A DNA stretch of 64,000 bases. Origin: Microbacterium enclense. Its GTDB lineage: Bacteria; Actinomycetota; Actinomycetes; Actinomycetales; Microbacteriaceae. Positions 1-64,000 of the stretch are shown here, piece by piece (positions within the stretch are counted from its first letter, which is position 1; each line of letters begins with the position of its first letter). The notes beneath the pieces were generated by a model that made no database searches, was not told where the DNA came from, and was given only the letters and a program-made list of their open reading frames with translations. Location: positions 62,001 through 126,000 of the forward strand of contig NZ_KQ758468.1 in the NCBI RefSeq assembly GCF_001456955.1. The letters run 5' to 3'. The translations under genes and the position numbers were made by a program.

Positions 1-345
1 GGCGTGACGCACCACCTCTTCGCGCTGGTAGAAGTGCCCGAGCACCACGACGCGGTCACCGAGCGCGGCCTTGGCGGCGCGGATGCGCGCGTCGAGCTCG
101 TCGTCGGACGCGTCGCGGTACTCCTGCGGCAGCTCGCCCTGGCGGGGCGCGCCGGTGGGGATGACGTCACCCATCGACGAGCCCGGGCCGTAGCCGGGGC
201 GGGTGTCGAAGTCCCAGGGGCCGACGGCGAGGTCGGTGGTGCAGGTGGCGTCGGTCGAGGCACCGGCGACGATCGCCTGGATGGCGTGGTCGACGCTGGG
301 GTCGATCGCCGGACGGGGCTGCAGGGTGAGGGGTGTGGCGGCCAT
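1..345 (-). CDS. nadA: Quinolinate synthase NadA, N-terminal part (cut by window edge)
   Basis: Makes quinolinate from iminoaspartate and dihydroxyacetone phosphate in the cytosolic de novo NAD pathway, using a [4Fe-4S] cluster. The visible 115 residues start at ATG 343-345 and run off the left edge. They hold an actinobacterial-type N-terminal extension, the stretch GPGSSMGDVIPTGAPRQGEL, and VVVLGHFYQREEVV, which matches the first conserved NadA strand and its H-Y/F-Q substrate motif. The gene begins 11 bases after the stop of the NrtR-like gene on the same strand, so the two are probably co-transcribed. The cluster cysteines lie outside the window. The identification rests on these motifs and on the neighbour. 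Confidence 0.85.
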   Translation of the reverse strand, partial: MAATPLTLQPRPAIDPSVDHAIQAIVAGASTDATCTTDLAVGPWDFDTRPGYGPGSSMGDVIPTGAPRQGELPQEYRDASDDELDARIRAAKAALGDRVVVLGHFYQREEVVRHA

Positions 346-356
346 GGGCGTTCCGA

Positions 357-1082
357 TCAGTGACGGGTGGGGAGCGGGCCGCGGTCGGCGAGCTCCACAT
401 CGCGGTTGTAACGGTAGAGACGTGCGGGGCGGTGGCTCCCGGTGCGGAAGCGGTCCGTCGGGATGAGCGTGTCGGACGTGTCGACCTGGCGGCGGAAGTT
501 CGCCGGGTCGAGGCGCTTGCCGAGGATCGTCTCGTTCACTTCGCGCAGGTCGGCGAGGGTGAACTCGTCAGGCAGCAGGCCGTGGGCGATGCGGCTGTAG
601 CCGACCTTGTTGCGCAGGCGCCACAGCGTGTACTCGACGATGTCGTTGTGGTCGAAGGCCAGCCGCGGAAGGTCGGTCGCGTCGAACCACTCGACGTTCT
701 CGGGGGCGTCGCCGCTGCGCGCGTGCGCCGCGACCTGCGCGTCGACCTCGTCGGAGCGCAGCAGCGCCCAGTACACGATCGACACGACGCGCGTGGGGGA
801 GCGGTCGACGGCGCCGAAGGCGTAGAGCTGCTCGAGGTAGCTCGGTGTGAGTCCGGTGGTCTCGGCGAGGGTGCGGGATGCCGCGACGTCGAGCTCCTCG
901 GTCGCGTCGAGCCAGCCGCCGGGGAGCGCCCACCGTCCGTCGAACGGGTCGCGCGTGCGGCGGACGAGGGGGAGCGACAGCACCGGCTCGTCGTGCGCGT
1001 CGCGGCGGACGCTGAAGATGACGGTCGACACCGCGACGCGCACGTCGGCGTCGCGGGACTCGGGCTGAGGGGTTCGTGTCAT
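357..1082 (-). CDS. nrtR: NrtR-like regulator of NAD synthesis (Nudix domain plus winged helix)
   Basis: A 241-residue protein with a Nudix fold (about 15-150) and a C-terminal winged-helix segment (about 160-230, including FTLADLREVNETILG and NFRR), the architecture of NrtR repressors, which sense ADP-ribose and control NAD genes. The Nudix box at 56-78 (GWLDATEELDVAASRTLAET) keeps the first Gly and Glu but has lost two of the metal-binding glutamates of the REUXEE core (R-T-L-A-E-T), which fits a sensor rather than a hydrolase. It lies directly upstream of nadA. ATG 1080-1082 is preferred because an AGATAT box sits seven bases before it; ATG 1089-1091 in the same frame is the alternative. 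Family assignment is strong; loss of hydrolysis is inferred. Confidence 0.8.
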   Translation of the reverse strand: MTRTPQPESRDADVRVAVSTVIFSVRRDAHDEPVLSLPLVRRTRDPFDGRWALPGGWLDATEELDVAASRTLAETTGLTPSYLEQLYAFGAVDRSPTRVVSIVYWALLRSDEVDAQVAAHARSGDAPENVEWFDATDLPRLAFDHNDIVEYTLWRLRNKVGYSRIAHGLLPDEFTLADLREVNETILGKRLDPANFRRQVDTSDTLIPTDRFRTGSHRPARLYRYNRDVELADRGPLPTRH

Positions 1083-1089
1083 GGTGACC

Positions 1090-1118
1090 ATATCTCTGGA
1101 ATCGATCTTAGTGTCACT
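1090..1118 (-). promoter_or_regulatory. nrtR-nadA promoter with candidate operator
   Basis: On the minus strand GTGACA (1117-1112) and AGATAT (1095-1090) are 16 bases apart and fit a -35/-10 pair for nrtR. The odd palindrome AGTGTCACT (1110-1118) covers the -35 box, and ATGGTGACCAT (1081-1091) covers the start region. Either could be the NrtR operator. The promoter is plausible; the operator is inferred from symmetry and position only. Confidence 0.4.
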
Positions 1119-1179
1119 CCGACCCGAAGGACGAATCCGGTGCGGATCGCCGGGTTCGTGGTGCGCCCCGGGGTTTGGT

Positions 1180-1232
1180 GCGGATTCGGCCGGTTGGGGC
1201 GGGAATGGCCCGCCCCGAGGTGCGGAATCCGC
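1180..1232. other. Nested perfect stem-loop between divergent genes
   Basis: Outer arms GCGGATTC (1180-1187) and GAATCCGC (1225-1232) enclose inner arms GGGGCGGG (1196-1203) and CCCGCCCC (1209-1216) around a five-base loop. No T-run follows. It lies in the 250-base gap between nrtR and the protease gene. Its role is unknown; it could insulate the two promoters. Confidence 0.5.
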
Positions 1233-1330
1233 CCCGAACCGTCGAACGCGCGGGAGCCGCCGCGGTCAGCGCGTCGAAAGGGTTCTCCCAGACGCGCGGC
1301 CTAGCGTGGGGATCGGATTCAGGAGGTCGG

Positions 1331-2506
1331 ATGCCGATCATCGACATCGTTCTGATCGCCCTGTTGGTGATCGCGCTCATCACGGGTCTCTCGCGCGGGT
1401 TTCTCGCCACGATCGGCTTCTTCGCCGGCCTCGCCCTGGGCGCCGTCGCCGCGTACTGGGCCACCCCGTTCGTCGGGCAGTGGGTCACCTCGCCGTCGTG
1501 GCGCGGCCCCGCGATGATCGTCACCGGCATCCTGCTCCTGTTGATCGGGTCGGGACTGGGGACGGCCGTCGGCGGAGTCTTCCGTCGCGGTGCCGACCGC
1601 ATCAAGCTCCGCGTGCCCGAGCGGCTGCTCGGCGGGCTCGTCAACACCGCCGCCGCCGCGCTCGCCATCTCTTTCGTCGCCGGGTCGCTGACCCCCGCGG
1701 GCGTTCCCGTCGTCTCGGCGGCGCTGGGATCGTCCGCCGTCGTGCGCACCATCGACGACCTCACGCCCGCTCCCGTGCGCGGGGCGCTCGCCGATCTGCG
1801 CGGTTCCGTCTTCGCCGAGGGCATTCCCCGCCTCGGGCAGCTGATCCAGATCGGCCCTGTGCCGAGCACGCCCGAGATCGCACTCGACGACCCTGCGCTG
1901 ACGCAGGCGGCGCAGTCGGTCGCACGCATCTCGGGCACCGCCTACGCGTGCGGTGTCACCTCGAGCGGGTCGGGCTTCGTGGTGGCATCCGACCGCGTGG
2001 TCACCAACGCGCACGTCGTCGCCGGTGTCGACACCCCCGTCGTCGAACTGCCCGGACGCCCCGCCCGCGAGGGACGCGTCGTCTACTTCGACCCCACCGA
2101 CGACATCGCCGTGGTGGCGGTGGACGGACTGGATGCCGCAGCCCTCCCGGTCGTGTCGACCCTCGGCGTGGGATCGTCCGCCGTGGTGCAGGGATATCCC
2201 GGCGGTGGCCCCTTCACCTCGGGGAGCGCGCAGGTGCTGTCGGAAGGAACCGTGCCCGTTCCCGACATCTACGACTCGTCGTCGTCGGCGCGCGACATCT
2301 ACGCGCTCGCCGCGATCGTGCGACCGGGGAACTCCGGCGGGCCGCTGCTCACGACGAGCGGCGAGGTCGCCGGTCTCGTCTTCGCCCGCTCCGACACCGA
2401 CGACAACGTCGGATACGCCATGACACCGGTCGAGCTGGAGCCGGTCATGGCGCAGATCGATGCCCTGTCGGCGCCGGTGGCATCCGGAAGCTGCACGCGG
2501 CGTTGA
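1331..2506 (+). CDS. MarP-like membrane-anchored trypsin-fold serine protease (CvpA domain)
   Basis: Predicted 391 residues. The first 120 form four hydrophobic segments of the CvpA/colicin V production type, followed by a linker and an exported chymotrypsin-fold protease. The catalytic triad reads His228 (TNAHVV), Asp258 (DDIAVV) and Ser335 (GNSGGP). Two cysteines, in YACGVTS near 214 and in SGSCTRR at the C-terminus, match the redox disulfide reported for Mycobacterium MarP (Rv3671c), which protects against acid and oxidative stress. ATG 1331 was chosen because AGGAGGT lies just upstream; open sequence further upstream in the frame is not convincing. A TAGCGT box at 1302-1307 may be its -10. 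It stands alone. Confidence 0.85.
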   Translation: MPIIDIVLIALLVIALITGLSRGFLATIGFFAGLALGAVAAYWATPFVGQWVTSPSWRGPAMIVTGILLLLIGSGLGTAVGGVFRRGADRIKLRVPERLLGGLVNTAAAALAISFVAGSLTPAGVPVVSAALGSSAVVRTIDDLTPAPVRGALADLRGSVFAEGIPRLGQLIQIGPVPSTPEIALDDPALTQAAQSVARISGTAYACGVTSSGSGFVVASDRVVTNAHVVAGVDTPVVELPGRPAREGRVVYFDPTDDIAVVAVDGLDAAALPVVSTLGVGSSAVVQGYPGGGPFTSGSAQVLSEGTVPVPDIYDSSSSARDIYALAAIVRPGNSGGPLLTTSGEVAGLVFARSDTDDNVGYAMTPVELEPVMAQIDALSAPVASGSCTRR

Positions 2507-2571
2507 GCCCTTCCCGGCTTCACCCCGGTGCGGCCTGTGGATAGTTTTCGAGGTCCGCGGGCGCGTTTCTC

Positions 2572-2577
2572 TATCGT
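2572..2577 (+). promoter_or_regulatory. -10 box TATCGT of the first three-gene module
   Basis: TATCGT ends six bases before ATG 2584, so the transcript would begin at or next to the start codon with no leader. No good -35 is visible. Confidence 0.5.
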
Positions 2578-2583
2578 CGGCGC

Positions 2584-2922
2584 ATGGCTGAGCGATACGC
2601 GATCGATGTGACCGGCTTCCTCGACCTCGCCGCGCGGACGGCCCAACGTATGGACACGTTGACCGAGGCCGTCTTCGGCGTTCTGTCCGTCGTACGGGAG
2701 ATTCAGGATGCCATGGCGCCGGCACCCGATCTCGCCCGCGCATTCGCCAGAGCGGTCGATTCGTGGGTCGAGCGTGCAACGGCCTTGGCGGAGCACGGGG
2801 GAGCCGTGCTGGCCGCAGCCGAGCGCGCCGTCGCCGAGTACGTCCGCGCCGACGCCGCGATGGCCATCGACACCGAGCGTGCCGCGCAGACGCGGGGCCA
2901 CGGGCGCTGGAGGGTGTCGTGA
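2584..2922 (+). CDS. Small helical protein with YxxxD motif, WXG100/EspC-like (module 1)
   Basis: A 112-residue protein, predicted almost wholly alpha-helical, with no signal peptide or membrane segment. The second helical half ends in EYVRADAAMA, which contains the YxxxD pattern known as the general export signal of type VII (ESX) substrates. The C-terminus ends in GRWRVS. Its paralogue at 46355-46702 has the same length, AYVAADDEMA at the same place and a GRW-containing end. It is the first gene of a module whose members overlap by four bases, and its stop overlaps the GTG of the hydrolase gene. The likely role is partner or secretion chaperone of the hydrolase. No ESX secretion genes are in the window, so export is inferred. 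Confidence 0.6.
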   Translation: MAERYAIDVTGFLDLAARTAQRMDTLTEAVFGVLSVVREIQDAMAPAPDLARAFARAVDSWVERATALAEHGGAVLAAAERAVAEYVRADAAMAIDTERAAQTRGHGRWRVS

Positions 2923-4631
2923 TCGACGCTCGCATCGAGGTGCCCGAGGTTCCTGTCCGTGCCGACGACCTCGACGACGCATCCCATCGCTTACGCGGTC
3001 GGGCGTGGGCTGTCGCGCCCGCGGCCCAGCAGGTCGTCGTGGGCTGGTCAGACCTGCGATCACGGTACGACGCACCAGAGGCGGCGGATCTCGTCGAGCG
3101 GATGGCGATCGTCGAAAAGGGCAGCGCCCAAACGAGTGAGGCGTTCACTCGCGTGGGTGAGGTACTGGACGAACTCATCGACGCGCTGCGCCTGCTCGAG
3201 AAACGCCGGGCGGCCGTCGTCGACGACAGCGAGTCGGCGATGGCCGGCGGAGAGTCCGCGGGCGTCGAGCTGTCGATTGCGCGCCTGCGCGCAGACATCG
3301 CCGAAGTGCTCGACCAGACCTGTCGCGACCTCGGAGGTCTCGCAGCACCGCCACCCCTGCCCCTGGCCGCCGACGGGGGCGCAGTCGTGCCCGTCGGTCC
3401 TCGGGTCACCTGGCAGATGCGAACGGAGCAGGCCGCGAGCGAGGTGCTGCTCGCCCCGCTGGTCGAGGCCGCCCGCGGCGGCGCCGGTCGGGTGAGAGCC
3501 ATCCTCGCCGCGCACCCGGAGTGGGCAGAGCGCATCCGTCAGCGTCCTCCCGCAGCGCGCGCCGTTCGTGACTGGTGGGCCGCCCTTCCTCCGGAGACGC
3601 GGTCCGCCCTGACACACGGCGCCGCCGGCGTGGTCGGCGCTCTCGGGGGCGTGCCGCCTCTCGACCGTGTCGCGGCGAACCGCGTCGTCGCTCAGGATCG
3701 ACTGCCGACCGTCCGCCGAGAGATCGAGCGTCTCGACGCGCTGTTGTCGGAGGGCGCGACGGCCACGTTGCAGGCAGAACGTCGAAGCGCGCTCGACCGC
3801 CTGAACGCCGAACGCGACTACCTTCGACGCGTCGTGGCGGGCGACGTGCAACTCGTGCTGTACCAGCCGGACGAGAACCGCATCGCCGAGATGATCGGCA
3901 CCCCGGGCGCCGACACCCGTCGAGTGCTGACGTACGTGCCGGGGACGTTTACGTCGGTGGAGAGTTTCTACGAGGGCGGAGCGCAGGACCTCGCTCAATG
4001 GCTCTTCACACAAGACCGCGGCACAGTCGCATTCGTATGGAAAGGCGCGGACTTCCCGGGCGACGACGGTGATTCAGGGCCGACTGAGCAGGCGGTCGGA
4101 ATCCTGGAGGCCAATGATCAGCAACGTGCTCGTGACGCCGGTGAGCGCCTCGCACGGTTCGTGCAGGAGATGCGGATCGACCCCCCTATCGCGGCAGCAC
4201 GTCAGATTGCGGGCGGTTACAGCTGGGGCCTCGTGCCAGTCACAAGCTCGGAACTCGCCGGCGCCCACTACGACGCTGTTCATTCATTCGCGGGGGCCTG
4301 GGTGCCGGAGGGATGGGTCGCCAACGGCGTGACGACATACTCCCATTGGAGCTACACCGACTTCCTATCGATGGCGCAGGACGCGGGTTTGGTTGGGAGC
4401 GGCCGCAATCCCGACGTGACGCCCGGATTCGTAAGCCGTATCTACGATCGGCCCGGCGACTATGACGTGCGCCTCGGCAGCGAGCTTGCGCCGTTCCTCG
4501 ATCCGAACGGACCGTCCTTGCGAATCTCAACGACTCCGTTCGAGAATCACCAACTGATCGTGTCCGATCGAGCGGAGAACCGGCTCGCGCTCGACGATAT
4601 CCGCGACGCGGTACTGGAGACGAAGAAGTGA
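2919..4631 (+). CDS. Large alpha/beta hydrolase with helical N-terminus, DUF1023-like (module 1)
   Basis: Predicted 570 residues. Residues 1-210 are helical, with long amphipathic stretches like a WXG/LXG-type domain. The family signature follows at about 210-260 (EWAERIRQ, DWWAALPPE, GGVPPLDRVAANR), then an alpha/beta hydrolase domain with VLTYVPGT, nucleophile motif GGYSWG (Ser435) and a C-terminal His544 in FENHQLIV. No signal peptide is present. GTG 2919 overlaps the previous stop and has GGAGGG just upstream. The substrate is unknown; a lipase or esterase role is a guess. The 3' half is clearly poorer in GC than the 5' half (32 of 60 bases at 4501-4560 against 42 of 60 at 3301-3360). Its paralogue is at 44640-46358. 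Confidence 0.7.
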   Translation: MIDARIEVPEVPVRADDLDDASHRLRGRAWAVAPAAQQVVVGWSDLRSRYDAPEAADLVERMAIVEKGSAQTSEAFTRVGEVLDELIDALRLLEKRRAAVVDDSESAMAGGESAGVELSIARLRADIAEVLDQTCRDLGGLAAPPPLPLAADGGAVVPVGPRVTWQMRTEQAASEVLLAPLVEAARGGAGRVRAILAAHPEWAERIRQRPPAARAVRDWWAALPPETRSALTHGAAGVVGALGGVPPLDRVAANRVVAQDRLPTVRREIERLDALLSEGATATLQAERRSALDRLNAERDYLRRVVAGDVQLVLYQPDENRIAEMIGTPGADTRRVLTYVPGTFTSVESFYEGGAQDLAQWLFTQDRGTVAFVWKGADFPGDDGDSGPTEQAVGILEANDQQRARDAGERLARFVQEMRIDPPIAAARQIAGGYSWGLVPVTSSELAGAHYDAVHSFAGAWVPEGWVANGVTTYSHWSYTDFLSMAQDAGLVGSGRNPDVTPGFVSRIYDRPGDYDVRLGSELAPFLDPNGPSLRISTTPFENHQLIVSDRAENRLALDDIRDAVLETKK

Positions 4632-5119
4632 AAATCGCCCGCATTGGTTTGACCGTCATCCTTCCGCTATCCCTGTCGGGGTGCTTCATTGGCGCGAACA
4701 ACGTCGACGAAGACCTATCGCTGCCGGACGCGAAAGCGCGCACGCAGGCCGTCGAACGTCAGATCGCCGATGCGTTGCCGGGCGACCTCGTCGTTTCAAT
4801 TGATCAGAACGAGACGGGCTCATTTCTCTCGTGCACTAGCGACGGAGGGGAACAGTGGGCCGGCGGTCTCACGGCACGGGTTCAAGCAGGTGCGTCGGCT
4901 GAGCAGCTCCTCGAACCTGTTAGCAAGGAGTTCGAGGCCGAGAAAGACATGTCATCCCAGCGATGGCAGCGTGACGGTGATGACATCGTCGAGATCGTCG
5001 GTCTGCATCAGTCATCGTGGATCGTTCGTTACGCACCCGACCGTGAGGAAGTGCACGTTTCGTCGTTCTCTCCGTGCATTCGTCTGCCCGAGGGCGTATG
5101 GCGCGGCGACACCTACTAG
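4628..5119 (+). CDS. Small lipoprotein, candidate partner or immunity protein (module 1)
   Basis: A 163-residue protein with a short charged start, a hydrophobic core and lipobox LSGC (Cys19), so probably exported and lipid-anchored on the outer face of the membrane. The mature part has two further cysteines (FLSCTSD and FSPCIRL) that could pair. GTG 4628 overlaps the hydrolase stop by four bases. No family is recognised. The overall plan (lipobox, helix, first Cys near the middle, WxVxY-type strand, last Cys near the end) resembles the lipoproteins at 43316 and 44125 beside the second hydrolase. Lower GC than the surroundings (35 of 60 at 4801-4860). Acting as an inhibitor of the hydrolase is a hypothesis from position. 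Confidence 0.6.
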   Translation: MKIARIGLTVILPLSLSGCFIGANNVDEDLSLPDAKARTQAVERQIADALPGDLVVSIDQNETGSFLSCTSDGGEQWAGGLTARVQAGASAEQLLEPVSKEFEAEKDMSSQRWQRDGDDIVEIVGLHQSSWIVRYAPDREEVHVSSFSPCIRLPEGVWRGDTY

Positions 5120-5224
5120 GTATGGAGGTGGACGATCTGTCGCGCGATCTCGACATCGCTGTCCCCCGGGGCTGTGCCCCACCCAGCGCTCCGGTAGGCT
5201 GACCGCACAAGTCCACACCGGCCC

Positions 5225-5425
5225 CATGATCGATGCGGGAGAGCTCCGGCGCACGCAGCCGGGCACCGAAGGAGCAAGCCTCCCCGCCAATCTCTCAGGT
5301 ACGCGTACCGCGTCGATCGGGCCACTCTGGAAAGTGATCCGGGTGCACAGCGCCCGATCCGCCGACGGTGAAAGCCGCGTGAGAACGCGGCGAAACTCTC
5401 AGGCCCATGACAGAGGGGGAGTTCT
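5225..5425 (+). promoter_or_regulatory. Tandem glycine riboswitch upstream of gcvT
   Basis: Two glycine aptamers in series. The first (about 5231-5316) holds CGGGAGAGC, a variable stem, GCACCGAAGGAGCAA and ends in AATCTCTCAGGT. The second (about 5325-5418) holds CTCTGGAAAGTG, CGCCGACGGTGAAAGCC and AAACTCTCAGGCCCATGA. These are the conserved purine-rich and CTCTCAGG blocks of the family. A TAGGCT box at 5195-5200 is a plausible -10. Glycine binding would turn on the cleavage operon. No clear terminator with a T-run follows, so control of translation is as likely as attenuation. This fills the 352-base gap before gcvT. Confidence 0.92.
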
Positions 5426-5471
5426 TCAGGCGTCGACCGGCGTCTGTCCGTCATCGCGAACGGCAGAACTC

Positions 5472-6896
5472 ATGACCGAAACCCCCGCTCCACCGCGCAC
5501 GTCGCCGCTGCACGACAGGCACGAAGCCCTCGGTGCCTCGTTCACCGACTTCGGCGGCTGGAACATGCCCGTGCGCTACACCTCCGACCTCGCCGAGCAC
5601 CGCGCCGTGCGCGAAACCGCCGGCCTGTTCGACATCTCGCACATGGCCGAGTTCGTCGTCGCCGGCCCGCGGGCCGCGGCATTCCTCGACTACGTGCTCG
5701 CCGGCCGCCTGTCGACGATGAAGGTCGGCAAGGCGAAGTACTCGCTCGTGCTGGCGGCGAGCGGCGGCATCGTCGACGACGTCATCGTCTACCGCACGGG
5801 GCCGCAGAGCTTCCTGGTCATCTCGAACGCCGGGAACCGGGATGCCGTGGCGGCGGCGCTCGGCGCGGCGCAGCGCACGTGGGCACCGGCGTCGGACGCT
5901 TCGACAGGCTCAGCGACCGCCGCTTCCGCCGCCGCCGCTTCGACAGGCTCAGCGACCGCCGCTTCCGCCGCCGACGCTTCGACAGGCTCAGCGACCGCCG
6001 CTTCCGCCGCCGCCGCTTCGACAGGCTCAGCGACCGTCGCCTCCTCCGCCGACGCTTCGACAGGCTCAGCGACCTCCGCCCCCGCCACCGCCGCTGCTCA
6101 CGCCACCTCTGCTGACGCCGCGGCCGCGGTCCCTGAGCCCGTCGAAGGGACCTCGCCCCGCTCCTTCGCCGTCGTCGCCGGCTCCACCGGCCTCCGCGTC
6201 GAAGACGTCACCGACTCGTACGCCCTCATCGCCCTGCAGGGGCCTGAGGCCCGCGGCATCCTGGGCTCCATTCCGGGGGTCGAGATCACCGGCACCCCGC
6301 TCGACGAGCTCGGGTACTACGCGTGGACCGAGGGTGTGTTCGAGGGTGCCTCGCTGTTCGTCGCCCGCACCGGGTACACCGGCGAAGACGGCTACGAGCT
6401 GATGATCCCCACCGCGCAGGCCGGCGCCCTGTGGGATGCCGTCCTCGCGAGCGGGAGGGACGCGGGTCTCGTGCCGTGCGGTCTCGCCGCGCGCGACACG
6501 CTGCGCCTCGAGGCCGGGATGCCGCTCTACGGCCACGAGCTCTCGCGTGACATCGTCCCCGCGCAGGCCGGCCTCGGTCGCGTCGTCGCCGTCGACAAGC
6601 CGGCGTTCGTCGGAAAGGACGGCCTCTCGTCCGCACCGGGCGATGCCCCCGTGCTCGTCGGTCTCGTCGCGCAGGGACGCCGCGCCGGCCGCGCCGGCTA
6701 TGCCGTGCTGCACGGCGACGACGTCGTCGGCGGGATCACGAGCGGCGCCCTCAGCCCCACCCTCGGCCACCCTGTCGCGATGGCGTTCGTCGCCCCCGCG
6801 GCATCCGACCCCGGAACCGAACTGACCATCGACGTGCGCGGAACCCGCATTCCCGCGACCGTCACCGCCCTTCCCTTCTACCGGAGAAACGCATGA
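5472..6896 (+). CDS. gcvT: Glycine cleavage system T protein (aminomethyltransferase) with repeat insertion
   Basis: Transfers the one-carbon unit from aminomethyl-lipoyl GcvH to tetrahydrofolate, releasing ammonia. Domain landmarks: [10 protein letters not shown] (about 27-36), FDISHMAE (about 53-60), [18 protein letters not shown] and the C-terminal barrel with [13 protein letters not shown]. The protein has 474 residues, about 100 more than usual. The excess is one block at about 138-230, made of five 13-residue repeats ([13 protein letters not shown] type) and an Ala-rich tail, encoded by a DNA repeat family also found between genes. The frame stays open, so the protein may still work if the block loops out. 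ATG 5472 follows the riboswitch. First gene of gcvTHP. Confidence 0.95.
5898..6092 (+). repeat. Five in-frame 39-base tandem repeats inside gcvT
   Basis: Units start at 5898, 5937, 5976, 6015 and 6054. Each contains CTTCGACAGGCTCAGCGAC followed by an Ala/Ser-coding stretch. The period is exactly 13 codons and the last copy decays. The CTTCGACAGGCTCAG part is the inverse of the core of the palindromic elements at 6128 and 27092-27391. Confidence 0.95.
6128..6152. repeat. 25-base palindromic element inside gcvT
   Basis: Arms GGTCCCT and AGGGACC flank the core GAGCCCGTCGA. The same plan and length as the intergenic copies at 27092-27391, here within coding sequence at the end of the gcvT insertion. 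Confidence 0.9.
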
Positions 6897-7263
6897 CCGA
6901 CCTCACCGCCCTCAGCTACACCTCCGAGCACGAGTGGATCGCCGTCGACGGCGACATCGCCACCGTGGGGATCACCGACTTCGCCGCCGAGAAGCTCGGC
7001 GACGTCGTCTTCGTCGAGCTTCCCGGTGCCGACTCCGCGGTCACCGCGGGCGACGTCTGCGGCGAGATCGAGTCGACGAAGTCGGTCGGTGAGCTGTACG
7101 CCCCGCTCACCGGCACGATCGTCGAGGTCAACGACGCGGTCGTCGACGACCCTTCCCTGGTCAACGCCGAGCCCTTCGCCGGCGGGTGGCTCATCAAGAT
7201 CCGCGTCGAGGGCGACCTGCCCACCGACCTGCTCGACCGTGCCGCATACGAGGACCTCACCGC

Positions 7264-7267
<4 letters not shown>
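6893..7267 (+). CDS. gcvH: Glycine cleavage system H protein
   Basis: Small lipoyl carrier protein that shuttles the aminomethyl group between GcvP, GcvT and dihydrolipoamide dehydrogenase. It has 124 residues, normal for the family, with [10 protein letters not shown] at the N-terminus, [19 protein letters not shown], and the lipoyl-lysine motif [15 protein letters not shown] with Lys63 as the attachment site. ATG 6893 overlaps the gcvT stop by four bases and its own stop overlaps the gcvP start, so the three genes are translationally coupled. No lipoate ligase or lpd gene is in the window. Confidence 0.98.
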
Positions 7268-10143
<2,876 letters not shown>

Positions 10144-10154
10144 GACGCAGTCGC

Positions 10155-10189
10155 CCGTGGCGACCGTTCCTCGCGAGCGGTCGCCACGG
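10155..10189 (+). terminator. Stem-loop after gcvP
   Basis: A perfect 12-base stem, CCGTGGCGACCG (10155-10166) with CGGTCGCCACGG (10178-10189), around an 11-base loop, 11 bases after the gcvP stop. No T-run, as is common in high-GC actinobacteria. Confidence 0.7.
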
Positions 10190-10234
10190 CGCTTCGGCGC
10201 GTGCCCACCCCGGATTCGCACAGCGGGCGTTTAG

Positions 10235-10240
10235 TAAGGT
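10235..10240 (+). promoter_or_regulatory. -10 box TAAGGT of the orphan binding-protein gene
   Basis: Seven bases separate it from GTG 10248. It supports that start and a leaderless transcript. Confidence 0.45.
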
Positions 10241-10247
10241 TCCCCTC

Positions 10248-11993
10248 GTGCACCACGGCTTGAACGAGGACCCTCGCCCCACTCGACGACGCCGGGGCGC
10301 GGGGCGTCTGATCGCCCTCGTCGCCGCCGCGGCGGTCGTGCTCGCCGGGTGCTCGGCGCCGGAGCCCGCGCCCGAGACCGAGCAGGAGGCGCCGCCCACC
10401 ACCCTGACGGTCGGCGTCGTCGGCTCGCTCACGAGCTTCAACGCGTCCAGCGCCGCGGGCGACACCGCCGCGAACCGCGCCGTGGCCGCGTTGCTCGACG
10501 AGAAACTGGGCTCGCTCGACGGCGACCTGCAGGTGGTCCCGAACGATGGACTCGGCCGCATCACCCGCGTGCAGGGAGACCCGCTCAAGGTCAGCTACGA
10601 GCTGTTCCCCGACCGGGTCTGGTCGGACGGCACCCCCGTCACCCTCGACGACCTGCTGTTCGGGTGGGCGGTGTCGTCGCACTTCTTCGACGACGCCACC
10701 TACGACGCGGCCGGCCAGATCGTCTCGGGCACGCGATACTTCGACACCGCGATGCCCGCCGACCCCAACGCGCGCACCTCGCGCCCGAGCCTCGACCGGG
10801 CCGACGACACCCTCACGCTCACCTACGACGAGCCATTCGCCGACTGGAACCGCCAGTGGCTGCTCGATCGACCGGTGCACGTCGTCGCCGAACGAGCGGG
10901 CGTCAGCGTGAAAGACCTGCTCACCGCGATCCTCACCGTCCCCGAGGGCAACCCCTCCGCGCCGGTCGAGCCGAACGCCGTGCTCGCCGCGGCGGCGCAG
11001 GCGTGGAACACCGGTTTCGACGTGGCGCCCGGCACCCCCGTCGACCCGGCGAGCGTTGTCTCGGCCGGACCGTGGACGGTCACCGAGTCGGCCGCCGACT
11101 CCCTCACACTGACGCGCCGCGACAGCTACCAGGGTGCGCACTTCCCCGCCCTCGAAGGCCTCACCGTCCGCTTCTTCCCCGACCGCGCCGCGCAGCTGTC
11201 GGCGATCGAGGCGGGCGTCGTCGACATCGCGAACGTGGGCGATCTCGACGTGGCGGAGCGGGCGACGCTCACCGAGGCCGGCTACCAGGTGCAGGTCGGC
11301 CCGACGACGCAGACGCTCCACCTGCGCTACGCCGACGACACGGCATCCGATCTCCGCCAAGCCATGACCCTGGCGATCGACCGGTCGTCCATCGTGCGCG
11401 ACGTGCTCGGCCCGCTGCGCTCCGATGCGCAGCCGCTGCAGTCGTTCCTGTCGTCGACGGCGATGGGGCAGCTGTACTCCGACCTCATCGCGGGCAACGG
11501 TGCACCGGGCACGGGGAGCGACGTGGATGCCGCGCGCGCCGCGCTCGGCGACCGTGCCGCCGTTCTGCGCGTCGCCTACGACTCCACCGACGAGGTGTCG
11601 TCGCAGGTCTTCCCGCGTCTGGTGTCGATGGGCGCGCGGGCGGGGATCGCCGTGCGTGCCGCCACCGCGGAGGACACCCCGGATGCCACCCTCGCGTGGG
11701 TCGGCGAAGACGAGAGCCTCTACCGCTCGGCGCGCGACCGCCTCGCGGAGGGCATCGACGGTGCGAACACCGACGAGCTGTTCGCCGATCTCACGGTCCA
11801 TACCGATCCGGTCGACGTGCTCTCGGAGGCGAAGGAGATCGACCGCTCGCTCTTCACCGCGTTCGCGGGCCTGCCGCTGCTCGAGCGCACGGGCGCCGTG
11901 GTCACGGCGGACGGCGTCGGGGGAGTGGATTACACGTCCGAGCCCGACGGTGTGCCGCCGGCGTTCTGGGCCTGGACGGCACCGCAGTCCTGA
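10248..11993 (+). CDS. ABC transporter solute-binding lipoprotein, family 5 (orphan)
   Basis: Predicted 581 residues. The arginine-rich start is followed by a hydrophobic stretch and lipobox VLAGC, so it is probably lipid-anchored outside the cell. The mature domain shows the peptide/nickel-type family 5 pattern (TLTVGVVGSLTSFNA, YELFPDRVWSDGTPVTLDDL). Ligands are probably short peptides, but the sequence does not say. There is no permease or ATPase next to it, so it may share one of the two transporters at 13024-24900. GTG 10248 was chosen for its position seven bases after a -10 box; no Shine-Dalgarno is seen. It ends 10 bases from the convergent CPBP gene. Confidence 0.85.
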   Translation: MHHGLNEDPRPTRRRRGAGRLIALVAAAAVVLAGCSAPEPAPETEQEAPPTTLTVGVVGSLTSFNASSAAGDTAANRAVAALLDEKLGSLDGDLQVVPNDGLGRITRVQGDPLKVSYELFPDRVWSDGTPVTLDDLLFGWAVSSHFFDDATYDAAGQIVSGTRYFDTAMPADPNARTSRPSLDRADDTLTLTYDEPFADWNRQWLLDRPVHVVAERAGVSVKDLLTAILTVPEGNPSAPVEPNAVLAAAAQAWNTGFDVAPGTPVDPASVVSAGPWTVTESAADSLTLTRRDSYQGAHFPALEGLTVRFFPDRAAQLSAIEAGVVDIANVGDLDVAERATLTEAGYQVQVGPTTQTLHLRYADDTASDLRQAMTLAIDRSSIVRDVLGPLRSDAQPLQSFLSSTAMGQLYSDLIAGNGAPGTGSDVDAARAALGDRAAVLRVAYDSTDEVSSQVFPRLVSMGARAGIAVRAATAEDTPDATLAWVGEDESLYRSARDRLAEGIDGANTDELFADLTVHTDPVDVLSEAKEIDRSLFTAFAGLPLLERTGAVVTADGVGGVDYTSEPDGVPPAFWAWTAPQS

Positions 11994-12003
11994 CGCTCGG
12001 TCG

Positions 12004-12858
12004 CTACGGCGTGCCGGTGGGCGTCGGCGACGGCGTGGGCGGGGCGAAGATCCCGGGCCACCACGCGGCCGCGAGCGGATACCCGACGAAGGCGATGATG
12101 TCGATGACGGTGTGCGCCACGACCAGCGGCATGACGCGGCCCCATCGCTTGTAGCACCAGCCGAACACCAGGCCCATGACGACGTTGCCGAGCGCCGACG
12201 GCCACCCCTGGTACAGGTGATAGCTGCCGCGCAGCAAGGCGGTCGAGACGATGACGCCCGTCCACGACCATCCGAGGCGCCGAAGGCGGTCGAAGAGGAA
12301 TCCGAGGAAGATGACCTCCTCGGTCAACCCCGCGCGCAGCGCGGCGAGCACGAGCAACGCGATCACCCACCACGACGAATCCAGCGGTGCGGGAACGACC
12401 GTGATGCTCTGCCCGATGGCCCGGCCGACGGCGTACACCCCGATGCCCGGAACACCGATGAGCAGCACGAGGGCGATCCCGCGGAGCGCGTCGGATCCGA
12501 AGCGGCGGAAATCGAGACCGATCCGCCGGAGGGCGTTGTTCGCCGGCTCCCACAGCAGGTAGATCGCGAGCGCCACCAGCATCAGCGAGAAGAAGATGTC
12601 GAGGAACTGGTACACCGCATCCCAGAGCGGCTCCGCGCTGCGAGAGGGGTTGAGCTGCGTCTGCTGCTGAGAGATGGGGGCGCGGGTCGTCGCGCGGACG
12701 AACGACACGACGGAGTAGATCGCAGACTGACCGACGCTCACGAGGAGCACGATGACGATCTCCCACGCCAACCGCCGGCGCGCGTAGCCGTCGGAGCGTG
12801 CCAGGGCACGGGGGAAGGGCCCGACGGTCAGCGTCGGGTTCGGATCAGATTGCGCCAT
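12004..12858 (-). CDS. CPBP-family intramembrane metalloprotease-like protein
   Basis: A 284-residue protein with about seven or eight hydrophobic segments after a 30-residue cytosolic start. The CPBP (Abi) core is at about 180-260: EEVIFLGFLF, then RGSYHLYQGW, then HTVIDIIAF, i.e. the Glu-Glu, His and His-x-x-x-Asp metal-site residues. The arginine usual in EExxxR is leucine here (EEVIFL), so activity is not certain. The last 20 residues are Pro/Thr-rich. Such proteins include CAAX-type prenyl proteases and bacteriocin self-protection factors; the target here is unknown. Convergent with the orphan binding protein, divergent from the first ABC operon. Confidence 0.85.
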   Translation of the reverse strand: MAQSDPNPTLTVGPFPRALARSDGYARRRLAWEIVIVLLVSVGQSAIYSVVSFVRATTRAPISQQQTQLNPSRSAEPLWDAVYQFLDIFFSLMLVALAIYLLWEPANNALRRIGLDFRRFGSDALRGIALVLLIGVPGIGVYAVGRAIGQSITVVPAPLDSSWWVIALLVLAALRAGLTEEVIFLGFLFDRLRRLGWSWTGVIVSTALLRGSYHLYQGWPSALGNVVMGLVFGWCYKRWGRVMPLVVAHTVIDIIAFVGYPLAAAWWPGIFAPPTPSPTPTGTP

Positions 12859-12872
12859 TCACAGCCTCGCGA

Positions 12873-12889
12873 GTAAAGCCTTTGTAACG
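12873..12889 (+). promoter_or_regulatory. 17-base motif upstream of first ABC operon
   Basis: GTAAAGCCTTTGTAACG. It matches 14 of 17 bases of the element at 18953-18969 before the second ABC operon (consensus GTAARGSCTTTGTWACG). A TAGGGT box at 12928-12933 could be the -10 of the operon. Possibly a shared regulator site; inferred from conservation only. Confidence 0.4.
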
Positions 12890-13023
12890 TTTGGTCGCCC
12901 GATGGGGAGCACGTCGTTCAACATGCCTAGGGTGTTCCTATCCTGCCCCCCGGATACGATCACGCGCGTATGAACCGTCTGAGCGTTCCGTTCGGGCCCA
13001 TTCATCACTTCCCTGGAGGAACT

Positions 13024-14643
13024 GTGAAGCGCAACAAGATTGCCCTCTCCAGTCTCGCCCTGCTGGGTGTCGTCGGGCTCACGCTCGCCGGCTGCGCCGG
13101 TGGCGACGACGCGGGCGACACCGGCTCGGCCGACGCCTCGGCGGTCATCACCACCAACGGCTCCGAGCCCGAGAACCCGCTGATCCCCACCTCGACGAAC
13201 GAGGTCGGCGGCGGCAAGATCCTCGACGCCATCTTCGCCGGACTGGTGTCGTACGAGGCCGACGGCGCCCCCGTCAACGACATGGCCGAAGAGATCACGG
13301 TCAACGACCCGCAGAACCTCACCGTGAAGCTGAAGGAGGGTCAGACCTTCAGCGATGGTGAAGAGGTCACCGCCGACAACTTCATCAAGGCGTGGAACTA
13401 CGGTGCAAAGGCGTCGAACGAGCAGTACAACAGCTACTTCTTCGAAGACATCGAGGGCTTCAGCTACGACGCCGACACCGAGCTCACGGGTCTGCAGCAG
13501 GTCGACGACTACACGTTCACGATCGCGCTGAACAAGCCGGCCTCCGACTTCGCACTGCGCCTGGGCTACTCGGCGTACTACCCGCTGCCCGACGTCGCCT
13601 TCGACGACATCGAGGCCTTCGGTGAGAACCCCGTCGGCAACGGCCCCTACAAGCTCGCGAGCGAGGGCGCCTGGCAGCACAACGTGCAGATCGACCTCGT
13701 CAAGAACGAGGACTACCAGGGCGTCCGTCAGGCGCAGAACGGTGGCCTGACCATCTCGTTCTACGCGTCTCAGGATGCCGCCTACGCGGCCCTCCAGGGC
13801 GGTCAGCTCGACGTGCTCGACGCCGTCCCGCCGTCCGCGCTGGCGACCTTCGAGGCCGACCTCGGCGAGCGTGCGGTGAACCAGCCCGCGGCCGTGTTCC
13901 AGTCGTTCACGATCCCGGCCCGCCTCGAGCACTTCTCGGGCGAAGAGGGCAAGCTCCGTCGCGCCGCGATCTCGCACGCGATCAACCGCGAAGAGATCAC
14001 CTCGACGATCTTCCAGAAGACGCGCACTCCCGCGACCGACTTCACCTCGCCCGTCATCGACGGCTGGTCGGACTCCCTCGAGGGTTCGGACGTGCTCGAG
14101 TTCGACGCCGCGAAGGCGAAGGAGCTGTGGGCTCAGGCTGACGCCATCTCGCCGTGGAGCGGCTCGTTCCAGATCGCGTACAACGCGGACGGCGGCCACG
14201 ACCAGTGGGTCGACGCCATCTCGAACCAGCTCGCCACCAACCTCGGCATCGACGCTTCGGGTGCTCCCTACCCGACCTTCGCCGAGCTGCGCGCGCAGGT
14301 GAACAACCGCTCGATCCCCACCGCGTTCCGCAGCGGATGGCAGGCCGACTACCCCGGTCTGTACAACTTCCTCGGACCGCTGTACGCGACCAACGCGGGC
14401 TCGAACGACGGCGACTACTCCAGCGCCGAGTTCGACCGTCTGCTGGCCGAGGGCATCTCCTCGACCGACCTCACCGAGGCGAACCGCCTCTTCGGCGAGG
14501 CGCAGACCGTCCTCTTCCAGGACCTGCCCGCCATCCCGCTGTGGTACTCGAACGTGACCGGTGGCTACGCCGACACCGTCCAGAACGTCGAGTTCGGCTG
14601 GAACTCGGTGCCGCTGTTCCACGAGATCACCAAGGTCGGCTAA
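13024..14643 (+). CDS. Oligopeptide-type ABC transporter binding lipoprotein (operon 1)
   Basis: Predicted 539 residues with signal sequence and lipobox TLAGC (Cys24), then an acidic linker and the family 5 binding domain (TFSDGEEVTADNFIKAWNYG, NGPYKLASEGAW). It captures peptides outside the cell for the permeases encoded just downstream. GTG 13024 follows GGAGGA at 13015-13020 by three bases; an upstream in-frame ATG has no such site. It is separated from the permease gene by 147 bases with two strong stem-loops, a layout that usually keeps the binding-protein message more abundant than the rest. High-GC codon use with almost no rare codons suggests high expression. Confidence 0.92.
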   Translation: MKRNKIALSSLALLGVVGLTLAGCAGGDDAGDTGSADASAVITTNGSEPENPLIPTSTNEVGGGKILDAIFAGLVSYEADGAPVNDMAEEITVNDPQNLTVKLKEGQTFSDGEEVTADNFIKAWNYGAKASNEQYNSYFFEDIEGFSYDADTELTGLQQVDDYTFTIALNKPASDFALRLGYSAYYPLPDVAFDDIEAFGENPVGNGPYKLASEGAWQHNVQIDLVKNEDYQGVRQAQNGGLTISFYASQDAAYAALQGGQLDVLDAVPPSALATFEADLGERAVNQPAAVFQSFTIPARLEHFSGEEGKLRRAAISHAINREEITSTIFQKTRTPATDFTSPVIDGWSDSLEGSDVLEFDAAKAKELWAQADAISPWSGSFQIAYNADGGHDQWVDAISNQLATNLGIDASGAPYPTFAELRAQVNNRSIPTAFRSGWQADYPGLYNFLGPLYATNAGSNDGDYSSAEFDRLLAEGISSTDLTEANRLFGEAQTVLFQDLPAIPLWYSNVTGGYADTVQNVEFGWNSVPLFHEITKVG

Positions 14644-14664
14644 CATCGCCTGATCACTCACCCG

Positions 14665-14737
14665 CGAGGCGGTGACGATACGTCACCGCCTCGTGTGGTG
14701 TGTTCCGGCCGTGCGCTGCTCATCGGCGGCGCACGGC
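14665..14737 (+). terminator. Two stem-loops between binding-protein and permease genes
   Basis: First: CGAGGCGGTGACG (14665-14677) pairs with CGTCACCGCCTCG (14681-14693), 13 perfect pairs. Second: GCCGTGCGC (14708-14716) pairs with GCGCACGGC (14729-14737), followed by TTTCG. Lying inside an operon, they probably end part of the transcripts or protect the upstream message. Confidence 0.75.
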
Positions 14738-14790
14738 TTTCGTGCGGTGCCACATCCGCGGCATCCATTCATTCCCGAAGGGAGACGAGG

Positions 14791-15720
14791 GTGGGCTATT
14801 ACATCCTCAGAAGACTCCTGCAGGTCATACCCGTGTTCTTCGGGGCGACGCTGCTGATCTACTTCATGGTCTTCGCCATGCCGGGCGACCCGATCCTCGC
14901 CCTGTTCGGCGATCGCACCCCGAACCCGGCGCTGCTCGAGCAGATCCGCGAGCAGTACCACCTGAACGACCCGTTCATCGTTCAGTACTTCTACTACATC
15001 ACCGGTGTGCTCCAGGGCGACTTCGGCATCAGCTTCTCGGGGCAGCCGGTCAACGACATCCTGGTGCGCGCCATTCCGGTCACCCTGCGCCTGGCGGTCA
15101 TGGCGATCGCCATCGAGCTGGCGCTCGCCATCATCATCGGAACGGTGTCGGCCCTGCGCAAGGGGGGCGTGTTCGACAACGTCTCGTTGGTCATCGCCCT
15201 GCTCTTCGTCGCCGTCCCCGTGTTCGTGCTGGCGTTCATCGCGCAGTACTTCCTCGCCATCCAGTTCGGCTGGTTCCGCGCCACCGTCGGCGGGCAGAAC
15301 AACTGGGGCGACCTGTGGCTGCCGGCGCTCGTGCTGGGCTTCAGCCTGTACGCCACGAGCATGCGCCTCACTCGCGCGTCGGTGATCGACACGCTGAACC
15401 AGGACTGGGTGCGCACCGCCTACAGCAAGGGCCTGCCGCGTCGACGCGTCATCCCCGTGCACGTGCTGCGCAACTCGCTCATCCCGGTCATCACCAACAG
15501 CGCCACGAACTTCGGTGTGCTGATGGTCGGTGCCACCGTGACCGAAGGCATCTTCAACATCCCGGGTGTCGGCGGCACGCTCTACCAGGCGACCATCCGT
15601 CAGGAGGGCCCGACCGTCGTGTCGTTCGTGACGGTCTTCGTCGTCTTCTACGTGCTGATCAACCTGGTCGTCGATCTGCTTTACGGTCTGCTCGATCCGA
15701 GGATCCGCTATGCCAAGTAA
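14791..15720 (+). CDS. ABC transporter permease, DppB/OppB type (operon 1)
   Basis: A 309-residue inner-membrane permease. The N-terminus (MGYYILRRLLQVIPVFFGAT) and FAMPGDP are the hallmark of the DppB family. About six membrane segments, and the cytoplasmic EAA-like loop RTAYSKGLPRRRVIPVHVLR at about 205-225 that docks on the ATPase. GTG 14791 has GGGAGACGAGG before it. It pairs with the DppC-type permease whose start overlaps its stop by 11 bases. Confidence 0.92.
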   Translation: MGYYILRRLLQVIPVFFGATLLIYFMVFAMPGDPILALFGDRTPNPALLEQIREQYHLNDPFIVQYFYYITGVLQGDFGISFSGQPVNDILVRAIPVTLRLAVMAIAIELALAIIIGTVSALRKGGVFDNVSLVIALLFVAVPVFVLAFIAQYFLAIQFGWFRATVGGQNNWGDLWLPALVLGFSLYATSMRLTRASVIDTLNQDWVRTAYSKGLPRRRVIPVHVLRNSLIPVITNSATNFGVLMVGATVTEGIFNIPGVGGTLYQATIRQEGPTVVSFVTVFVVFYVLINLVVDLLYGLLDPRIRYAK

Positions 15721-16660
15721 CCGCTTCCCCACCCCGCACTACGTCGCGCCCGTACGCGACGCCGTCGTGACTGTCGACGCCGTCCGCGTCGACGACAAGC
15801 CGCGGAGCCTCTGGGCCGACGCGTGGCGTGACATGCGCCGCCGTCCGACCTTCTGGGTCACCTCGGCGGTCGTCTTCGTCGTGGTGCTGATGGCACTGTT
15901 CCCGACGCTCTTCACGCAGGTCGAGCCCTCGGGTGCTGGTTGTGCGCTGTCGAACAGCAACGCCGGTCCCGCCGCGGGGCATCCGCTCGGCTTCACGCTG
16001 CAGGGCTGCGACATCTACTCCCGCATCGTGTGGGGCGCGCGCACGTCGCTGCTCGTCGGGTTCCTGGCAACCGCGATCGGCACGATCATCGGCACGATCA
16101 TGGGCTCGTTCGCCGGGTTCTACGGCGGATGGCTCGACTCGCTGCTGTCGCGCGTCGGTGACATCTTCTTCACCATCCCCTACGTGCTCGCGGCCATCGT
16201 CGTGATGAGCGTGTTCTCGCAGAACCGCACGCCGCTCGTGCTGGCCTTCGCCATCGGCGGGTTCGCGTGGGCGTCGACGGCCCGCGTGGTGCGCGCCGAG
16301 ATCCTGCGCGTGCGCCAGGCGGACTACATCACCGCCAGCCGCTCGCTCGGACTGTCCCGGTTCCGCACGTTGCTGTCGCACGCGCTGCCGAACGCGCTGG
16401 CGCCGGTCATCGTCGTCACGACCATCACCCTCGGCGCGGCCATCTCCGCCGAGGCGACGCTGTCGTTCCTGGGTCTCGGCCTGGGCAGCCAGGTCATGTC
16501 GTGGGGTCTCGACATCGGTCAGGCGCAGTCGTCGCTGCGTGTGGCGCCGATGGCGCTCATCTACCCCTCGATCGCCCTGACCGTCACGGTCCTGGCGTTC
16601 ATCATCCTGGGCGAGCTGCTGCGCGACGCCCTCGACCCGAAGGCGAGGGCTCGTCGATGA
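15710..16660 (+). CDS. ABC transporter permease, DppC/OppC type (operon 1)
   Basis: A 316-residue permease with a 45-residue cytosolic start, a first membrane segment (about 48-68), an external loop with two cysteines (GAGCALSN and LQGCDIY), and five further segments. The ATPase-contact loop is ITASRSLGLSRFRTLLSHAL. The external loop contains the DppC-type motif HPLGFTLQGCDIYSRIVWGA, where the family usually reads HPLGTDxxGRD. Its start overlaps the previous gene by 11 bases and its stop overlaps the ATPase start by four, so all are one operon. Forms the channel with the 14791 product. Confidence 0.92.
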   Translation: MPSNRFPTPHYVAPVRDAVVTVDAVRVDDKPRSLWADAWRDMRRRPTFWVTSAVVFVVVLMALFPTLFTQVEPSGAGCALSNSNAGPAAGHPLGFTLQGCDIYSRIVWGARTSLLVGFLATAIGTIIGTIMGSFAGFYGGWLDSLLSRVGDIFFTIPYVLAAIVVMSVFSQNRTPLVLAFAIGGFAWASTARVVRAEILRVRQADYITASRSLGLSRFRTLLSHALPNALAPVIVVTTITLGAAISAEATLSFLGLGLGSQVMSWGLDIGQAQSSLRVAPMALIYPSIALTVTVLAFIILGELLRDALDPKARARR

Positions 16661-18321
16661 ACGCGTCCACCACCGCACCGCTGCTCAGCATCCGCGACCT
16701 GACGGTCGCCTTCGACGCCGGCAAGACCTCGCGACAGGTGCTGCACGGCGTGAGCCTCGACATCCACCCCGGCGAGACGCTCGCCATCGTGGGCGAGTCG
16801 GGCTCGGGCAAGTCGACCACCGCCTCGGCGATCATCAACCTCCTGCCGGGCACCGGTCACGTCACGGGCGGATCGATCACCCTCGAGGGGCGCGAGCTCA
16901 CCGATCTCTCCATCGCGCAGATGGAGTCCGTCCGCGGTCGCGAGATCGGCTACGTGCCGCAGGACCCGATGTCCAACCTCAACCCGGTGTGGAGCATCGG
17001 CTTCCAGGTCAAGGAGGCGATCCGCGCCAACGGCATCGCCACGGGCCGCAAAGAGGTCGAGCAGCGCGCCGTCGAGGTGCTGAAGCAGGCCGGTCTCGCC
17101 GACGCCGAGCGGCGTCTGCACCAGTTCCCGCACCAGTTCTCCGGCGGTATGCGTCAGCGCGCGCTCATCGGCATCGGCCTGGCCGCCGATCCGAAGCTGC
17201 TGATCGCCGACGAGCCGACCTCGGCCCTCGACGTCACCGTGCAGCGGGTCATCCTCGACCACATGGCATCCCTCACCCGGGAGCGAGGCACCTCGGTGCT
17301 GCTCATCACGCACGACCTGGGGCTGGCCGCCGAGCGCGCCGACACCATCGTCGTGATGAACCAGGGCGAGATCGTCGAGTCGGGTCCGAGCCGCGAGATC
17401 CTCGAGAACCCGCAGCACCCGTACACGCAGCGTCTCGTCGCCGCCGCGCCCAGCATCGCCTCGAAGCGCATCCAGGCGCGGGTCGAAGATCGCGGCATCC
17501 TGCACGAGTCCGACATCTCGGCTCCCGCGACGGTGAAGGTCACCGACCTCGTCAAGGAGTACAAGATCCGCCAGGGCGGCTTCCGCAGCGAGCGGTTCCG
17601 CGCCGTCGACGGTGTCTCGTTCGAGATCCCGCGCGGCAAGACGCTGGCGCTCGTGGGGGAGTCGGGATCGGGCAAGTCCACGATCGCGAAGATGCTGCTC
17701 AAGCTCGAGGACCCGACCACGGGCACCATCGAGGTCGACGGCGTCGACACCGGCACGCTCAGCGCGAAAGACACTTTCGCGCTTCGCCGCCGCATGCAGC
17801 CGGTGTTCCAGGACCCCTACGGATCGCTCGACCCGCTGCGCAGCATCGGCGCGCTCATCTCGGAGCCGCTCAGCATCCACAAGGTGGGCGACACGGCCTC
17901 GCGCCGGGCGCGTGTGAAGGAGCTGCTGGAGCAGGTCGCGCTGCCGCAGGAGCTCGCCTCGCGGTACCCGAACGAGCTGTCCGGCGGACAGCGTCAGCGC
18001 GTCGCCATCGCTCGCGCTCTGGCCCTCAAGCCCGACATCCTCGTGCTCGACGAGGCCGTGTCGGCTCTCGACGTGCTCGTGCAGGCGCAGATCCTGCAGC
18101 TGCTCGCGGAGCTGCAGGGCGAGCTCGGTCTGACGTACCTGTTCATCACGCACGACCTCGCCGTCGTCCGCGTCGCCGCCGACCTGGTGTGCGTCATGGA
18201 GCGCGGCAAGCTCGTCGAGCAGGGCACGGTCGACGAGATCTTCGCCCAGCCGTCCGAGCAGTACACCCGCCGTCTGCTCGACGCCATCCCCGGCGCCTCG
18301 CTGTCGCTGGGCGGCGCGTGA
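16657..18321 (+). CDS. Fused double ATPase of peptide ABC transporter (DppD-DppF type, operon 1)
   Basis: A 554-residue protein holding two complete ABC domains. Domain 1: Walker A GESGSGKST at 46-54, signature FSGGMRQR, Walker B LLIADEPTSALD. Domain 2: Walker A GESGSGKST at about 334-342, signature LSGGQRQR, Walker B ILVLDEAVSALD, where alanine-valine replaces the usual Pro-Thr. It powers import through the two permeases upstream. The oligopeptide C-terminal cysteine cluster seen in operon 2 is missing here. ATG 16657 overlaps the permease stop. Followed, with overlap, by a PH-domain gene. Confidence 0.93.
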   Translation: MNASTTAPLLSIRDLTVAFDAGKTSRQVLHGVSLDIHPGETLAIVGESGSGKSTTASAIINLLPGTGHVTGGSITLEGRELTDLSIAQMESVRGREIGYVPQDPMSNLNPVWSIGFQVKEAIRANGIATGRKEVEQRAVEVLKQAGLADAERRLHQFPHQFSGGMRQRALIGIGLAADPKLLIADEPTSALDVTVQRVILDHMASLTRERGTSVLLITHDLGLAAERADTIVVMNQGEIVESGPSREILENPQHPYTQRLVAAAPSIASKRIQARVEDRGILHESDISAPATVKVTDLVKEYKIRQGGFRSERFRAVDGVSFEIPRGKTLALVGESGSGKSTIAKMLLKLEDPTTGTIEVDGVDTGTLSAKDTFALRRRMQPVFQDPYGSLDPLRSIGALISEPLSIHKVGDTASRRARVKELLEQVALPQELASRYPNELSGGQRQRVAIARALALKPDILVLDEAVSALDVLVQAQILQLLAELQGELGLTYLFITHDLAVVRVAADLVCVMERGKLVEQGTVDEIFAQPSEQYTRRLLDAIPGASLSLGGA

Positions 18322-18908
18322 CGCGCGACGAGCGCTTTCGGGGCGCGGAGCATCCTCGGGTGTTCCGCGCCCCGTCCTCGGTCGTCGGGCTCGTCGTGGC
18401 GGTGGCGCTGGCCGTCGTCCTCTTGGGGGATGCCGCGCTGCGCGCCGGCGTCGGCGAGATGCTGCTGCTGGCGCCCTGGGTGCTGCTGGCTCTGTGGGTG
18501 GTCTACGCCTTCCTCTTCGCGCCGCACGTGCGGATCGACGGCGAGGGCATCCGCATCCACAATCCTCTTCGCGTGACCGCCGTCGCCTGGGCGCGCGTTC
18601 GCGACATCGACCTGCAGTGGCAGCTGAGGGTCACGACCGACGAGCCGCGCGTGTACAAGGCGTTCGGGGGTCCGGTCGCCGGACGCCCCGGCCGTCCGCC
18701 GCTGCGTCGCGATGCCGAGCGCGACAGGCGCGAGCCGCCCGCGATCCGCGATCTCGTCGTCATCCAGGATGCCTGGGAGGCGGCGCGCGACACCGCGCCC
18801 GCGAGCGGGGGTGTTCGTCGTTTCTGGGACATTCCCTCAGCGGTTTCCCTGCTCGTGCTCATCTGCTGGGCTATTATCGCTTTGTTCAGTTCTGGCGGTG
18901 TCCGCTGA
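18318..18908 (+). CDS. Membrane protein with bacterial PH-like domain
   Basis: A 196-residue protein with two hydrophobic segments near the start (about 20-65), a PH-like domain (APHVRIDGEGIRIHNPLRVT, AVAWARVRDIDLQW) at about 70-115 as in the bPH_6 group, an arginine-rich linker, and one more membrane segment at the C-terminus. GTG 18318 overlaps the ATPase stop by four bases, so it is translated with operon 1. Proteins of this group are common in actinobacteria and have no assigned function; a role with the transporter is suggested only by position. Confidence 0.7.
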   Translation: MTRDERFRGAEHPRVFRAPSSVVGLVVAVALAVVLLGDAALRAGVGEMLLLAPWVLLALWVVYAFLFAPHVRIDGEGIRIHNPLRVTAVAWARVRDIDLQWQLRVTTDEPRVYKAFGGPVAGRPGRPPLRRDAERDRREPPAIRDLVVIQDAWEAARDTAPASGGVRRFWDIPSAVSLLVLICWAIIALFSSGGVR

Positions 18909-18952
18909 GCGCAGTGCTGCGCTCGACCTCACCGCGTAAGACAAAGCGCCAT

Positions 18953-18969
18953 GTAAGGGCTTTGTTACG
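18953..18969 (+). promoter_or_regulatory. 17-base motif upstream of second ABC operon
   Basis: GTAAGGGCTTTGTTACG, the partner of the element at 12873-12889. A TAGGGT box lies at 19018-19023. A CAAAGC (18942-18947) and GCTTTG (18959-18964) inverted pair overlaps it. Probably a shared control site or a remnant of operon duplication. Confidence 0.4.
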
Positions 18970-19084
18970 GTCGTGAAAAGTGTGTCCCCCCGGCGCATGA
19001 TCGCGAAGAAGGCGACGTAGGGTCTCTGGAGATCCTTAGCCAGGCGAAACAATCGGCGGGGGTCTCGACGGCGAGAGGACCACC

Positions 19085-19132
19085 ATGAAGCAGAACACCG
19101 ACACCACGCGGACGAGCTCGCGCCCCTCATGA
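19085..19132 (+). CDS. 15-codon leader ORF coupled to the permease gene
   Basis: ATG 19085 follows GAGAGGA by five bases and encodes MKQNTDTTRTSSRPS. Its stop TGA overlaps the permease ATG by four bases (ATGA at 19129-19132). The permease start has no Shine-Dalgarno of its own, so ribosomes probably reach it by finishing this short frame. The peptide shows no run of one amino acid that would suggest attenuation, although five of 15 residues are Thr or Arg codons ACC/ACG/CGG. Not recognised in any family. Confidence 0.45.
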   Translation: MKQNTDTTRTSSRPS

Positions 19133-20109
19133 CGCTGTACGTTCTGCGACGGTTCCTGAACTACGCCGTCCTGAGCCTGCTGGCCACCTGCCTCGCCTAC
19201 GTGCTGGGCAGCGCACTGCTGCGTCCCCAGGATCGCTTCTACGGCATGAACCCGCGCCCGCCGGAGGAGTCGATCATCGCCAGCCTCGACGCGCTGGGCG
19301 CCAACCCCGACGTGCCGATCCTCGTGCGCCTGTGGAACTGGCTCGTGAACCTGTTCACGAAGTTCTCGCTCGGCACCACCATCGGCGGTCAGGACGTGAT
19401 GTCCGAGATCGCCGTGCGCGCCGGCACGAGCCTGCGCCTCTTGCTGATCGGCTCGATCCTGGGCGCCATCCTCGGCGTGCTGATCGGCGTGCTCGGTGCC
19501 GTGCGGCAGTACCGCGCGAGCGACCAGATCACGACCTACTCGTCGTACCTCATCTTCGCGACGCCGACCTTCGTCATCGGCGTCCTGCTGATGATCGGCG
19601 CGACGTCTTTCAACAACGTGCTCGGAACGCAGGTCATCCGCTTCACCGGCGAGTACACCGCCGGAATCGACGGGTTCTGGCCGATGCTGGCCGACCGGGC
19701 CGTGCACCTGCTGCTGCCCACCATCGCGCTCGTCCTGGTCAGCGCCGCATCGTTCTCGCGGTACCAGCGCAGCATGATGCTCGACGTGCTCGGCGCCGAC
19801 TACATCCGCACCGCGCGCGCGAAGGGCCTGCCCCGCACGCAGGCGCTCTTCCGCCACGGCGTGCGCATCGCCCTCATCCCGATGTCGACGTTCTTCGCCT
19901 ACAGCTTCGGCACGCTGATCGCCGGATCCGCGATGCTCGAGATCGTCTTCTCGTGGCGCGGCATGGGGCAATTCCAATTGCAAGCGGTGACGCAGCAGGA
20001 CATCAACGCCGTGGCGGGGTCGACATTGTTCGTCGCCATCCTCGTGCTCATTTCTTCGACGCTGTCGGAGATCCTCTACGCCACCCTCGACCCGAGGGTC
20101 CGGAGCTGA
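19129..20109 (+). CDS. ABC transporter permease, DppB/OppB type (operon 2)
   Basis: A 326-residue permease. N-terminal MTLYVLRRFLNYAVLSLLAT and a first membrane segment, a large external loop (about 35-95), then five segments. The coupling loop is RTARAKGLPRTQALFRHGVR. Compared with the operon 1 permease it lacks the PGDP motif after the first segment (LLRPQDRFYGMNPRPPEE instead). No ribosome site of its own; coupled to the 15-codon frame before it. Paralogue of 14791-15720. Confidence 0.9.
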   Translation: MTLYVLRRFLNYAVLSLLATCLAYVLGSALLRPQDRFYGMNPRPPEESIIASLDALGANPDVPILVRLWNWLVNLFTKFSLGTTIGGQDVMSEIAVRAGTSLRLLLIGSILGAILGVLIGVLGAVRQYRASDQITTYSSYLIFATPTFVIGVLLMIGATSFNNVLGTQVIRFTGEYTAGIDGFWPMLADRAVHLLLPTIALVLVSAASFSRYQRSMMLDVLGADYIRTARAKGLPRTQALFRHGVRIALIPMSTFFAYSFGTLIAGSAMLEIVFSWRGMGQFQLQAVTQQDINAVAGSTLFVAILVLISSTLSEILYATLDPRVRS

Positions 20110-20110
20110 C

Positions 20111-21034
20111 ATGACAATGCAAGAAGAGGCTCTCGACGGCACGCTCGTCGCGACCAGCCCCGTCACCCGCGAGCGCAAGCCGCTGTCGCGCGGAGCCCTC
20201 GTCCGGGCGCGCCTCAAGAAGATGCCGCGCTTCTGGGTGGGCGCCGGCATCCTGGTGTTCATCGTGCTGTGGGCCTTCATCGGCCCGCTGCTCTACCCCT
20301 ACGACGCCACGCAGCGAGACTTCCTCAACGTCGGTCTCGGACCGACGCAGCTGCACTGGTTCGGCACCAACGGCATCGGGCAGGACATCTACGCCCAGAC
20401 CCTGGTCGGCCTGCAGAAGTCGCTCATCATCGGTGCCCTCGCCGGTGTCGGCGCCACGCTCATCGCCGCCGCCGTGGGGTCGCTCGCCGGGTATGTCGGC
20501 GGCAAGGTCGACGCCGTCATCGGCTGGATCATCCACCTGCTGCTCGTCATCCCGTCGTTCTTCATCCTCGTGCTGCTGAGCCCGCTGACGCGCGGCCTGT
20601 CGTGGCTGGCCCTGACGTTCTTCCTCGCGGTGTTCAGCTGGATGATCCTGGCGCAGGTCGTGCGCAATCAGACTCGCTCCCTGCGCAACCGCGACTTCGT
20701 GCGCGCCGCGCGGTACATGGGGATGCCGACCCGCAAGATCCTGGCGAAGCACATCATTCCGAACATCGCGTCGCTGCTGATCATCGACGCGACCCTCGGC
20801 ATCGTCGCGGCGATCATGGCCGAGACCTCGCTCAGCTACTTCGGCTTCGGCGTGCAGGCGCCCGACGTGTCGCTGGGCACGCTGCTCTCGGCGGGGACAT
20901 CGGCCGCCGTGACCCGCCCGTGGCTGTTCGTCTATCCCGCCGGCGTGCTGATCGTGCTGCTCCTGGCCATCAGCCTCATCGGCGACGCCCTGCGCGACGC
21001 CATCGACCCCACCTCGGGAGCGAACCGTGACTGA
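20111..21034 (+). CDS. ABC transporter permease, DppC/OppC type (operon 2)
   Basis: A 307-residue permease with a 45-residue cytosolic start and six hydrophobic segments. External motif LHWFGTNGIGQDIYAQTLVG is the family HWFGTDxxGRD element. Coupling loop VRAARYMGMPTRKILAKHII. ATG 20111 begins one base after the previous stop, with GGAG upstream. Its stop lies inside the next gene (GTGACTGA overlap of eight bases). Forms the channel with the 19129 product. Confidence 0.92.
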   Translation: MTMQEEALDGTLVATSPVTRERKPLSRGALVRARLKKMPRFWVGAGILVFIVLWAFIGPLLYPYDATQRDFLNVGLGPTQLHWFGTNGIGQDIYAQTLVGLQKSLIIGALAGVGATLIAAAVGSLAGYVGGKVDAVIGWIIHLLLVIPSFFILVLLSPLTRGLSWLALTFFLAVFSWMILAQVVRNQTRSLRNRDFVRAARYMGMPTRKILAKHIIPNIASLLIIDATLGIVAAIMAETSLSYFGFGVQAPDVSLGTLLSAGTSAAVTRPWLFVYPAGVLIVLLLAISLIGDALRDAIDPTSGANRD

Positions 21035-23219
21035 CACTCGATCCGCCACTCTCCTGTCGTCGACCGGACGCACTCCGCTGCTCTCGGTCCGCGACCTCAG
21101 CGTCACCTTCCCGCAGCGCGAGGGCGGCGACGTCCGCGCCGTGCGGGGCATCTCGTACGACGTGCACGAGGGGGAGTTCCTCGGCATCGTCGGCGAGTCC
21201 GGCTCGGGCAAGAGCGTGTCGTCGCTCGCGGTCATGGGCCTGCTGCCGTCGAACGCCCGCGTCGAGGGCGACATCCTCTACGACGGCCGGTCGCTGCTGT
21301 CGATGAACGACGCGCAGCTGTCGAAGATCCGCGGCGCGGAACTGGCCATGGTCTTCCAGGACCCCCTGTCGGCGCTGACCCCGGTCTACACCGTCGGCGA
21401 GCAGATCTCCGAGGGGCTGCGTCTTCACGACCGCGCTCTGAGCGCGCAGGCCGCTCACGCGCGCAGCGTCGAGTTGCTCAAACTCGTCGGAATCCCGGAT
21501 GCCGAGCGGCGGGCGCGGGCGTACCCGCACGAGTTCTCGGGCGGCATGCGCCAGCGGGCCATGATCGCCATGGCGATCGCCAACGACCCGCGCGTGATCA
21601 TCGCCGACGAGCCCACGACCGCCCTCGACGTCACGATCCAGGCGCAGATCCTCGAGGTGCTCCAGAAGGCCCGCGAGGTCACGGGAGCGGCCGTCGTGCT
21701 GATCACGCACGACCTCGGCGTCGTCGCCGGTCACGCCGACCGCGTCGGCGTCATGTACGCCGGCAAGCTCGTCGAGCGGGGCTCGGTCGATGAGATCTTC
21801 CACGACCCGCACATGCCCTACACCGTGGGACTGCTGCGCTCGGTGCCGAACATGCGCACCGCGGGCTCGCACCGCCTCGTCCCCCTTGAGGGTCGACCGC
21901 CGTCTTTGGCCGCCCTGCCCAAGGGCTGCCCCTTCGCCGCCCGTTGCCCGATCGCGATCGACGCGTGCCGCGAGATCGAGCCCGAGCTCGTGACGCACGG
22001 CGTGTCGTCCGACCACGTCGCCGCCTGCATCCGCGCCGACGAGATCGCCTCCGGCGCCCTCGCCCGGCCCGAGATCTTCCCGCGTCCCGAGGCGCTCGGC
22101 GAGGTGCCGCCGCCGCGGCCCGACGTGACGCCCGCGGTCGAGGTCACCGACCTCACGAAGCACTTCCCGCTCATGAAGGGCGCCGTCTTCCCGCGGCGCA
22201 TCGGCACCGTCCGCGCGGTCGACGGCATCTCGTTCTCCATCCAGCCCGGGCGCACCATGGGCCTGGTGGGGGAGTCCGGCTGCGGCAAGACCACGACGAT
22301 TCTCGAGATCATGGAGATGATCGCCCCTCAGGGCGGCTCGATCCGCATCAACGGCACCGACGTCGCCGGCGTCGGCCGTAAAGAGAAGGCCGCTCTGCGG
22401 CGTGGCATCCAGATCGTCTTCCAAGACCCCATGGGCGCCATCGACCCGCGCCTGCCCGTGGGCGAGGTCATCACCGAACCGCTGCTGGTACAGGGCGTGC
22501 CGCGCGCCGAGCGCGACCGCAAGACGACGGAGCTGCTCGAACTCGTCGGCCTCGACCCGGCGATGGCCGACCGCTACCCGCATGAGTTCTCGGGCGGTCA
22601 GCGTCAGCGCATCGGCATCGCCCGGGCGCTGGCGACCGATCCCGCCGTCGTCATCCTCGACGAGCCGGTCTCGGCCCTCGACGTGTCGATCCAGGCCGGT
22701 GTCATCAACCTGCTCGAAGACCTCAAAGAACGCCTCGGGCTGTCGTTCCTCTTCGTCGCGCACGACCTGGCCGTCGTGCGCCAGATCGCCGACGACGTCT
22801 CGGTCATGTACCTCGGACGCATCGTCGAGCAGGGTCCGGTCGACGCGGTGTTCGACGACCCCCGGCATCCGTACACCAAGGCGCTCATCTCGGCCGCGCC
22901 CATCCCCGACCCGCGCATCGAACGGGGGCGCACCCGCATCCTGCTCGACGGCGACCTGCCGAGCCCCACGCAGGAGATCTCGGGATGCCGCTTCCGCACG
23001 CGGTGCCCGTTGTACCGCCTGCTGCCCGACGCCGACCGGCGCCGGTGCGACTCCGACGACCCGGGGCTGCGCCTGCAAGCGCACTCGCGGGTGGCGTGTC
23101 ACTACGCCGAACGGTCCGACCTCGTCTTCGAGACGGCGACGGCCGCATCTCCCCGAACGTCCCCGACCGACGGCACCACGTCGCCGGGGGCCCTCACCGA
23201 TCACCAACGAGAGGAATGA
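21027..23219 (+). CDS. Fused double ATPase of peptide ABC transporter (operon 2)
   Basis: A 730-residue fusion of DppD-like and DppF-like ATPases. Domain 1: Walker A GESGSGKS at about 56, signature FSGGMRQR, Walker B IIADEPTTALD, followed by the oligopeptide C-terminal element with cysteines (CPFAARCP, DACREIEPEL, VAAC). Domain 2: Walker A GESGCGKTTT at about 415, signature FSGGQRQR, Walker B VILDEPVSALD, followed by a second cysteine element (CRFRTRCPLYRLLPDADRRR). The cysteine clusters are found in many Opp/Dpp ATPases and may bind an Fe-S centre. Much longer than its operon 1 paralogue because both tails are kept. Confidence 0.93.
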   Translation: MTDTRSATLLSSTGRTPLLSVRDLSVTFPQREGGDVRAVRGISYDVHEGEFLGIVGESGSGKSVSSLAVMGLLPSNARVEGDILYDGRSLLSMNDAQLSKIRGAELAMVFQDPLSALTPVYTVGEQISEGLRLHDRALSAQAAHARSVELLKLVGIPDAERRARAYPHEFSGGMRQRAMIAMAIANDPRVIIADEPTTALDVTIQAQILEVLQKAREVTGAAVVLITHDLGVVAGHADRVGVMYAGKLVERGSVDEIFHDPHMPYTVGLLRSVPNMRTAGSHRLVPLEGRPPSLAALPKGCPFAARCPIAIDACREIEPELVTHGVSSDHVAACIRADEIASGALARPEIFPRPEALGEVPPPRPDVTPAVEVTDLTKHFPLMKGAVFPRRIGTVRAVDGISFSIQPGRTMGLVGESGCGKTTTILEIMEMIAPQGGSIRINGTDVAGVGRKEKAALRRGIQIVFQDPMGAIDPRLPVGEVITEPLLVQGVPRAERDRKTTELLELVGLDPAMADRYPHEFSGGQRQRIGIARALATDPAVVILDEPVSALDVSIQAGVINLLEDLKERLGLSFLFVAHDLAVVRQIADDVSVMYLGRIVEQGPVDAVFDDPRHPYTKALISAAPIPDPRIERGRTRILLDGDLPSPTQEISGCRFRTRCPLYRLLPDADRRRCDSDDPGLRLQAHSRVACHYAERSDLVFETATAASPRTSPTDGTTSPGALTDHQREE

Positions 23220-23223
23220 TCAC

Positions 23224-24900
23224 ATGATCCGTAAAGCGAAGGGTCTCAGCGCGCTCGCGTTGCTGGGTGCCGCCGCCCTGGCGATCGCCGGCTGCGCACC
23301 GGGCAACACCGCAGCCCCCTCGGCCAACCCCGAGGATCAGAACTCCCTGCCCTCGACCGCGTGGCAGCGCGCCGACGCGGCCGACGTGCAGGACGGGGGC
23401 AGCCTGACGCTCGCCGTCGACTCCCTCCCGGTCAACTGGAACAACTTCCACATCGACGGCAACGAGGCCAACACCAACGACATCGTCGCGGCGATGCAGG
23501 GTGGGCCCATCAAGATCGACGAGTCCGGCAAGCCCGTCGTCGACGAGAACTATGCCTCCTCGGTCGAGCTGACCAACGAGAGCCCCCAGACCGTCGAGAT
23601 CAAGCTGAACCCGGATGCCAAGTGGGAGGACGGCACGCCCATCACGGTGGCCGACTACCAGGCGACCTGGAAGGCCAACAACGGCACCAACCCCGACTAC
23701 GTCGTCATCTCGACCACCGGGTGGGACCAGATCGCCTCCGTGGAGCAGGGTGAGAACGAGTTCGACGTCGTCATCACCTTCTCGTCGGTGTACGCCGACT
23801 GGCAGGGCCTGCTCAGCCAGATCCTGCCCGCCAGTGTGGGCAACGACCCGACGACCTTCAACACGGCCTACCTCACGAAGGCCCTGCCCTCGTCCGGGCC
23901 GTTCAAGCTCGCCTCGCTCGACAGCACCGCGGGCATCGCCACGCTCGATCGCAACCCGAACTGGTGGGGTGCGACCCCCAAGCTCGAGACCGTCGTCTTC
24001 CGCGCCGTGAGCCAGGACCAGCAGGGAACGTCGTTCAGCAACGGCGAGATCGACGCCCTGAACATCTCGGCCAACGCCGACCTGTACCAGACGGCGCAGA
24101 ACGTCGCGGGCGCGCAGATCCAGGCATCCAACGGTCTGACCTGGACGCACATCACCATGCGCGCCTCGGACGGCCCGCTCGCCGACGTCAACGTCCGCAA
24201 GGCCGTGGCATCCATCGTGAACCGCGAACAGATCGCCAACACGGCGAACTCGCCCGTGGGCGTGCCCGCCATCACGCAGGGCAGCTACGTCTTCATGCCC
24301 GGTCAGGACGGCTACACCGACGAGGCGCTGCCCTACGACGTCGACGCGGGAGCGCAGTACCTCGAGGACGCCGGCTACACCAAGGACGGCGACTCCTGGG
24401 TGAAGGACGGAACGCCGCTGACGCTGACCGTGACCGTCCCCGCCGACACCGCGACGAACGTGCAGCGTGCCGAGCAGATCCAGGCCGACCTCGGCGAGGC
24501 GGGCATCCCCGTCGAGCTGACCGCCGTGCCCGTGGGCGGGTACTTCAGCGAGTACGTCATCCCCGGTGACTTCCAGATGGTGACCTTCTCGTGGCGCGGT
24601 ACGGCCTACCCGATCTCGTCGAGCGAGTCGCTGTTCTCGCCCGTCGACTCGGCGCAGAACTACACCGGCATCACCGACGACCGCCTCGCCGGTCTCTGGG
24701 AAGAGGCCAACACCGAGCTCGACCCCGAGGCGCGCCTGCAGACCGCCGAGGAGATCGACAAGGTGCTGTGGGAGTACGTGCCGATCATCCCGATCGCACC
24801 CCTGCCCGAGGTCTACGCCGTGTCCGAGGGTTTGGTGAACTGGGGCGCGCGCCAGTTCGAGACCATCGACTGGACGATCGTGGGCTTCGCCAACGCGTAA
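23224..24900 (+). CDS. Oligopeptide-type ABC transporter binding lipoprotein (operon 2)
   Basis: A 558-residue protein with signal sequence and lipobox IAGC, family 5 binding domain (GGSLTLAVDSLPVNWNNFHI, WEDGTPITVADYQATWKANN). ATG 23224 has GAGAGGAA upstream. Placed last in operon 2, whereas in operon 1 the binding protein comes first, so the two operons differ in order although the parts are paralogous. Ends in front of a strong terminator. Confidence 0.92.
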   Translation: MIRKAKGLSALALLGAAALAIAGCAPGNTAAPSANPEDQNSLPSTAWQRADAADVQDGGSLTLAVDSLPVNWNNFHIDGNEANTNDIVAAMQGGPIKIDESGKPVVDENYASSVELTNESPQTVEIKLNPDAKWEDGTPITVADYQATWKANNGTNPDYVVISTTGWDQIASVEQGENEFDVVITFSSVYADWQGLLSQILPASVGNDPTTFNTAYLTKALPSSGPFKLASLDSTAGIATLDRNPNWWGATPKLETVVFRAVSQDQQGTSFSNGEIDALNISANADLYQTAQNVAGAQIQASNGLTWTHITMRASDGPLADVNVRKAVASIVNREQIANTANSPVGVPAITQGSYVFMPGQDGYTDEALPYDVDAGAQYLEDAGYTKDGDSWVKDGTPLTLTVTVPADTATNVQRAEQIQADLGEAGIPVELTAVPVGGYFSEYVIPGDFQMVTFSWRGTAYPISSSESLFSPVDSAQNYTGITDDRLAGLWEEANTELDPEARLQTAEEIDKVLWEYVPIIPIAPLPEVYAVSEGLVNWGARQFETIDWTIVGFANA

Positions 24901-24916
24901 GCCCGGACGCACGAGG

Positions 24917-24949
24917 AAGGGGCGGGATCCTGCGGGATCCCGCCCCTTT
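24917..24949 (+). terminator. Intrinsic terminator of ABC operon 2
   Basis: A perfect 14-base stem, AAGGGGCGGGATCC (24917-24930) with GGATCCCGCCCCTT (24935-24948), four-base loop, followed by TTC. 16 bases after the stop codon. Confidence 0.9.
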
Positions 24950-25005
24950 CGCGTGCCCGGGCCGTTCCTGAGCGTCCCCTGCCCGGGAGCGGCGCGGGCG
25001 CCCGG

Positions 25006-25011
25006 TAGACT
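25006..25011 (+). promoter_or_regulatory. -10 box TAGACT of typA
   Basis: TAGACT lies 49 bases before ATG 25061, giving a leader of roughly 42 bases with a GGAG ribosome site (CCTGGAGACCC). Confidence 0.45.
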
Positions 25012-25060
25012 GGGTCAGCCCGATTCCGGGCGCCACCCCGAATTTTCCTGGAGACCCTCC

Positions 25061-26974
25061 ATGGCGCACGCCCTTCGTCCTGACCTCCGTAACGTCGCGA
25101 TCGTCGCGCACGTCGACCACGGCAAGACGACTCTCGTCGACGCCATGCTCCGCCAGACCGGCTCGTTCGGCGACCACGCGCACGTCGAGGAGCGCGCGAT
25201 GGACTCCAACGACCTCGAGCGCGAGAAGGGCATCACGATCCTCGCCAAGAACACGGCGATCGAGTACAACGGTGCCCACACCGACGTGCCCGTCACGATC
25301 AACGTGATCGACACCCCCGGCCACGCCGACTTCGGTGGCGAGGTCGAGCGCGGGCTGTCGATGGTCGACGGCGTCGTGCTGCTCGTCGACGCGTCTGAGG
25401 GCCCGCTGCCCCAGACCCGCTTCGTGCTGCGCAAGGCCCTCGAGGCGAAGCTCCCCGTCATCCTGCTCGTCAACAAGACCGACCGCCCCGACGCCCGCAT
25501 CGCCGAGGTCGAAGAAGAGGCGCACGACCTGCTGCTGGGTCTGGCGTCCGATCTCGTCGACGACGTGCCCGACCTCGACGTCGACGCCCTGCTCGACGTG
25601 CCGGTGGTCTACGCCTCGGGTCGTGCGGGCGCGGCATCCCTCAACCGTCCCGCCAACGGCGCGCTGCCCGACAACGACGACCTCGAGCCGCTCTTCGGCG
25701 CGATCCTCGAGCACGTCCCGGCTCCGGCCTACGACGACGAGGCGCCGCTGCAGGCGTGGGTCACCAACCTCGACTCCTCGCCGTTCCTCGGCCGCCTCGC
25801 GCTGCTGCGGGTGTTCAACGGCACCCTGAAGAAGGGCCAGACCGTGGCCTGGGTCCGTGCCGATGGCACCACCAGCAACGCCCGCGTGACCGAGCTGCTC
25901 AAGACCCGCGCGCTCGAGCGCTTCCCCGCCGAAGACGCCGGCCCCGGCGACATCGTCGCCATCGCCGGTTTCCCCGACATCACGATCGGTGAGACCATCG
26001 CCGACCCCGAAGACGTGCGTGCGCTCCCGGCCATCACGGTCGACGACCCCGCGATCTCGATGACGATCGGCACCAACACCTCGCCGCTCATGGGCAAGGT
26101 GAAGGGCCACAAGCTCACAGCCCGCATGGTGAAGGACCGCCTCGACCGCGAGCTCATCGGCAACGTCTCGCTGAAGGTCGTCGACATCGGACGCCCGGAT
26201 GCCTGGGAGGTCCAGGGCCGCGGTGAGCTCGCGCTCGCGATCCTCGTCGAGAACATGCGCCGCGAGGGCTTCGAACTCACCGTCGGCAAGCCCCAGGTGG
26301 TCACCAAGCGCGGCGACGACGGCAAGCTCAAGGAGCCCTTCGAGCACCTGACCATCGACGCTCCCGAAGAGCACCTCGGCGCGATCACGCAGCTCATGGC
26401 CGCTCGCAAGGGCCGCATGGACAACATGACCAACCACGGCACCGGCTGGGTGCGCATGGAGTTCGTCGTGCCTTCCCGCGGCCTCATCGGCTTCCGCAGC
26501 GAGTTCCTCACGATCACGCGCGGCACCGGCATCGCCAACGCCATCTCGCACGGCTACGACGACTGGGCGGGCTCGATCACGACCCGCCAGAACGGCTCGA
26601 TCGTCGCCGACCGCATGGGCGTCGTCACCCCGTTCGCCATGATCGCCCTGCAGGAGCGCATGAGCTTCTTCGTGCAGCCGACCGAAGAGGTCTACGAGGG
26701 CATGGTCATCGGCGAGAACTCGCGCGCCGACGACATGGACGTCAACATCACCAAGGAGAAGAAGCTCACGAACATGCGTTCGTCGACCTCCGACTCCTTC
26801 GAGTCGATGACGCCCCCGCGCGTGCTCACGCTCGAGGAGTCGCTCGAGTTCGCCCGCGACGACGAATGCGTCGAGGTCACGCCCGAGAAGGTGCGCATCC
26901 GCAAGGTCGTGCTCGACGCGACCGAGCGCGGCCGCGCCGCCTCGCGCCTGAAGCGTCAGGATGCCAACGCGTAA
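25061..26974 (+). CDS. typA: Translational GTPase TypA/BipA
   Basis: Ribosome-associated GTPase of the EF-G family, linked to stress and to 50S assembly in other bacteria. It has 637 residues, normal for the family. GTPase motifs: [15 protein letters not shown] (about 15-29), [10 protein letters not shown] (switch I), [14 protein letters not shown] (switch II), and NKTDRPDAR (base recognition). Then the beta-barrel domain, two EF-G-like domains and the TypA-specific C-terminus ([18 protein letters not shown] and TPEKVRIRK). ATG 25061 follows GGAG; the frame is open further upstream but without conserved residues. Confidence 0.97.
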
Positions 26975-26988
26975 GCGTTACCGCCTGT

Positions 26989-27024
26989 AACGGCCCCGTC
27001 GAGCCCACGCTCGGCGGGGCCGTT
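26989..27024 (+). terminator. Terminator after typA
   Basis: AACGGCCCCG (26989-26998) pairs with CGGGGCCGTT (27015-27024), and an inner GAGC/GCTC pair extends the stem. 14 bases after the stop. Confidence 0.8.
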
Positions 27025-27091
27025 CCGCGTTCCCGCCGCGCGCGGTGGCCGGCCCGTCGGAGCCCCCCGCCGCGGCGGTGACTGCGCGCGA

Positions 27092-27391
27092 GGTGGCTGA
27101 GCCTGTCGAAGCCACCGGTCCCGGCGGTGAACCAGGGACCTCCGCGCGGGAGGTGGCTGAGCCTGTCGAAGCCACCGGTCCCGGCGGCGACCCAGGGACC
27201 TCCGCGCGCGAGGTGGCTGAGCCTGTCGAAGCCCCCGGTCCCTTCGGCGGAAGTCACGGGTCCCTGCGCGCAGCCCGCCCCAGGCAGCTGAGCCCGCTGA
27301 AGCCACCGGTCGTCGCGTCTAGGTCAGGGTGCCGTGGCGCAGGTGGCTGAGCCTGTCGAAGCCACCGGTCCCTTCGACAAGCTCAGGGACC
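27092..27391. repeat. Array of 25-base palindromic elements between convergent genes
   Basis: Full elements (arms GGTGGCT/AGCCACC around core GAGCCTGTCGA) lie at 27092-27116, 27152-27176 and 27342-27366, with a mutated right arm at 27212-27236 and a decayed copy at 27283-27307. An inverted element with other arms (GGTCCCT/AGGGACC, core GAGCTTGTCGA on the minus strand) lies at 27367-27391. The first three copies are spaced exactly 60 bases apart, so they arose by tandem duplication. With the typA terminator this accounts for the 445-base gap 26975-27419. Confidence 0.95.
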
Positions 27392-27419
27392 TCCGCTCAG
27401 CCGGTCGGGTGACGCGACT

Positions 27420-27788
27420 TCAGCCCTTCGCGACGGTGGCGGGTGCCGGCTCCCGCAGCACCTTCGCGAGCGGTCGCCCCTTCGCCAGCTCGTCGACGAG
27501 CTTGTCGAGCACGCGGATGCGGTACATCAGCGGTTCCTCGATGTTCTCGACCCGGATACCGCACACCACCCCGGTCACCAGACTGACGTTCGGGTTCAGC
27601 GTCGCCGCGTCGAAGAAATCGCGAAAGGTGGAGGTGCCCTCGGCGTGCGCGGCGAGCGTCGCGTCGTCGAAGCCGGTGAGCCAGCGGATGGCGGCATCCA
27701 GTTCGTCCTTCGTGCGCCCCTTGCGCTCCACCTTGGCGAGGTACAGCGGGTAGACCGACGAGAAGGGCATGTCGAAGACGCGGGACAT
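27420..27788 (-). CDS. DUF2200-family protein
   Basis: A 122-residue soluble protein resembling DUF2200, with RVFDMPFSSVYPLYLAKVER at the N-terminus, KGRTKDELDAAIRWLTGFD, and the central block FRDFFDAATLNPNVSLVTGV. The family is widespread, small and uncharacterised; some members appear near DNA-binding or restriction genes, but not here. ATG 27788 was chosen because a TATCGT box lies seven bases upstream and the family starts near this residue. It stands alone. Confidence 0.75.
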   Translation of the reverse strand: MSRVFDMPFSSVYPLYLAKVERKGRTKDELDAAIRWLTGFDDATLAAHAEGTSTFRDFFDAATLNPNVSLVTGVVCGIRVENIEEPLMYRIRVLDKLVDELAKGRPLAKVLREPAPATVAKG

Positions 27789-27795
27789 GCTCCGC

Positions 27796-27801
27796 ACGAT
27801 A
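27796..27801 (-). promoter_or_regulatory. -10 box TATCGT of the DUF2200 gene
   Basis: Minus strand, seven bases before ATG 27788. The spacer GCGGAGC could instead act as a ribosome site, so leaderless transcription is not certain. Confidence 0.4.
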
Positions 27802-28050
27802 GTCGGCCCTCGAGGCCGCGTCGATACGGGCCTCGCCGGCGGCAGCGTGCACGACTCCTGCAGATTCGTCGCGCGGTGCGCAAGACGCGGGCATGGCGAC
27901 ACCTCTGCACGAGCTGTGCACCGTGCACCGGACACATCGCACGGGTTCTAGGACCAGAGCAGCGCCCGGCCCGTTCGTCGAGGCCGTCTGCTGACGTTTC
28001 TCCCGCGTCGTGTCCGAGCGCCGCGGACCGGCGGGAAATCCCGCCGGCCG

Positions 28051-28602
28051 TCAGTGCGACTCGACCACGCACACCGCGCTCATGCCGGCTGTGAGTGCCT
28101 CGAAGACGTGCGGCGCGTCGCCGGGATACGACAGGTAGTCGCCGGGGGACAGCTCGTACGGGTCGTCGGCCGGGCCGACCCGGCCGCGACCCGTGACCAT
28201 CACGAGGTGCTCGACCGTGCCGCGCGGGTGGGGGTCCGACAGCCGTGGCGAGCCCGGCTCGGCGCTCAGCAGGTAGATGTCGCGCCGTGCGTGCGGCGGG
28301 CTCGCCGACAGCAGCACGGCGAGATAGTCGGATGCCGACGACGGCACCGCCGTGGCGGCCTCGCCCGCGCGGATCAGGGTGGGGGAGCGCACACCCTCAT
28401 CGACCAGGACAGCGAACGGGATCTCCAGCGCGCTCGCCAGAGCCCAGAGCGTTTCCACGCTCGGGTTGCCGCCACCGTTCTCGAGCTGGGAGACGGTCGC
28501 CTTGGCAACTCCGGCTCTCCGCGCGAGTTCCGAGACGCTGAGATCGCGGCGCTCGCGTTCGCGCCGGAGGGTCGCGGCGATCCGATCTCCGAGGTCCGTC
28601 AT
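28051..28602 (-). CDS. XRE-family regulator with cupin domain
   Basis: A 183-residue transcription factor. Helix-turn-helix at about 8-62 (LSVSELARRAGVAKATVSQL, NPSVETLWALASALEIPF), then a cupin domain at about 105-180 (GTVEHLVMVTGRGRVG, LSPGDYLSYPGDAPHVFEAL). The type commonly controls a neighbouring transporter or metabolic gene and binds a small ligand in the cupin. It is divergent from azlCD and the gap between them has repeated GTTCG half sites, so it probably represses both. ATG 28602 fits a CATAAT box six bases upstream. Confidence 0.88.
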   Translation of the reverse strand: MTDLGDRIAATLRRERERRDLSVSELARRAGVAKATVSQLENGGGNPSVETLWALASALEIPFAVLVDEGVRSPTLIRAGEAATAVPSSASDYLAVLLSASPPHARRDIYLLSAEPGSPRLSDPHPRGTVEHLVMVTGRGRVGPADDPYELSPGDYLSYPGDAPHVFEALTAGMSAVCVVESH

Positions 28603-28608
28603 GCGTTC

Positions 28609-28614
28609 ATTATG
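28609..28614 (-). promoter_or_regulatory. -10 box CATAAT of the XRE-cupin gene
   Basis: Minus strand, six bases before ATG 28602; only one base differs from TATAAT. Confidence 0.5.
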
Positions 28615-28619
28615 CTCAC

Positions 28620-28641
28620 CGTTCGTTCGACTTGACGAACG
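28620..28641. promoter_or_regulatory. Candidate operator A in the XRE/azlC gap
   Basis: Perfect seven-base arms CGTTCGT (28620-28626) and ACGAACG (28635-28641) with an eight-base spacer, just upstream of the CATAAT box. Likely site of the XRE-cupin regulator. Confidence 0.6.
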
Positions 28642-28667
28642 CCCCACAGTCGTTCACGATGATGACC

Positions 28668-29396
28668 ATGCGTTCGTTCTACCGAACACCTGAGGGTGTC
28701 GCCTCCCGACAGGGGCTCGCCGTCGCCCTCGCGACCAGCGCCTACGGGATCTCGTTCGGCGCGCTGGCGGTGGCATCCGGCCTCGACGTCTGGCAGACCT
28801 GCGTCCTGAGTCTGCTCATGTTCACCGGCGGCTCGCAGTTCGCCTTCGTCGGCGTCATCGCGGCGGGCGGTCTTGCCGCGGCACCCGCGGCCATCGCGTC
28901 GGCGGCGCTGCTCGGCGTGCGCAACGCCGCCTACGCGATGCGGATGGCGCCGGTGATCGCCGGCGGGTTCTGGCGGAAAGCTGCGGCGACGCAGTTCACC
29001 ATCGACGAGTCGGTCGCCGTGGGCCTCTCGCAGCACACCTCGCGCGCCCGTCGAGCAGGCTTCTGGGTCACGGGCGTCGCGATCTGGGTCGGCTGGAACC
29101 TGTCGACACTGGTCGGCGCACTGCTCGGCGACGTGCTCGGCGACCCGCGGGCCTACGGCCTCGACGCGGCGGCGGCCGCGGCGTTCCTGGCGTTGCTCTG
29201 GCCCCGCCTGCGGGGGCGTCAGCCGCTCGCGGTCGCGGCCGGCGCCGCTGTCGTCGCGGCGCTGCTCACGCCCGTGCTCATGCCCGGCATCCCGGTCATC
29301 GCCGCGGCCGGCGTCGCCGTCGCCGTCGGATTGTTCGATCCGCGTCGGCCCTCGCCCGCCGTTTCCGGCACGCTCGAAGAGAAGGGGATGCCATGA
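28668..29396 (+). CDS. azlC: Branched-chain amino acid permease, AzlC family
   Basis: A 242-residue membrane protein with about seven or eight hydrophobic segments; large subunit of the two-part AzlCD-type exporter for branched-chain amino acids or analogues. Family landmarks: GLAVALATSAYGISFGALAV, MFTGGSQFAFVGV and LLGVRNAAYAMRM. Starts at ATG 28659, 28662 and 28668 share the frame; 28668 is chosen since MRSFYRTPEG looks like the family N-terminus and a CACGAT box lies seven bases before it. Overlaps azlD by four bases. Confidence 0.88.
   Translation: MRSFYRTPEGVASRQGLAVALATSAYGISFGALAVASGLDVWQTCVLSLLMFTGGSQFAFVGVIAAGGLAAAPAAIASAALLGVRNAAYAMRMAPVIAGGFWRKAAATQFTIDESVAVGLSQHTSRARRAGFWVTGVAIWVGWNLSTLVGALLGDVLGDPRAYGLDAAAAAAFLALLWPRLRGRQPLAVAAGAAVVAALLTPVLMPGIPVIAAAGVAVAVGLFDPRRPSPAVSGTLEEKGMP
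28672..28687. promoter_or_regulatory. Candidate operator B at the start of azlC
   Basis: Arms GTTCG (28672-28676) and CGAAC (28683-28687) with six bases between. Shares CGTTCGTTC with operator A and overlaps the first azlC codons, where bound repressor would block a leaderless transcript. Confidence 0.45.
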
Positions 29397-29707
29397 CCCT
29401 GTGGAATGCGGTGCTGCTGGCGTCCGTCATCTGCGTCGCACTGAAGGCGGTGGGCTACCTGCTCCCCGCGCGGTGGCTCGAGGCCCCGCGCCCCGCGCGG
29501 ATCGCCGACCTGCTCACGGTCGCGCTCCTGGCGGCCCTCGTGGTGGTGCAGACGCTGGCCGCCGGCCCCGCGATCGTGGTCGATGCACGGGTGCCGGCGG
29601 TGGGCGTCGCAGCGCTGCTGCTCTGGGCGCGGGCGCCGTTCCTCGTCGTCGTCGCGGCGGCGGCCGTGACAGCTGCGCTGCTGCGGTCGTGGGGCTGGGC
29701 GGCGTGA
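29393..29707 (+). CDS. azlD: Branched-chain amino acid transport protein, AzlD family
   Basis: A 104-residue protein with four hydrophobic segments and no large loops; small subunit of the AzlCD exporter. LKAVGYLLPARWLEAPRPAR near the start is the family pattern. ATG 29393 overlaps the azlC stop by four bases, so the two are made together. Ends 49 bases before the next gene, which has its own promoter. Confidence 0.88.
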   Translation: MTLWNAVLLASVICVALKAVGYLLPARWLEAPRPARIADLLTVALLAALVVVQTLAAGPAIVVDARVPAVGVAALLLWARAPFLVVVAAAAVTAALLRSWGWAA

Positions 29708-29744
29708 ACGGAACCGCTCACAGCCCGGCCATCGCCGCCGCCCG

Positions 29745-29750
29745 TACACT
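29745..29750 (+). promoter_or_regulatory. -10 box TACACT of the 29757 gene
   Basis: Six bases before GTG 29757; no Shine-Dalgarno in between. Confidence 0.5.
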
Positions 29751-29756
29751 GACGCG

Positions 29757-30155
29757 GTGAGTTCTGGCATCCTGCGCGTGGTCGGCTGGGCCGTCGCCCT
29801 CTCGATCGGTGTGTTCTACGGCACGGCGGGTACGGTCGGTCAGGCGTATCTTCTCGGGCCGATCCCGGTCGGGCTCATCCTCGCCACCGTCGGTTGCGCG
29901 GCGCTCCTCATCGCGCTGAGGACGCTGACCGGCGACCGGGTGAACGCCCTCGCCGGCGGGCTCGGCATCACCGCGGCGACCTACCTGTTCTCGCAGGTCG
30001 GACCGGGCGGATCGGCGATCGTGGCGGCACCGACGGCGGGGACCGAGTGGATTCCGCTGGTGTGGACGGTGGTGGGTCCGGCGCTCATGGTGCTGGTGGC
30101 ACTGTGGCCGGATTTCTCGAAGATGAGCGCGGCTCAGCGACCCGCCGGATCATAG
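29757..30155 (+). CDS. Small four-segment membrane protein, DUF6113-like
   Basis: A 132-residue protein with four hydrophobic segments (about 5-27, 32-52, 60-85, 95-118) and short loops. The plan and words such as VGWAVALSIGVFYGTAGTVG and LGPIPVGLILATVG recall DUF6113 proteins that sit before fdxA and dapC in Microbacteriaceae; the DUF assignment is from memory. GTG 29757 is set by the -10 box. Function unknown. Confidence 0.65.
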   Translation: MSSGILRVVGWAVALSIGVFYGTAGTVGQAYLLGPIPVGLILATVGCAALLIALRTLTGDRVNALAGGLGITAATYLFSQVGPGGSAIVAAPTAGTEWIPLVWTVVGPALMVLVALWPDFSKMSAAQRPAGS

Positions 30156-30195
30156 GCCCGTGCCGCCGCGGCAGGGCCGGACGCCCCGGCGCGAT

Positions 30196-30201
30196 TAGAC
30201 T
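30196..30201 (+). promoter_or_regulatory. -10 box TAGACT of fdxA-dapC
   Basis: Six bases before GTG 30208. The spacer TGGGAGC contains GGAG but is too close to the start to act as a usual ribosome site. Confidence 0.5.
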
Positions 30202-30207
30202 GGGAGC

Positions 30208-30528
30208 GTGACTTACGTGATCGCCCTCCCGTGCGTCGATGTGAAGGACCGCGCCTGCATCGACGAGTGCCCCGTCGACTGCATCTACGAGGGTGAGCGC
30301 TCGCTCTACATCCACCCCGACGAATGCGTGGACTGCGGCGCCTGCGAGCCCGTCTGCCCCGTCGAGGCCATCTATTACGAAGACGACCTGCCCGAGGAGT
30401 GGGCCGACTACTACAAGGCGAACGTCGAATTCTTCGACGACATCGGCTCGCCCGGCGGCGCCGCCAAGGTCGGCGTGATCGCCAAGGACCACCCCGTCGT
30501 CGCAGAGCTCCCCCCGCAGAGCCACTGA
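30208..30528 (+). CDS. fdxA: Seven-iron ferredoxin FdxA
   Basis: A 106-residue electron carrier. The cysteine spacing (Cys9, 17, 21, 25, 40, 43, 46, 50) fits one [3Fe-4S] and one [4Fe-4S] centre as in mycobacterial FdxA. The helical tail [20 protein letters not shown] and [10 protein letters not shown] is standard for the family. It is placed three bases before dapC on one transcript, an arrangement common in actinobacteria with no clear mechanistic link. Confidence 0.95.
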
Positions 30529-30531
30529 CCC

Positions 30532-31635
30532 GTGGGCGTCGCCGATCTCGCCGACTACCCCTGGGATGCCGTCGCCCCCTACGCGGAGCGCGCGCGACGC
30601 CACCCCGCCGGCATCGTCGACCTGTCGATCGGCTCGCCGGTCGATCCGACGCCCGACGTCGTCGCCACCGCTCTGGCTGACGCGACCGATGCGCACGCGT
30701 ACCCTGCGACGGCCGGCACCCCCGCGCTGCGCGAGGCGATCGCCGCCTGGTACGCCCGTCGCCGCGGCGTACCCGGTCTGACCGCCGCGAACGTCCTGCC
30801 GACCGTCGGCTCGAAAGAGCTGGTGGCGCTCCTGCCGCTGCTCCTCGGCCTCGGCCCCGGCGACGCCGTCGTGCACCCCCGCGCGGCCTACCCCACCTAC
30901 GAAGTGGGCGCCCGTCTCGTCGGCGCGGAGCCCGTGGCATCCGACGATCCGGCCGAGTGGCCCGAGAGCACCAGGCTCGTGTGGGTCAACTCGCCCGGAA
31001 ACCCCGACGGTCGCGTGCTCTCGGTCGCAGAGATGACGGATGCCGTGACTCGCGCTCGCGAACTCGGAGCCGTCCTCGCGTCCGACGAGTGCTACGCCGA
31101 GCTCGGGTGGGACGCGCCCTGGGATGCGGAGCGGGTGCCCAGCGTGCTCGACCCGGCGGTCGTGGGCGACGACCTCACCGGTGTGCTGTCGGTGTACTCG
31201 CTGAGCAAGCAGTCCAACCTCGCGGGCTACCGCGCCGCGTTCCTGGCCGGTGACGAACAGCTCGTCGCGCGCCTGCTCACCGGGCGCAAGCACCTGGGGC
31301 TCATGCCGCCCGCACCGGTGCAGCGGGCGATGACCGTCGCCCTCGGCGACGACGCGCACGTGACGGCGCAGCGCGAGCGTTATGCCCGCCGCCGGGCGAT
31401 CCTCAAGCCCGCCGTCGAGGCCGCGGGTTTCACGATCGACCGGAGCGAAGCAGGGCTGTATCTGTGGGCGACCGAGGGGCGCGACGCGTGGGAGAGCGTG
31501 GGGCGCCTGGCCGACCTCGGCATCCTGGTCGGCCCCGGCCACTTCTACGGCACGCACTTCCCGAACCACGTGCGGTTCTCGCTGACCGCCACCGACGAGC
31601 GGATCGCGGCGGCGGCGGAGCGGCTGATGGCCTGA
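30532..31635 (+). CDS. dapC: Succinyldiaminopimelate transaminase DapC
   Basis: PLP enzyme of the fold-type I aminotransferases (367 residues) that transfers an amino group from glutamate to N-succinyl-2-amino-6-ketopimelate in the lysine/diaminopimelate route. Motifs: LSIGSPVDPTPD, NSPGNPDGRV, SDECYAELGWD and the Schiff-base region SLSKQSNLAGYR with Lys226. GTG 30532 is three bases after fdxA. dapD and dapE of the same route are nearby at 33650 and 34612. The absence of an arginine-rich substrate loop check leaves exact substrate to context. Confidence 0.92.
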   Translation: MGVADLADYPWDAVAPYAERARRHPAGIVDLSIGSPVDPTPDVVATALADATDAHAYPATAGTPALREAIAAWYARRRGVPGLTAANVLPTVGSKELVALLPLLLGLGPGDAVVHPRAAYPTYEVGARLVGAEPVASDDPAEWPESTRLVWVNSPGNPDGRVLSVAEMTDAVTRARELGAVLASDECYAELGWDAPWDAERVPSVLDPAVVGDDLTGVLSVYSLSKQSNLAGYRAAFLAGDEQLVARLLTGRKHLGLMPPAPVQRAMTVALGDDAHVTAQRERYARRRAILKPAVEAAGFTIDRSEAGLYLWATEGRDAWESVGRLADLGILVGPGHFYGTHFPNHVRFSLTATDERIAAAAERLMA

Positions 31636-31717
31636 CGTCGCGGGTGTCCGTCAGGAGGTTCCCTCCATTCGAAGGGGGCATCCTTTGGCGGTGTCATCTG
31701 TACGTCTTCGTGACTAC

Positions 31718-31723
31718 TAGGCT
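31718..31723 (+). promoter_or_regulatory. -10 box TAGGCT of gltA
   Basis: Lies 138 bases before GTG 31861 and eight bases before an in-frame ATG at 31732. It could serve a long leader or a leaderless, longer product. Confidence 0.45.
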
Positions 31724-31860
31724 GTAAAAGCATGCGCTCGGGCCACATCCGCGCGCGTGCCGACCCGGATGGCACACCCGTGGCATCCAACGGTCGAGTG
31801 CCGCGGGAGCATCAGACCCGCGATCGACCACACGGGCGACGAGAATCGCAAGGAGGCGCG

Positions 31861-33156
31861 GTGAGCGACGCGGGTACGCAGCAGGACAAGGCCACCCTCT
31901 CGGTGGGGGATAAGACCGCCGAATTCCCGATCCTGCGAGGTACCGACGGCGTGCCGAGCATCGACATCGCCTCGCTGACGAAGCAGACCGGGCACACGAC
32001 CCTCGACTACGGGTTCGTGAACACGGCGTCGACGAAGTCGGACATCACGTACATCGACGGCGATCAGGGCATCCTGCGTTACCGCGGGTACCCGATCGAG
32101 CAGCTCGCGAAGAACAGCACCTACCTCGAGGTGGCCTGGCTTCTCATCTACGGCGAGCTGCCCTCGGCATCCGAGCTGGCCTCGTTCGACGAGCGGATCC
32201 GCCGTCACACGTTGCTGCACGAAGACCTCAAGCGCTTCTTCTCGTCGCTGCCCCCGACCGCGCACCCCATGTCGGTGCTGTCGGCCGCGACCGCCGCGCT
32301 GTCGACGTACTACGAGGCCGAGTCCGACCCGCACAACCCCGAGCACGTCGAGCTCAACACCGTGCGCATGCTCGCCAAGCTCCCCGTGATCGCGGCCTAC
32401 GCGCACAAGAAGAGCATCGGGCAGGCGTTCCTCTACCCCGACAACTCCCTCGGCTTCGTCGACAACTTCCTGAAGCTCAACTTCGGCGTGCTGAGCGAGA
32501 TCTACCAGGTCAACCCGGTGATGACCAAGGCGCTCGACCTGCTGCTCATGCTGCACGCCGACCACGAGCAGAACGCGTCCACCTCGACCGTCCGCCTCGT
32601 CGGATCGACCGGTGCCAACCAGTTCGCGTCGATCTCCGCCGGCATCCAGGCCCTCTCCGGCCCCCTGCACGGCGGCGCGAACGAGGCCGTGCTGCAGATG
32701 CTCGGCCGCATCCGCGACTCGGGCGAGAGCGTCGAGCGCTTCGTGGAGCGGGTCAAGAACAAGGAGCAGGGCGTCAAGCTCATGGGCTTCGGCCACCGGG
32801 TCTACAAGAACTACGACCCGCGCGCGAAGCTCGTGAAAGAGTCGGCCGACGAGGTGCTCGATGCCCTGGGCGTCAGCGACCCGCTGCTCGACCTCGCCAA
32901 GGAGCTCGAGCAGATCGCGCTCGAAGACGACTACTTCAAGGAGCGTCGTCTGTACCCGAACGTCGACTTCTACACCGGCGTGATCTACAAGGCGATGGGC
33001 TTCCCGACGCGCATGTTCACCGTGCTGTTCGCGATCGGTCGTCTGCCCGGCTGGCTCGCCCAGTGGCGCGAGGCCATCACCGACCCGCAGACAAAGATCG
33101 GCCGCCCGCAGCAGCTCTACACGGGCGCCGCCGAGCGCAACTACCCCGGGGTCTGA
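31861..33156 (+). CDS. gltA: Citrate synthase (type II)
   Basis: Joins oxaloacetate and acetyl-CoA at entry to the citric acid cycle. It has 431 residues with the hexameric-type layout: N-terminal strands, DQGILRYRGYPIEQLA, and the catalytic residues in SGPLHGGANEAV (His), MGFGHRVYKNYDPRA (His) and NVDFYTGVIYKAMG (Asp). GTG 31861 is chosen for AAGGAGG at 31850-31856. The frame stays open up to ATG 31732, which follows a -10 box by eight bases, so a form with 43 extra residues is possible. Followed by a terminator and a repeat array. Confidence 0.97.
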   Translation: MSDAGTQQDKATLSVGDKTAEFPILRGTDGVPSIDIASLTKQTGHTTLDYGFVNTASTKSDITYIDGDQGILRYRGYPIEQLAKNSTYLEVAWLLIYGELPSASELASFDERIRRHTLLHEDLKRFFSSLPPTAHPMSVLSAATAALSTYYEAESDPHNPEHVELNTVRMLAKLPVIAAYAHKKSIGQAFLYPDNSLGFVDNFLKLNFGVLSEIYQVNPVMTKALDLLLMLHADHEQNASTSTVRLVGSTGANQFASISAGIQALSGPLHGGANEAVLQMLGRIRDSGESVERFVERVKNKEQGVKLMGFGHRVYKNYDPRAKLVKESADEVLDALGVSDPLLDLAKELEQIALEDDYFKERRLYPNVDFYTGVIYKAMGFPTRMFTVLFAIGRLPGWLAQWREAITDPQTKIGRPQQLYTGAAERNYPGV

Positions 33157-33166
33157 CCCCCGCACG

Positions 33167-33202
33167 GAACGCCTCGTCCCTCTCGCGAGGGGCGGGGCGT
33201 TC
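33167..33202 (+). terminator. Terminator after gltA
   Basis: GAACGCC (33167-33173) pairs with GGCGTTC (33196-33202), and the inner TCCCTC/GAGGGG pair lengthens the stem. 11 bases after the stop codon. Confidence 0.8.
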
Positions 33203-33226
33203 GCCTTGCGCGACGGCTTTCGTTCT

Positions 33227-33612
33227 CGAGAAACGCTTTCGCGGGTGAGACACGGCGCGTCGGGGCGTGTTTCGCTCGGGATGGCGTTTCTCGCGAGGGA
33301 CGGCCGGCCACCCCGCCCCGATGCAGAACGCGCCGACGTCGAGAAACGCTTCGGTGTGTGAGACACGGCGCGTCGGGTTGCGTCTCGTTCGGGATGGTGT
33401 TTCTCGCGGAAAGGGCCGGCCGCCCGGGCACCGAGAAACGCTCCGGCGTGTGAGACACGGCGCGTCGTGGCGTGTTTCGCTCACGTTGGTGTTTTTCGCG
33501 GAGGAGGGGCGGGCCACCCCAACACGGATTCGGGCACACCGGCGTCGAGAAACGCTCCGGCGTGTGAGACACGGCGCGTCGGGGCGTGTTTCGCTCGGGA
33601 TGGCGTTTCTCG
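33227..33612. repeat. Four 67-base hairpin repeats between gltA and dapD
   Basis: Copies at 33227-33293, 33340-33406, 33432-33498 and 33546-33612. Each begins CGAGAAACGC, ends GCGTTTCTCG or a close variant, and has an inner GTGAGACACGGCGCGTCG block that pairs with the GTGTTTCGCTC block, so each can fold into one long hairpin. Spacers are 46, 25 and 47 bases and unrelated in detail. No ORF fits. The rest of the 493-base gap 33157-33649 is the gltA terminator. Confidence 0.95.
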
Positions 33613-33649
33613 GGGAAGTGGCTCCGCAGCAGCTCGCCGCGGAGGAGGC

Positions 33650-34567
33650 TCAGGCGTGCAGCGCCTCGTTCAGCGTCACGCCGACGCCCGCCCGCGCGGA
33701 CGCCTCGACGGCGCCCGTGAGTGAGTTGCGACGGAACAGGATGCCGTTGCGGCCCGACAGCTCGCCGGCCTTGACCGTCTCGTCGCCGACCTTCACCTTG
33801 GTGCCGGCGGTCACGTAGAGGCCCGCCTCGACCACGCAGTCGTCGCCGAGCGAGATGCCGATGCCGGCGTTCGCACCCAGGAGGGTACGCGCTCCGATCG
33901 AGACGCGGTGCGTGCCGCCGCCCGAGAGGGTGCCCATGATCGACGCGCCGCCGCCGATGTCGGTGCCGTCGCCGATGACGACGCCCTGCGACACGCGACC
34001 CTCGATCATCGACGCGCCGAGGGTGCCCGCGTTGAAGTTGACGAAGCCCTCGTGCATGACGGTGGTGCCGGGGGAGAGGTGGGCGCCGAGGCGCACGCGC
34101 GACGCGTCGGCGATGCGCACCCCCGCGGGGAGGACGTAGTCAGTGAGGCGCGGGAACTTGTCGAGACCCTGCAACTCGATGCCGTGATGCTTCAGCTGCG
34201 GCAGAAGACGCGCCGCATCGTCAGGGTGAACGGGCCCGGCGTTCGTCCACGCGACATTGGGCAAGTGGCCGAAGATGCCGTCGAGGTTGATCTCGTTGGG
34301 ACGCACCAGCAGGTGCGACAACGCGTGCAGGCGCAGGTACGCGTCGACGGTGGAGGCGGGCGCGGCGTCGGCGTCGATCGTCAGCGACACCGTCTCGACG
34401 ACGACGCCGCGACGCTCATCGGGACCGGCGGAGGACTCGAGAGCCGCCTGCTCGGCTTCCAGATCGGCGGTGCCGAGCACCGGCTTCGGGAACCAGGCGT
34501 CGAGCGCCGTCCCGTCGGTCGTGCGGGTGGAGAGGCCGGCAGCGCTGATGCGTCGTTCGTTGCTCAC
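33650..34567 (-). CDS. dapD: Tetrahydrodipicolinate N-succinyltransferase DapD
   Basis: Transfers succinyl from succinyl-CoA to tetrahydrodipicolinate in the diaminopimelate route. The 305-residue length and the long N-terminal domain mark the actinobacterial type. The left-handed beta-helix region (about 150-280) shows hexapeptide-like repeats: [56 protein letters not shown] 34567 is preceded by GAAGGGT and by a TAGCCT box. Divergent from dapE. Confidence 0.95.
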
Positions 34568-34574
34568 ACCCTTC

Positions 34575-34580
34575 AGGCTA
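34575..34580 (-). promoter_or_regulatory. -10 box TAGCCT of dapD
   Basis: Minus strand, seven bases before GTG 34567. The dapE -10 candidate (AATGAT, 34600-34605) points the other way, so both promoters share 44 bases. Confidence 0.45.
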
Positions 34581-34611
34581 CCGGCGCGGGCGCGTGTGGA
34601 ATGATCGGGGC

Positions 34612-35688
34612 ATGCCCGCGCTCGACCTCACCTCCTCGTCCGTCGACCTCACCCGGGCGATCTGCGACATCCACAGCGAGTCCGACGACGAGACGCTTCT
34701 CGCGGATGCCATCGAGGCCGCCGTCTCTGCCTATGACCACCTCGAAGTCATCCGCGACGGCGACACCGTGGTGGCGCGCACGTCGCTGGGCCGCAGCCGA
34801 CGGGTGGTCATCGCGGGCCACATCGACACGGTTCCCATCAATCGCAATCTACCCGTCGAAGACCGCGAGATCGACGGGCAGAAGTTCCTCTGGGGCCGCG
34901 GCACGGTCGACATGAAGGCCGGTGTCGCCGTGCAGCTCAAGCTCGCCGCCGAGCTGACCGACCCCGCGGTCGACATCACCTGGATGTGGTACGACCACGA
35001 AGAGGTCGACTCGTCGCTGAACGGTCTCGGTCGGCTCTCGCGCAACCGCCCCGACCTGTTCGCGGGCGACTTCGCCATCCTGGGCGAACCCAGCAACGGC
35101 GAGGTCGAGGGCGGCTGCAACGGCACGCTCCGCGCGTTGATCCGCACCGACGGCGTCCGTGCGCACAGCGCGCGGTCGTGGATTGGTGAGAACGCCATTC
35201 ACAAGGCCGCGCCCATCCTCGCGCGCCTCGCCGAGTACCGTGCTCGAGAGATCGAGGTCGAGGGGCTCGTCTACCGCGAGGGGCTCAATGCCGTCCGCAT
35301 CACCGGCGGAGTGGCGGGCAACGTCATCCCGGATGCCTGCGAGGTCGAGGTGAATTACCGCTTCGCCCCGAGCCGTGATGCGGCCGGCGCCTCGCGGGTC
35401 GTCCACGACGTGTTCACCGGTTTCGAGATCGACATCGTCGACATCGCCGAGGGGGCGCGCCCCGGTCTCGACGCCCCGCTGGCGAAGGAATTCGTGGATG
35501 CCGTCGGCGCCACGCCCAAGCCGAAGTACGGCTGGACCGATGTGGCGCGCTTCTCGGCACTCGGCATCCCGGCCGTCAACTACGGCCCCGGCGACCCGCA
35601 CCTCGCGCACCACGACGAAGAGCGCGTGCCGATCTCGCAGATCGACGACGTCGAGCGCGGGCTCCGCGCCTGGCTGAGCGCGTCGTGA
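34612..35688 (+). CDS. dapE: Succinyl-diaminopimelate desuccinylase DapE
   Basis: Zinc-dependent M20-family amidohydrolase that removes succinate from succinyl-diaminopimelate. It has 358 residues. Metal and catalytic residues: His in AGHIDTVP, Asp in [10 protein letters not shown], Glu-Glu in DHEEVDSS, and the C-terminal His in [11 protein letters not shown]; the lid domain lies at about 175-285. ATG 34612 lies six bases after AATGAT and starts the family-like N-terminus; an upstream GTG is unlikely. Its stop overlaps the next gene by four bases. Confidence 0.95.
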
Positions 35689-36905
35689 CCGCCCCCGCCA
35701 CCGCCTTCACCGTCGAGCGTGGCTGGACGCGACTGCCCGTCGCCGCGCGGATCGCCGTCGTCTACGTGATCGCGCGTGTCATCACGACCGCGTTCTTCCT
35801 CTTCGCCGCCGCGCTCTCGGCGGAGGGGTCGCGCTTCGGCGTGGCTCCCTCGCTGCCGGATCTCGCGATCGGGTGGGACGCGCAGTGGTACTGGACCGTG
35901 GCCGTCTCGGGCTACCCGTCGCAGCTGCCGCTCGCCGACGCGGGCCACGTGGCCGAGAACGCCTGGGCGTTCATGCCGCTCTACTCGTTCCTCTCCGCCG
36001 GAGTGGGCTTCTTCCTCGGGTCGTGGGGCGCGGGAGCCGTCGTGATCTCCCTCGTCTCGGGCTACGGCGCCTGCGTGGTGCTGCACGCCATGCTGCGCGA
36101 GCGCATCGGCACGGGCGCAGCGATGTGGGCCGTGGTCTTCTTCTCCTGCGGTCCGCTGGCGGCCCTCTTCCAGGTCGGCTACGCCGAGACGCTCTTCCTC
36201 TTCCTGCTCTTCCTGGCGATCCTGTGCGTGCAGCAGCGGCGGTGGGGATGGCTGTACCTGCTGGTGCCCGCGATGGGCTACACCCGCCCCGGCATTCTGG
36301 CGTTCGCGCTGTTCCTCGGCCTCTACGGCATCCATCGCTTCCTCCGGCGACGCCGAGAAGCACTGCCACGGCGCGACGTGGTGCACATCGTGGCCCTGGG
36401 CGCGCTGGCCACGCTCGTCGGATTCTCGTGGCAGTGGATCGCCGGCGCCGTGACCGGCAACCCGGGGGCCTACCTCGCCACCGAGCTGGCCTGGCGTCGC
36501 AATTGGCTCGGCGGCGAGACCGGCTTCGTCCCGGTCGACGGATTCGCCAAGGCCGCGGGGTTCTGGTTCACCCAGTGGGGCCTCGGGCCGGAGATGGGCT
36601 ACATCTCCCTCTTCCTCCTGGTGGTCGGGGTGGCGGCGGCGCTGTTGCTGCTGCCGCAGGTGAAGAAGCTCGGCATCGAGGTGCGCCTGTGGTCGGCGAG
36701 CTATCTCGTTTACCTGCTGCTGGTGTTCTTCCCGCAGTCGAGTGTCTTCCGTCTGCTCGTCCCGGTGTCACCGCTCTGGGGGGCGTTCGCCGTCGCGCGA
36801 TCGCTCCCGTGGCGCCTCGGTGTGCTCGCGCTTGCCCTCGTCGGGCAGTGGTGGTGGATCTACAACATGTACGCGTTGGGCAACACGTACTGGCAGATTC
36901 CCTGA
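35685..36905 (+). CDS. Membrane mannosyltransferase, PIG-V-like (GT-C fold)
   Basis: A 406-residue protein with 10-11 hydrophobic segments. After the first segment comes GWDAQWYWTVAVSGYP, the acidic external loop of PIG-V type (GPI mannosyltransferase II-like) enzymes, where the Asp is thought to be catalytic. Further landmarks are NAWAFMPLYS and QVGYAETLFL. In actinobacteria such proteins use polyprenyl-phosphate sugars for glycolipids or glycans outside the membrane; the acceptor is unknown. GTG 35685 overlaps the dapE stop, so it shares that transcript with no obvious shared function. Confidence 0.8.
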   Translation: MTAPATAFTVERGWTRLPVAARIAVVYVIARVITTAFFLFAAALSAEGSRFGVAPSLPDLAIGWDAQWYWTVAVSGYPSQLPLADAGHVAENAWAFMPLYSFLSAGVGFFLGSWGAGAVVISLVSGYGACVVLHAMLRERIGTGAAMWAVVFFSCGPLAALFQVGYAETLFLFLLFLAILCVQQRRWGWLYLLVPAMGYTRPGILAFALFLGLYGIHRFLRRRREALPRRDVVHIVALGALATLVGFSWQWIAGAVTGNPGAYLATELAWRRNWLGGETGFVPVDGFAKAAGFWFTQWGLGPEMGYISLFLLVVGVAAALLLLPQVKKLGIEVRLWSASYLVYLLLVFFPQSSVFRLLVPVSPLWGAFAVARSLPWRLGVLALALVGQWWWIYNMYALGNTYWQIP

Positions 36906-36957
36906 CCCGTGACCTCCGACTGGTCACCCGTGACGGCGGGTCGCGCCGACGACCGAC

Positions 36958-36963
36958 TAAACT
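36958..36963 (+). promoter_or_regulatory. -10 box TAAACT of the DUF3117 gene
   Basis: Lies 31 bases before ATG 36995, leaving a short leader with GAAGGGGG as ribosome site. Confidence 0.5.
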
Positions 36964-36994
36964 AGGTGACAGCAATCACGAGAAGGGGGCCGCG

Positions 36995-37165
36995 ATGGCA
37001 GCCATGAAGCCGCGTACCGGTGACGGACCGATGGAGGCCGTGAAGGAGGGTCGGTTGATCATCGTGCGGGTGCCGCTCGAAGGTGGGGGCCGACTCGTCG
37101 TCTCTGTCAACGACGCCGAAGCGAAGGAACTTTACGACGTCCTCGGTGGCGTCGTCACCGCCTGA
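36995..37165 (+). CDS. DUF3117 small conserved protein
   Basis: A 56-residue protein, nearly invariant across actinobacteria: it starts MAAMKPRTGDGPMEAVKEGR, continues with a beta hairpin (IIVRVPLEGGGRLVVSV) and ends in NDAEAKELYDVLGGV. No function is known. It has its own promoter and ribosome site, and a terminator follows within 16 bases, so it is a single-gene unit. Length and sequence are as in the family. Confidence 0.93.
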   Translation: MAAMKPRTGDGPMEAVKEGRLIIVRVPLEGGGRLVVSVNDAEAKELYDVLGGVVTA

Positions 37166-37180
37166 CGACCATCAACGTGC

Positions 37181-37210
37181 GAAGGCCGGCTCCGACAGGG
37201 GTCGGCCTTC
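37181..37210 (+). terminator. Terminator after the DUF3117 gene
   Basis: GAAGGCCG (37181-37188) pairs with CGGCCTTC (37203-37210), followed by CGTGTTTCC. Confidence 0.75.
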
Positions 37211-37256
37211 CGTGTTTCCGGACGATTCGCGGGCTCGTGCACGGTGGGGCGACCGG

Positions 37257-37353
37257 CGGGCTGCGTCGCCCCGAGGCGTCGGATCCTGCGCCGAGCGCGG
37301 GCGCGCGGGCTGCGTCACCCCGAGGCATAGGACCCTGCGCCGAGCGCGGGCGC
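37257..37353. repeat. Two 49-base direct repeats between convergent genes
   Basis: Copies start at 37257 and 37306 with CGGGCTGCGTC and share CCTGCGCCGAGCGCGGGCGC. A few base changes separate them. Confidence 0.85.
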
Positions 37354-37445
37354 CCACCACCGCGGCGCGGGCAGACTCAGCGTCGCCGGCGAAGACGGGC
37401 GCGCGGGCCCGGTCGAGCGAGCCGTGCAGGGGTGGTTCTTCGCGG

Positions 37446-38084
37446 TCAGGCGTCGGTGGGGCGCGTGGTGAGCTGCAAGAGGCCTTCGCCCGTCGTCGAG
37501 AGCGCACCGATGACCGCGGGCGACGACTGGATCTCCTGGATGAGCGAGCGATACGCCGTCGTCACGGCGTCGCGACGCACGGGGTCCGCCACCGCGCCAT
37601 TGGCCAGCACACGCGGGATGAGCACCGTGCCGCCCGCACGGACGAGGCGCAGGCCGTGCTCGACGTACTCGATCACGCCCTCGGGGTCGGCATCGATGAA
37701 GACGATGTCGTACGACGCCTCATTCATCCGCGGCAGAACGTGCGACGCCCGGCCGGTGATGAAACGTGCCCGCGCCGCGGGGATGCGCGCATCGATGAAG
37801 GCGGAACGGGCGGCGCCGAGGTGCTCGGGCTCGTTGTCGATCGTCGTGAGGGTGGCGCGCGGAGAACCGTGCAAGAGCCACAGACCGGACACGCCGCCAC
37901 CGGTGCCCACCTCGACGATGTTCAGGGCACGGGATGCCGCGGCGATGACGGCCGTCTGCGCGCCGACCGCCGCGCTGATCGGCGCGGCTCCGAGTTCGAG
38001 GGCGTGCGCCCGGGCACGAGCGATGTGCTCGGGCTCGACCGTCGACTCCTGCACGAACCGTTCGTTCGCCTGCTGACCGCTCAC
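37446..38084 (-). CDS. Class I SAM-dependent O-methyltransferase
   Basis: A 212-residue enzyme of the catechol/caffeoyl-CoA O-methyltransferase group. SAM site ALNIVEVGTGGGVSGLWLL at about 45-65, acidic ribose-binding TIDNEPEH, and the metal-site region YDIVFIDADPEGVIEYVEH. In actinobacteria it usually sits near tatB and sigE, as here next to tatB; its substrate is unknown. GTG 38084 is preferred since GGAGG lies five bases before it; ATG 38096 is the other option. Divergent from tatB. Confidence 0.88.
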   Translation of the reverse strand: MSGQQANERFVQESTVEPEHIARARAHALELGAAPISAAVGAQTAVIAAASRALNIVEVGTGGGVSGLWLLHGSPRATLTTIDNEPEHLGAARSAFIDARIPAARARFITGRASHVLPRMNEASYDIVFIDADPEGVIEYVEHGLRLVRAGGTVLIPRVLANGAVADPVRRDAVTTAYRSLIQEIQSSPAVIGALSTTGEGLLQLTTRPTDA

Positions 38085-38144
38085 GTGGACCTCCATCCTT
38101 CAGGCTAGACGGCCGACCGGTGCGGGACCCCCAGGCGCGGCCGG

Positions 38145-38150
38145 TAATCT
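38145..38150 (+). promoter_or_regulatory. -10 box TAATCT of tatB
   Basis: Six bases before ATG 38157. An oppositely directed TAGCCT at 38102-38107 could serve the methyltransferase gene. Confidence 0.5.
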
Positions 38151-38156
38151 AAAGCC

Positions 38157-38528
38157 ATGTTCTTCGGCCTCACGATCGAGAAGCTGATGCTGATCGGCGT
38201 GATCGCCGCGGTACTCATCGGACCCGAGCGTCTGCCGCGCTACGCGGAGGCCCTCGCGAAGTTCACCAAGCGCGCGAAAGAGACGCTGCAGGGCGCACGA
38301 TCCCGGATGCGCGACGAGATGGGCCCCGAGTTCGACGACGTCGACTGGAAGAAGCTCGATCCGCGTCAGTACGACCCGCGTCGCATCATCCGCGAAGCGC
38401 TGCTCGAAGACACCCCCACCGCGACGATGCGCGCGGCCGGCGCAGCGGCTCTCGCGGCGCGCGAGAAGCCCGAGACGACGCCGTTCGTTGCGGGGGATCG
38501 TCCGCCCTTCGACGACGAAGCGACCTGA
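38157..38528 (+). CDS. tatB: Sec-independent protein translocase protein TatB
   Basis: A 123-residue membrane protein of the twin-arginine export machine, which recognises folded precursors together with TatC. A single N-terminal membrane helix (LTIEKLMLIGVIAAVLI), then the hinge GPERLP and a long amphipathic helix (YAEALAKFTKRAKETLQGA), then a charged variable tail. The length and the Glu near the helix start fit TatB rather than TatA. No tatC or tatA in the window; in actinobacteria tatB often stands apart. Confidence 0.9.
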   Translation: MFFGLTIEKLMLIGVIAAVLIGPERLPRYAEALAKFTKRAKETLQGARSRMRDEMGPEFDDVDWKKLDPRQYDPRRIIREALLEDTPTATMRAAGAAALAAREKPETTPFVAGDRPPFDDEAT

Positions 38529-38590
38529 CCCGACTCCCGGCGGAACGAGGTTGCCGACGGGGCAGGACCTCGGCCGGTCGCAGCCGCAGC

Positions 38591-38860
38591 GTGACGGGCG
38601 GCACGGCGAGCTCGGATGCCGTGGGTGCGTCGCTCGTGGTGTCACGGCAACAGGGGGTGCCACGGGAACAGGGCGATCGGGCTCGCCGCGGCCTGTTCTC
38701 GATGCAAGGTCCTGTTCTGGTGACGGTGGCGGCGCGAGCTCGGATGCCGTGGGGGCGTCGCTCCCGGTGTCACCGAAACAGGGGATGTCACGGGAACAGG
38801 ACGATCGGGCCCGCCGCGGCCTGTCCTCGATGCAACGTCCTGTTCTGGTGACGGGGGGCG
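38591..38860. repeat. Two 128-base tandem repeats between tatB and mrp
   Basis: The word GTGACGG recurs at 38591, 38720 and 38848, marking copies of 129 and 128 bases. Both contain GAGCTCGGATGCCGTGGG, a GTCACNNNAACAGG block and, inverted to it, CCTGTTCTGGTGAC, so each could form a stem of about 100-base span. About ten bases differ. It makes up most of the 345-base gap 38529-38873; no frame in it looks coding. Confidence 0.92.
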
Positions 38861-38873
38861 CGGCGAGCCCCCG

Positions 38874-40022
38874 TCAGATGCTGAGGCGCAGCGGCTTGCC
38901 CGAGAGACCGCGGGGACGAACGGCCAGCGCGGCCGCGGCGGCGTCGATCGCCCGGGCGGCCGGGTCGTCGGGCTGCGCGATGACCACCGGGCGTCCGTCG
39001 TCGCCGCCCGTGCGCAGGGCGGGGCTCAGGGGAACGGATGCCAGCAGCGGCACCGCGTTGCCCTCGCTCGACAGGGCGCGGGCCACCTCTTCGCCGCCAC
39101 CCGCGCCGAAAAGGTCGAGCACCGTCCCATCGGGGAGGGTCATGGCGGCCATGTTCTCGATCACGCCGATCGGCTTCTGTCCGGTCTGGCGTGCGACGAG
39201 CCCCGACCGTACGGCCACCTCGGCGGCGGCCGCCTGCGGTGTCGTCACGACCAGCACGTCGGCGTGGGGGAGCAGTTGCCCGACCGAGATCGCCACGTCG
39301 CCGGTGCCCGGCGGCATGTCGAGAAGGAGCACGTCGAGATCGCCGAAGAACACGTCGGTGAGGAACTGCTGCACGGTGCGGTGCAGCATCGGTCCGCGCC
39401 ACGCCACCGCGCCCGCGGCATCCTCTCCCGGGCGGCGCAGGAACATACCGATGGAGATGACCTTCACACCGTAGGCGACCGGCGGGAGGATGAGGTCGTC
39501 GAGCTTCGTCGGCGCCGGGGGCAGTCCGTCGGCGTCGACGAGCCCCAGCAGACCCGGGATCGAGAAGCCGTGCACGTCGGCATCCACGAGTCCGACGCGC
39601 AGCCCGCGCGTCGCGAGTGCGACCGCGAGATTGGCCGTGACGGTCGACTTGCCGACGCCGCCCTTGCCGCTGGTCACCGCGATGACGCGGGTGAGCGAAT
39701 CGGGGCCGAAGGGCATCTCGCGTTTCGCGCGGCCGCCCCGGAGCTTCTCGGTGAGCGCCTTGCGCTCGTCGGGCGACATCACGCCGACCCGCACGTCGAC
39801 CGCGTCGACCCCGGCGACCGAGGCCGCGGCATCCCGTACATCGCGCTCGATGCGGTCCGCGGCGGGGCACCCGACGATCGTCAGGGCGATCGCGACGTCG
39901 GCGGTCGAGCCGTGCACGTCGACGGCGCGCACCATATCGAGCTCGCCGAGGGGCCGACGGAGCTCGGGGTCGGTCACGGCGGCGACGGCTGCGCGCACGC
40001 GCTCGGCGAGCTCGGCGGTCAC
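38874..40022 (-). CDS. mrp: Mrp/NBP35-type P-loop ATPase, iron-sulfur carrier
   Basis: A 382-residue protein: N-terminal FeS-assembly-P (DUF59) domain at about 5-85 (VTDPELRRPLGELDMVRAV) and a deviant Walker A ATPase domain (IAVTSGKGGVGKSTVTANLA, about 115-135; LLLDMPPGTGD). Such proteins carry Fe-S clusters to client enzymes. The C-terminal CxxC of classical Mrp is not visible. GTG 40022 overlaps the DUF1003 stop, so it is the last gene of a three-gene operon. Confidence 0.93.
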   Translation of the reverse strand: MTAELAERVRAAVAAVTDPELRRPLGELDMVRAVDVHGSTADVAIALTIVGCPAADRIERDVRDAAASVAGVDAVDVRVGVMSPDERKALTEKLRGGRAKREMPFGPDSLTRVIAVTSGKGGVGKSTVTANLAVALATRGLRVGLVDADVHGFSIPGLLGLVDADGLPPAPTKLDDLILPPVAYGVKVISIGMFLRRPGEDAAGAVAWRGPMLHRTVQQFLTDVFFGDLDVLLLDMPPGTGDVAISVGQLLPHADVLVVTTPQAAAAEVAVRSGLVARQTGQKPIGVIENMAAMTLPDGTVLDLFGAGGGEEVARALSSEGNAVPLLASVPLSPALRTGGDDGRPVVIAQPDDPAARAIDAAAAALAVRPRGLSGKPLRLSI

Positions 40023-40546
40023 GAGGTCGCCCGGCTGTGCTCGTCGCTCTCGTCGAGACGCTCGAGAGCAGCCTTGAGCTCGCTGCGCAGGGTGTCTTTC
40101 GTGATGACCTCGTCGGTCAGGTCGCGCACGGCCATGCGCAGCGCGACGATCTCTCGAGCGAGGTACTCGGTGTCGGCGAGGTTGCGTTCCGCGCGCTGGC
40201 GGTCCTGCTCGATCTGCACGCGGTCGCGGTCGTCTTGGCGGTTCTGCGCGAGGAGGATGAGGGGCGCGGCGTACGACGCCTGCAACGAGAGCACCAGCGT
40301 CAGCGCGGTGAAGCCGATCGCGGCGGAGTCGAAGCGCCAGTCGTCGGGGGCGATCGAGTTCCACCCCATCCAGAGCACGCAGAAGAGCGTCAGCGACAGC
40401 AGGAACGTCGGCGTCCCCATCGCGCGGGCCACCCACTCGGTGAAGCGTCCGAAGCGGTCGCGCGAGGGCTGCGGTGCGCGCGGGGCGAGCACGCCGGTGC
40501 GCCCGCGGGGTGCGTCGAGGGCGGGCGTCTTGTTGTTGCGTGCCAT
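40019..40546 (-). CDS. DUF1003 membrane protein
   Basis: A 175-residue protein with two membrane helices (about 45-65 and 78-98; FLLSLTLFCVLWMGWNSIAP and LTLVLSLQASYAAPLILLAQ) and a long charged C-terminal coiled coil. The motif PLILLAQNRQDDRDR is the DUF1003 hallmark. Function unknown, often next to MgtE-N proteins in actinobacteria, as here. Starts one base before the previous stop ends (TGATG). Confidence 0.9.
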   Translation of the reverse strand: MARNNKTPALDAPRGRTGVLAPRAPQPSRDRFGRFTEWVARAMGTPTFLLSLTLFCVLWMGWNSIAPDDWRFDSAAIGFTALTLVLSLQASYAAPLILLAQNRQDDRDRVQIEQDRQRAERNLADTEYLAREIVALRMAVRDLTDEVITKDTLRSELKAALERLDESDEHSRATS

Positions 40547-41865
40547 CAGCGCCTCCTCGGGGTCTGCGGGATCTGCGTGGGGATGCTCTGCGTCAAGGTC
40601 GGTCTGACCGTGGCCTTCGGATGGGGATCATCGCTGTCGTGCGTGCGCCAGTCGTCGGGCAGCAGGTAGTCGAGCACGTCGTCGACGCTGACGCAGCCGA
40701 CGAGGCGATGCGCCTGATCGACCACCGGCAGAGAGACGAGGTTGTAGCTGGCGAGCAGGCGCGCCACCTCGGCGGCGGTGGCGTCGGCGGGCACCGGCTC
40801 GAGCGTGTCGTCGATGATCGTGCCCAGACGCTCGTGCGGCGGGTAGCGCAGCATCCGTTGGAAGTGCACCGTGCCGAGCAGGCGGCCCGTCGGCGTCTCG
40901 TACGGCGGCAAGGTGATGAACACGGATGCCGCGAGCGCGGGGTGCAGTTCGTGGCGACGGATGAGGGCCAGGGCCTCGGCCACCGTGGCATCCGCCGAGA
41001 GCACGATCGGCTCGGGCGTCATCAGACCACCCGCGGTGTCGGGTCCGTACTGCAGCAGCGCGCGCACGTCGTCGGCTTCCTCGGGCTCCATCAGCTCGAG
41101 GAGCTGCTCGGAGCGGGACTCGGGCAGCTGACCGAGGAGGTCGGCCGCATCGTCGGGCTCCATGGCATCCAGGATGTCGGCGGCGCGCTCGTCGCCGAGC
41201 TGCTCGAGAATGTGCACCTGCTCGTCTTCGGGCATCTCCTCGAGGGCGTCGGCGAGGCGGTCGTCGCTGAGCTCCTCGGCGACCTCGATCAAGCGCTCCT
41301 CGGGCAGGTCGAGCAGGGTGTTGGCGAGGTCTGCGGGCTTCAGCTCGGAGTAGGTCGCGACGAGCTGCTCGGCGGACTGGGCCTCGCCGGGCGTCTGGTT
41401 CTCGCGGACGGCGCTCCAGGCGGCGAAGGTCGTCGCGCCCTTCGCGAACGGCGACGCGCTCGTGCGGGGGCGGCGGAGGAAGAGCTGGCCCACGTCCCAT
41501 TCGCCGAGGCGGTTGCGTTCGATGGCGACGTCTTCGATGACGGCGCTGCCCGAGCCGTCGACGAGGCTCACGCGGCGGCCGAGCATCTCGGCCATGACCC
41601 GCACCTCGCCGCCGCGCTGTTGGAAGCGGCGGACGTTGATGAGACCGGTGGTGATGACCTGGCCGGCCTGGATGGATGTCACGCGCCCGATGGACACGAA
41701 CACATGTCGACGCCCGGGGATCTCGACGACGAGGCCCACGACGCGCGGTGCGGCGGATGCGCGGTAGATCACCACGACGTCGCGCACCTTGCCCAGGCGG
41801 TCGCCCGCCGGGTCGAACACCGTGCAGCCCGCCAAGCGGGCGACGAAAACCCTCTGCGTGCTCAC
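40546..41865 (-). CDS. MgtE N-domain plus CBS pair protein without channel, PRC-barrel start
   Basis: A 439-residue soluble protein. Residues 1-120 look like two PRC-barrel-type beta domains (FVARLAGCTVFDPAGDRLGK and RRVSLVDGSGSAVIEDV), 165-280 are MgtE_N helical repeats (LDLPEERLIEVAEEL, LEEMPEDEQVHILEQL, LDAMEPDDAADLL), and 285-405 form a CBS pair (GGLMTPEPIVLSADATVAEA). There is no membrane domain, so it cannot carry Mg itself and may sense Mg or nucleotides for a partner. First gene of the operon with DUF1003 and mrp. GTG 41865 follows a TACGCT box by six bases. Confidence 0.85.
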   Translation of the reverse strand: MSTQRVFVARLAGCTVFDPAGDRLGKVRDVVVIYRASAAPRVVGLVVEIPGRRHVFVSIGRVTSIQAGQVITTGLINVRRFQQRGGEVRVMAEMLGRRVSLVDGSGSAVIEDVAIERNRLGEWDVGQLFLRRPRTSASPFAKGATTFAAWSAVRENQTPGEAQSAEQLVATYSELKPADLANTLLDLPEERLIEVAEELSDDRLADALEEMPEDEQVHILEQLGDERAADILDAMEPDDAADLLGQLPESRSEQLLELMEPEEADDVRALLQYGPDTAGGLMTPEPIVLSADATVAEALALIRRHELHPALAASVFITLPPYETPTGRLLGTVHFQRMLRYPPHERLGTIIDDTLEPVPADATAAEVARLLASYNLVSLPVVDQAHRLVGCVSVDDVLDYLLPDDWRTHDSDDPHPKATVRPTLTQSIPTQIPQTPRRR

Positions 41866-41871
41866 TGGACC

Positions 41872-41877
41872 AGCGTA
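41872..41877 (-). promoter_or_regulatory. -10 box TACGCT of the MgtE-N/CBS operon
   Basis: Minus strand, six bases before GTG 41865. Confidence 0.5.
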
Positions 41878-41924
41878 GTCCGCGGCTCATGCGCAACACC
41901 TCGGAACCCCTCAGATGTGCGTGA

Positions 41925-41930
41925 CAGGAT
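41925..41930 (+). promoter_or_regulatory. -10 box CAGGAT of the 41937 gene
   Basis: Six bases before ATG 41937; weaker than the TANNNT boxes because C replaces the first T. Confidence 0.35.
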
Positions 41931-41936
41931 GGTGAA

Positions 41937-42644
41937 ATGAGTATGTTCGCGCAGAGACCGGGAGCCGGTCGCGACGAGGTCGGCGAGAAGGTCGCGTCGT
42001 TCCCGACCTACGAGCAGGCGCAGAAGGCCGTGTCGTCCCTGATCGCCGGTGAGGTGCCCGCGCGCGACATCGCCATCGTCGGCTCGGGGCTGCGTTCGAT
42101 CGAGCGCATCACCGGCAAGCTCGGGTACGCCACCGCCGCCCGCTCCGGAGCGCTGAACGGCCTCATGCTCGGTCTGCTGTTCGCCTTCATCTTCGTGCTC
42201 GGCACACCGACAGTGCAGATCTCGGCGTTCATCGGCGTGCTGCTGGTCGGTATGGCGCTCGGGATGCTGCTGAGCCTCGGCACGTACTCGATCGTGCGGC
42301 GCCGTCGCGACTTCGCGTCGGTGATGCAGGTCGCCGCCGACCACTACGACGTGTGCGTCGCCGCGACCAGCGTTCAGAAGGCCCGCGGCATCGTCGGCCC
42401 CTCGGGGGCTCAGCGTACCGTCGTGTCGCGCCCCGCGCCGGCCGAGACCGCGCCTCCGCGCTACGGCGAGCGTGTGGCCCCCGGCTCCGAGACGCCGGCC
42501 GTGCCGCCGCGACCGCCGGTTCCGGCTGCGCCTCCCGTCGACCAGGAGCCGCCCCGCTACGGCGAGCGGATCACGCCGACCCCCGCTCCGCGCGGCGACG
42601 ACGAGTCTCGCGACGGGTCGGAGAACCCACCGACCGGTTCGTGA
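41937..42644 (+). CDS. General stress protein 17M-type membrane protein
   Basis: A 235-residue protein. N-terminal domain (KVASFPTYEQAQKAVSSLIA, ARDIAIVGSGLRSIERITG) matches the general stress protein 17M-like fold, then two membrane helices (about 67-87 and 93-115), a cytosolic strand region, and a Pro-rich tail from about 160 with two APPRYGERV/EPPRYGERI repeats. The role is unknown. Divergent from the MgtE-N operon; its stop overlaps the next gene by four bases. Confidence 0.8.
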   Translation: MSMFAQRPGAGRDEVGEKVASFPTYEQAQKAVSSLIAGEVPARDIAIVGSGLRSIERITGKLGYATAARSGALNGLMLGLLFAFIFVLGTPTVQISAFIGVLLVGMALGMLLSLGTYSIVRRRRDFASVMQVAADHYDVCVAATSVQKARGIVGPSGAQRTVVSRPAPAETAPPRYGERVAPGSETPAVPPRPPVPAAPPVDQEPPRYGERITPTPAPRGDDESRDGSENPPTGS

Positions 42645-43309
42645 GCGCCCAGCCGGTTCGCATCACCGTCGACCTGCCGGCGGGTCTGTCGGAGATGTCG
42701 GGACTGTGGTCGCCGGTGCCCTCGGCGCGGGCGACGATCGCGTTGGCGCACGGTGCCGGCGCGGGGATGAGTCACCCGTTCCTCGAAGGGCTCGCCGATG
42801 CGCTGGTCGCGGAGGAGGTGTCCGTGTTGCGCTTCGTGTTCCCGTACGTCGAGGCCGGACGACGCATGCCGGGACCCGCGGCGCACGCCGTGGCGACGTG
42901 GAGCGGCGTGCAGACGTGGCTCGCGACGGCGGCGCCGGGTGCATGGATCGCGGCGGGCAAGTCGTACGGCGGGCGGATGGCATCCGTCGCCTGTGCCGAT
43001 GAGGTCATCGCGCCGGCCGCGCTCGTGTACCTGGGGTATCCGCTGCATCCGCCCGGGCGGTCGGACAAGCCCCGCAGCGGGCATCTGCCCGCGATCGCGG
43101 TGCCGCAGTTGTTCGTCGAGGGGGAGAACGACCCGTTCATCGACCCGCGCGAACAGTTCGACGAAGTCGTCGCCGCTTGTCAGGACGCCCGGGTGCACTG
43201 GGTCGCCGGCGGCAATCATTCGTTCGAGGTGAAGGGCGCGCGGCGGCCGGCACAGGAGATCGGTGCGGGGTTGGCAGGCGCGGTGGCGGCGTTTGCGCGC
43301 GGGGTGTGA
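42641..43309 (+). CDS. Small alpha/beta hydrolase, KANL3/Tex30-like
   Basis: A 222-residue hydrolase. Oxyanion region IALAHGAGAGMSHPFLEGLA (about 33-52), nucleophile motif GKSYGGRMAS (Ser near 109), acid in VEGENDPFIDP, and catalytic His in GGNHSFEV. Length and motifs fit the KANL3/Tex30-like (dienelactone hydrolase-related) group; the substrate is unknown. GTG 42641 overlaps the previous stop. Its 3' end, from about 43095, is duplicated in broken form at 43861-44073. Confidence 0.85.
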   Translation: MSAQPVRITVDLPAGLSEMSGLWSPVPSARATIALAHGAGAGMSHPFLEGLADALVAEEVSVLRFVFPYVEAGRRMPGPAAHAVATWSGVQTWLATAAPGAWIAAGKSYGGRMASVACADEVIAPAALVYLGYPLHPPGRSDKPRSGHLPAIAVPQLFVEGENDPFIDPREQFDEVVAACQDARVHWVAGGNHSFEVKGARRPAQEIGAGLAGAVAAFARGV

Positions 43310-43315
43310 TGGCCG

Positions 43316-43828
43316 TCAAACACCTCGTCCGCCGGGCGATCGGCGGGGCTTGTCATCGGTTGGCAGGATGCCACACCGCGAGATCACGATGAGATCGAGC
43401 GCAGGGCGTCCGTCAATCTCAGCCTCGTCCACCGTGACGGACAGCTCGTGTTCATGATTCACGAGATAGACCGAAGCAAAAGGGACCGCGATGCCGAGGT
43501 CCCGCTCTTCCCAGCCGTCGCCGAGGCGACCGGGCAGGTCGGCGATGAAGGTGTCGAAGTCGAATCCGTCGGAAACGTAGACAGCCCATTGACCTGTGTA
43601 GAAAGCGCCCCCGCGCCTCGAAGAAAGCAGGGGATCGGAACAGGAATAGGGTTCGTCGTCCGGTTCGGGCGAGACCTCGTGCGGAGGCGGAACGAGCGCC
43701 GCGATCTCATCGAGAGCGGCGACGGCCTCAGCCCTGACCGTATCGTAGGAAGGTTGATTCAGCGCGCAGCCTCCCGTCGTCAACGGGATAAGCACTAGTG
43801 CTATCGCCTGCAGGAACCTTGCTGTCAC
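43316..43828 (-). CDS. Small lipoprotein, duplicate of the module 2 lipoprotein
   Basis: A 170-residue protein with signal sequence and lipobox TTGGC (Cys21). Mature part YDTVRAEAVAALDEIAALVP, a first Cys in PYSCSDPL, the block FYTGQWAVYVSDGFDFDTFI, VYLVNHEHELSVTVDEAEID and a last Cys in VISRCG. These blocks line up with the lipoprotein at 44125 (FFTGQWAVFVSDDFDIRGFI, VSRCG). GTG 43828 has GGGAGG before it. It is convergent with the small hydrolase (six bases between stops) and no longer next to an effector gene, as orphan immunity genes often are. Confidence 0.65.
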   Translation of the reverse strand: MTARFLQAIALVLIPLTTGGCALNQPSYDTVRAEAVAALDEIAALVPPPHEVSPEPDDEPYSCSDPLLSSRRGGAFYTGQWAVYVSDGFDFDTFIADLPGRLGDGWEERDLGIAVPFASVYLVNHEHELSVTVDEAEIDGRPALDLIVISRCGILPTDDKPRRSPGGRGV

Positions 43829-43860
43829 TTGCCGCCCTCCCTTAGGAGCTCTCGAACCCG

Positions 43861-44073
43861 GTCGGGGCCGCGACTGTTCGTCGAGGGGGGAATGACCCGT
43901 TCGTCAATGTTCGTAGGCAATTCGACGAGGCGGTGGTGTCGCGTCAGGACGCCCGGGTGCATTGGGTCGCCAGCGGTAATCATTCGTTCGAGGTGAAGGG
44001 CGCGCGGCGGCCGGCGGAGGAGATTGGTGCGGGGTTGGCGGGCGTGGTGGCGGCGTTTGCGCGCGGGGTGTGA
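43861..44073 (+). pseudogene. Broken 3' duplicate of the small hydrolase gene
   Basis: Closely matches the end of the 42641 gene: LFVEG, then NDPF, QFDE, QDARVHWVA and NHSFEVKGARRP, to the same stop. A one-base deletion after GAGGGGGG (about 43885) shifts the frame and the first two thirds of the gene are missing, so it cannot work. It lies between two lipoprotein paralogues and marks a tandem duplication of hydrolase end plus lipoprotein. About 50 further bases to 44124 show nothing. Confidence 0.9.
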
Positions 44074-44124
44074 GAACCGGGTAGTGCTGTCGGTGGCGGC
44101 TGCTGAGAGCCGCAACGCGTCGCT

Positions 44125-44643
44125 TCACGGGGTCGGATGCGGGATCGGCGGCGGGAATGTCGCGTCCCGCTCTTCATCAGTGATCTTGCCGCAACGGGAT
44201 ACGGCGAGGAGATCGATGGCTTTCCGTCCATCGATCGTCGCTTCCTCGACCTTCAGCGTCATCCTTGGTGACTCACGCACGAGGTAGACCTCGGCGAAGC
44301 TGACGGGTACCCCAAGTTCCTCGACCCGCCACTCAGCGCCCAGCCGTTGCGGCACGTCGTCGATGAAGCCTCGAATGTCGAAGTCGTCGCTCACGAAGAC
44401 GGCCCATTGCCCCGTGAAAAACGCGCCGTGTCCTTTTTGCAGCGCCAGACCGTCGTCACACGAATATGGTTCGAACTCGGGGGTCACCAACACCGCTTGC
44501 CTGCTGGGCACGAAATCTGCCACGTTCTGCAGAACATCGAGCGTCTCCGCTCGTACTTCCGCGTACGTCGGCAGGTTGGGTGAGCAGCCGACGAGCATCG
44601 CGGCAGTTAGACAGAGACTCGCTACAAGTACGCCGACTCTCAT
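44125..44643 (-). CDS. Small lipoprotein, candidate partner or immunity protein (module 2)
   Basis: A 172-residue protein with lipobox LVGC (Cys20), probably anchored outside the membrane. Mature part TYAEVRAETLDVLQNVADFV, a Cys in PYSCDDGL, FFTGQWAVFVSDDFD and a Cys in AVSRCG; the Pro-rich end is variable. ATG 44643 overlaps the hydrolase stop by four bases, as in module 1. No known family. GC is low at its boundary with the hydrolase gene (25 of 60 bases at 44641-44700). The proposed job, holding the hydrolase in check or presenting it, is inferred. Confidence 0.65.
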   Translation of the reverse strand: MRVGVLVASLCLTAAMLVGCSPNLPTYAEVRAETLDVLQNVADFVPSRQAVLVTPEFEPYSCDDGLALQKGHGAFFTGQWAVFVSDDFDIRGFIDDVPQRLGAEWRVEELGVPVSFAEVYLVRESPRMTLKVEEATIDGRKAIDLLAVSRCGKITDEERDATFPPPIPHPTP

Positions 44644-46358
44644 TCTTCTGCCCTCGACTCATTCAGAATTTGATTAACCGTATTCAAGACCGTTCCATTC
44701 ACTTCTTCGTCATCGCTCATCAACCTGTTGTGGTGATCGACGCTTGCGGCGATTACGAAGGGCGCGCCAAGGGCGACGTTCAACGGATCGACACCTGGTA
44801 GTCCCGAAGCGACGATGTTGACGTCGCTTATCGACTCAGGTCGGGTACCGAAGCCGAATGGCCCCAGCTGCAGACCGGCGTAGTACCGATTGATGTCATC
44901 CGGGCCCTGAGCTGAGAAGTAAGCCGTATCCGCCGAGGGTGTGTAATCGTCTGCGGCTCCGACGGATGCGGCAAGGAAGCGGGCATTCACCGTCCCGCCA
45001 TATGCTTCCGCCGCGCTGCCCACACCACCTCCGTATGAGTGTTCATAGCTCATCGTCCACAAGGAGGGATCCGCCGCCTGCACACCTTTCACGAATTGGG
45101 CGTACTCGGGTGCGCGGTCCTCGGCGTAGTGGTTCCACTGCGGACCACCCCCGGAAAGAATTTCATCGAGTTGCGGCATCGGGCCGGTCATCACAGTGAA
45201 GGCGACGACACTCTCACGGCCACCCCGTACCTGCCAATTCGCGAACCGTGTAATCGGTTCCTCGACGTAGAAAGAGTCGGCCGTCGTGTTCGTGCCCGGC
45301 ACGACGAACAGCGCGGCCTTTGCCGTAGACGGGTCGCCCGACATCTCGATGAGGGAACCGTGGCTGGGATCCCACGCGTAGAGCAGCTTTCGTCCCGCGG
45401 CCACCGCCTGGAAGTATGCGATCTCGCGGTCTATCCGGTTCACGTTCGCGGACGGCACGACACGCGCCCGAGGTGCGCCGGCAGGACCGTGGAGACCGAG
45501 GGCGCGGTCGCGCTTCGCACGGAGGTCGGCCAGATGACCCGCCGCGCGAGCGCGGTTGGCGGCGACGCGGTCGGCGAGAGCGACGCCGTCGAGATTGCCG
45601 ATGAGGGCGGGAACGCCCGCAACGAGTGCGGCGGCGGTGGTCGGGGACAGGCTCGCCCACCACGTCGCCACCGCGTCGGGCTGGCCGCGCCGGATGATGT
45701 CGGCCCACTGGGGGTTCTGGCGCAGCAGGCGCGCCGCATCCGCACCGTCTCGTCGAGCGAGTCGGTGGAGCAGGGGGAGAGCTGCTTCATCGAGGACGGA
45801 CGTCGACGGGTTGGCGAGTACGGTCTCCTCGGCGGGGAGATCGCGAGCGAGTGTCCACGAGACGTCGGGGATCGCGCGGAGCGCCGCGGCGCACGCGCGA
45901 GCTGCGGCATCCCAGTCCTCGACGAGCGCGGCATACTCTCGACGGAACGCGAGCTCGCGGTCGCCGCGCTCGACATCGGCGAGACGGCGGCCAAGAGGGT
46001 CGCTTGCTTCGGGGAAGGCGAGGCTGGCGGTGGCCTCGTGCTCGCGAAGTCGTGCGATCAGGGCGTCACGTCGACGATCAGCTGCCTCGAGATCGTCAGC
46101 CAGGGTCTCGATCGCTGCACGGGCGTTGCGCAGGCCTGCATCGATCTCGGCGGAGGCAGGGCCGAGCTGGCGCAGGCTCTGTTGCAACTCGGAAGCCTCA
46201 GGGGCGTGGTAGACGCCGGGCAGCAATCCCCACGTGAAGAGCACGTGATCGGTTGCCAGACGCGTGGCAGAACTCGCGGTCTCGAGGGACGCCGCGAGTC
46301 GGCGGAGCTCTTCGGGGTCGGCCGGGCACGGAGGGATGTCGCTGAGTGAGAGAGTCAT
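44640..46358 (-). CDS. Large alpha/beta hydrolase with helical N-terminus, DUF1023-like (module 2)
   Basis: A 572-residue paralogue of the 2919 product. Helical region to about 200, signature QWADIIRR, WWASLSPTTAAALVAG, GNLDGVALADRVAANR, then the hydrolase domain with LFVVPGTNTTADSFY, nucleophile motif YEHSYGGG (Ser441) and His542/543 in ASVDHHNRLM. No signal peptide. ATG 46358 is chosen as it overlaps the previous stop (ATGA); a GTG three codons upstream is possible. GC is 44 of 60 at 45481-45540 but 25 of 60 at the 3' end. Substrate unknown. Confidence 0.75.
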   Translation of the reverse strand: MTLSLSDIPPCPADPEELRRLAASLETASSATRLATDHVLFTWGLLPGVYHAPEASELQQSLRQLGPASAEIDAGLRNARAAIETLADDLEAADRRRDALIARLREHEATASLAFPEASDPLGRRLADVERGDRELAFRREYAALVEDWDAAARACAAALRAIPDVSWTLARDLPAEETVLANPSTSVLDEAALPLLHRLARRDGADAARLLRQNPQWADIIRRGQPDAVATWWASLSPTTAAALVAGVPALIGNLDGVALADRVAANRARAAGHLADLRAKRDRALGLHGPAGAPRARVVPSANVNRIDREIAYFQAVAAGRKLLYAWDPSHGSLIEMSGDPSTAKAALFVVPGTNTTADSFYVEEPITRFANWQVRGGRESVVAFTVMTGPMPQLDEILSGGGPQWNHYAEDRAPEYAQFVKGVQAADPSLWTMSYEHSYGGGVGSAAEAYGGTVNARFLAASVGAADDYTPSADTAYFSAQGPDDINRYYAGLQLGPFGFGTRPESISDVNIVASGLPGVDPLNVALGAPFVIAASVDHHNRLMSDDEEVNGTVLNTVNQILNESRAEE

Positions 46359-46702
46359 AGGGGCCACCGACCGAATCGTGACGGGTCGAACAGCGCGGCG
46401 TCTGCACCGGACCGGGTCGTCGTGGCCGCCATCTCGTCGTCGGCTGCCACGTAGGCGATGACGACCGCCCGGAGGGCCGCAAGCGCCGATCGGCCTCGCG
46501 ACGCGATGCCCCGCGACAGGTCGACCCGGGCGCGGGCGACGTCGTCGAACGCCGCGCGCGCGGACGGCAGCCCGGACAGTGCGTCGGTCAGCGCGTCGAC
46601 CGCTTCGCGCAGCGCCGCCGAACGATCCAGGGTGTCGTCGAGGGCGAGACGGACACGTTCGGCGATGCCGACAACCTCATCGGGCTGGACGGAAAACGAC
46701 AT
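46355..46702 (-). CDS. Small helical protein with YxxxD motif, WXG100/EspC-like (module 2)
   Basis: A 115-residue helical protein without signal or membrane segment. AYVAADDEMA near residue 85 contains the YxxxD pattern of type VII export signals. It ends in SRFGRWPL. Paralogue of the 2584 product by length, motif position and gene order. ATG 46702 has a TAGCAT box six bases upstream. First gene of module 2; its stop overlaps the hydrolase start. Likely pairs with the helical N-terminus of the hydrolase, which is inferred. Confidence 0.6.
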   Translation of the reverse strand: MSFSVQPDEVVGIAERVRLALDDTLDRSAALREAVDALTDALSGLPSARAAFDDVARARVDLSRGIASRGRSALAALRAVVIAYVAADDEMAATTTRSGADAALFDPSRFGRWPL

Positions 46703-46708
46703 GCGGGG

Positions 46709-46714
46709 ATGCTA
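46709..46714 (-). promoter_or_regulatory. -10 box TAGCAT of module 2
   Basis: Minus strand, six bases before ATG 46702. Same distance as TATCGT before module 1. Confidence 0.5.
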
Positions 46715-46798
46715 ATGAATGCACCGCCAGGGTCGTTTTCACCCTGTGGATAAGGCTCTGAACTTCACCAGTGCATTCGCCTGCGGGTCGTCAGACGA

Positions 46799-48574
46799 TC
46801 AGCGCCCGGCGGCGTACCCCTGGGCGCCTCGCGGATTCGCCGCGGCCCACAAAATGCCGTCGCCGTCCCGTCCGACGGCGGTGACTCGTCCGAGCGACCA
46901 GTCGCCCGTCCGACGCACACGGTGACCCCGCGCCTCGAGGGCGGCGAGCACATCGGCATCCATTCGGTCTTCGACGGTCACGCCCGCGGGGGTCCAAGTG
47001 CGCGGCCAGAAGGAGTCGATGAGCGCGGTCGTGTTGAGGGTGGGGGCGTCGATCGCCTGCTGGCCGGAGTATCCGCCGACCAGAATCCGCAGGATCACGG
47101 GCAGCTGCCATTGGTCCTGTTGGTCGCCGCCTGGCGAGCCCACCGCGACGACCTCGGAGCCGCGCGTGAGAAGCGTGGGCGTGAGCGTCGTGCGGGGGCG
47201 ACGCCCGGGGAGGAGGGATGCCGGATGGCCGGGGACCAGCCACGTCGCCTGCAGCCGCGTGCCGAGGCAGAACCCGAGGGTGGGCACCGTCGGCGAGGAT
47301 TGCAGCCATCCGCCGGACGGGGTGGCGGAGATGGCGTTTCCCCAGCGGTCGATCACATCGATGTGGCACGTGTCGCCGCGCGTCTGCCCCGACCGATCGA
47401 CGGTGGGTTCACCGGTCGACCCGTCGGCGACGGCCGCGTCGGTGCGCAGCGGCGGGAGCTGCGGGGCGCGACCGTCCGGCGAGCCGGGGCGGAGTTCCGC
47501 CGACGCCGCGGGGCCGATGAGTGTCCGCCGCTGGGCGATGTAGTCATCGGCGAGCAGCGCGTCGGTCGAGACGGCCCCGTCGCCGTCGCCGAACCAGGCG
47601 TCGCGGTCGGCGTAGGCGAGCTTCTGCGCCTCGAGCAGCAGGTGTGCGCCCTCCGCGGTCGCGGGGTCGAGCTGCTCGTCGTCGGCGTTCTCGATCAGCC
47701 GCAGCGTCTGCAGCAACGCGGGCCCCTGCGACCAGGGGCCGGCCTTGAAGACGTCCCACCCGCGGAAGGTCACCGACTCGGCCGCTTCGTAGTCCGCGCG
47801 CCAGGATGCCAGGTCGTCCGCGGTCAGGATGCCGGCGTGGTCGCCGCCGTCGGCGTGCCGATGCGGCCGCCGGATGAACGCCGCGGCCTCGGGCAGCACC
47901 TCGGTCATCCACCGCGTCCGTGCCGCGTCGATCCGCGCCTCGCGGTCGGCGCCGCCCGCGCCGATCAGACCCTCGAGCACGTCGGCCCACTCGGGGTTGC
48001 GCACGAGAGTGTCGGGCGGGGGCGGCGAGCCGTCTGGCATCCATCGCTCCGCCGACGTCGGCCAGTGGCGCGCGAACAGGTCGGCGACCCGCGCGATCGT
48101 GGCGGCGGCCCCGGCGACGAGCGGATGACCGTCGCGGGCGTAGCCGATGGCGTAGGCGAGCACGTCGGCGAGGTCCCAGGTGCCGTGGTCGCGCAGGAGG
48201 AGCAACCAGGCATCGACCGCTCCGGGAATGGCGGCGGCCAGCCCTCCGGCGCCCGGCACGAGATCGAGACCACGCGAGAGGAAGTGCTCGATGGTCGCGC
48301 CCGCCGGCGCCGGTCCCTGGCCCATCACGACGACGGGTCGGGGCGCGCCGGCCGGTCGGATCAGCGCAACGAGATCGCCACCGGGTCCGTTCAGGTGCGG
48401 CTCGACCACGTGCAGCACGAACGCCCCCGCGACGGCGGCGTCGAACGCGTTGCCGCCGCGCTCGAGCACCGCCTGCGCGGTGGCGGTCGCCGTCCAGTGC
48501 GTGGAGGCGGCCATGCCGAACGTGCCCCGAAGGGTCGGCCGTGTCGTGAACTCTGCCGGCGGCGTGAAGCTCAT
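46799..48574 (-). CDS. Gamma-glutamyltransferase family protein
   Basis: A 591-residue Ntn-hydrolase precursor. N-terminal region FGMAASTHWTATATAQAVLE and GGNAFDAAVAGAFVLHVVEP are family hallmarks, as is LNGPGGDLVAL. The self-cleavage Thr that becomes the small-subunit N-terminus is in RGDTCHIDVIDRWGNAIS near residue 400, and SPGGDQQDQWQLPVILRIL is the conserved small-subunit block. No signal peptide is visible, so it may be cytosolic and act on glutathione-like or other gamma-glutamyl amides. ATG 48574 overlaps the aminopeptidase stop, so the two form one operon for peptide breakdown. Confidence 0.9.
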   Translation of the reverse strand: MSFTPPAEFTTRPTLRGTFGMAASTHWTATATAQAVLERGGNAFDAAVAGAFVLHVVEPHLNGPGGDLVALIRPAGAPRPVVVMGQGPAPAGATIEHFLSRGLDLVPGAGGLAAAIPGAVDAWLLLLRDHGTWDLADVLAYAIGYARDGHPLVAGAAATIARVADLFARHWPTSAERWMPDGSPPPPDTLVRNPEWADVLEGLIGAGGADREARIDAARTRWMTEVLPEAAAFIRRPHRHADGGDHAGILTADDLASWRADYEAAESVTFRGWDVFKAGPWSQGPALLQTLRLIENADDEQLDPATAEGAHLLLEAQKLAYADRDAWFGDGDGAVSTDALLADDYIAQRRTLIGPAASAELRPGSPDGRAPQLPPLRTDAAVADGSTGEPTVDRSGQTRGDTCHIDVIDRWGNAISATPSGGWLQSSPTVPTLGFCLGTRLQATWLVPGHPASLLPGRRPRTTLTPTLLTRGSEVVAVGSPGGDQQDQWQLPVILRILVGGYSGQQAIDAPTLNTTALIDSFWPRTWTPAGVTVEDRMDADVLAALEARGHRVRRTGDWSLGRVTAVGRDGDGILWAAANPRGAQGYAAGR

Positions 48575-50004
48575 CGCGAGAGCCGGGCGATCCACTCCTC
48601 GACCTCGTCGGCGGTGCGCGGGATCCCAGCCGACAGGTTGACCGGGCCGTCGGCCGTCATGACGATGTCGTCCTCGATACGTGCCCCGATGCCGCGGTAC
48701 TCCTCGGGCACGGTGAGATCGTCGATCTGGAAGTAGAGCCCCGGCTCGATCGTGAAGACCATGCCCGGCTCGAGCAGGCCGTCGTAGTACATGTCGCGTC
48801 GCGCCTGCGCGCAGTCGTGCACGTCGATGCCGAGGTGGTGGCTGGTGCCGTGCACCATGTAGCGACGGTGCTGGCCGCCGGAATCGGCATGCAGCGCCTC
48901 TTCGGCGGTCACCGGGAGCAGACCCCACTCGGCGACGCGGGCGGCGATGACCTCCATCGCGGCCTCGTGCAGGCGCCGGAACGGCACGCCGACCTTCGCC
49001 GCGGCGAACGACGCGTCGGCGGCCTCGCGGACGGTCTCGTAGATGCGGCGCTGGATGTCGGTGAACGTTCCCGAGACGGGCAGGGTGCGGGTGATGTCGG
49101 CCGTGTAGAGGCTGTCGACTTCGACGCCGGCGTCGACGAGGATGAGGTCGCCCGGCTTGACCGCGCCGTCGTTGCGTGTCCAGTGCAGATAGCAGGCGTG
49201 CGGGCCGGAGGCGGCGATCGTGTCGTAGCCGACGCTGTTGCCGTCGGAACGGGCACGCTGATGGAACACGCCCTCGACGACGCGCTCGCCGCGCGGGTGC
49301 TCGATGATGCGGGGGAGCTCGGCGACGATGTCGTCGAAGCCGCGCCCCGTGACCTCGACGGCGAGGGCCAGCTCGGCGAGTTCGTACTCGTCTTTGACCA
49401 GTCGCAGTTCGGAGACGAAGCGGGTGAGCTCGTCGTCGTCGCCGACCGTGCGGTCGTCGTCGGCTGCGGCGAAGTCATCGAGATGGGCCGTCGCGATCGC
49501 CAGGTCGGCGGCGACACCGTCGAGTGCCGGGCGGGGGCCGATCCAGAACTCGCCGATCGTGGCATCCGAATAGAACTCGGCCGTCGTGCGGTCGGCGCGC
49601 TCGCGGAAGTAGAGCACGGCCTCGTGGCCCTCGTCGCGCGGTTCGAAGACGAGGACGGCATCGGGCTCGGCGTCACTGCCCCAGCCCGTCAGGTGCGAGA
49701 ACGCGGAGTGCGCGCGGAAGGGGTAGTCGGTGTCGTTGCTGCGCTGCTTGAGCCCACCGGCCGGCACGACGACGCGCTGACCGGGGAAGGCCCGCGACAC
49801 GCGTTCGCGGCGCCGTGCCGCCCACGCCGCCTGCTCGCGCGGCTCGGGGAGGGTCGCGGGGTGCTCGGCCCAGCCGGTCGAGATGGTGTCGAGGAAGCCG
49901 CGGGGGAACGGCGCCTTGCGGTTGCTGGGGGCGTCGAGCTCGGTCTGCTCGGCCTGGGGCTCGGCGGTTTGCGCGGTCGTGTCGCTGGTCGAGGGGGCAT
50001 CCAT
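48571..50004 (-). CDS. pepP: Xaa-Pro aminopeptidase (M24B)
   Basis: Removes N-terminal residues followed by proline. 477 residues: an N-terminal extension rich in Glu/Ala/Thr (1-35), the AMP_N creatinase-like domain (about 50-200) and the pita-bread domain with two-metal ligands DAGVEVDSLYTADITRT, HGTSHHLGIDVHD, EPGLYF and ARIEDD. ATG 50004 is the likely start (GAGACT box six bases before). Overlaps the gamma-glutamyltransferase gene. The order suggests joint use in peptide turnover. Confidence 0.93.
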   Translation of the reverse strand: MDAPSTSDTTAQTAEPQAEQTELDAPSNRKAPFPRGFLDTISTGWAEHPATLPEPREQAAWAARRRERVSRAFPGQRVVVPAGGLKQRSNDTDYPFRAHSAFSHLTGWGSDAEPDAVLVFEPRDEGHEAVLYFRERADRTTAEFYSDATIGEFWIGPRPALDGVAADLAIATAHLDDFAAADDDRTVGDDDELTRFVSELRLVKDEYELAELALAVEVTGRGFDDIVAELPRIIEHPRGERVVEGVFHQRARSDGNSVGYDTIAASGPHACYLHWTRNDGAVKPGDLILVDAGVEVDSLYTADITRTLPVSGTFTDIQRRIYETVREAADASFAAAKVGVPFRRLHEAAMEVIAARVAEWGLLPVTAEEALHADSGGQHRRYMVHGTSHHLGIDVHDCAQARRDMYYDGLLEPGMVFTIEPGLYFQIDDLTVPEEYRGIGARIEDDIVMTADGPVNLSAGIPRTADEVEEWIARLSR

Positions 50005-50020
50005 CGTTCCAGTCTCGCAC

Positions 50021-50097
50021 CGTCGGACGTCGCGCGCACGGTGGTGGGCGCGGTGCGGGGCGGCTGCGTCGGACGTCGCGCGCACGGCGGTGGGCGC
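50021..50097. repeat. Two direct repeats, 46-base period
   Basis: CGTCGGACGTCGCGCGCACG occurs at 50021 and 50067 followed by G(T/C)GGTGGGCGCG. It lies in the 158-base gap between two minus-strand genes. Confidence 0.85.
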
Positions 50098-50162
50098 GCC
50101 CGGCACTCGCACCCGACACACGAGCACACGGCGCGGGCGCCGTGCCCGGCCCAGGGGCGGGG

Positions 50163-51194
50163 TCAGCCGGCGGCGCGCTCGAGCTGCACGACGATCGGAC
50201 GGTGATCGCTGCCCGAGCCGTCGAGCGAGCGCATCACGACCGAACCCGACACGGTCCAGTCGGGCGTCGCCATCACGTGGTCGATGGGGGCGCCGAGCAT
50301 CGCCGGCGCGTCGGTCGGCCACGTGCCGACCCCGCCGTTGCCGCTCTCGGAGGCCGCGTCGTGGCAGCGTCCGAGGGTGCCGTCGTCGACGCCCATCCCG
50401 GTCATGTGATCGAGGGTCGCGTTGAAATCGCCGGCGAGGATGACGTTGTCGGTGGTGCACTGGTCGGCCAGCCACTGCAGATCGCTGCGCCACTCGGTCA
50501 TGTAGCCCTGACGGGGTGCGACCGCGTGGGCTGCGACGATGATCGGCCCGTCGCCGGAGGTCGGCATGGCCACTGCGCTCGGCACGGTCGAGGTGTTGCT
50601 GGAGCCGTCGAGCGACGACTGGATGACGGAGTAGTCGCCGAGCTCCGGACGGATCAGCACGGTCGTGGAGGTGGCATCCCAGCCGGTGACGCCGTACTCG
50701 CCGTACTCCGCGTGATGCGCCCACATCGGCTGACCCATGTCGCGCATCATCTCGGCCACCTCGGCGCCGGTGTCGATCGTGGTCTCTGGGAGCGTCACCA
50801 CGTCGGCCTGCATGCCGACCGCAAAACGGGCGATCGACTCGGCGGACGTGGCCGAACCCGCTGTGTTCCACGTCATGACGCGCAGACTCGTCGCGGTCTT
50901 CTCGGGAAGATCCTCGGATCCGAGCCCGCGCTGCGAGAGGACCGCGACGTTGATGCCGCCCGACACCCCCAGGATGAGGGCGAGCACCAGAGCCAACGCC
51001 CGCAGGGGCCGGATGAGGGCGAACAGCAGCATGAGCAGCGTCGACGCGAGCAGCACGGCCGCCAGCGGCGCGCGGAAGGAGATGACCTGCGCCACGGGAA
51101 ACACTCGCTCGACGCCGAATGCCGAGGGCCACGTGAGCACCGCGGCGCCCGCCGCGACGGCGAGCGCGACGAGGGTACCGAGCAGTCGACGCAC
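50163..51194 (-). CDS. Membrane-anchored endonuclease/exonuclease/phosphatase-fold protein
   Basis: A 343-residue protein: three hydrophobic helices in the first 90 residues, then an EEP domain facing outward. Motifs: LRVMTWNTAG, DVVTLPETT, ILAGDFNATLDH and GSDHRPIVV, i.e. the Asn, Glu, Asp/Asn and Asp-His residues of the metal-dependent phosphodiesterase site. The target may be nucleic acid, a phospholipid or a sugar phosphate outside the cell; no more can be said. GTG 51194 is set by a TAAGGT box seven bases upstream. Confidence 0.87.
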   Translation of the reverse strand: MRRLLGTLVALAVAAGAAVLTWPSAFGVERVFPVAQVISFRAPLAAVLLASTLLMLLFALIRPLRALALVLALILGVSGGINVAVLSQRGLGSEDLPEKTATSLRVMTWNTAGSATSAESIARFAVGMQADVVTLPETTIDTGAEVAEMMRDMGQPMWAHHAEYGEYGVTGWDATSTTVLIRPELGDYSVIQSSLDGSSNTSTVPSAVAMPTSGDGPIIVAAHAVAPRQGYMTEWRSDLQWLADQCTTDNVILAGDFNATLDHMTGMGVDDGTLGRCHDAASESGNGGVGTWPTDAPAMLGAPIDHVMATPDWTVSGSVVMRSLDGSGSDHRPIVVQLERAAG

Positions 51195-51201
51195 GCACCC
51201 G

Positions 51202-51207
51202 ACCTTA
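51202..51207 (-). promoter_or_regulatory. -10 box TAAGGT of the EEP gene
   Basis: Minus strand, seven bases before GTG 51194. Confidence 0.45.
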
Positions 51208-51298
51208 GGTCAGACGTCTGTGAGATCGACGGACATCGACCGGATGCCGCCTGCATAGCCAACCGGGTGAGCGCCGTCCGGCCGGGGGACGGGAGCGC

Positions 51299-51304
51299 TA
51301 CGCT
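51299..51304 (+). promoter_or_regulatory. -10 box TACGCT of the PHP gene
   Basis: Six bases before GTG 51311. Confidence 0.5.
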
Positions 51305-51310
51305 CGACGG

Positions 51311-52171
51311 GTGCCGCACGTTCGTCGATTCACCGGGCCGAGCGACCTGCACCTGCACTCGTCGCACTCCGACGGGACGGAGCCGCCGGCCGAGGTGATG
51401 GCGGCGGCGCACCGGCACGGTCTGCACACCGCGGCGCTCACCGACCACGACACCACGTCGGGGTGGGCGGAGGCGGCGGAGGCGGCGACGTCACTGGGAA
51501 TGACGTTCGTGCCGGGCATGGAGCTCTCGGCGCGGCACCGGTGGCGCAGCGTCCATCTGCTCGCCTACCTGGTCGACCCCGACCACGAGGGGCTGCGGGC
51601 GATGACCGATCGCATCCGCTCGTCGCGTCTGGACCGCGCGCAGATCATGGCGGAACGCATCTCGCACGACTACGACATCGCCTGGGACGACATCGTCGCT
51701 CAGACCACCGACGGCGCGACGGTCGGGCGCCCGCACATCGCCGACGCGCTCGTCGCGCGGGGGATCGTCGCCGACCGCACCGAGGCCTTCGCCGGCATCC
51801 TGCACCCGTCCGGCGATTATTACGTGGCGCTGTACGCGCCCGACCCCGTCACCGCGGTGGAGTTGGTGGTCGGCGCCGGCGGCGTGCCGATCGTGGCGCA
51901 TCCCGCGGGTCGGGCGTTGCTGCCCGAGAGCGTGCTCGAGGCCATGCTGGCGGCCGGGCTCGCGGGCTTCGAGCTCGCTCACCGCGAGAACCTGCCGGAG
52001 CCGACCGCGCTGCTGGCCGAACTGGCTGCCGAGCGCGACCTCATCGTCACGGGATCCAGCGATTATCACGGCCTCGGCAAACCGAACGTGCCGGGGGAGA
52101 ACACCACGACGGATGCCATGGTGGAGCGCATCTTCGCGCTCGGGCGTGGCACGGCGCCGGTCTTCCCGTAG
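51311..52171 (+). CDS. PHP-domain metal-dependent phosphoesterase
   Basis: A 286-residue protein of the TrpH/RNase AM-like PHP group. Metal-site motifs: DLHLHSSHSDG (11-22), ALTDHDTTSGW, PGMELSA, GRPHIADAL, IVAHPAG and GSSDYHGLGK. Relatives release nucleotides from RNA 5' ends or hydrolyse 3',5'-bisphosphate nucleotides; which applies here is not clear. Neighbours do not help. Its stop faces the helicase terminator. Confidence 0.9.
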   Translation: MPHVRRFTGPSDLHLHSSHSDGTEPPAEVMAAAHRHGLHTAALTDHDTTSGWAEAAEAATSLGMTFVPGMELSARHRWRSVHLLAYLVDPDHEGLRAMTDRIRSSRLDRAQIMAERISHDYDIAWDDIVAQTTDGATVGRPHIADALVARGIVADRTEAFAGILHPSGDYYVALYAPDPVTAVELVVGAGGVPIVAHPAGRALLPESVLEAMLAAGLAGFELAHRENLPEPTALLAELAAERDLIVTGSSDYHGLGKPNVPGENTTTDAMVERIFALGRGTAPVFP

Positions 52172-52310
52172 CGGCGGTCGACCGATCCGCGCTGGTCGCC
52201 GGCGCAGGTGGATGCACAACGCAGGAGGCCGCGGCGGTCGGCGGCGGGTGACCGCGCAATTGTGCCGAAGGTGCTCGCGAACTCCTGCATCGTGTTCCCG
52301 CGGCCGGGAC

Positions 52311-52349
52311 GAAGAAACGACGCCGACCCCCGCAGGGATCGGCGCCGTC
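52311..52349 (-). terminator. Intrinsic terminator of the DEAD-box helicase gene
   Basis: On the minus strand a GACGGCGCCGATCCC arm pairs with GGGTCGGCGTCGT and is followed by TTTCTTC. 15 bases after the helicase stop. The other part of the gap (52172-52310) shows nothing. Confidence 0.8.
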
Positions 52350-52363
52350 TTAGCGTCTTCGTG

Positions 52364-53821
52364 TCAGGCCACGGGTGCCGTCGGCGTACCCGAGCTGCCG
52401 CTGCCGCGGCGACGACGGCGGCGACGCGGGGCCGCATTGCCGTCGTGGTGCTCCTTGCCGGCACCGTCGTGCGTGCCGGCGCCACCCTCGTCGCGCGGGG
52501 TGGCGTCACCGGCGGGTGCGGTGGACTCGGACGACGAGGAGCCGCCGCCGCGGCGGCGACGACGCGGGGCGCGGGTGCCCTCGGCATCCTGACCCTCGCT
52601 CTTCTTCTCGGCGCGGGGCGCGACGGCCTTCGGGGCGGTGACGAGACGGCCCTTGGTGCCCTCGGGGATGTTGAGGTCGGTGTAGAGGTGCGGGCTCGAC
52701 GAGTAGGTCTCGGTGGGCTCGGGCTGGCCGAACTCGAGGGCGCGGTTGATGAGAGCCCACTTGTGCACGTCGTCCCAGTCGACGAAGGTGACGGCGATGC
52801 CGGTGCGGCCCGCGCGGCCGGTGCGTCCCGCGCGGTGCAGGTAGGTCTTCTCGTCGTCGGGGATCGTGTGGTTGATGACGTGCGTGACGTCGTTGACGTC
52901 GATGCCGCGGGCGGCGACGTCGGTGGCGATCAGCACGTCTTTCTTGCCGGCCTTGAACGCGGCCATCGAACGCTCGCGCGCCTCCTGGCTCATGTCGCCG
53001 TGGACGGCGGCGGCGTTGAAGCCACGGTCGCCGAGCTCGTCGACGAGCTTCTGCGCCGCACGCTTGGTGCGGGTGAAGATGACGGCCTTCTCGCGGCCCT
53101 CGGACTGCAGGATGCGGGCGATGACCTCGTCTTTGTCGAGCGAGTGCGCGCGGTAGACGAGGTGCTTGATGTTCGCCTGCGTCAGGCCCTCGTCGGGATC
53201 GTTGGCGCGCATGTGGATGGGGTTCGACATGAACCGGCGCGCAAGAGCGACGATCGGCCCGGGCATGGTGGCCGAGAACAGCTGCGTGTGCCGCACGGCG
53301 GGGACCTTCGAGAAGATCTTCTCGATGTCGGCGAGGAAGCCGAGGTCGAGCATCTTGTCGGCCTCGTCGAGCACGACCTCGGTCGCGTGCGACAGGTCGA
53401 GCAGACGCTGGTTGGCGAGGTCGATGAGGCGTCCCGGCGTTCCGACGACGATTTGCGCGCCGGCCTTGAGCTGGTCGATCTGGCCCTCGTACGCCTTGCC
53501 GCCGTAGATGGCGACGACGCTCGTGGACCGGTTCGAGGTGAGCATGTCCATGTCTTCGTAGACCTGGACGGCCAGCTCGCGCGTCGGAACGACGATGAGC
53601 GCCTTCACGCCGGGCTCGGGGTCGAGGCCGAGACGCTGGACGACCGGGATGCCGAAGCCGAAGGTCTTGCCGGTACCCGTCTTGGCCTGGCCGATGATGT
53701 CCTGGCCGGGAAGGCCGAGGGGGATCGTCTGCTCCTGGATGGGGAAGGCTTCGGTGATGCCCTTGGATGCCAGGGCATCGACGATGTCCTGGTCGATGCC
53801 GAGCTCGGCGAATGTCGTCAT
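52364..53821 (-). CDS. DEAD-box RNA helicase (RhlE/CsdA-like)
   Basis: 485 residues. Q motif FPIQEQTI, motif I AKTGTGKT, Ia PTRELAVQ, Ib TPGRLIDL, II DEAD, III SAT, V ATDVAARGID, VI HRAGRTGRAG. The C-terminal 90 residues are low complexity with Arg clusters (RRRRRGGG and RRRRRRRGSGSSG), typical for RNA-binding tails. Unwinds structured RNA in ribosome assembly or decay. ATG 53821 matches the family start. Next to the ferritin-like gene as in mycobacteria (Rv3211/Rv3210c, from memory). Confidence 0.95.
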   Translation of the reverse strand: MTTFAELGIDQDIVDALASKGITEAFPIQEQTIPLGLPGQDIIGQAKTGTGKTFGFGIPVVQRLGLDPEPGVKALIVVPTRELAVQVYEDMDMLTSNRSTSVVAIYGGKAYEGQIDQLKAGAQIVVGTPGRLIDLANQRLLDLSHATEVVLDEADKMLDLGFLADIEKIFSKVPAVRHTQLFSATMPGPIVALARRFMSNPIHMRANDPDEGLTQANIKHLVYRAHSLDKDEVIARILQSEGREKAVIFTRTKRAAQKLVDELGDRGFNAAAVHGDMSQEARERSMAAFKAGKKDVLIATDVAARGIDVNDVTHVINHTIPDDEKTYLHRAGRTGRAGRTGIAVTFVDWDDVHKWALINRALEFGQPEPTETYSSSPHLYTDLNIPEGTKGRLVTAPKAVAPRAEKKSEGQDAEGTRAPRRRRRGGGSSSSESTAPAGDATPRDEGGAGTHDGAGKEHHDGNAAPRRRRRRRGSGSSGTPTAPVA

Positions 53822-53957
53822 GAGCGTGCCTGTTCCGGCGGCGAGAGACCGCCTGGGGAGTCGAATCCACGCCCTCACTCGTCCACAGGCGCGGGGTCCC
53901 GATCCGTCGCCGGGACCTGTCCACTCTACCCGGCGTGTCTCGGAAGCCCCCGACGCC

Positions 53958-53963
53958 TAGGCT
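53958..53963 (+). promoter_or_regulatory. -10 box TAGGCT of the ferritin-like gene
   Basis: Seven bases before GTG 53971. Confidence 0.5.
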
Positions 53964-53970
53964 GTCGTAC

Positions 53971-54687
53971 GTGTTCGCGTGGTTCCGTCGTCGTCAGCGC
54001 CCGGTGGGCCGCACGCTCCAATTGCGCTCGCGCGGTGACCTCGGCGAGGCGATGCGCGTCGATTTCGCCGAACTCGCCCCTGACGTCGAGACCTTCCTCG
54101 GTCAGGCGGCGTACCTGCAGCTGGGCTTCTTCGAGACGCTCAGCGAGCTGATCGCCCTCACACCCGAGCTCGCCGAGAAGGAGTCGCTGTCGCGCGCCGC
54201 CGGTGCGGCGCTCATCAAGCATCAGGAGCTCGTCGCGCTGATCCGCGATCGCGGTGCCGATCCGACACAGCTCATGCTCCCGTTCCGCGAGTCGCTCGAC
54301 GCCTTCCGGCGCAACACCCACGGGGTGCGCCCGCAGGAGACGATGCTCACGGTGCACATCACGGCGGGCCTGCTCGACGACTTCTACCTCGCGCTGTCGT
54401 CGAGCTACGGTGACACCGGACGCCGTGTCGCGCGCATCCTGCAGGCCGACGACGACCGTCAGGCCATCGTCGACATCCTCGCGGCGGCCATCGACAGCGA
54501 CGAGGAGTGGCGCTGGCTGCTCGCCCTGTGGGGTCGACGCCTGGTCGGCGACACGCTGCTGGTCGCCCGCACGGCCCTGCGCCACGGACACCTCGACCGC
54601 GCCGAAGAGGCGAAGGTCGAACCCGTGTTCAGCGAGCTGATGGGCGCGCACGCACGGCGCATGGATGCCATGGGGCTCGCGGCCTAG
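53971..54687 (+). CDS. Ferritin-like fold protein (MiaE-related)
   Basis: A 238-residue helical protein that resembles the actinobacterial ferritin-like fold-containing group related to the tRNA hydroxylase MiaE. Regions: GQAAYLQLGFFETLSELIAL, LIKHQELVALIRDRG, RRNTHGVRPQETMLTVHITA, EWRWLLALWGRRLVGDTLLV. Glu and His residues that could bind two irons are present (E-x-x-x in FFETLSE, KHQE), but not in the clear ExxH pairs of true ferritins. GTG 53971 was chosen from the -10 box; a GTG 12 codons earlier is possible. Function unknown. Confidence 0.75.
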   Translation: MFAWFRRRQRPVGRTLQLRSRGDLGEAMRVDFAELAPDVETFLGQAAYLQLGFFETLSELIALTPELAEKESLSRAAGAALIKHQELVALIRDRGADPTQLMLPFRESLDAFRRNTHGVRPQETMLTVHITAGLLDDFYLALSSSYGDTGRRVARILQADDDRQAIVDILAAAIDSDEEWRWLLALWGRRLVGDTLLVARTALRHGHLDRAEEAKVEPVFSELMGAHARRMDAMGLAA

Positions 54688-54692
54688 TCAGC

Positions 54693-54876
54693 AGCATCCG
54701 CCCGTGTGCCGAGTTCGTGGCATCCGGCCGGTGTGCGGAGTGAGCGGTATTCGGCCCGCGCCGAACTCAGAGCCATCCGGCCGGCGCCGGAGGCAGTGGC
54801 ATCCGCCCGTGTGCCGAGTTCGTGGCATCCGGCCGGCGCCGGAGTGAGTGGCATCCGGCCCGCGCGCGGGGTCAGT
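54693..54876. repeat. Seven 26-base degenerate tandem repeats
   Basis: Units at about 54693, 54719, 54746, 54772, 54798, 54824 and 54850, each beginning GGCATCCGGCC or a close form, with alternating GTGTGCCGAGTTCG and GGCGCCGGAGTGAG ends. Fills most of the 243-base convergent gap. Confidence 0.88.
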
Positions 54877-54930
54877 GGGGCACGGCTCGCGGAGGACCGG
54901 TTGACGTCCGTAGCTGCGGACGCGGAGCGA

Positions 54931-55218
54931 TCAGAAGCCGAGGCGTTTGCGATCGGCGGCGTCGCGGGCGAGGCGCGAGCGGGTGAGAAGCGGCACGAGC
55001 GTGAAGACCGTCGCGGCCGGAGCGAGCACCGCCACGAGCCACAGGATCGGCGCGTCGACACCGAAGCCCATCCAGGTGAGCGCCGTCCACACGACGGCCG
55101 CGGCCGCCGCGCCGGCGAGTGGCGCCAGCGCCGCTCCGCGCACCTCGCGGTGGGGCAGGGAGAAGTGCGCAGCGATACCGATGACGGCGCCGAGGATCAG
55201 GCCGAGCAGGATCTGCAC
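54931..55218 (-). CDS. Small membrane protein of three helices
   Basis: A 95-residue protein with three hydrophobic helices (about 2-22, 31-51, 57-80) and a charged Arg-rich end (RSRLARDAADRKRLGF), so the C-terminus is probably cytosolic. No family recognised. GTG 55218 follows the DUF3107 gene by 10 bases on the same strand, so the two are probably one transcript. Confidence 0.7.
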   Translation of the reverse strand: MQILLGLILGAVIGIAAHFSLPHREVRGAALAPLAGAAAAAVVWTALTWMGFGVDAPILWLVAVLAPAATVFTLVPLLTRSRLARDAADRKRLGF

Positions 55219-55228
55219 GGTCGTGGGC

Positions 55229-55453
55229 TCAGGCGACGAAGCCGACGCGACGCGACTCTTCGGTGCCGAGCTCGACGAACGCGAGGTTGGCGGTCGGGAC
55301 GAGGTAGGAGTTGCCCTTCACATCGGTGAAGGTGACGTGGCTGGCCGAGTTGTCGAGCGCCGTTGCGACGGCGGTCTTGACGGCGTCGGAGCTCTCGTTC
55401 GTCTCGAAGTTGAGTTCGCGGCCGGTGTTGGTGATGCCGATGCGGATCTCCAC
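55229..55453 (-). CDS. DUF3107 family protein
   Basis: A 74-residue protein, close in length and sequence to DUF3107 (TB9.4/Rv3208A of Mycobacterium). It starts MEIRIGITNTGRELNFET and ends LAFVELGTEESRRVGFVA. The family is small, conserved and unassigned. GTG 55453 has AAGGACGC upstream. Its place near adnA and the helicase matches the mycobacterial order. Confidence 0.93.
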   Translation of the reverse strand: MEIRIGITNTGRELNFETNESSDAVKTAVATALDNSASHVTFTDVKGNSYLVPTANLAFVELGTEESRRVGFVA

Positions 55454-55628
55454 GATGCGTCCTTTCCCCGCGGGCCGCGGTCGGCCCGGCGCGTCCTTCG
55501 ACTCTAGGGCAGGCGCGCGGCGCCCCGACCCGGCGAGGGCGGCGCTTCGCGGATGGCGAACGCTCCTCCCCAGCCGTTCGAGATCGCGGCTTTCGGAGGG
55601 GTGGGGAGGCGATGTCGGAGGTCCGGTT

Positions 55629-55634
55629 TAGCGT
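55629..55634 (+). promoter_or_regulatory. -10 box TAGCGT of adnAB
   Basis: Six bases before ATG 55641. The 187-base gap before it also has a weak CTCCCC/GGGGAG inverted pair at 55566-55608. Confidence 0.5.
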
Positions 55635-55640
55635 GGAGCC

Positions 55641-58600
55641 ATGCAGAATCCGGATGCCATGACCGCCGAGGCGTCCCCCCTGCTCGGGGCCGCGCTCGAC
55701 GGCGATCAGCAGGCGGTGGTCGCCTGGGCGGCAGAGGCGAGCGGCGTCGTCGTCGGTGCGCCGGGCTCCGGCAAGACCACGACCCTGCTGTCTCGGGTGA
55801 GGGAGCTCGTGGCATCCGGGGTCGACCCCGATCACGTCTTGGTGCTCACCCCTACGCGCCCGGCTGCGACGGCGTTGCGCGATCCGCTCGCCCTCGCCGT
55901 GGGGCGTGCGACCTCGGGTGCTCTCGCTCGCTCGGTCGCATCGTTCGCGTTCCAGCTCGTCCGCGGTGCAGAGGTGCGGCGCGGTGCCGAGCCCCCTCAG
56001 CTGCTCACCGGCGGCGACGAAGACCAGATCATCCGCGATCTGCTCGAGGGCGACGCCCTCGACGAGGTCGGCGGCGTCTCGCGCTGGCCCGAGTGGTTGA
56101 GTCCGGCCATCCGGGCGACGCGCGGCTTCCGCGGCGATCTTCGTGCGTTCCTCGCCGAGTGCACCGATCTCGGGGTGTCATCGGCGGATCTCGCCGACCT
56201 GGCGCAGCACCTCGACCTTCCTGTCTGGGCCTCGCTGGCGTCTTTCTCCGACGAGTACCGCGCGGTGCGTGCGGCCATGCGCGGCGCGCACCGCGACGCC
56301 GCCGATCTCGCCCGGGAGGCCGGAGCGGTGCTCGACGACGCACGAGCCGATCGAGACATGCTCGGCCGGTTCGCCGACCTGCGGTGCATCCTCGTCGACG
56401 ACGCGCAGGAGTTGACCCCGGGCGGCATCGACCTTCTGGGGGCGTGTCGTGCGCTCGGCATCGGTGTGGTCGCCTTCGGAGACCCCGACGTGGGCTCGGG
56501 GGCGTTCCGCGGCGCGACGCCCGAGAACTTCGCTCGTCTGACGCGCGAGCTCGGCACGACGGTCGCGCTCGGAACGCCGCACCGGGGAACACCCGAGCAG
56601 GTCGACCTCGTGCGGCGAGTGGCCTCCCGTATCGGTGCCGCCGGCGTCGTGGCGCACCGTCGCGCCCCGGTCGGTGCGCCGGCGATGGGCTCGGTGCGCA
56701 CCTACCTGCTCCGGTCACCCGCCGAAGAGGTCGACGCGATCTCGCGCCTGCTGCGCGAACGCCACGTGCTCGAGGGTGTGCCGTGGAGCTCGTGCGCAGT
56801 GATCGCGCACGACTCCCGACAGGTCGCCATGCTCGAGGCCGAGCTGGCGGCGCGCGAGGTCCCTGCTCGCGCCAGCGGACCCGGCCTGGCGCTGGGCGCG
56901 CAACGGCCCGTCCGAGACCTGGTGCGGCTGGTGGAGCTGGGCATGATCGACCCCGCCGAGTGGTCGCCCGACCTCGTCGTCGACGCACTGCTGGGGACCT
57001 TCGGAGGCCTCGACCCGATCGAGCTGCGCCGGCTGCGCACCGCCCTGCGACACGCGGAGGTGTCCGACGGCGGCATGCGCTCGGCGACGGAGCTCCTGGT
57101 GTCGGGTGTGCGGTTCCCCCTCGAACTCGCCGGGGTCGACAGTCGCGAGGCGCGGCGGGCGGTTCGGCTCGGCGAGACCCTCGCGGCCCTTCACGCGCAG
57201 GCGCGCTCGCGCGCCACCGCACATGAGATGTTGTGGACGGCGTGGGAACGCAGCTCCCTCGCCCGCACCTGGCGCGAAGCGTCGCGCGGGCACGGACCCC
57301 TCGCCGAGCAGGCGGATCGCGACCTGGATGCCGTCGTCGCGCTGTTCCAGGCGGCGAAGCGGTACACCGAGCGCGAGCCCGACGGCGAGGCGTCCACGTT
57401 CCTGCGCGCCGTCCTCGACAGCGACGTCGCCGAAGACCGCATCGAGCAGCCGGCCGTCGTCGACACGGTACGCGTCCTCACCCCGGCGGCCGCCGCCGGC
57501 ACGGCATTCGACACCGTGATCATCGCGGGCGTGCAAGAGGGGGTCTGGCCGAACACGCGCCTGCGCGGCGGGTTGCTCGAGACCTGGCGCCTCGCCGACG
57601 TCGTGCAGAACCCCGACCTGCCGGCCGCGGGAATGCTCGACCGTCGGCGGGCGGCGATGCACGACGAGCTGCGGCTGTTCGTGCGTGCGCTGAGCCGCGC
57701 CGAGAACATGTTGATCGTCACCGCGGTCGACGACGACGACACCGGTCCGAGTGTGCTGTTCGAGATGCTCCCGACTCCGGAGCCCGCGGCACACATTCCC
57801 GAGCATCCGCTGTCGCTGCGAGGACTCGTCGCCCGGCACCGTCGCTCGCTGACCGCGCCGCGCGCGGCCGCCGCGGAACGCGCGCACGCGGCCGGCCAGC
57901 TCGCGCTGCTGGCCGCCGCCGGGGTCGCCGGTGCCGCGACCGAGCAGTGGTACGGCGTCGCACCCCCCACCTCGACGGCACCGCTGCGCGATCTCGAACG
58001 AGAAGACGTGCGGGTGTCGCCGTCGCGTCTTCACGCGCTCGAGGAGTGCGAGCTCGACTGGGTGATCGCCGACCTCGGGGGAGACCGCGGGGGAACGACG
58101 GCCGGCATCGGCACCATCATCCACGCCGCGCTCGAGACGGCGGCATCCGGCTCCGAAGACGATCTGTGGGCGGTCGTGGAGGAGCGCTGGGGCGAGCTCG
58201 TCTTCGACGCCGTGTGGCGCGACAAGGCGGAGCGCGCACGCGCGCGCGATCTCGTGCGACGGCTCGCTGCCTATCTGCGCCGGTTCGACGACGCGGGAGG
58301 CAGGCTCATCGGCGCGGAGCGGCACTTCGAGGTGCCGATCCCGCTGCCCGACGCCGGCTCGCACGGAGCCGTGCTCAGCGGAGACATCGACCGCGTCGAG
58401 GTCACGCCGTCGGGCGAGGTCGTGATCGTCGATCTCAAGACGGGGAAGAACGAACCCCAGACCGACCAGAAGGTCGCCGACAATCCGCAGCTCGCGGCCT
58501 ATCAGCTCGCGTTCTCGTCGGGCGCCATCGAGCAGGTGGCGGGTTTGCCGTCGGGTGGCGCGAAGCTGCTCGTGCTGAGGCCGAGCGCGGCGAAGAAAGA

Positions 58601-58787
58601 CTATGCCGAGCCCACGCAGAAGCCCTTCGACGACGCGCAACGGCAGGAGTTCATCGGCCGGGTGCAGCGCGCGGTGGGCGTCATGCGGGGCACCCGTTTC
58701 GCCGCACCCTACGAGGTGCACTGCCGCGACGAGTTCTCGTACGGTCTCTGCCGCATCCACACGGTGTCGGCGGTGAGCGCCTCGTGA
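55641..58787 (+). CDS. adnA: AdnA-like helicase-nuclease subunit
   Basis: 1048 residues; a UvrD-like motor half and a RecB-type nuclease half, as in AdnA of actinobacteria, which with AdnB resects DNA double-strand breaks. Walker A VVVGAPGSGKTTTL at 36-50 is intact. Walker B reads ILVDDAQE (about 250) where AdnB has LLDEYQD, so the catalytic Glu is Asp, consistent with the reported weak or vestigial AdnA motor. Nuclease motif VIVDLKTGK at about 928 with the Asp and Lys of the site. ATG 55641 has a -10 box six bases before it; its stop overlaps adnB. Confidence 0.9.
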   Translation: MQNPDAMTAEASPLLGAALDGDQQAVVAWAAEASGVVVGAPGSGKTTTLLSRVRELVASGVDPDHVLVLTPTRPAATALRDPLALAVGRATSGALARSVASFAFQLVRGAEVRRGAEPPQLLTGGDEDQIIRDLLEGDALDEVGGVSRWPEWLSPAIRATRGFRGDLRAFLAECTDLGVSSADLADLAQHLDLPVWASLASFSDEYRAVRAAMRGAHRDAADLAREAGAVLDDARADRDMLGRFADLRCILVDDAQELTPGGIDLLGACRALGIGVVAFGDPDVGSGAFRGATPENFARLTRELGTTVALGTPHRGTPEQVDLVRRVASRIGAAGVVAHRRAPVGAPAMGSVRTYLLRSPAEEVDAISRLLRERHVLEGVPWSSCAVIAHDSRQVAMLEAELAAREVPARASGPGLALGAQRPVRDLVRLVELGMIDPAEWSPDLVVDALLGTFGGLDPIELRRLRTALRHAEVSDGGMRSATELLVSGVRFPLELAGVDSREARRAVRLGETLAALHAQARSRATAHEMLWTAWERSSLARTWREASRGHGPLAEQADRDLDAVVALFQAAKRYTEREPDGEASTFLRAVLDSDVAEDRIEQPAVVDTVRVLTPAAAAGTAFDTVIIAGVQEGVWPNTRLRGGLLETWRLADVVQNPDLPAAGMLDRRRAAMHDELRLFVRALSRAENMLIVTAVDDDDTGPSVLFEMLPTPEPAAHIPEHPLSLRGLVARHRRSLTAPRAAAAERAHAAGQLALLAAAGVAGAATEQWYGVAPPTSTAPLRDLEREDVRVSPSRLHALEECELDWVIADLGGDRGGTTAGIGTIIHAALETAASGSEDDLWAVVEERWGELVFDAVWRDKAERARARDLVRRLAAYLRRFDDAGGRLIGAERHFEVPIPLPDAGSHGAVLSGDIDRVEVTPSGEVVIVDLKTGKNEPQTDQKVADNPQLAAYQLAFSSGAIEQVAGLPSGGAKLLVLRPSAAKKDYAEPTQKPFDDAQRQEFIGRVQRAVGVMRGTRFAAPYEVHCRDEFSYGLCRIHTVSAVSAS

Positions 58788-61700
58788 CCGGCGTGCTCTC
58801 GGCCGCGACCATCGCGGCCGCCCTCGGGCAGTTCCCGCCCACCGCCGAGCAGACGGCGGTCATCGAGGCGCCGCTCGCGCCCGCACTGGTGGTGGCGGGG
58901 GCCGGCAGCGGCAAGACCGAGACGATGGCCGGCCGTGTCGTGTGGCTCGTCGCGAACGCGCACGTGCGGCGCGACGAAGTGCTCGGCCTTACCTTCACGC
59001 GCAAGGCGGCCGGCGAGTTGGCCGAGCGCATCCAGAAGCGCCTGCAGCGGCTGTCGGAGTTCGAATCGCGAGGCCTGCTGCCCGTGCTGCCCGCGCTCCA
59101 CGCCGCCGGAAGACTGGCGGTCTTCGCCGAGCTGGCATCGGTGGAGGGCACGCGCGGCGACGCCGCCCGACGAGAGGCGCTCGACGCTCTCGCCGCCGAA
59201 GCCGGCGTCACCGCGGAGCAGGCGTCCGAGGCTGATCAGCTGCTGCACCGCCCCACGGTGTCGACCTACAACAGCTTCGCCGATTCGATCGTGCGCGAGC
59301 ACGGGCTGCGGATCGGTCGTGATGCCGAGTCCGCGGTGCTGTCGGAGTCCGCGGCGTGGCTGCTCATGCGGCGCGTGGTCTTCTCTTCCGACGACCCCCG
59401 TCTGGAAGAGCGGCAGGAGTCGCCGCGCACGCTCATCGATGCGGCGCTTCGCATCGCCCGCGATGGTGTCGACAACCTCGTCGACCTCGACCGGCTGGCC
59501 GCGTTCCCCGAGGAGTTCGGCCGCATCGTCGAACGCCCGTCGACGTCGGCGCGGGTCGACGTCTACAAAGAGGTCGGCGACGCGGCGGCGAAGGTATCGG
59601 CGCTGTCACTGCTCGCGAGCCTCGCGGCGGCCTACGACCGTGAGAAAGCACGGCTGGGCGTCATGGACTTCGCCGACCAGGTCGCCGGCGCGCTTCGCAT
59701 CGCCCAGGAGCACCCGGCCGTCGTCGACGAACTGCGGGCGCGGTACCGCGTCGTGCTGCTCGACGAGTACCAAGACACCTCCGTCGTTCAGACCGACCTG
59801 CTGGCGACCCTCTTCGGCGGCACGGGGGTCATGGCCGTGGGCGACCCGCACCAGGCGATCTATGCCTGGCGCGGCGCGAGCGCGGGAAATCTCGGCGGGT
59901 TTCCCGCGGCATTCGCGCCCGACGGTGGATGCCAACACTTCTCGTTGCTGACCAGCTGGCGCAACAGTTCGCGCGTCCTGGATGCCGCGAACGCGGTGCT
60001 GGCGCCGCTCGCCGCCCGCGCGGCCGTCAGCGTCGAGGCGCTTCGCCCGCGACCGGGTGCGCCGGTCGGCGTCGTCGAGACGGTCTTCGAGAACGACCTC
60101 GACGCCGAGGCCGATCGCGTCGCGTCGTGGTTCGTGGGCGTGCGCGCCGCGCGGGCCGCCGAGGGTCGCGCGACGACCGGGGCGCTGCTGTTCCGCAGCA
60201 AGAAGCACATGGTGCGCTTCGGCGACGCGCTGGGACGACGCGGCATCCCTCACCGCATCCTCGGTCTCGGCGGACTGCTGACGACCCCTGAGGTGGTCGA
60301 CGTGGTGTCGGCGCTGCGGGTCATCAGCGATCCCGAGGCCGGGTCCGCCCTCATCCGGCTGTTGTCGGGGCCGCGGTGGGCGATCGGACTCGCCGACCTT
60401 CGCGCGCTCGCGCAACTGGCTCGACGCCTCGCCACGCACGACGTCGCCCTGCAGCCCCTCGGTGCCGAGGTGGTGGATCGCTTGCGGTCGACACCGGGCG
60501 CCGATCGAGCATCGCTGGTCGACGCCCTCGATTTCGTCGCGCGTCAGACCGACGGTCACGGGTGGCTGACCGACTTCACGCCCGAGGGGCGGGCCCGACT
60601 GCGCGAAGCGGGGGCCGTGTTCGCGGGGCTGCGTCGCAGCGTCGGGGCGCCCATCCCCGAAGTGATCAGGCTCATCGAGGCGGAGCTGCGGCTCGACATC
60701 GAGCTCGCCGCGAACGAGTCCCGCGGGCCCGCCCGCATCGCCTCGGCACAGCTTCGCGCGTTCGTCGACGAAATCCGCGGCTTCCTCGCCGCCGACGAAT
60801 CGGGATCGGTCAGCAGCCTGCTCGCGTGGCTCGACCACGCCGAACAGGCCGACGAGTTCGCGCCGCGCACGGAACCTCCCGAAGCCGACGTCGTGCAGCT
60901 GCTCACCATCCACGGATCGAAGGGCCTCGAATGGGATGCCGTGGCGGTGGTGCGACTGGTGACCGACGAGCTGCCGTCCCTGCCGCGCGACACGAAGGGC
61001 TGGCTGGGTTTCGGCATCCTGCCGTCGGAGTTCCGCGGGGACTCGGCCTGGCTGCCCGTTCTGGGGTGGCGGGGCGCCGAGACGCAGCAGGATCTGAAAG
61101 CGGCGATCGAGGCGTTCGTCGCCGACAACCGCGCGCGTCAACTCGACGAGGACCGTCGTCTGGCGTACGTGGCGTTCACCCGCGCCCGCGATCACCTGTT
61201 GCTGTCGGGTTCGAGCTGGTCGGGGACCAAGCGCCCGCGGCGGCCGAGCGTGTTCCTCGAAGAGGCCGCCGACGCCCTGCAGATCGACCTCGCGCTCGGC
61301 GAGCCCGGTGACGATCCCTACGACGGCGAGCGTCGGCTGCTGCACTGGCCGCTCGATCCGCTCGGTTCGCGCCGGCCGGCGATCATGGCGGCTGTCGCCG
61401 CAGCCGAGACGGCGCGCACCGACGACGAGGTACGCGCCGATCCCGACCTCGAGCTGCTGCTCGCCGAGCGCGCCGACCGATTGCGACCGTCGCACGCCCC
61501 GGCGCCGACGCGGATCCCGGCGTCGCGATTCAAGGATTTCGTCGCCGATTACGCTCGCGCGGTCGACGACCTGCGTCGGCCCATGCCCGAGCGGCCCTAC
61601 CGGCAGACCAGGCTCGGCACGCTGTTCCACGCCTGGGTCGAACAGCGGTCGGGGCAGGTGGGTGCCGGTGTCGGCCTCGACGACGACGGCCTGTGGGATG

Positions 61701-62071
61701 ACGACGAGTTCGGCGCCTCGGCCGCAGACGCGGCAGAGTTGCAACGCCTGCGGGAGTGCTTCGAGCGGTCCGAGTGGGCGAGTCTGCGGCCGCTCGAGGT
61801 CGAGACCGAGATCGACTTCGTGACAACACGGCTCGACGGGCGCGAGCACGTCGTCATCTGCAAGCTCGACGCCGTGTACCGCCGTGGCGATCGCTACGAG
61901 ATCGTCGACTGGAAGACGGGTCGCCCGCCCGTGACCGAGGCCGACCGTCGGGCGCGCATGCTGCAGCTCGAGCTGTACCGCGAGGCGTATCACGCAAAGC
62001 ACGGCGTCGACCTCGACCTGATCGACGTGGCGTTGTTCTACGTCGGAGACGAGCTCGTGCTGCGGGGCTGA
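58784..62071 (+). CDS. adnB: AdnB-like helicase-nuclease subunit
   Basis: 1095 residues. Main motor of the AdnAB complex: Walker A VVAGAGSGKTETM at about 37-50, GLTFTRKAAGELAERI (motif Ia), LLDEYQDTSVVQ at about 325 (Walker B), GDPHQAIYAWRGA (motif III), LLTIHGSKGLEWDAVAVV and YVAFTRARDHLLLSG (motifs V, VI). The C-terminal nuclease domain has EIVDWKTGRPPV at about 1040, with Asp-x-Lys. GTG 58784 overlaps the adnA stop by four bases. Replaces RecBCD in these bacteria. Confidence 0.93.
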   Translation: MTGVLSAATIAAALGQFPPTAEQTAVIEAPLAPALVVAGAGSGKTETMAGRVVWLVANAHVRRDEVLGLTFTRKAAGELAERIQKRLQRLSEFESRGLLPVLPALHAAGRLAVFAELASVEGTRGDAARREALDALAAEAGVTAEQASEADQLLHRPTVSTYNSFADSIVREHGLRIGRDAESAVLSESAAWLLMRRVVFSSDDPRLEERQESPRTLIDAALRIARDGVDNLVDLDRLAAFPEEFGRIVERPSTSARVDVYKEVGDAAAKVSALSLLASLAAAYDREKARLGVMDFADQVAGALRIAQEHPAVVDELRARYRVVLLDEYQDTSVVQTDLLATLFGGTGVMAVGDPHQAIYAWRGASAGNLGGFPAAFAPDGGCQHFSLLTSWRNSSRVLDAANAVLAPLAARAAVSVEALRPRPGAPVGVVETVFENDLDAEADRVASWFVGVRAARAAEGRATTGALLFRSKKHMVRFGDALGRRGIPHRILGLGGLLTTPEVVDVVSALRVISDPEAGSALIRLLSGPRWAIGLADLRALAQLARRLATHDVALQPLGAEVVDRLRSTPGADRASLVDALDFVARQTDGHGWLTDFTPEGRARLREAGAVFAGLRRSVGAPIPEVIRLIEAELRLDIELAANESRGPARIASAQLRAFVDEIRGFLAADESGSVSSLLAWLDHAEQADEFAPRTEPPEADVVQLLTIHGSKGLEWDAVAVVRLVTDELPSLPRDTKGWLGFGILPSEFRGDSAWLPVLGWRGAETQQDLKAAIEAFVADNRARQLDEDRRLAYVAFTRARDHLLLSGSSWSGTKRPRRPSVFLEEAADALQIDLALGEPGDDPYDGERRLLHWPLDPLGSRRPAIMAAVAAAETARTDDEVRADPDLELLLAERADRLRPSHAPAPTRIPASRFKDFVADYARAVDDLRRPMPERPYRQTRLGTLFHAWVEQRSGQVGAGVGLDDDGLWDDDEFGASAADAAELQRLRECFERSEWASLRPLEVETEIDFVTTRLDGREHVVICKLDAVYRRGDRYEIVDWKTGRPPVTEADRRARMLQLELYREAYHAKHGVDLDLIDVALFYVGDELVLRG

Positions 62072-62129
62072 GCCGCGCGCGGGTTGCCCGCGCCCTGCGT
62101 GTCGCCCGCGCACGGCGTGGCGTTTGGTG

Positions 62130-62290
62130 AGCGGCTCAGATGGTGTTGCCGGCGTACGGCGCGATGCGGCGCTGGCTGAGCGGTTCAGCCGGCGTCGCCT
62201 GTACGCGGCGCGCACCCAACGGGCGGCTCAGACGGTGCCGCCCGCGCGAGGCACGGCGCTCCGCCCGTTCAGCGGCTCAGGCGGTGTCGC
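62130..62290. repeat. Four degenerate repeats of the 3' end of the phosphotransferase gene
   Basis: The word AGCGGCTCAG(A/G)(T/C)GGTG occurs at about 62130, 62179, 62222 and 62271, the last one covering the stop codon of the minus-strand phosphotransferase gene. Each copy therefore repeats its last codons and stop. Confidence 0.75.
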
Positions 62291-63779
62291 CCGATACGCC
62301 CCACCGGCGGAGCGCGGCGCGACTCGCGCGGGCGGCGTCCTCTTCGTCGTCGATGACCGTCTCGTGCGAGCGATCGTCGTGTGAGCGATCGTCGTGCGAG
62401 CGATCGTCTCCCGAGCGGTGCTGGTCGACGCGCGACGAGTCGATCTCGTCGCCTGATCGCGCCTGCCGGCGGCTCCACGGGTTCTGCTCCGCGCTTGTGG
62501 GGGAAGCCCCGGGGGCACTCTCCGCCGAATCCGGCATCGACGACGGCGGAGCCGTCCACCCGTCCAGGTCCACCGGGGCGGTGGCGTCGTGGTCGACGTC
62601 GTCGGGTCGGGGGAGCTGGTCCACGTGGATGGCGCCGGTGTCGGCATCCGGATTCGTGCGCTCATCGAGCGCCGCAGCGAGCGCCTCTGCAGCCGCCGCG
62701 CGGTCGCGTTCGGCCGCGACGTACAGCGACAGCGCCTCGGGGTCGTACGCGTCGGTCTGCATCGACGTGTCGACACCACCGGGCGCGGTGACCGGCGGCA
62801 CGCTCTCGACGAGGGCCATCGCGTCGTCGATGTCGCTGCGGGTGTCGGGCACGATGTGGTCGCCGCGCACACCGTCGGCGAGGGCGTCGAGCAGGGCCAC
62901 CGCGTCGGCGACGACCTCGGCCTCGCCGGCGTCGTGACCGTGGACCAGCCACCGGGCGAACTCGAGCTCGGCGTACAGGCGTGCACGCTCGCGCAGGAGG
63001 GGATCGGGGGAGCGGTCGCCCGCCGCGGCGTACCCCTCGTGAACGTCGTCGGCCGCGGCCGGCGCGGAGGCCAGCCAGCGCAGATCGACGGCGGGGTCAC
63101 CGACGCTCAGCCCCGACCAGTCGAGGATGCCGACGACATGCGGCACGCCGTCTTCATCGTCGACGAGCACGATCGACGAGCTGCTCGCGCCACCGAGGAC
63201 CACCGCGGACTCGAAGCGCCAGAGGTCGTCGACATCGACGGCGCGCCGCCAGCGCAGCATGAGATCGTCGCTGACACGACCGGTCGCGTCGGCACGGTCG
63301 AGAAGGCGTCGAACGTCGTCGCGCACCTGCTCCGCCGTGCGCACGGGCAGCCCGTCGGTGCGCACGATGGATGCCGGGAGGCCGTGCACCGCCGCGAGCG
63401 CGCCGCCGATGGCGGAGGCGTACCCCGGTCCCTTCGGCAGGTGCGCCGGGTCGATGCGGTACCCGTCGAGGTGGTCGACCACCAGTACGCGCTGCGTGCC
63501 GGAGCCGCTCTCACCCAGAACCTCGGGGACGGCGAACGGCAGCAGCGCGCGCACGCCGGCGGTCAGGGCATGCAGCGCTCGAGACTCGGCGGCGAGGTCG
63601 TGAGCCCCCTCCTCGCCGGCGGGCATGCGCACGACGACCTCGCGGCCGTCGTCGGTGCGCGCGAGGGCCGAGTCGAACCGTCCGCCCGCGTTCTCGGTCA
63701 GCGCGCGAGCGCTGGTGAACACGGTGCCGGGCAGGGCCGTCGTCGCCGACGCGGCTAAAATGAGGGGCGAGCGTGCCAT
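62277..63779 (-). CDS. Aminoglycoside phosphotransferase-fold protein lacking the catalytic loop
   Basis: 500 residues: APH-fold N-terminal half (RALTENAGGRFDSALARTDD, EVVVRMPAGEEGAHDLAAES) and an acidic, low-complexity tail after about 340 with DDRSH repeats. The Mg-binding segment GILDWSGLSVGDPAVDLRWL (about 220) is present, but the catalytic loop expected as HGDxxxxN reads VVLGGASSSSIVLVD (about 188-203), so kinase activity is doubtful. ATG 63779 has a TACCCT box seven bases before it. A 45-base stretch (62364-62408) is a 15-base repeat in the tail. Divergent from the likely nudC gene. Confidence 0.75.
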   Translation of the reverse strand: MARSPLILAASATTALPGTVFTSARALTENAGGRFDSALARTDDGREVVVRMPAGEEGAHDLAAESRALHALTAGVRALLPFAVPEVLGESGSGTQRVLVVDHLDGYRIDPAHLPKGPGYASAIGGALAAVHGLPASIVRTDGLPVRTAEQVRDDVRRLLDRADATGRVSDDLMLRWRRAVDVDDLWRFESAVVLGGASSSSIVLVDDEDGVPHVVGILDWSGLSVGDPAVDLRWLASAPAAADDVHEGYAAAGDRSPDPLLRERARLYAELEFARWLVHGHDAGEAEVVADAVALLDALADGVRGDHIVPDTRSDIDDAMALVESVPPVTAPGGVDTSMQTDAYDPEALSLYVAAERDRAAAAEALAAALDERTNPDADTGAIHVDQLPRPDDVDHDATAPVDLDGWTAPPSSMPDSAESAPGASPTSAEQNPWSRRQARSGDEIDSSRVDQHRSGDDRSHDDRSHDDRSHETVIDDEEDAARASRAALRRWGVSGDTA

Positions 63780-63786
63780 GCCCCCC

Positions 63787-63792
63787 AGGGTA
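63787..63792 (-). promoter_or_regulatory. -10 box TACCCT of the phosphotransferase-like gene
   Basis: Minus strand, seven bases before ATG 63779. Confidence 0.45.
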
Positions 63793-63885
63793 GGCGGGCC
63801 CCTCGCCCCGCCCTCCACGCCACGCCCTTGAGCGGGGAGGTCGAGCGCAACCGCCCGCCCCGCCGACCCGTCAGAGAGGTGCTCG

Positions 63886-64000
63886 ATGCCGCGTCCCGCG
63901 TCTTCGCCGTCCGCAGCGGACCCGGTCCTGCATTTCGACCGGTCGGGCGCAGAACGTGAGGACGACCGGCTGCTGGATCGCGTCCTGGCCGACCCGCGCA
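63886..64000 (+). CDS. nudC: Probable NADH pyrophosphatase NudC, N-terminal start (cut by window edge)
   Basis: 38 residues are visible: MPRPASSPSAADPVLHFDRS followed by a charged helix (AEREDDRLLDRVLADPR) that resembles the N-terminal region of actinobacterial NudC (DRxGExRxDxxLVxxLxxDP pattern). Context supports it, because in mycobacteria nudC (Rv3199c) is close to adnAB. ATG 63886 has GAGAGG upstream. The Nudix box and zinc site lie outside the window, so another protein cannot be excluded. Confidence 0.5.
   Translation, partial: MPRPASSPSAADPVLHFDRSGAEREDDRLLDRVLADPR

What the first reader, a model, noticed from the sequence alone, without database searches (positions are those of the whole stretch)
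2584..5119. Three-gene overlapping module: YxxxD small protein, DUF1023-like hydrolase and lipoprotein
Seen: three genes overlap by four bases each, under one leaderless promoter. The small protein carries YVRAD (YxxxD), the known type VII export signal, in its last helix. The hydrolase has a helical first third and a Ser435/His544 hydrolase domain. The last gene encodes a lipoprotein with two extra cysteines. Known: effectors of ESX/T7SS have WXG or LXG helical partners and, when toxic, an adjacent immunity gene. Inference: an exported hydrolase effector with helper and inner- or outer-face inhibitor. I do not know of a described system of exactly this kind.
Basis: partly seen in the sequence, partly recalled or inferred. 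Interest (0 to 1): 0.72.

Follow-up and report, generated by a model that had tools for sequence, protein, structure and literature searches.

The report
Exported hydrolase toxin with lipoprotein guard
Three overlapping genes in a Microbacterium-like bacterium are predicted to make an enzyme that likely leaves the cell by type VII secretion to harm rival bacteria, its small export partner, and a surface lipoprotein that would protect the producer; the trio recurs in related genomes, and an equivalent trio in a mycobacterium-like genus holds the LppA lipoproteins, whose role is unsettled in the papers we saw.

Summary
The triplet is real: small partner (112 aa, DUF6507), alpha/beta-hydrolase (570 aa, Ser435/Asp481/His544) and lipoprotein (163 aa), joined by GTGA overlaps. 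The genome holds two more copies, one in this window on the other strand (43316-46702), with two and three lipoproteins. Of 45 hydrolases sampled in the genus, 36 have a small gene before them and 35 a lipoprotein as next gene (background 2 of 274). The small protein covaries with the helical half and the lipoprotein with the catalytic half, hardly crosswise. Strong relatives occur with EccC (37 of 38 genomes; others 145 of 261); a few relatives lie beside EccC and WXG100 genes. Near-identical N-terminal halves carry diverged catalytic ends. Best reading: an ESX-exported polymorphic hydrolase toxin with a surface-lipoprotein immunity protein. It works like staphylococcal TslA/TilA and mycobacterial prophage PEST cassettes, but differs in domain order or in being chromosomal: a new variant of a known kind. 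Boldest extension: 54 of 60 LppA lipoproteins in a mycobacterium-like genus sit just behind such hydrolases. Export, toxicity and inhibition are untested.

The parts
2572..2577 (+). TANNNT (-10-like) box 6 bases before the first ATG; possible leaderless start
   Evidence: Sequence; TA..GT kept in 6 of 6 syntenic loci; consensus scan found 0 promoter-like sites
2584..2922 (+). small partner gene, 112 aa, DUF6507 (PF20117)
   Evidence: Pfam E 1.4e-5, 26.1 bits against cut-off 25; a small gene lies upstream in 36 of 45 sampled hydrolase loci
2839..2853 (+). YVRAD, residues 86-90, YxxxD/E export-type motif
   Evidence: YxxxD/E in the second half of 24 of 37 upstream small genes, 3.4 expected after shuffling (one of the 37, at L048, is really a lipoprotein gene)
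2919..4631 (+). hydrolase gene, 570 aa
   Evidence: model with mean pLDDT 85.5
2919..3842 (+). helical N-terminal region, residues 1-308, with W43 (WSD)
   Evidence: Helices in the model; W43 in 90% or more of A1; covaries with the small protein
3843..4628 (+). alpha/beta-hydrolase domain, residues 309-570
4221..4223 (+). codon of Ser435 (putative nucleophile, GYSWG)
   Evidence: Invariant in the 33 sequences of A1 and the 40 of A3
4359..4361 (+). codon of Asp481 (putative catalytic acid)
   Evidence: Invariant in A1 and A3; falls near the invariant Asp455 of the PF06259 set
4548..4550 (+). codon of His544 (putative catalytic His)
   Evidence: Invariant in A1; 90% or more in A3
4628..5119 (+). 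lipoprotein gene, 163 aa, lipobox LSGC, Cys19/69/150; putative immunity protein
   Evidence: 35 of 45 sampled loci have a lipoprotein as next gene, background 2 of 274
46355..46702 (-). second module: small partner, 115 aa, YVAAD at 84
   Evidence: DUF6507 E 4.5e-5, 24.4 bits, just under the cut-off of 25
44640..46358 (-). second module: hydrolase, 572 aa from the ATG that gives a 4-base overlap (the longest frame starts at 46367)
   Evidence: 30% identity to the first over its residues 7-374
44125..44643 (-). second module: lipoprotein, 172 aa, ATGA overlap with the hydrolase
43316..43828 (-). second module: tandem paralogous lipoprotein, 170 aa, 43% identical to the one before it

Best explanation
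The three genes, which overlap by four bases each and recur as a unit in related genomes, likely form a polymorphic toxin cassette: the small helical protein and the helical N-terminal half of the hydrolase would together make the export signal for the ESX-type type VII secretion system, the C-terminal alpha/beta-hydrolase is predicted to cut ester bonds in the envelope of neighbouring bacteria, and the surface lipoprotein is predicted to bind and block that domain on the producer's own membrane. Shown here: gene order, overlaps, motifs, recurrence, tandem lipoproteins, covariation by halves, the sharp identity boundary between close relatives, co-occurrence with EccC, and gene linkage with EccC and WXG100 in some relatives. 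Inferred: export by T7SS, an ester (perhaps lipid) as substrate, toxicity, inhibition by the lipoprotein, rival bacteria as target.
For: Recurrence: small gene before 36 of 45 and lipoprotein as next gene after 35 of 45 sampled hydrolases, background 2 of 274 other genes (p 3e-35). Two or more lipoproteins in 14 of 45 by recount. Covariation: lipoprotein with catalytic domain given the N-terminal half, partial r 0.59, p 0.0005; small protein with N-terminal half given the catalytic domain 0.62, p 0.0005; crosswise 0.16 (p 0.018) and 0.00 (p 0.45) (30 loci); after thinning to 16 dissimilar loci 0.56 and 0.48, crosswise 0.07 and -0.09. P0001 against P0002 and P0003: 97-100% in each 30-residue block to residue 330, then 57-83%, last block 47 and 37%. 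Pieces of the hydrolase 3' end repeated between extra lipoprotein genes in L054 and L055. Related hydrolase domains on other N-terminal domains: PF21725 T7SS_signal in P0050, WXG100 in P0062 (26.7 bits, just under its cut-off), and what reads by eye as a Sec signal peptide in L059 and L061, still followed by a lipoprotein. T7SS link; own genome has EccC over its cut-off and an EccD beside it (Pfam over cut-off; NCBIfam under). In the two nearest syntenic genomes the lipoprotein is 56-61% identical, MarP 92% and GcvH 92-93%.
Against: No export, toxicity or binding data. 10 of 45 hydrolases lack a called lipoprotein as next gene and 9 of 45 lack the small gene. 13 of 37 upstream small genes lack YxxxD/E. 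None of the three modules in this genome lies at its EccC locus. Weak DUF1023-like hits are only slightly tied to EccC (84 of 136 against 61 of 125, p 0.046), and the cut that defines 'strong' (E below 1e-37) was chosen after seeing the list. One strong genome, G340 (86% complete), has no EccC hit. In six genomes the first module sits stably between marP and gcvT, which would also fit a resident function.
Confidence: 0.62

Rival explanations
1. An exported resident envelope enzyme: the hydrolase remodels the cell's own envelope esters, and the lipoprotein is its membrane tether, folding helper or regulator rather than an immunity protein.
For: Stable position of the first module between marP and gcvT in six genomes; esterase-like fold with common cellular relatives; the lipoprotein tracks the catalytic domain, as a dedicated helper would.
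Against: Patchy presence (32 of 119 genus genomes at E 1e-3 with one query); two or more lipoproteins at 14 of 45 loci; repeated hydrolase 3' ends between lipoprotein genes; sharp identity boundary at residue 330.
Confidence: 0.2
2. A T7SS effector aimed at eukaryotic hosts or grazers, with the lipoprotein only preventing self-damage.
For: ESX substrates of pathogenic mycobacteria act on hosts (established knowledge, recalled); LppA has been discussed as a possible antigen (PMC4770551, passages seen).
Against: The named relatives of the hydrolase are mostly Microbacterium; lipoprotein copy number and divergence look like kin-protection repertoires (compare PMC9484751, abstract seen).
Confidence: 0.1
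3. Coincidental neighbours: three unrelated genes kept together by their position, with no joint function.
For: No joint function of these three proteins was found in print in our searches.
Against: Three modules in one genome at separate places; recurrence at many loci with different flanks; overlaps of four bases.
Confidence: 0.03

Closest known systems
TslA / TilA / TlaA1-TlaA2, Staphylococcus aureus T7SSb lipase toxin (PMC10730906; abstract and two Results sections read)
   Same: Lipase toxin, small helical partners needed for export, lipoprotein that binds and inhibits it, tandem and variable lipoprotein copies, several loci per genome, polymorphic catalytic domain.
   Different: There the catalytic domain is N-terminal and the helical domain C-terminal; two partners are encoded downstream; TilA is DUF576 and encoded upstream; T7SSb of Bacillota. 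Here the order is partner, helical-then-hydrolase, lipoprotein, in a genome with EccC/EccD; the window's lipoprotein matches no Pfam family.
PEST cassettes, phage-encoded ESX-secreted toxins of mycobacterial prophages (PMC10654092, PMC8092301; passages seen)
   Same: Small WXG100 partner, toxin with WXG-type N-terminus and variable C-terminus, immunity gene; immunity goes with the toxin domain; several immunity proteins are predicted lipoproteins (PMC8092301).
   Different: Those are in prophages next to attachment junctions; hydrolase, lipase, lipoprotein and LppA have 0 occurrences in the main text of PMC10654092. Here the cassette is chromosomal; tblastn found no relative of the hydrolase in the phage or plasmid collections.
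LppA family (PF16708), mycobacterial lipoproteins, PDB 2v7s
   Different: No Pfam hit for the window's lipoprotein; the rmsd is large; related at most remotely.
Abhydrolase_8 / DUF1023 (PF06259) and the T7SS_signal domain (PF21725)
   Same: Fold and order of catalytic residues; some relatives with PF21725 carry the source name 'putative T7SS-secreted protein'.
   Different: The window's hydrolase does not reach the Pfam model.
DUF4853 (PF16145), PDB 4mjg, Actinomyces
   Different: No function known to us; gene context not tested (0 hits in 148 genomes, which the tool says does not show absence).

Membership tests
T7SS (ESX) substrate with helical partner | Helical N-terminal domain with WxG-type turn | tested here: inconclusive
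   Helices 15-44 and 53-108 with W43 in WSD; W-x-G itself within the first 130 residues in only about 10 of 37 relatives; no Pfam WXG100 hit; weak PDB sequence matches to EsxA (2vrz E 0.017, profile positions 11-93) rank below designed coiled coils and ATP synthase b.
T7SS (ESX) substrate with helical partner | YxxxD/E motif in substrate or partner | tested here: met
   YVRAD 86-90; 24 of 37 upstream small genes, 3.4 expected.
T7SS (ESX) substrate with helical partner | Genome encodes the secretion ATPase EccC | tested here: met
   676.7 bits over cut-off 509.15 at C3:10873; EccD beside it (Pfam 59.1 bits over 30; NCBIfam 72.9 under 94.95).
T7SS (ESX) substrate with helical partner | EccC-dependent secretion | not testable with these tools
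   Needs an experiment.
Abhydrolase_8 / DUF1023 (PF06259) | Reaches the Pfam model by sequence | tested here: not met
   0 families at E up to 1.
Abhydrolase_8 / DUF1023 (PF06259) | Profile similarity and fold | tested here: met
   hhalign 99.9, E 1.5e-35, 366 columns; fold. Filed as remote relative, not member.
TslA/TilA | Reverse domain order (catalytic domain first) | tested here: not met
   Helical residues 1-308, hydrolase 309-570.
TslA/TilA | Lipoprotein that inhibits the lipase | not testable with these tools
   Lipoprotein present; inhibition needs an experiment.
PEST cassette | Three-gene order partner, toxin, immunity | tested here: met
   that the third gene gives immunity is inference.
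PEST cassette | Encoded by a prophage near an attachment site | tested here: not met
   Flanked by marP and a glycine riboswitch plus gcvTHP; no phage match by tblastn.
PEST cassette | Partner is WXG100 by Pfam | tested here: not met
   DUF6507 instead.
LppA (PF16708) | Reaches the Pfam model | tested here: not met
   0 families.
LppA (PF16708) | Fold | tested here: inconclusive
DUF6507 (PF20117) | Over the gathering score | tested here: met
   26.1 against 25, narrowly; the second module's partner is just under, 24.4.

The most novel reading that the evidence does not exclude
An actinobacteria-wide class of ESX-exported hydrolase toxins is guarded by surface lipoproteins, and the mycobacterial LppA-family lipoproteins, discussed so far as antigens, are its immunity proteins: their tandem copies, recombination and positive selection are the marks of kin protection, as was the case for the staphylococcal DUF576 lipoproteins.
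Probability: 0.45. Interest if true: 0.85.

Novelty: new variant of a known kind. Interest (0 to 1): 0.64.

Why it matters
In the papers seen here, antibacterial T7SS toxins are described for Bacillota (T7SSb) and, for the actinobacterial T7SSa, as cassettes of mycobacterial prophages. A chromosomal, widespread hydrolase-lipoprotein pair would give other actinobacteria such a weapon and give jobs to families without one: DUF6507, LppA and, less surely, DUF4853 (fold match only). The LppA link would turn a puzzle, why mycobacterial lppA/lppB are recombination and selection hotspots (PMC4770551, PMC11056549; passages seen), into a testable question.

Tried and rejected
Housekeeping reading by position alone: the first module is syntenic in six genomes, but the other copies are elsewhere and patchy, so position was not taken as function. 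Plain DUF1023 co-occurrence with EccC: weak hits show little tie, so the claim rests on strong relatives, gene linkage and covariation. The cut (E below 1e-37) was made after seeing the list; without it the figure is 121 of 174 against 61 of 125 (p 3e-4). Searches scored only 4 and 3 candidates a genome, so some matches may be missed.

My own counts that did not hold: the script gave 37 of 45 with a small gene, but one (before the short second hydrolase of L048) is the preceding lipoprotein gene, so 36; it gave 16 of 45 with two or more lipoproteins, but two of these (the window's first module, L075) counted lipoproteins beyond the module; the recount is 14, and the window's second module, whose second lipoprotein failed the strict test, would be a fifteenth. 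The 37 rows include the L048 row. I first took the short hydrolase pieces of L054 and L055 for stand-alone toxin cassettes; one search shows repeats of the hydrolase 3' end joined to or overlapping lipoprotein genes (in L055 the frame starts as a lipoprotein), so remnants of tandem duplication is the plainer reading.

DUF4853 context: 0 hits in 148 genomes, no proof of absence. Phage and plasmid origin: no tblastn match; PHROGs gave one weak match of unknown function for the small protein (E 0.0038). Sequence search of PDB with the lipoprotein profile gave 7 hits, most of them WD-40 or propeller chains over profile positions 105-147 (best 2ymu, E 8e-16, no stretch passing on its own), taken as a repeat artefact. 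No TilA or DUF576 chain is among the fold rows shown; that excludes nothing. Gene calls come from a simple codon-usage caller of my own, so starts and short genes may be wrong. The 40 regions, with the window and L005, cover 50 of the 57 match rows; 7 rows, mostly short or weak, were left out. For one search I used 49 of the PF06259 rows listed; the six unmatched LppA copies were checked by eye against the rest of that list. Partial Mantel tests can be over-optimistic. M. tuberculosis gene neighbourhoods (recalled: a DUF1023 gene before lppA/lppB and before lppJ) were not looked up. Papers: none held both DUF1023 and type VII; Abhydrolase_8 had 0 occurrences in the 20 papers listed; none of the 3 papers listed held 'immunity protein'. 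Other paper searches.
Full report
Observation. The upstream neighbour is a MarP-family protease. Downstream, 5226-5423 holds two glycine riboswitch aptamers before gcvT, so the module is bounded by unrelated units. A TANNNT box 6 bases before the ATG is kept as TA..GT in 6 of 6 syntenic loci, which fits a leaderless start but does not show it; the consensus scan found none.

Copies. The own genome has three modules: the one given; a second in this window on the minus strand (small 46355-46702, hydrolase 44640-46358, lipoproteins 44125-44643 and 43316-43828); a third on contig C10 with three tandem lipoproteins. Within the second and third modules the lipoproteins are 43-45% identical to one another. 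The nearest named relatives of the hydrolase are Microbacterium proteins.

Recurrence. One query finds relatives in 32 of 119 genus genomes at E 1e-3. I took 40 regions plus the window and L005, covering 50 of the 57 match rows, called genes with a simple caller of my own and found 49 profile matches, of which 45 were used after dropping four short pieces beside another match. A small same-strand gene within 150 bases upstream: 37 by the script, 36 after removing the L048 row, which is a lipoprotein gene. A lipoprotein as next gene: 35, or 37 with profile matches lacking a called lipobox. Among 274 other genes in the same regions 2 pass the lipoprotein test. The ten misses are L047 and L049 (profile match only), L062, L064 and L069 (a gene of lipoprotein size that fails the test), pieces in L048, L052 and L067, and L058 and L072, long hydrolases with no called same-strand gene behind them. 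Two or more lipoproteins follow 14 of 45 (the first script said 16).

Two halves. YxxxD/E lies in the second half of 24 of 37 upstream small genes, 3.4 expected after shuffling. On 30 complete loci the small protein tracks the helical half of the hydrolase (partial r 0.62) and the lipoprotein the catalytic half (0.59), both p 0.0005 by permutation, while the crosswise terms are 0.00 (p 0.45) and 0.16 (p 0.018). Thinned to 16 dissimilar loci the values are 0.48, 0.56, -0.09 and 0.07. Partial Mantel tests can be over-optimistic; the crosswise terms are the internal control. This is what a targeting pair plus a toxin-immunity pair predicts.

Polymorphism. Against P0002 and P0003 every 30-residue block to residue 330 is 97-100% identical, then blocks are 57-83%, and the last 47 and 37%. 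The lipoprotein with the locus tag next to P0002's (P0077) is 53% identical to the window's. In the two nearest syntenic genomes MarP is 92%, GcvH 92-93%, GcvT 84%, the small protein 74-78%, hydrolase regions 55-72% and lipoprotein 56-61%. In L054 two 68-residue frames, and in L055 part of a 176-residue frame, repeat the 3' end of the hydrolase among extra lipoprotein genes; the L055 frame begins as a lipoprotein. They lack the serine region, so they look like remnants of tandem duplication of a hydrolase-end-plus-lipoprotein unit.

T7SS link. Own genome: EccC over the cut-off with EccD beside it. Of 299 family genomes, 38 have a strong hydrolase hit (E below 1e-37) and 37 of these have EccC (E up to 1e-60), against 145 of the other 261, p 5e-8. 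Related genomes are not independent points, and the cut was chosen after seeing the list. L085 shows EccC, WXG100, small gene and an Abhydrolase_8 hydrolase in a row (its hydrolase is among the weak hits); L079 has EccC, WXG100, small gene and hydrolase; L080 has a hydrolase about 3.6 kb from EccC with a weak EccD match (E 0.015, under cut-off) between; L081 and L083 have WXG100, small gene, hydrolase and lipoprotein. A relative carries PF21725 T7SS_signal (P0050; precomputed for others). L059 and L061 carry a related hydrolase domain behind what reads by eye as a Sec signal peptide, again followed by a lipoprotein, which suggests that the enzyme acts outside the cytoplasm.

LppA. Searching 148 genomes of the class for PF16708 gave one over the cut-off, G493, with seven copies at three loci. 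At each of these loci the copies follow an Abhydrolase_8 hydrolase; the small genes checked are WXG100 over the cut-off in L104, under it in L105, and DUF2563 in L106. In 78 genomes of that genus, 60 LppA hits lie in 36 genomes, and 54 have a PF06259 hit 0-3 kb upstream on the same strand; of the six misses, G564 has one on the same strand on the other side. Of five aligned LppA copies all have one further cysteine besides the lipobox one, four a C-terminal one, three of them in C-x-LP; the window's lipoprotein ends in CIRLP. In M. tuberculosis lppA and lppB are reported as recombination hotspots under positive selection and as possible antigens (PMC4770551, PMC11056549; passages seen), and a gene-conversion table lists them (PMC13061034, one passage seen).

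Known kinds. TslA/TilA (PMC10730906, abstract and two sections read) is described to work the way proposed here, with the reverse domain order. PEST cassettes (PMC10654092 and PMC8092301, passages seen) have the same parts, in prophages. Polymorphic alpha/beta-hydrolase toxin domains were proposed in PMC3482391 (passages seen). So the kind is known; the chromosomal hydrolase-lipoprotein version in actinobacteria, and LppA as an immunity protein, were not found in print in our searches.

Noticed in passing
window 43316-46702 (-): Second complete module with two tandem lipoproteins, not mentioned in the finding.
   Followed up: yes
L005 (G000:C10), 4024-7935 (-): Third module with three tandem lipoproteins.
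   Followed up: yes
window 5226-5423: Two glycine riboswitch aptamers (RF00504, 68.1 and 47.4 bits) ahead of gcvT.
   Followed up: yes
window 5897-6095: 39-base repeat, 5.1 copies, inside the gcvT frame; GcvT is 474 aa here and 388-428 aa in L039-L042 by my gene calls.
   Followed up: partly
L104, L105, L106 (G493): LppA lipoproteins behind Abhydrolase_8 hydrolases with WXG100-like or DUF2563 small genes.
   Followed up: partly
L059, L061: Related hydrolase domain behind what reads as a Sec signal peptide instead of the helical domain, followed by a lipoprotein.
   Followed up: partly
L045 5160-5447, L068 5918-6211, L070 3337-3621: A further small gene (94-97 aa) downstream of the lipoprotein; perhaps a second partner.
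   Followed up: no
L071, L073, L074, L075, L076, L077: A divergent hydrolase-lipoprotein version sits next to genes that look by eye like tilS, hpt and ftsH.
   Followed up: no
L054 5133-6047, L055 5014-5544: Repeated hydrolase 3' ends joined to or overlapping lipoprotein genes, apparently remnants of tandem duplication.
   Followed up: partly
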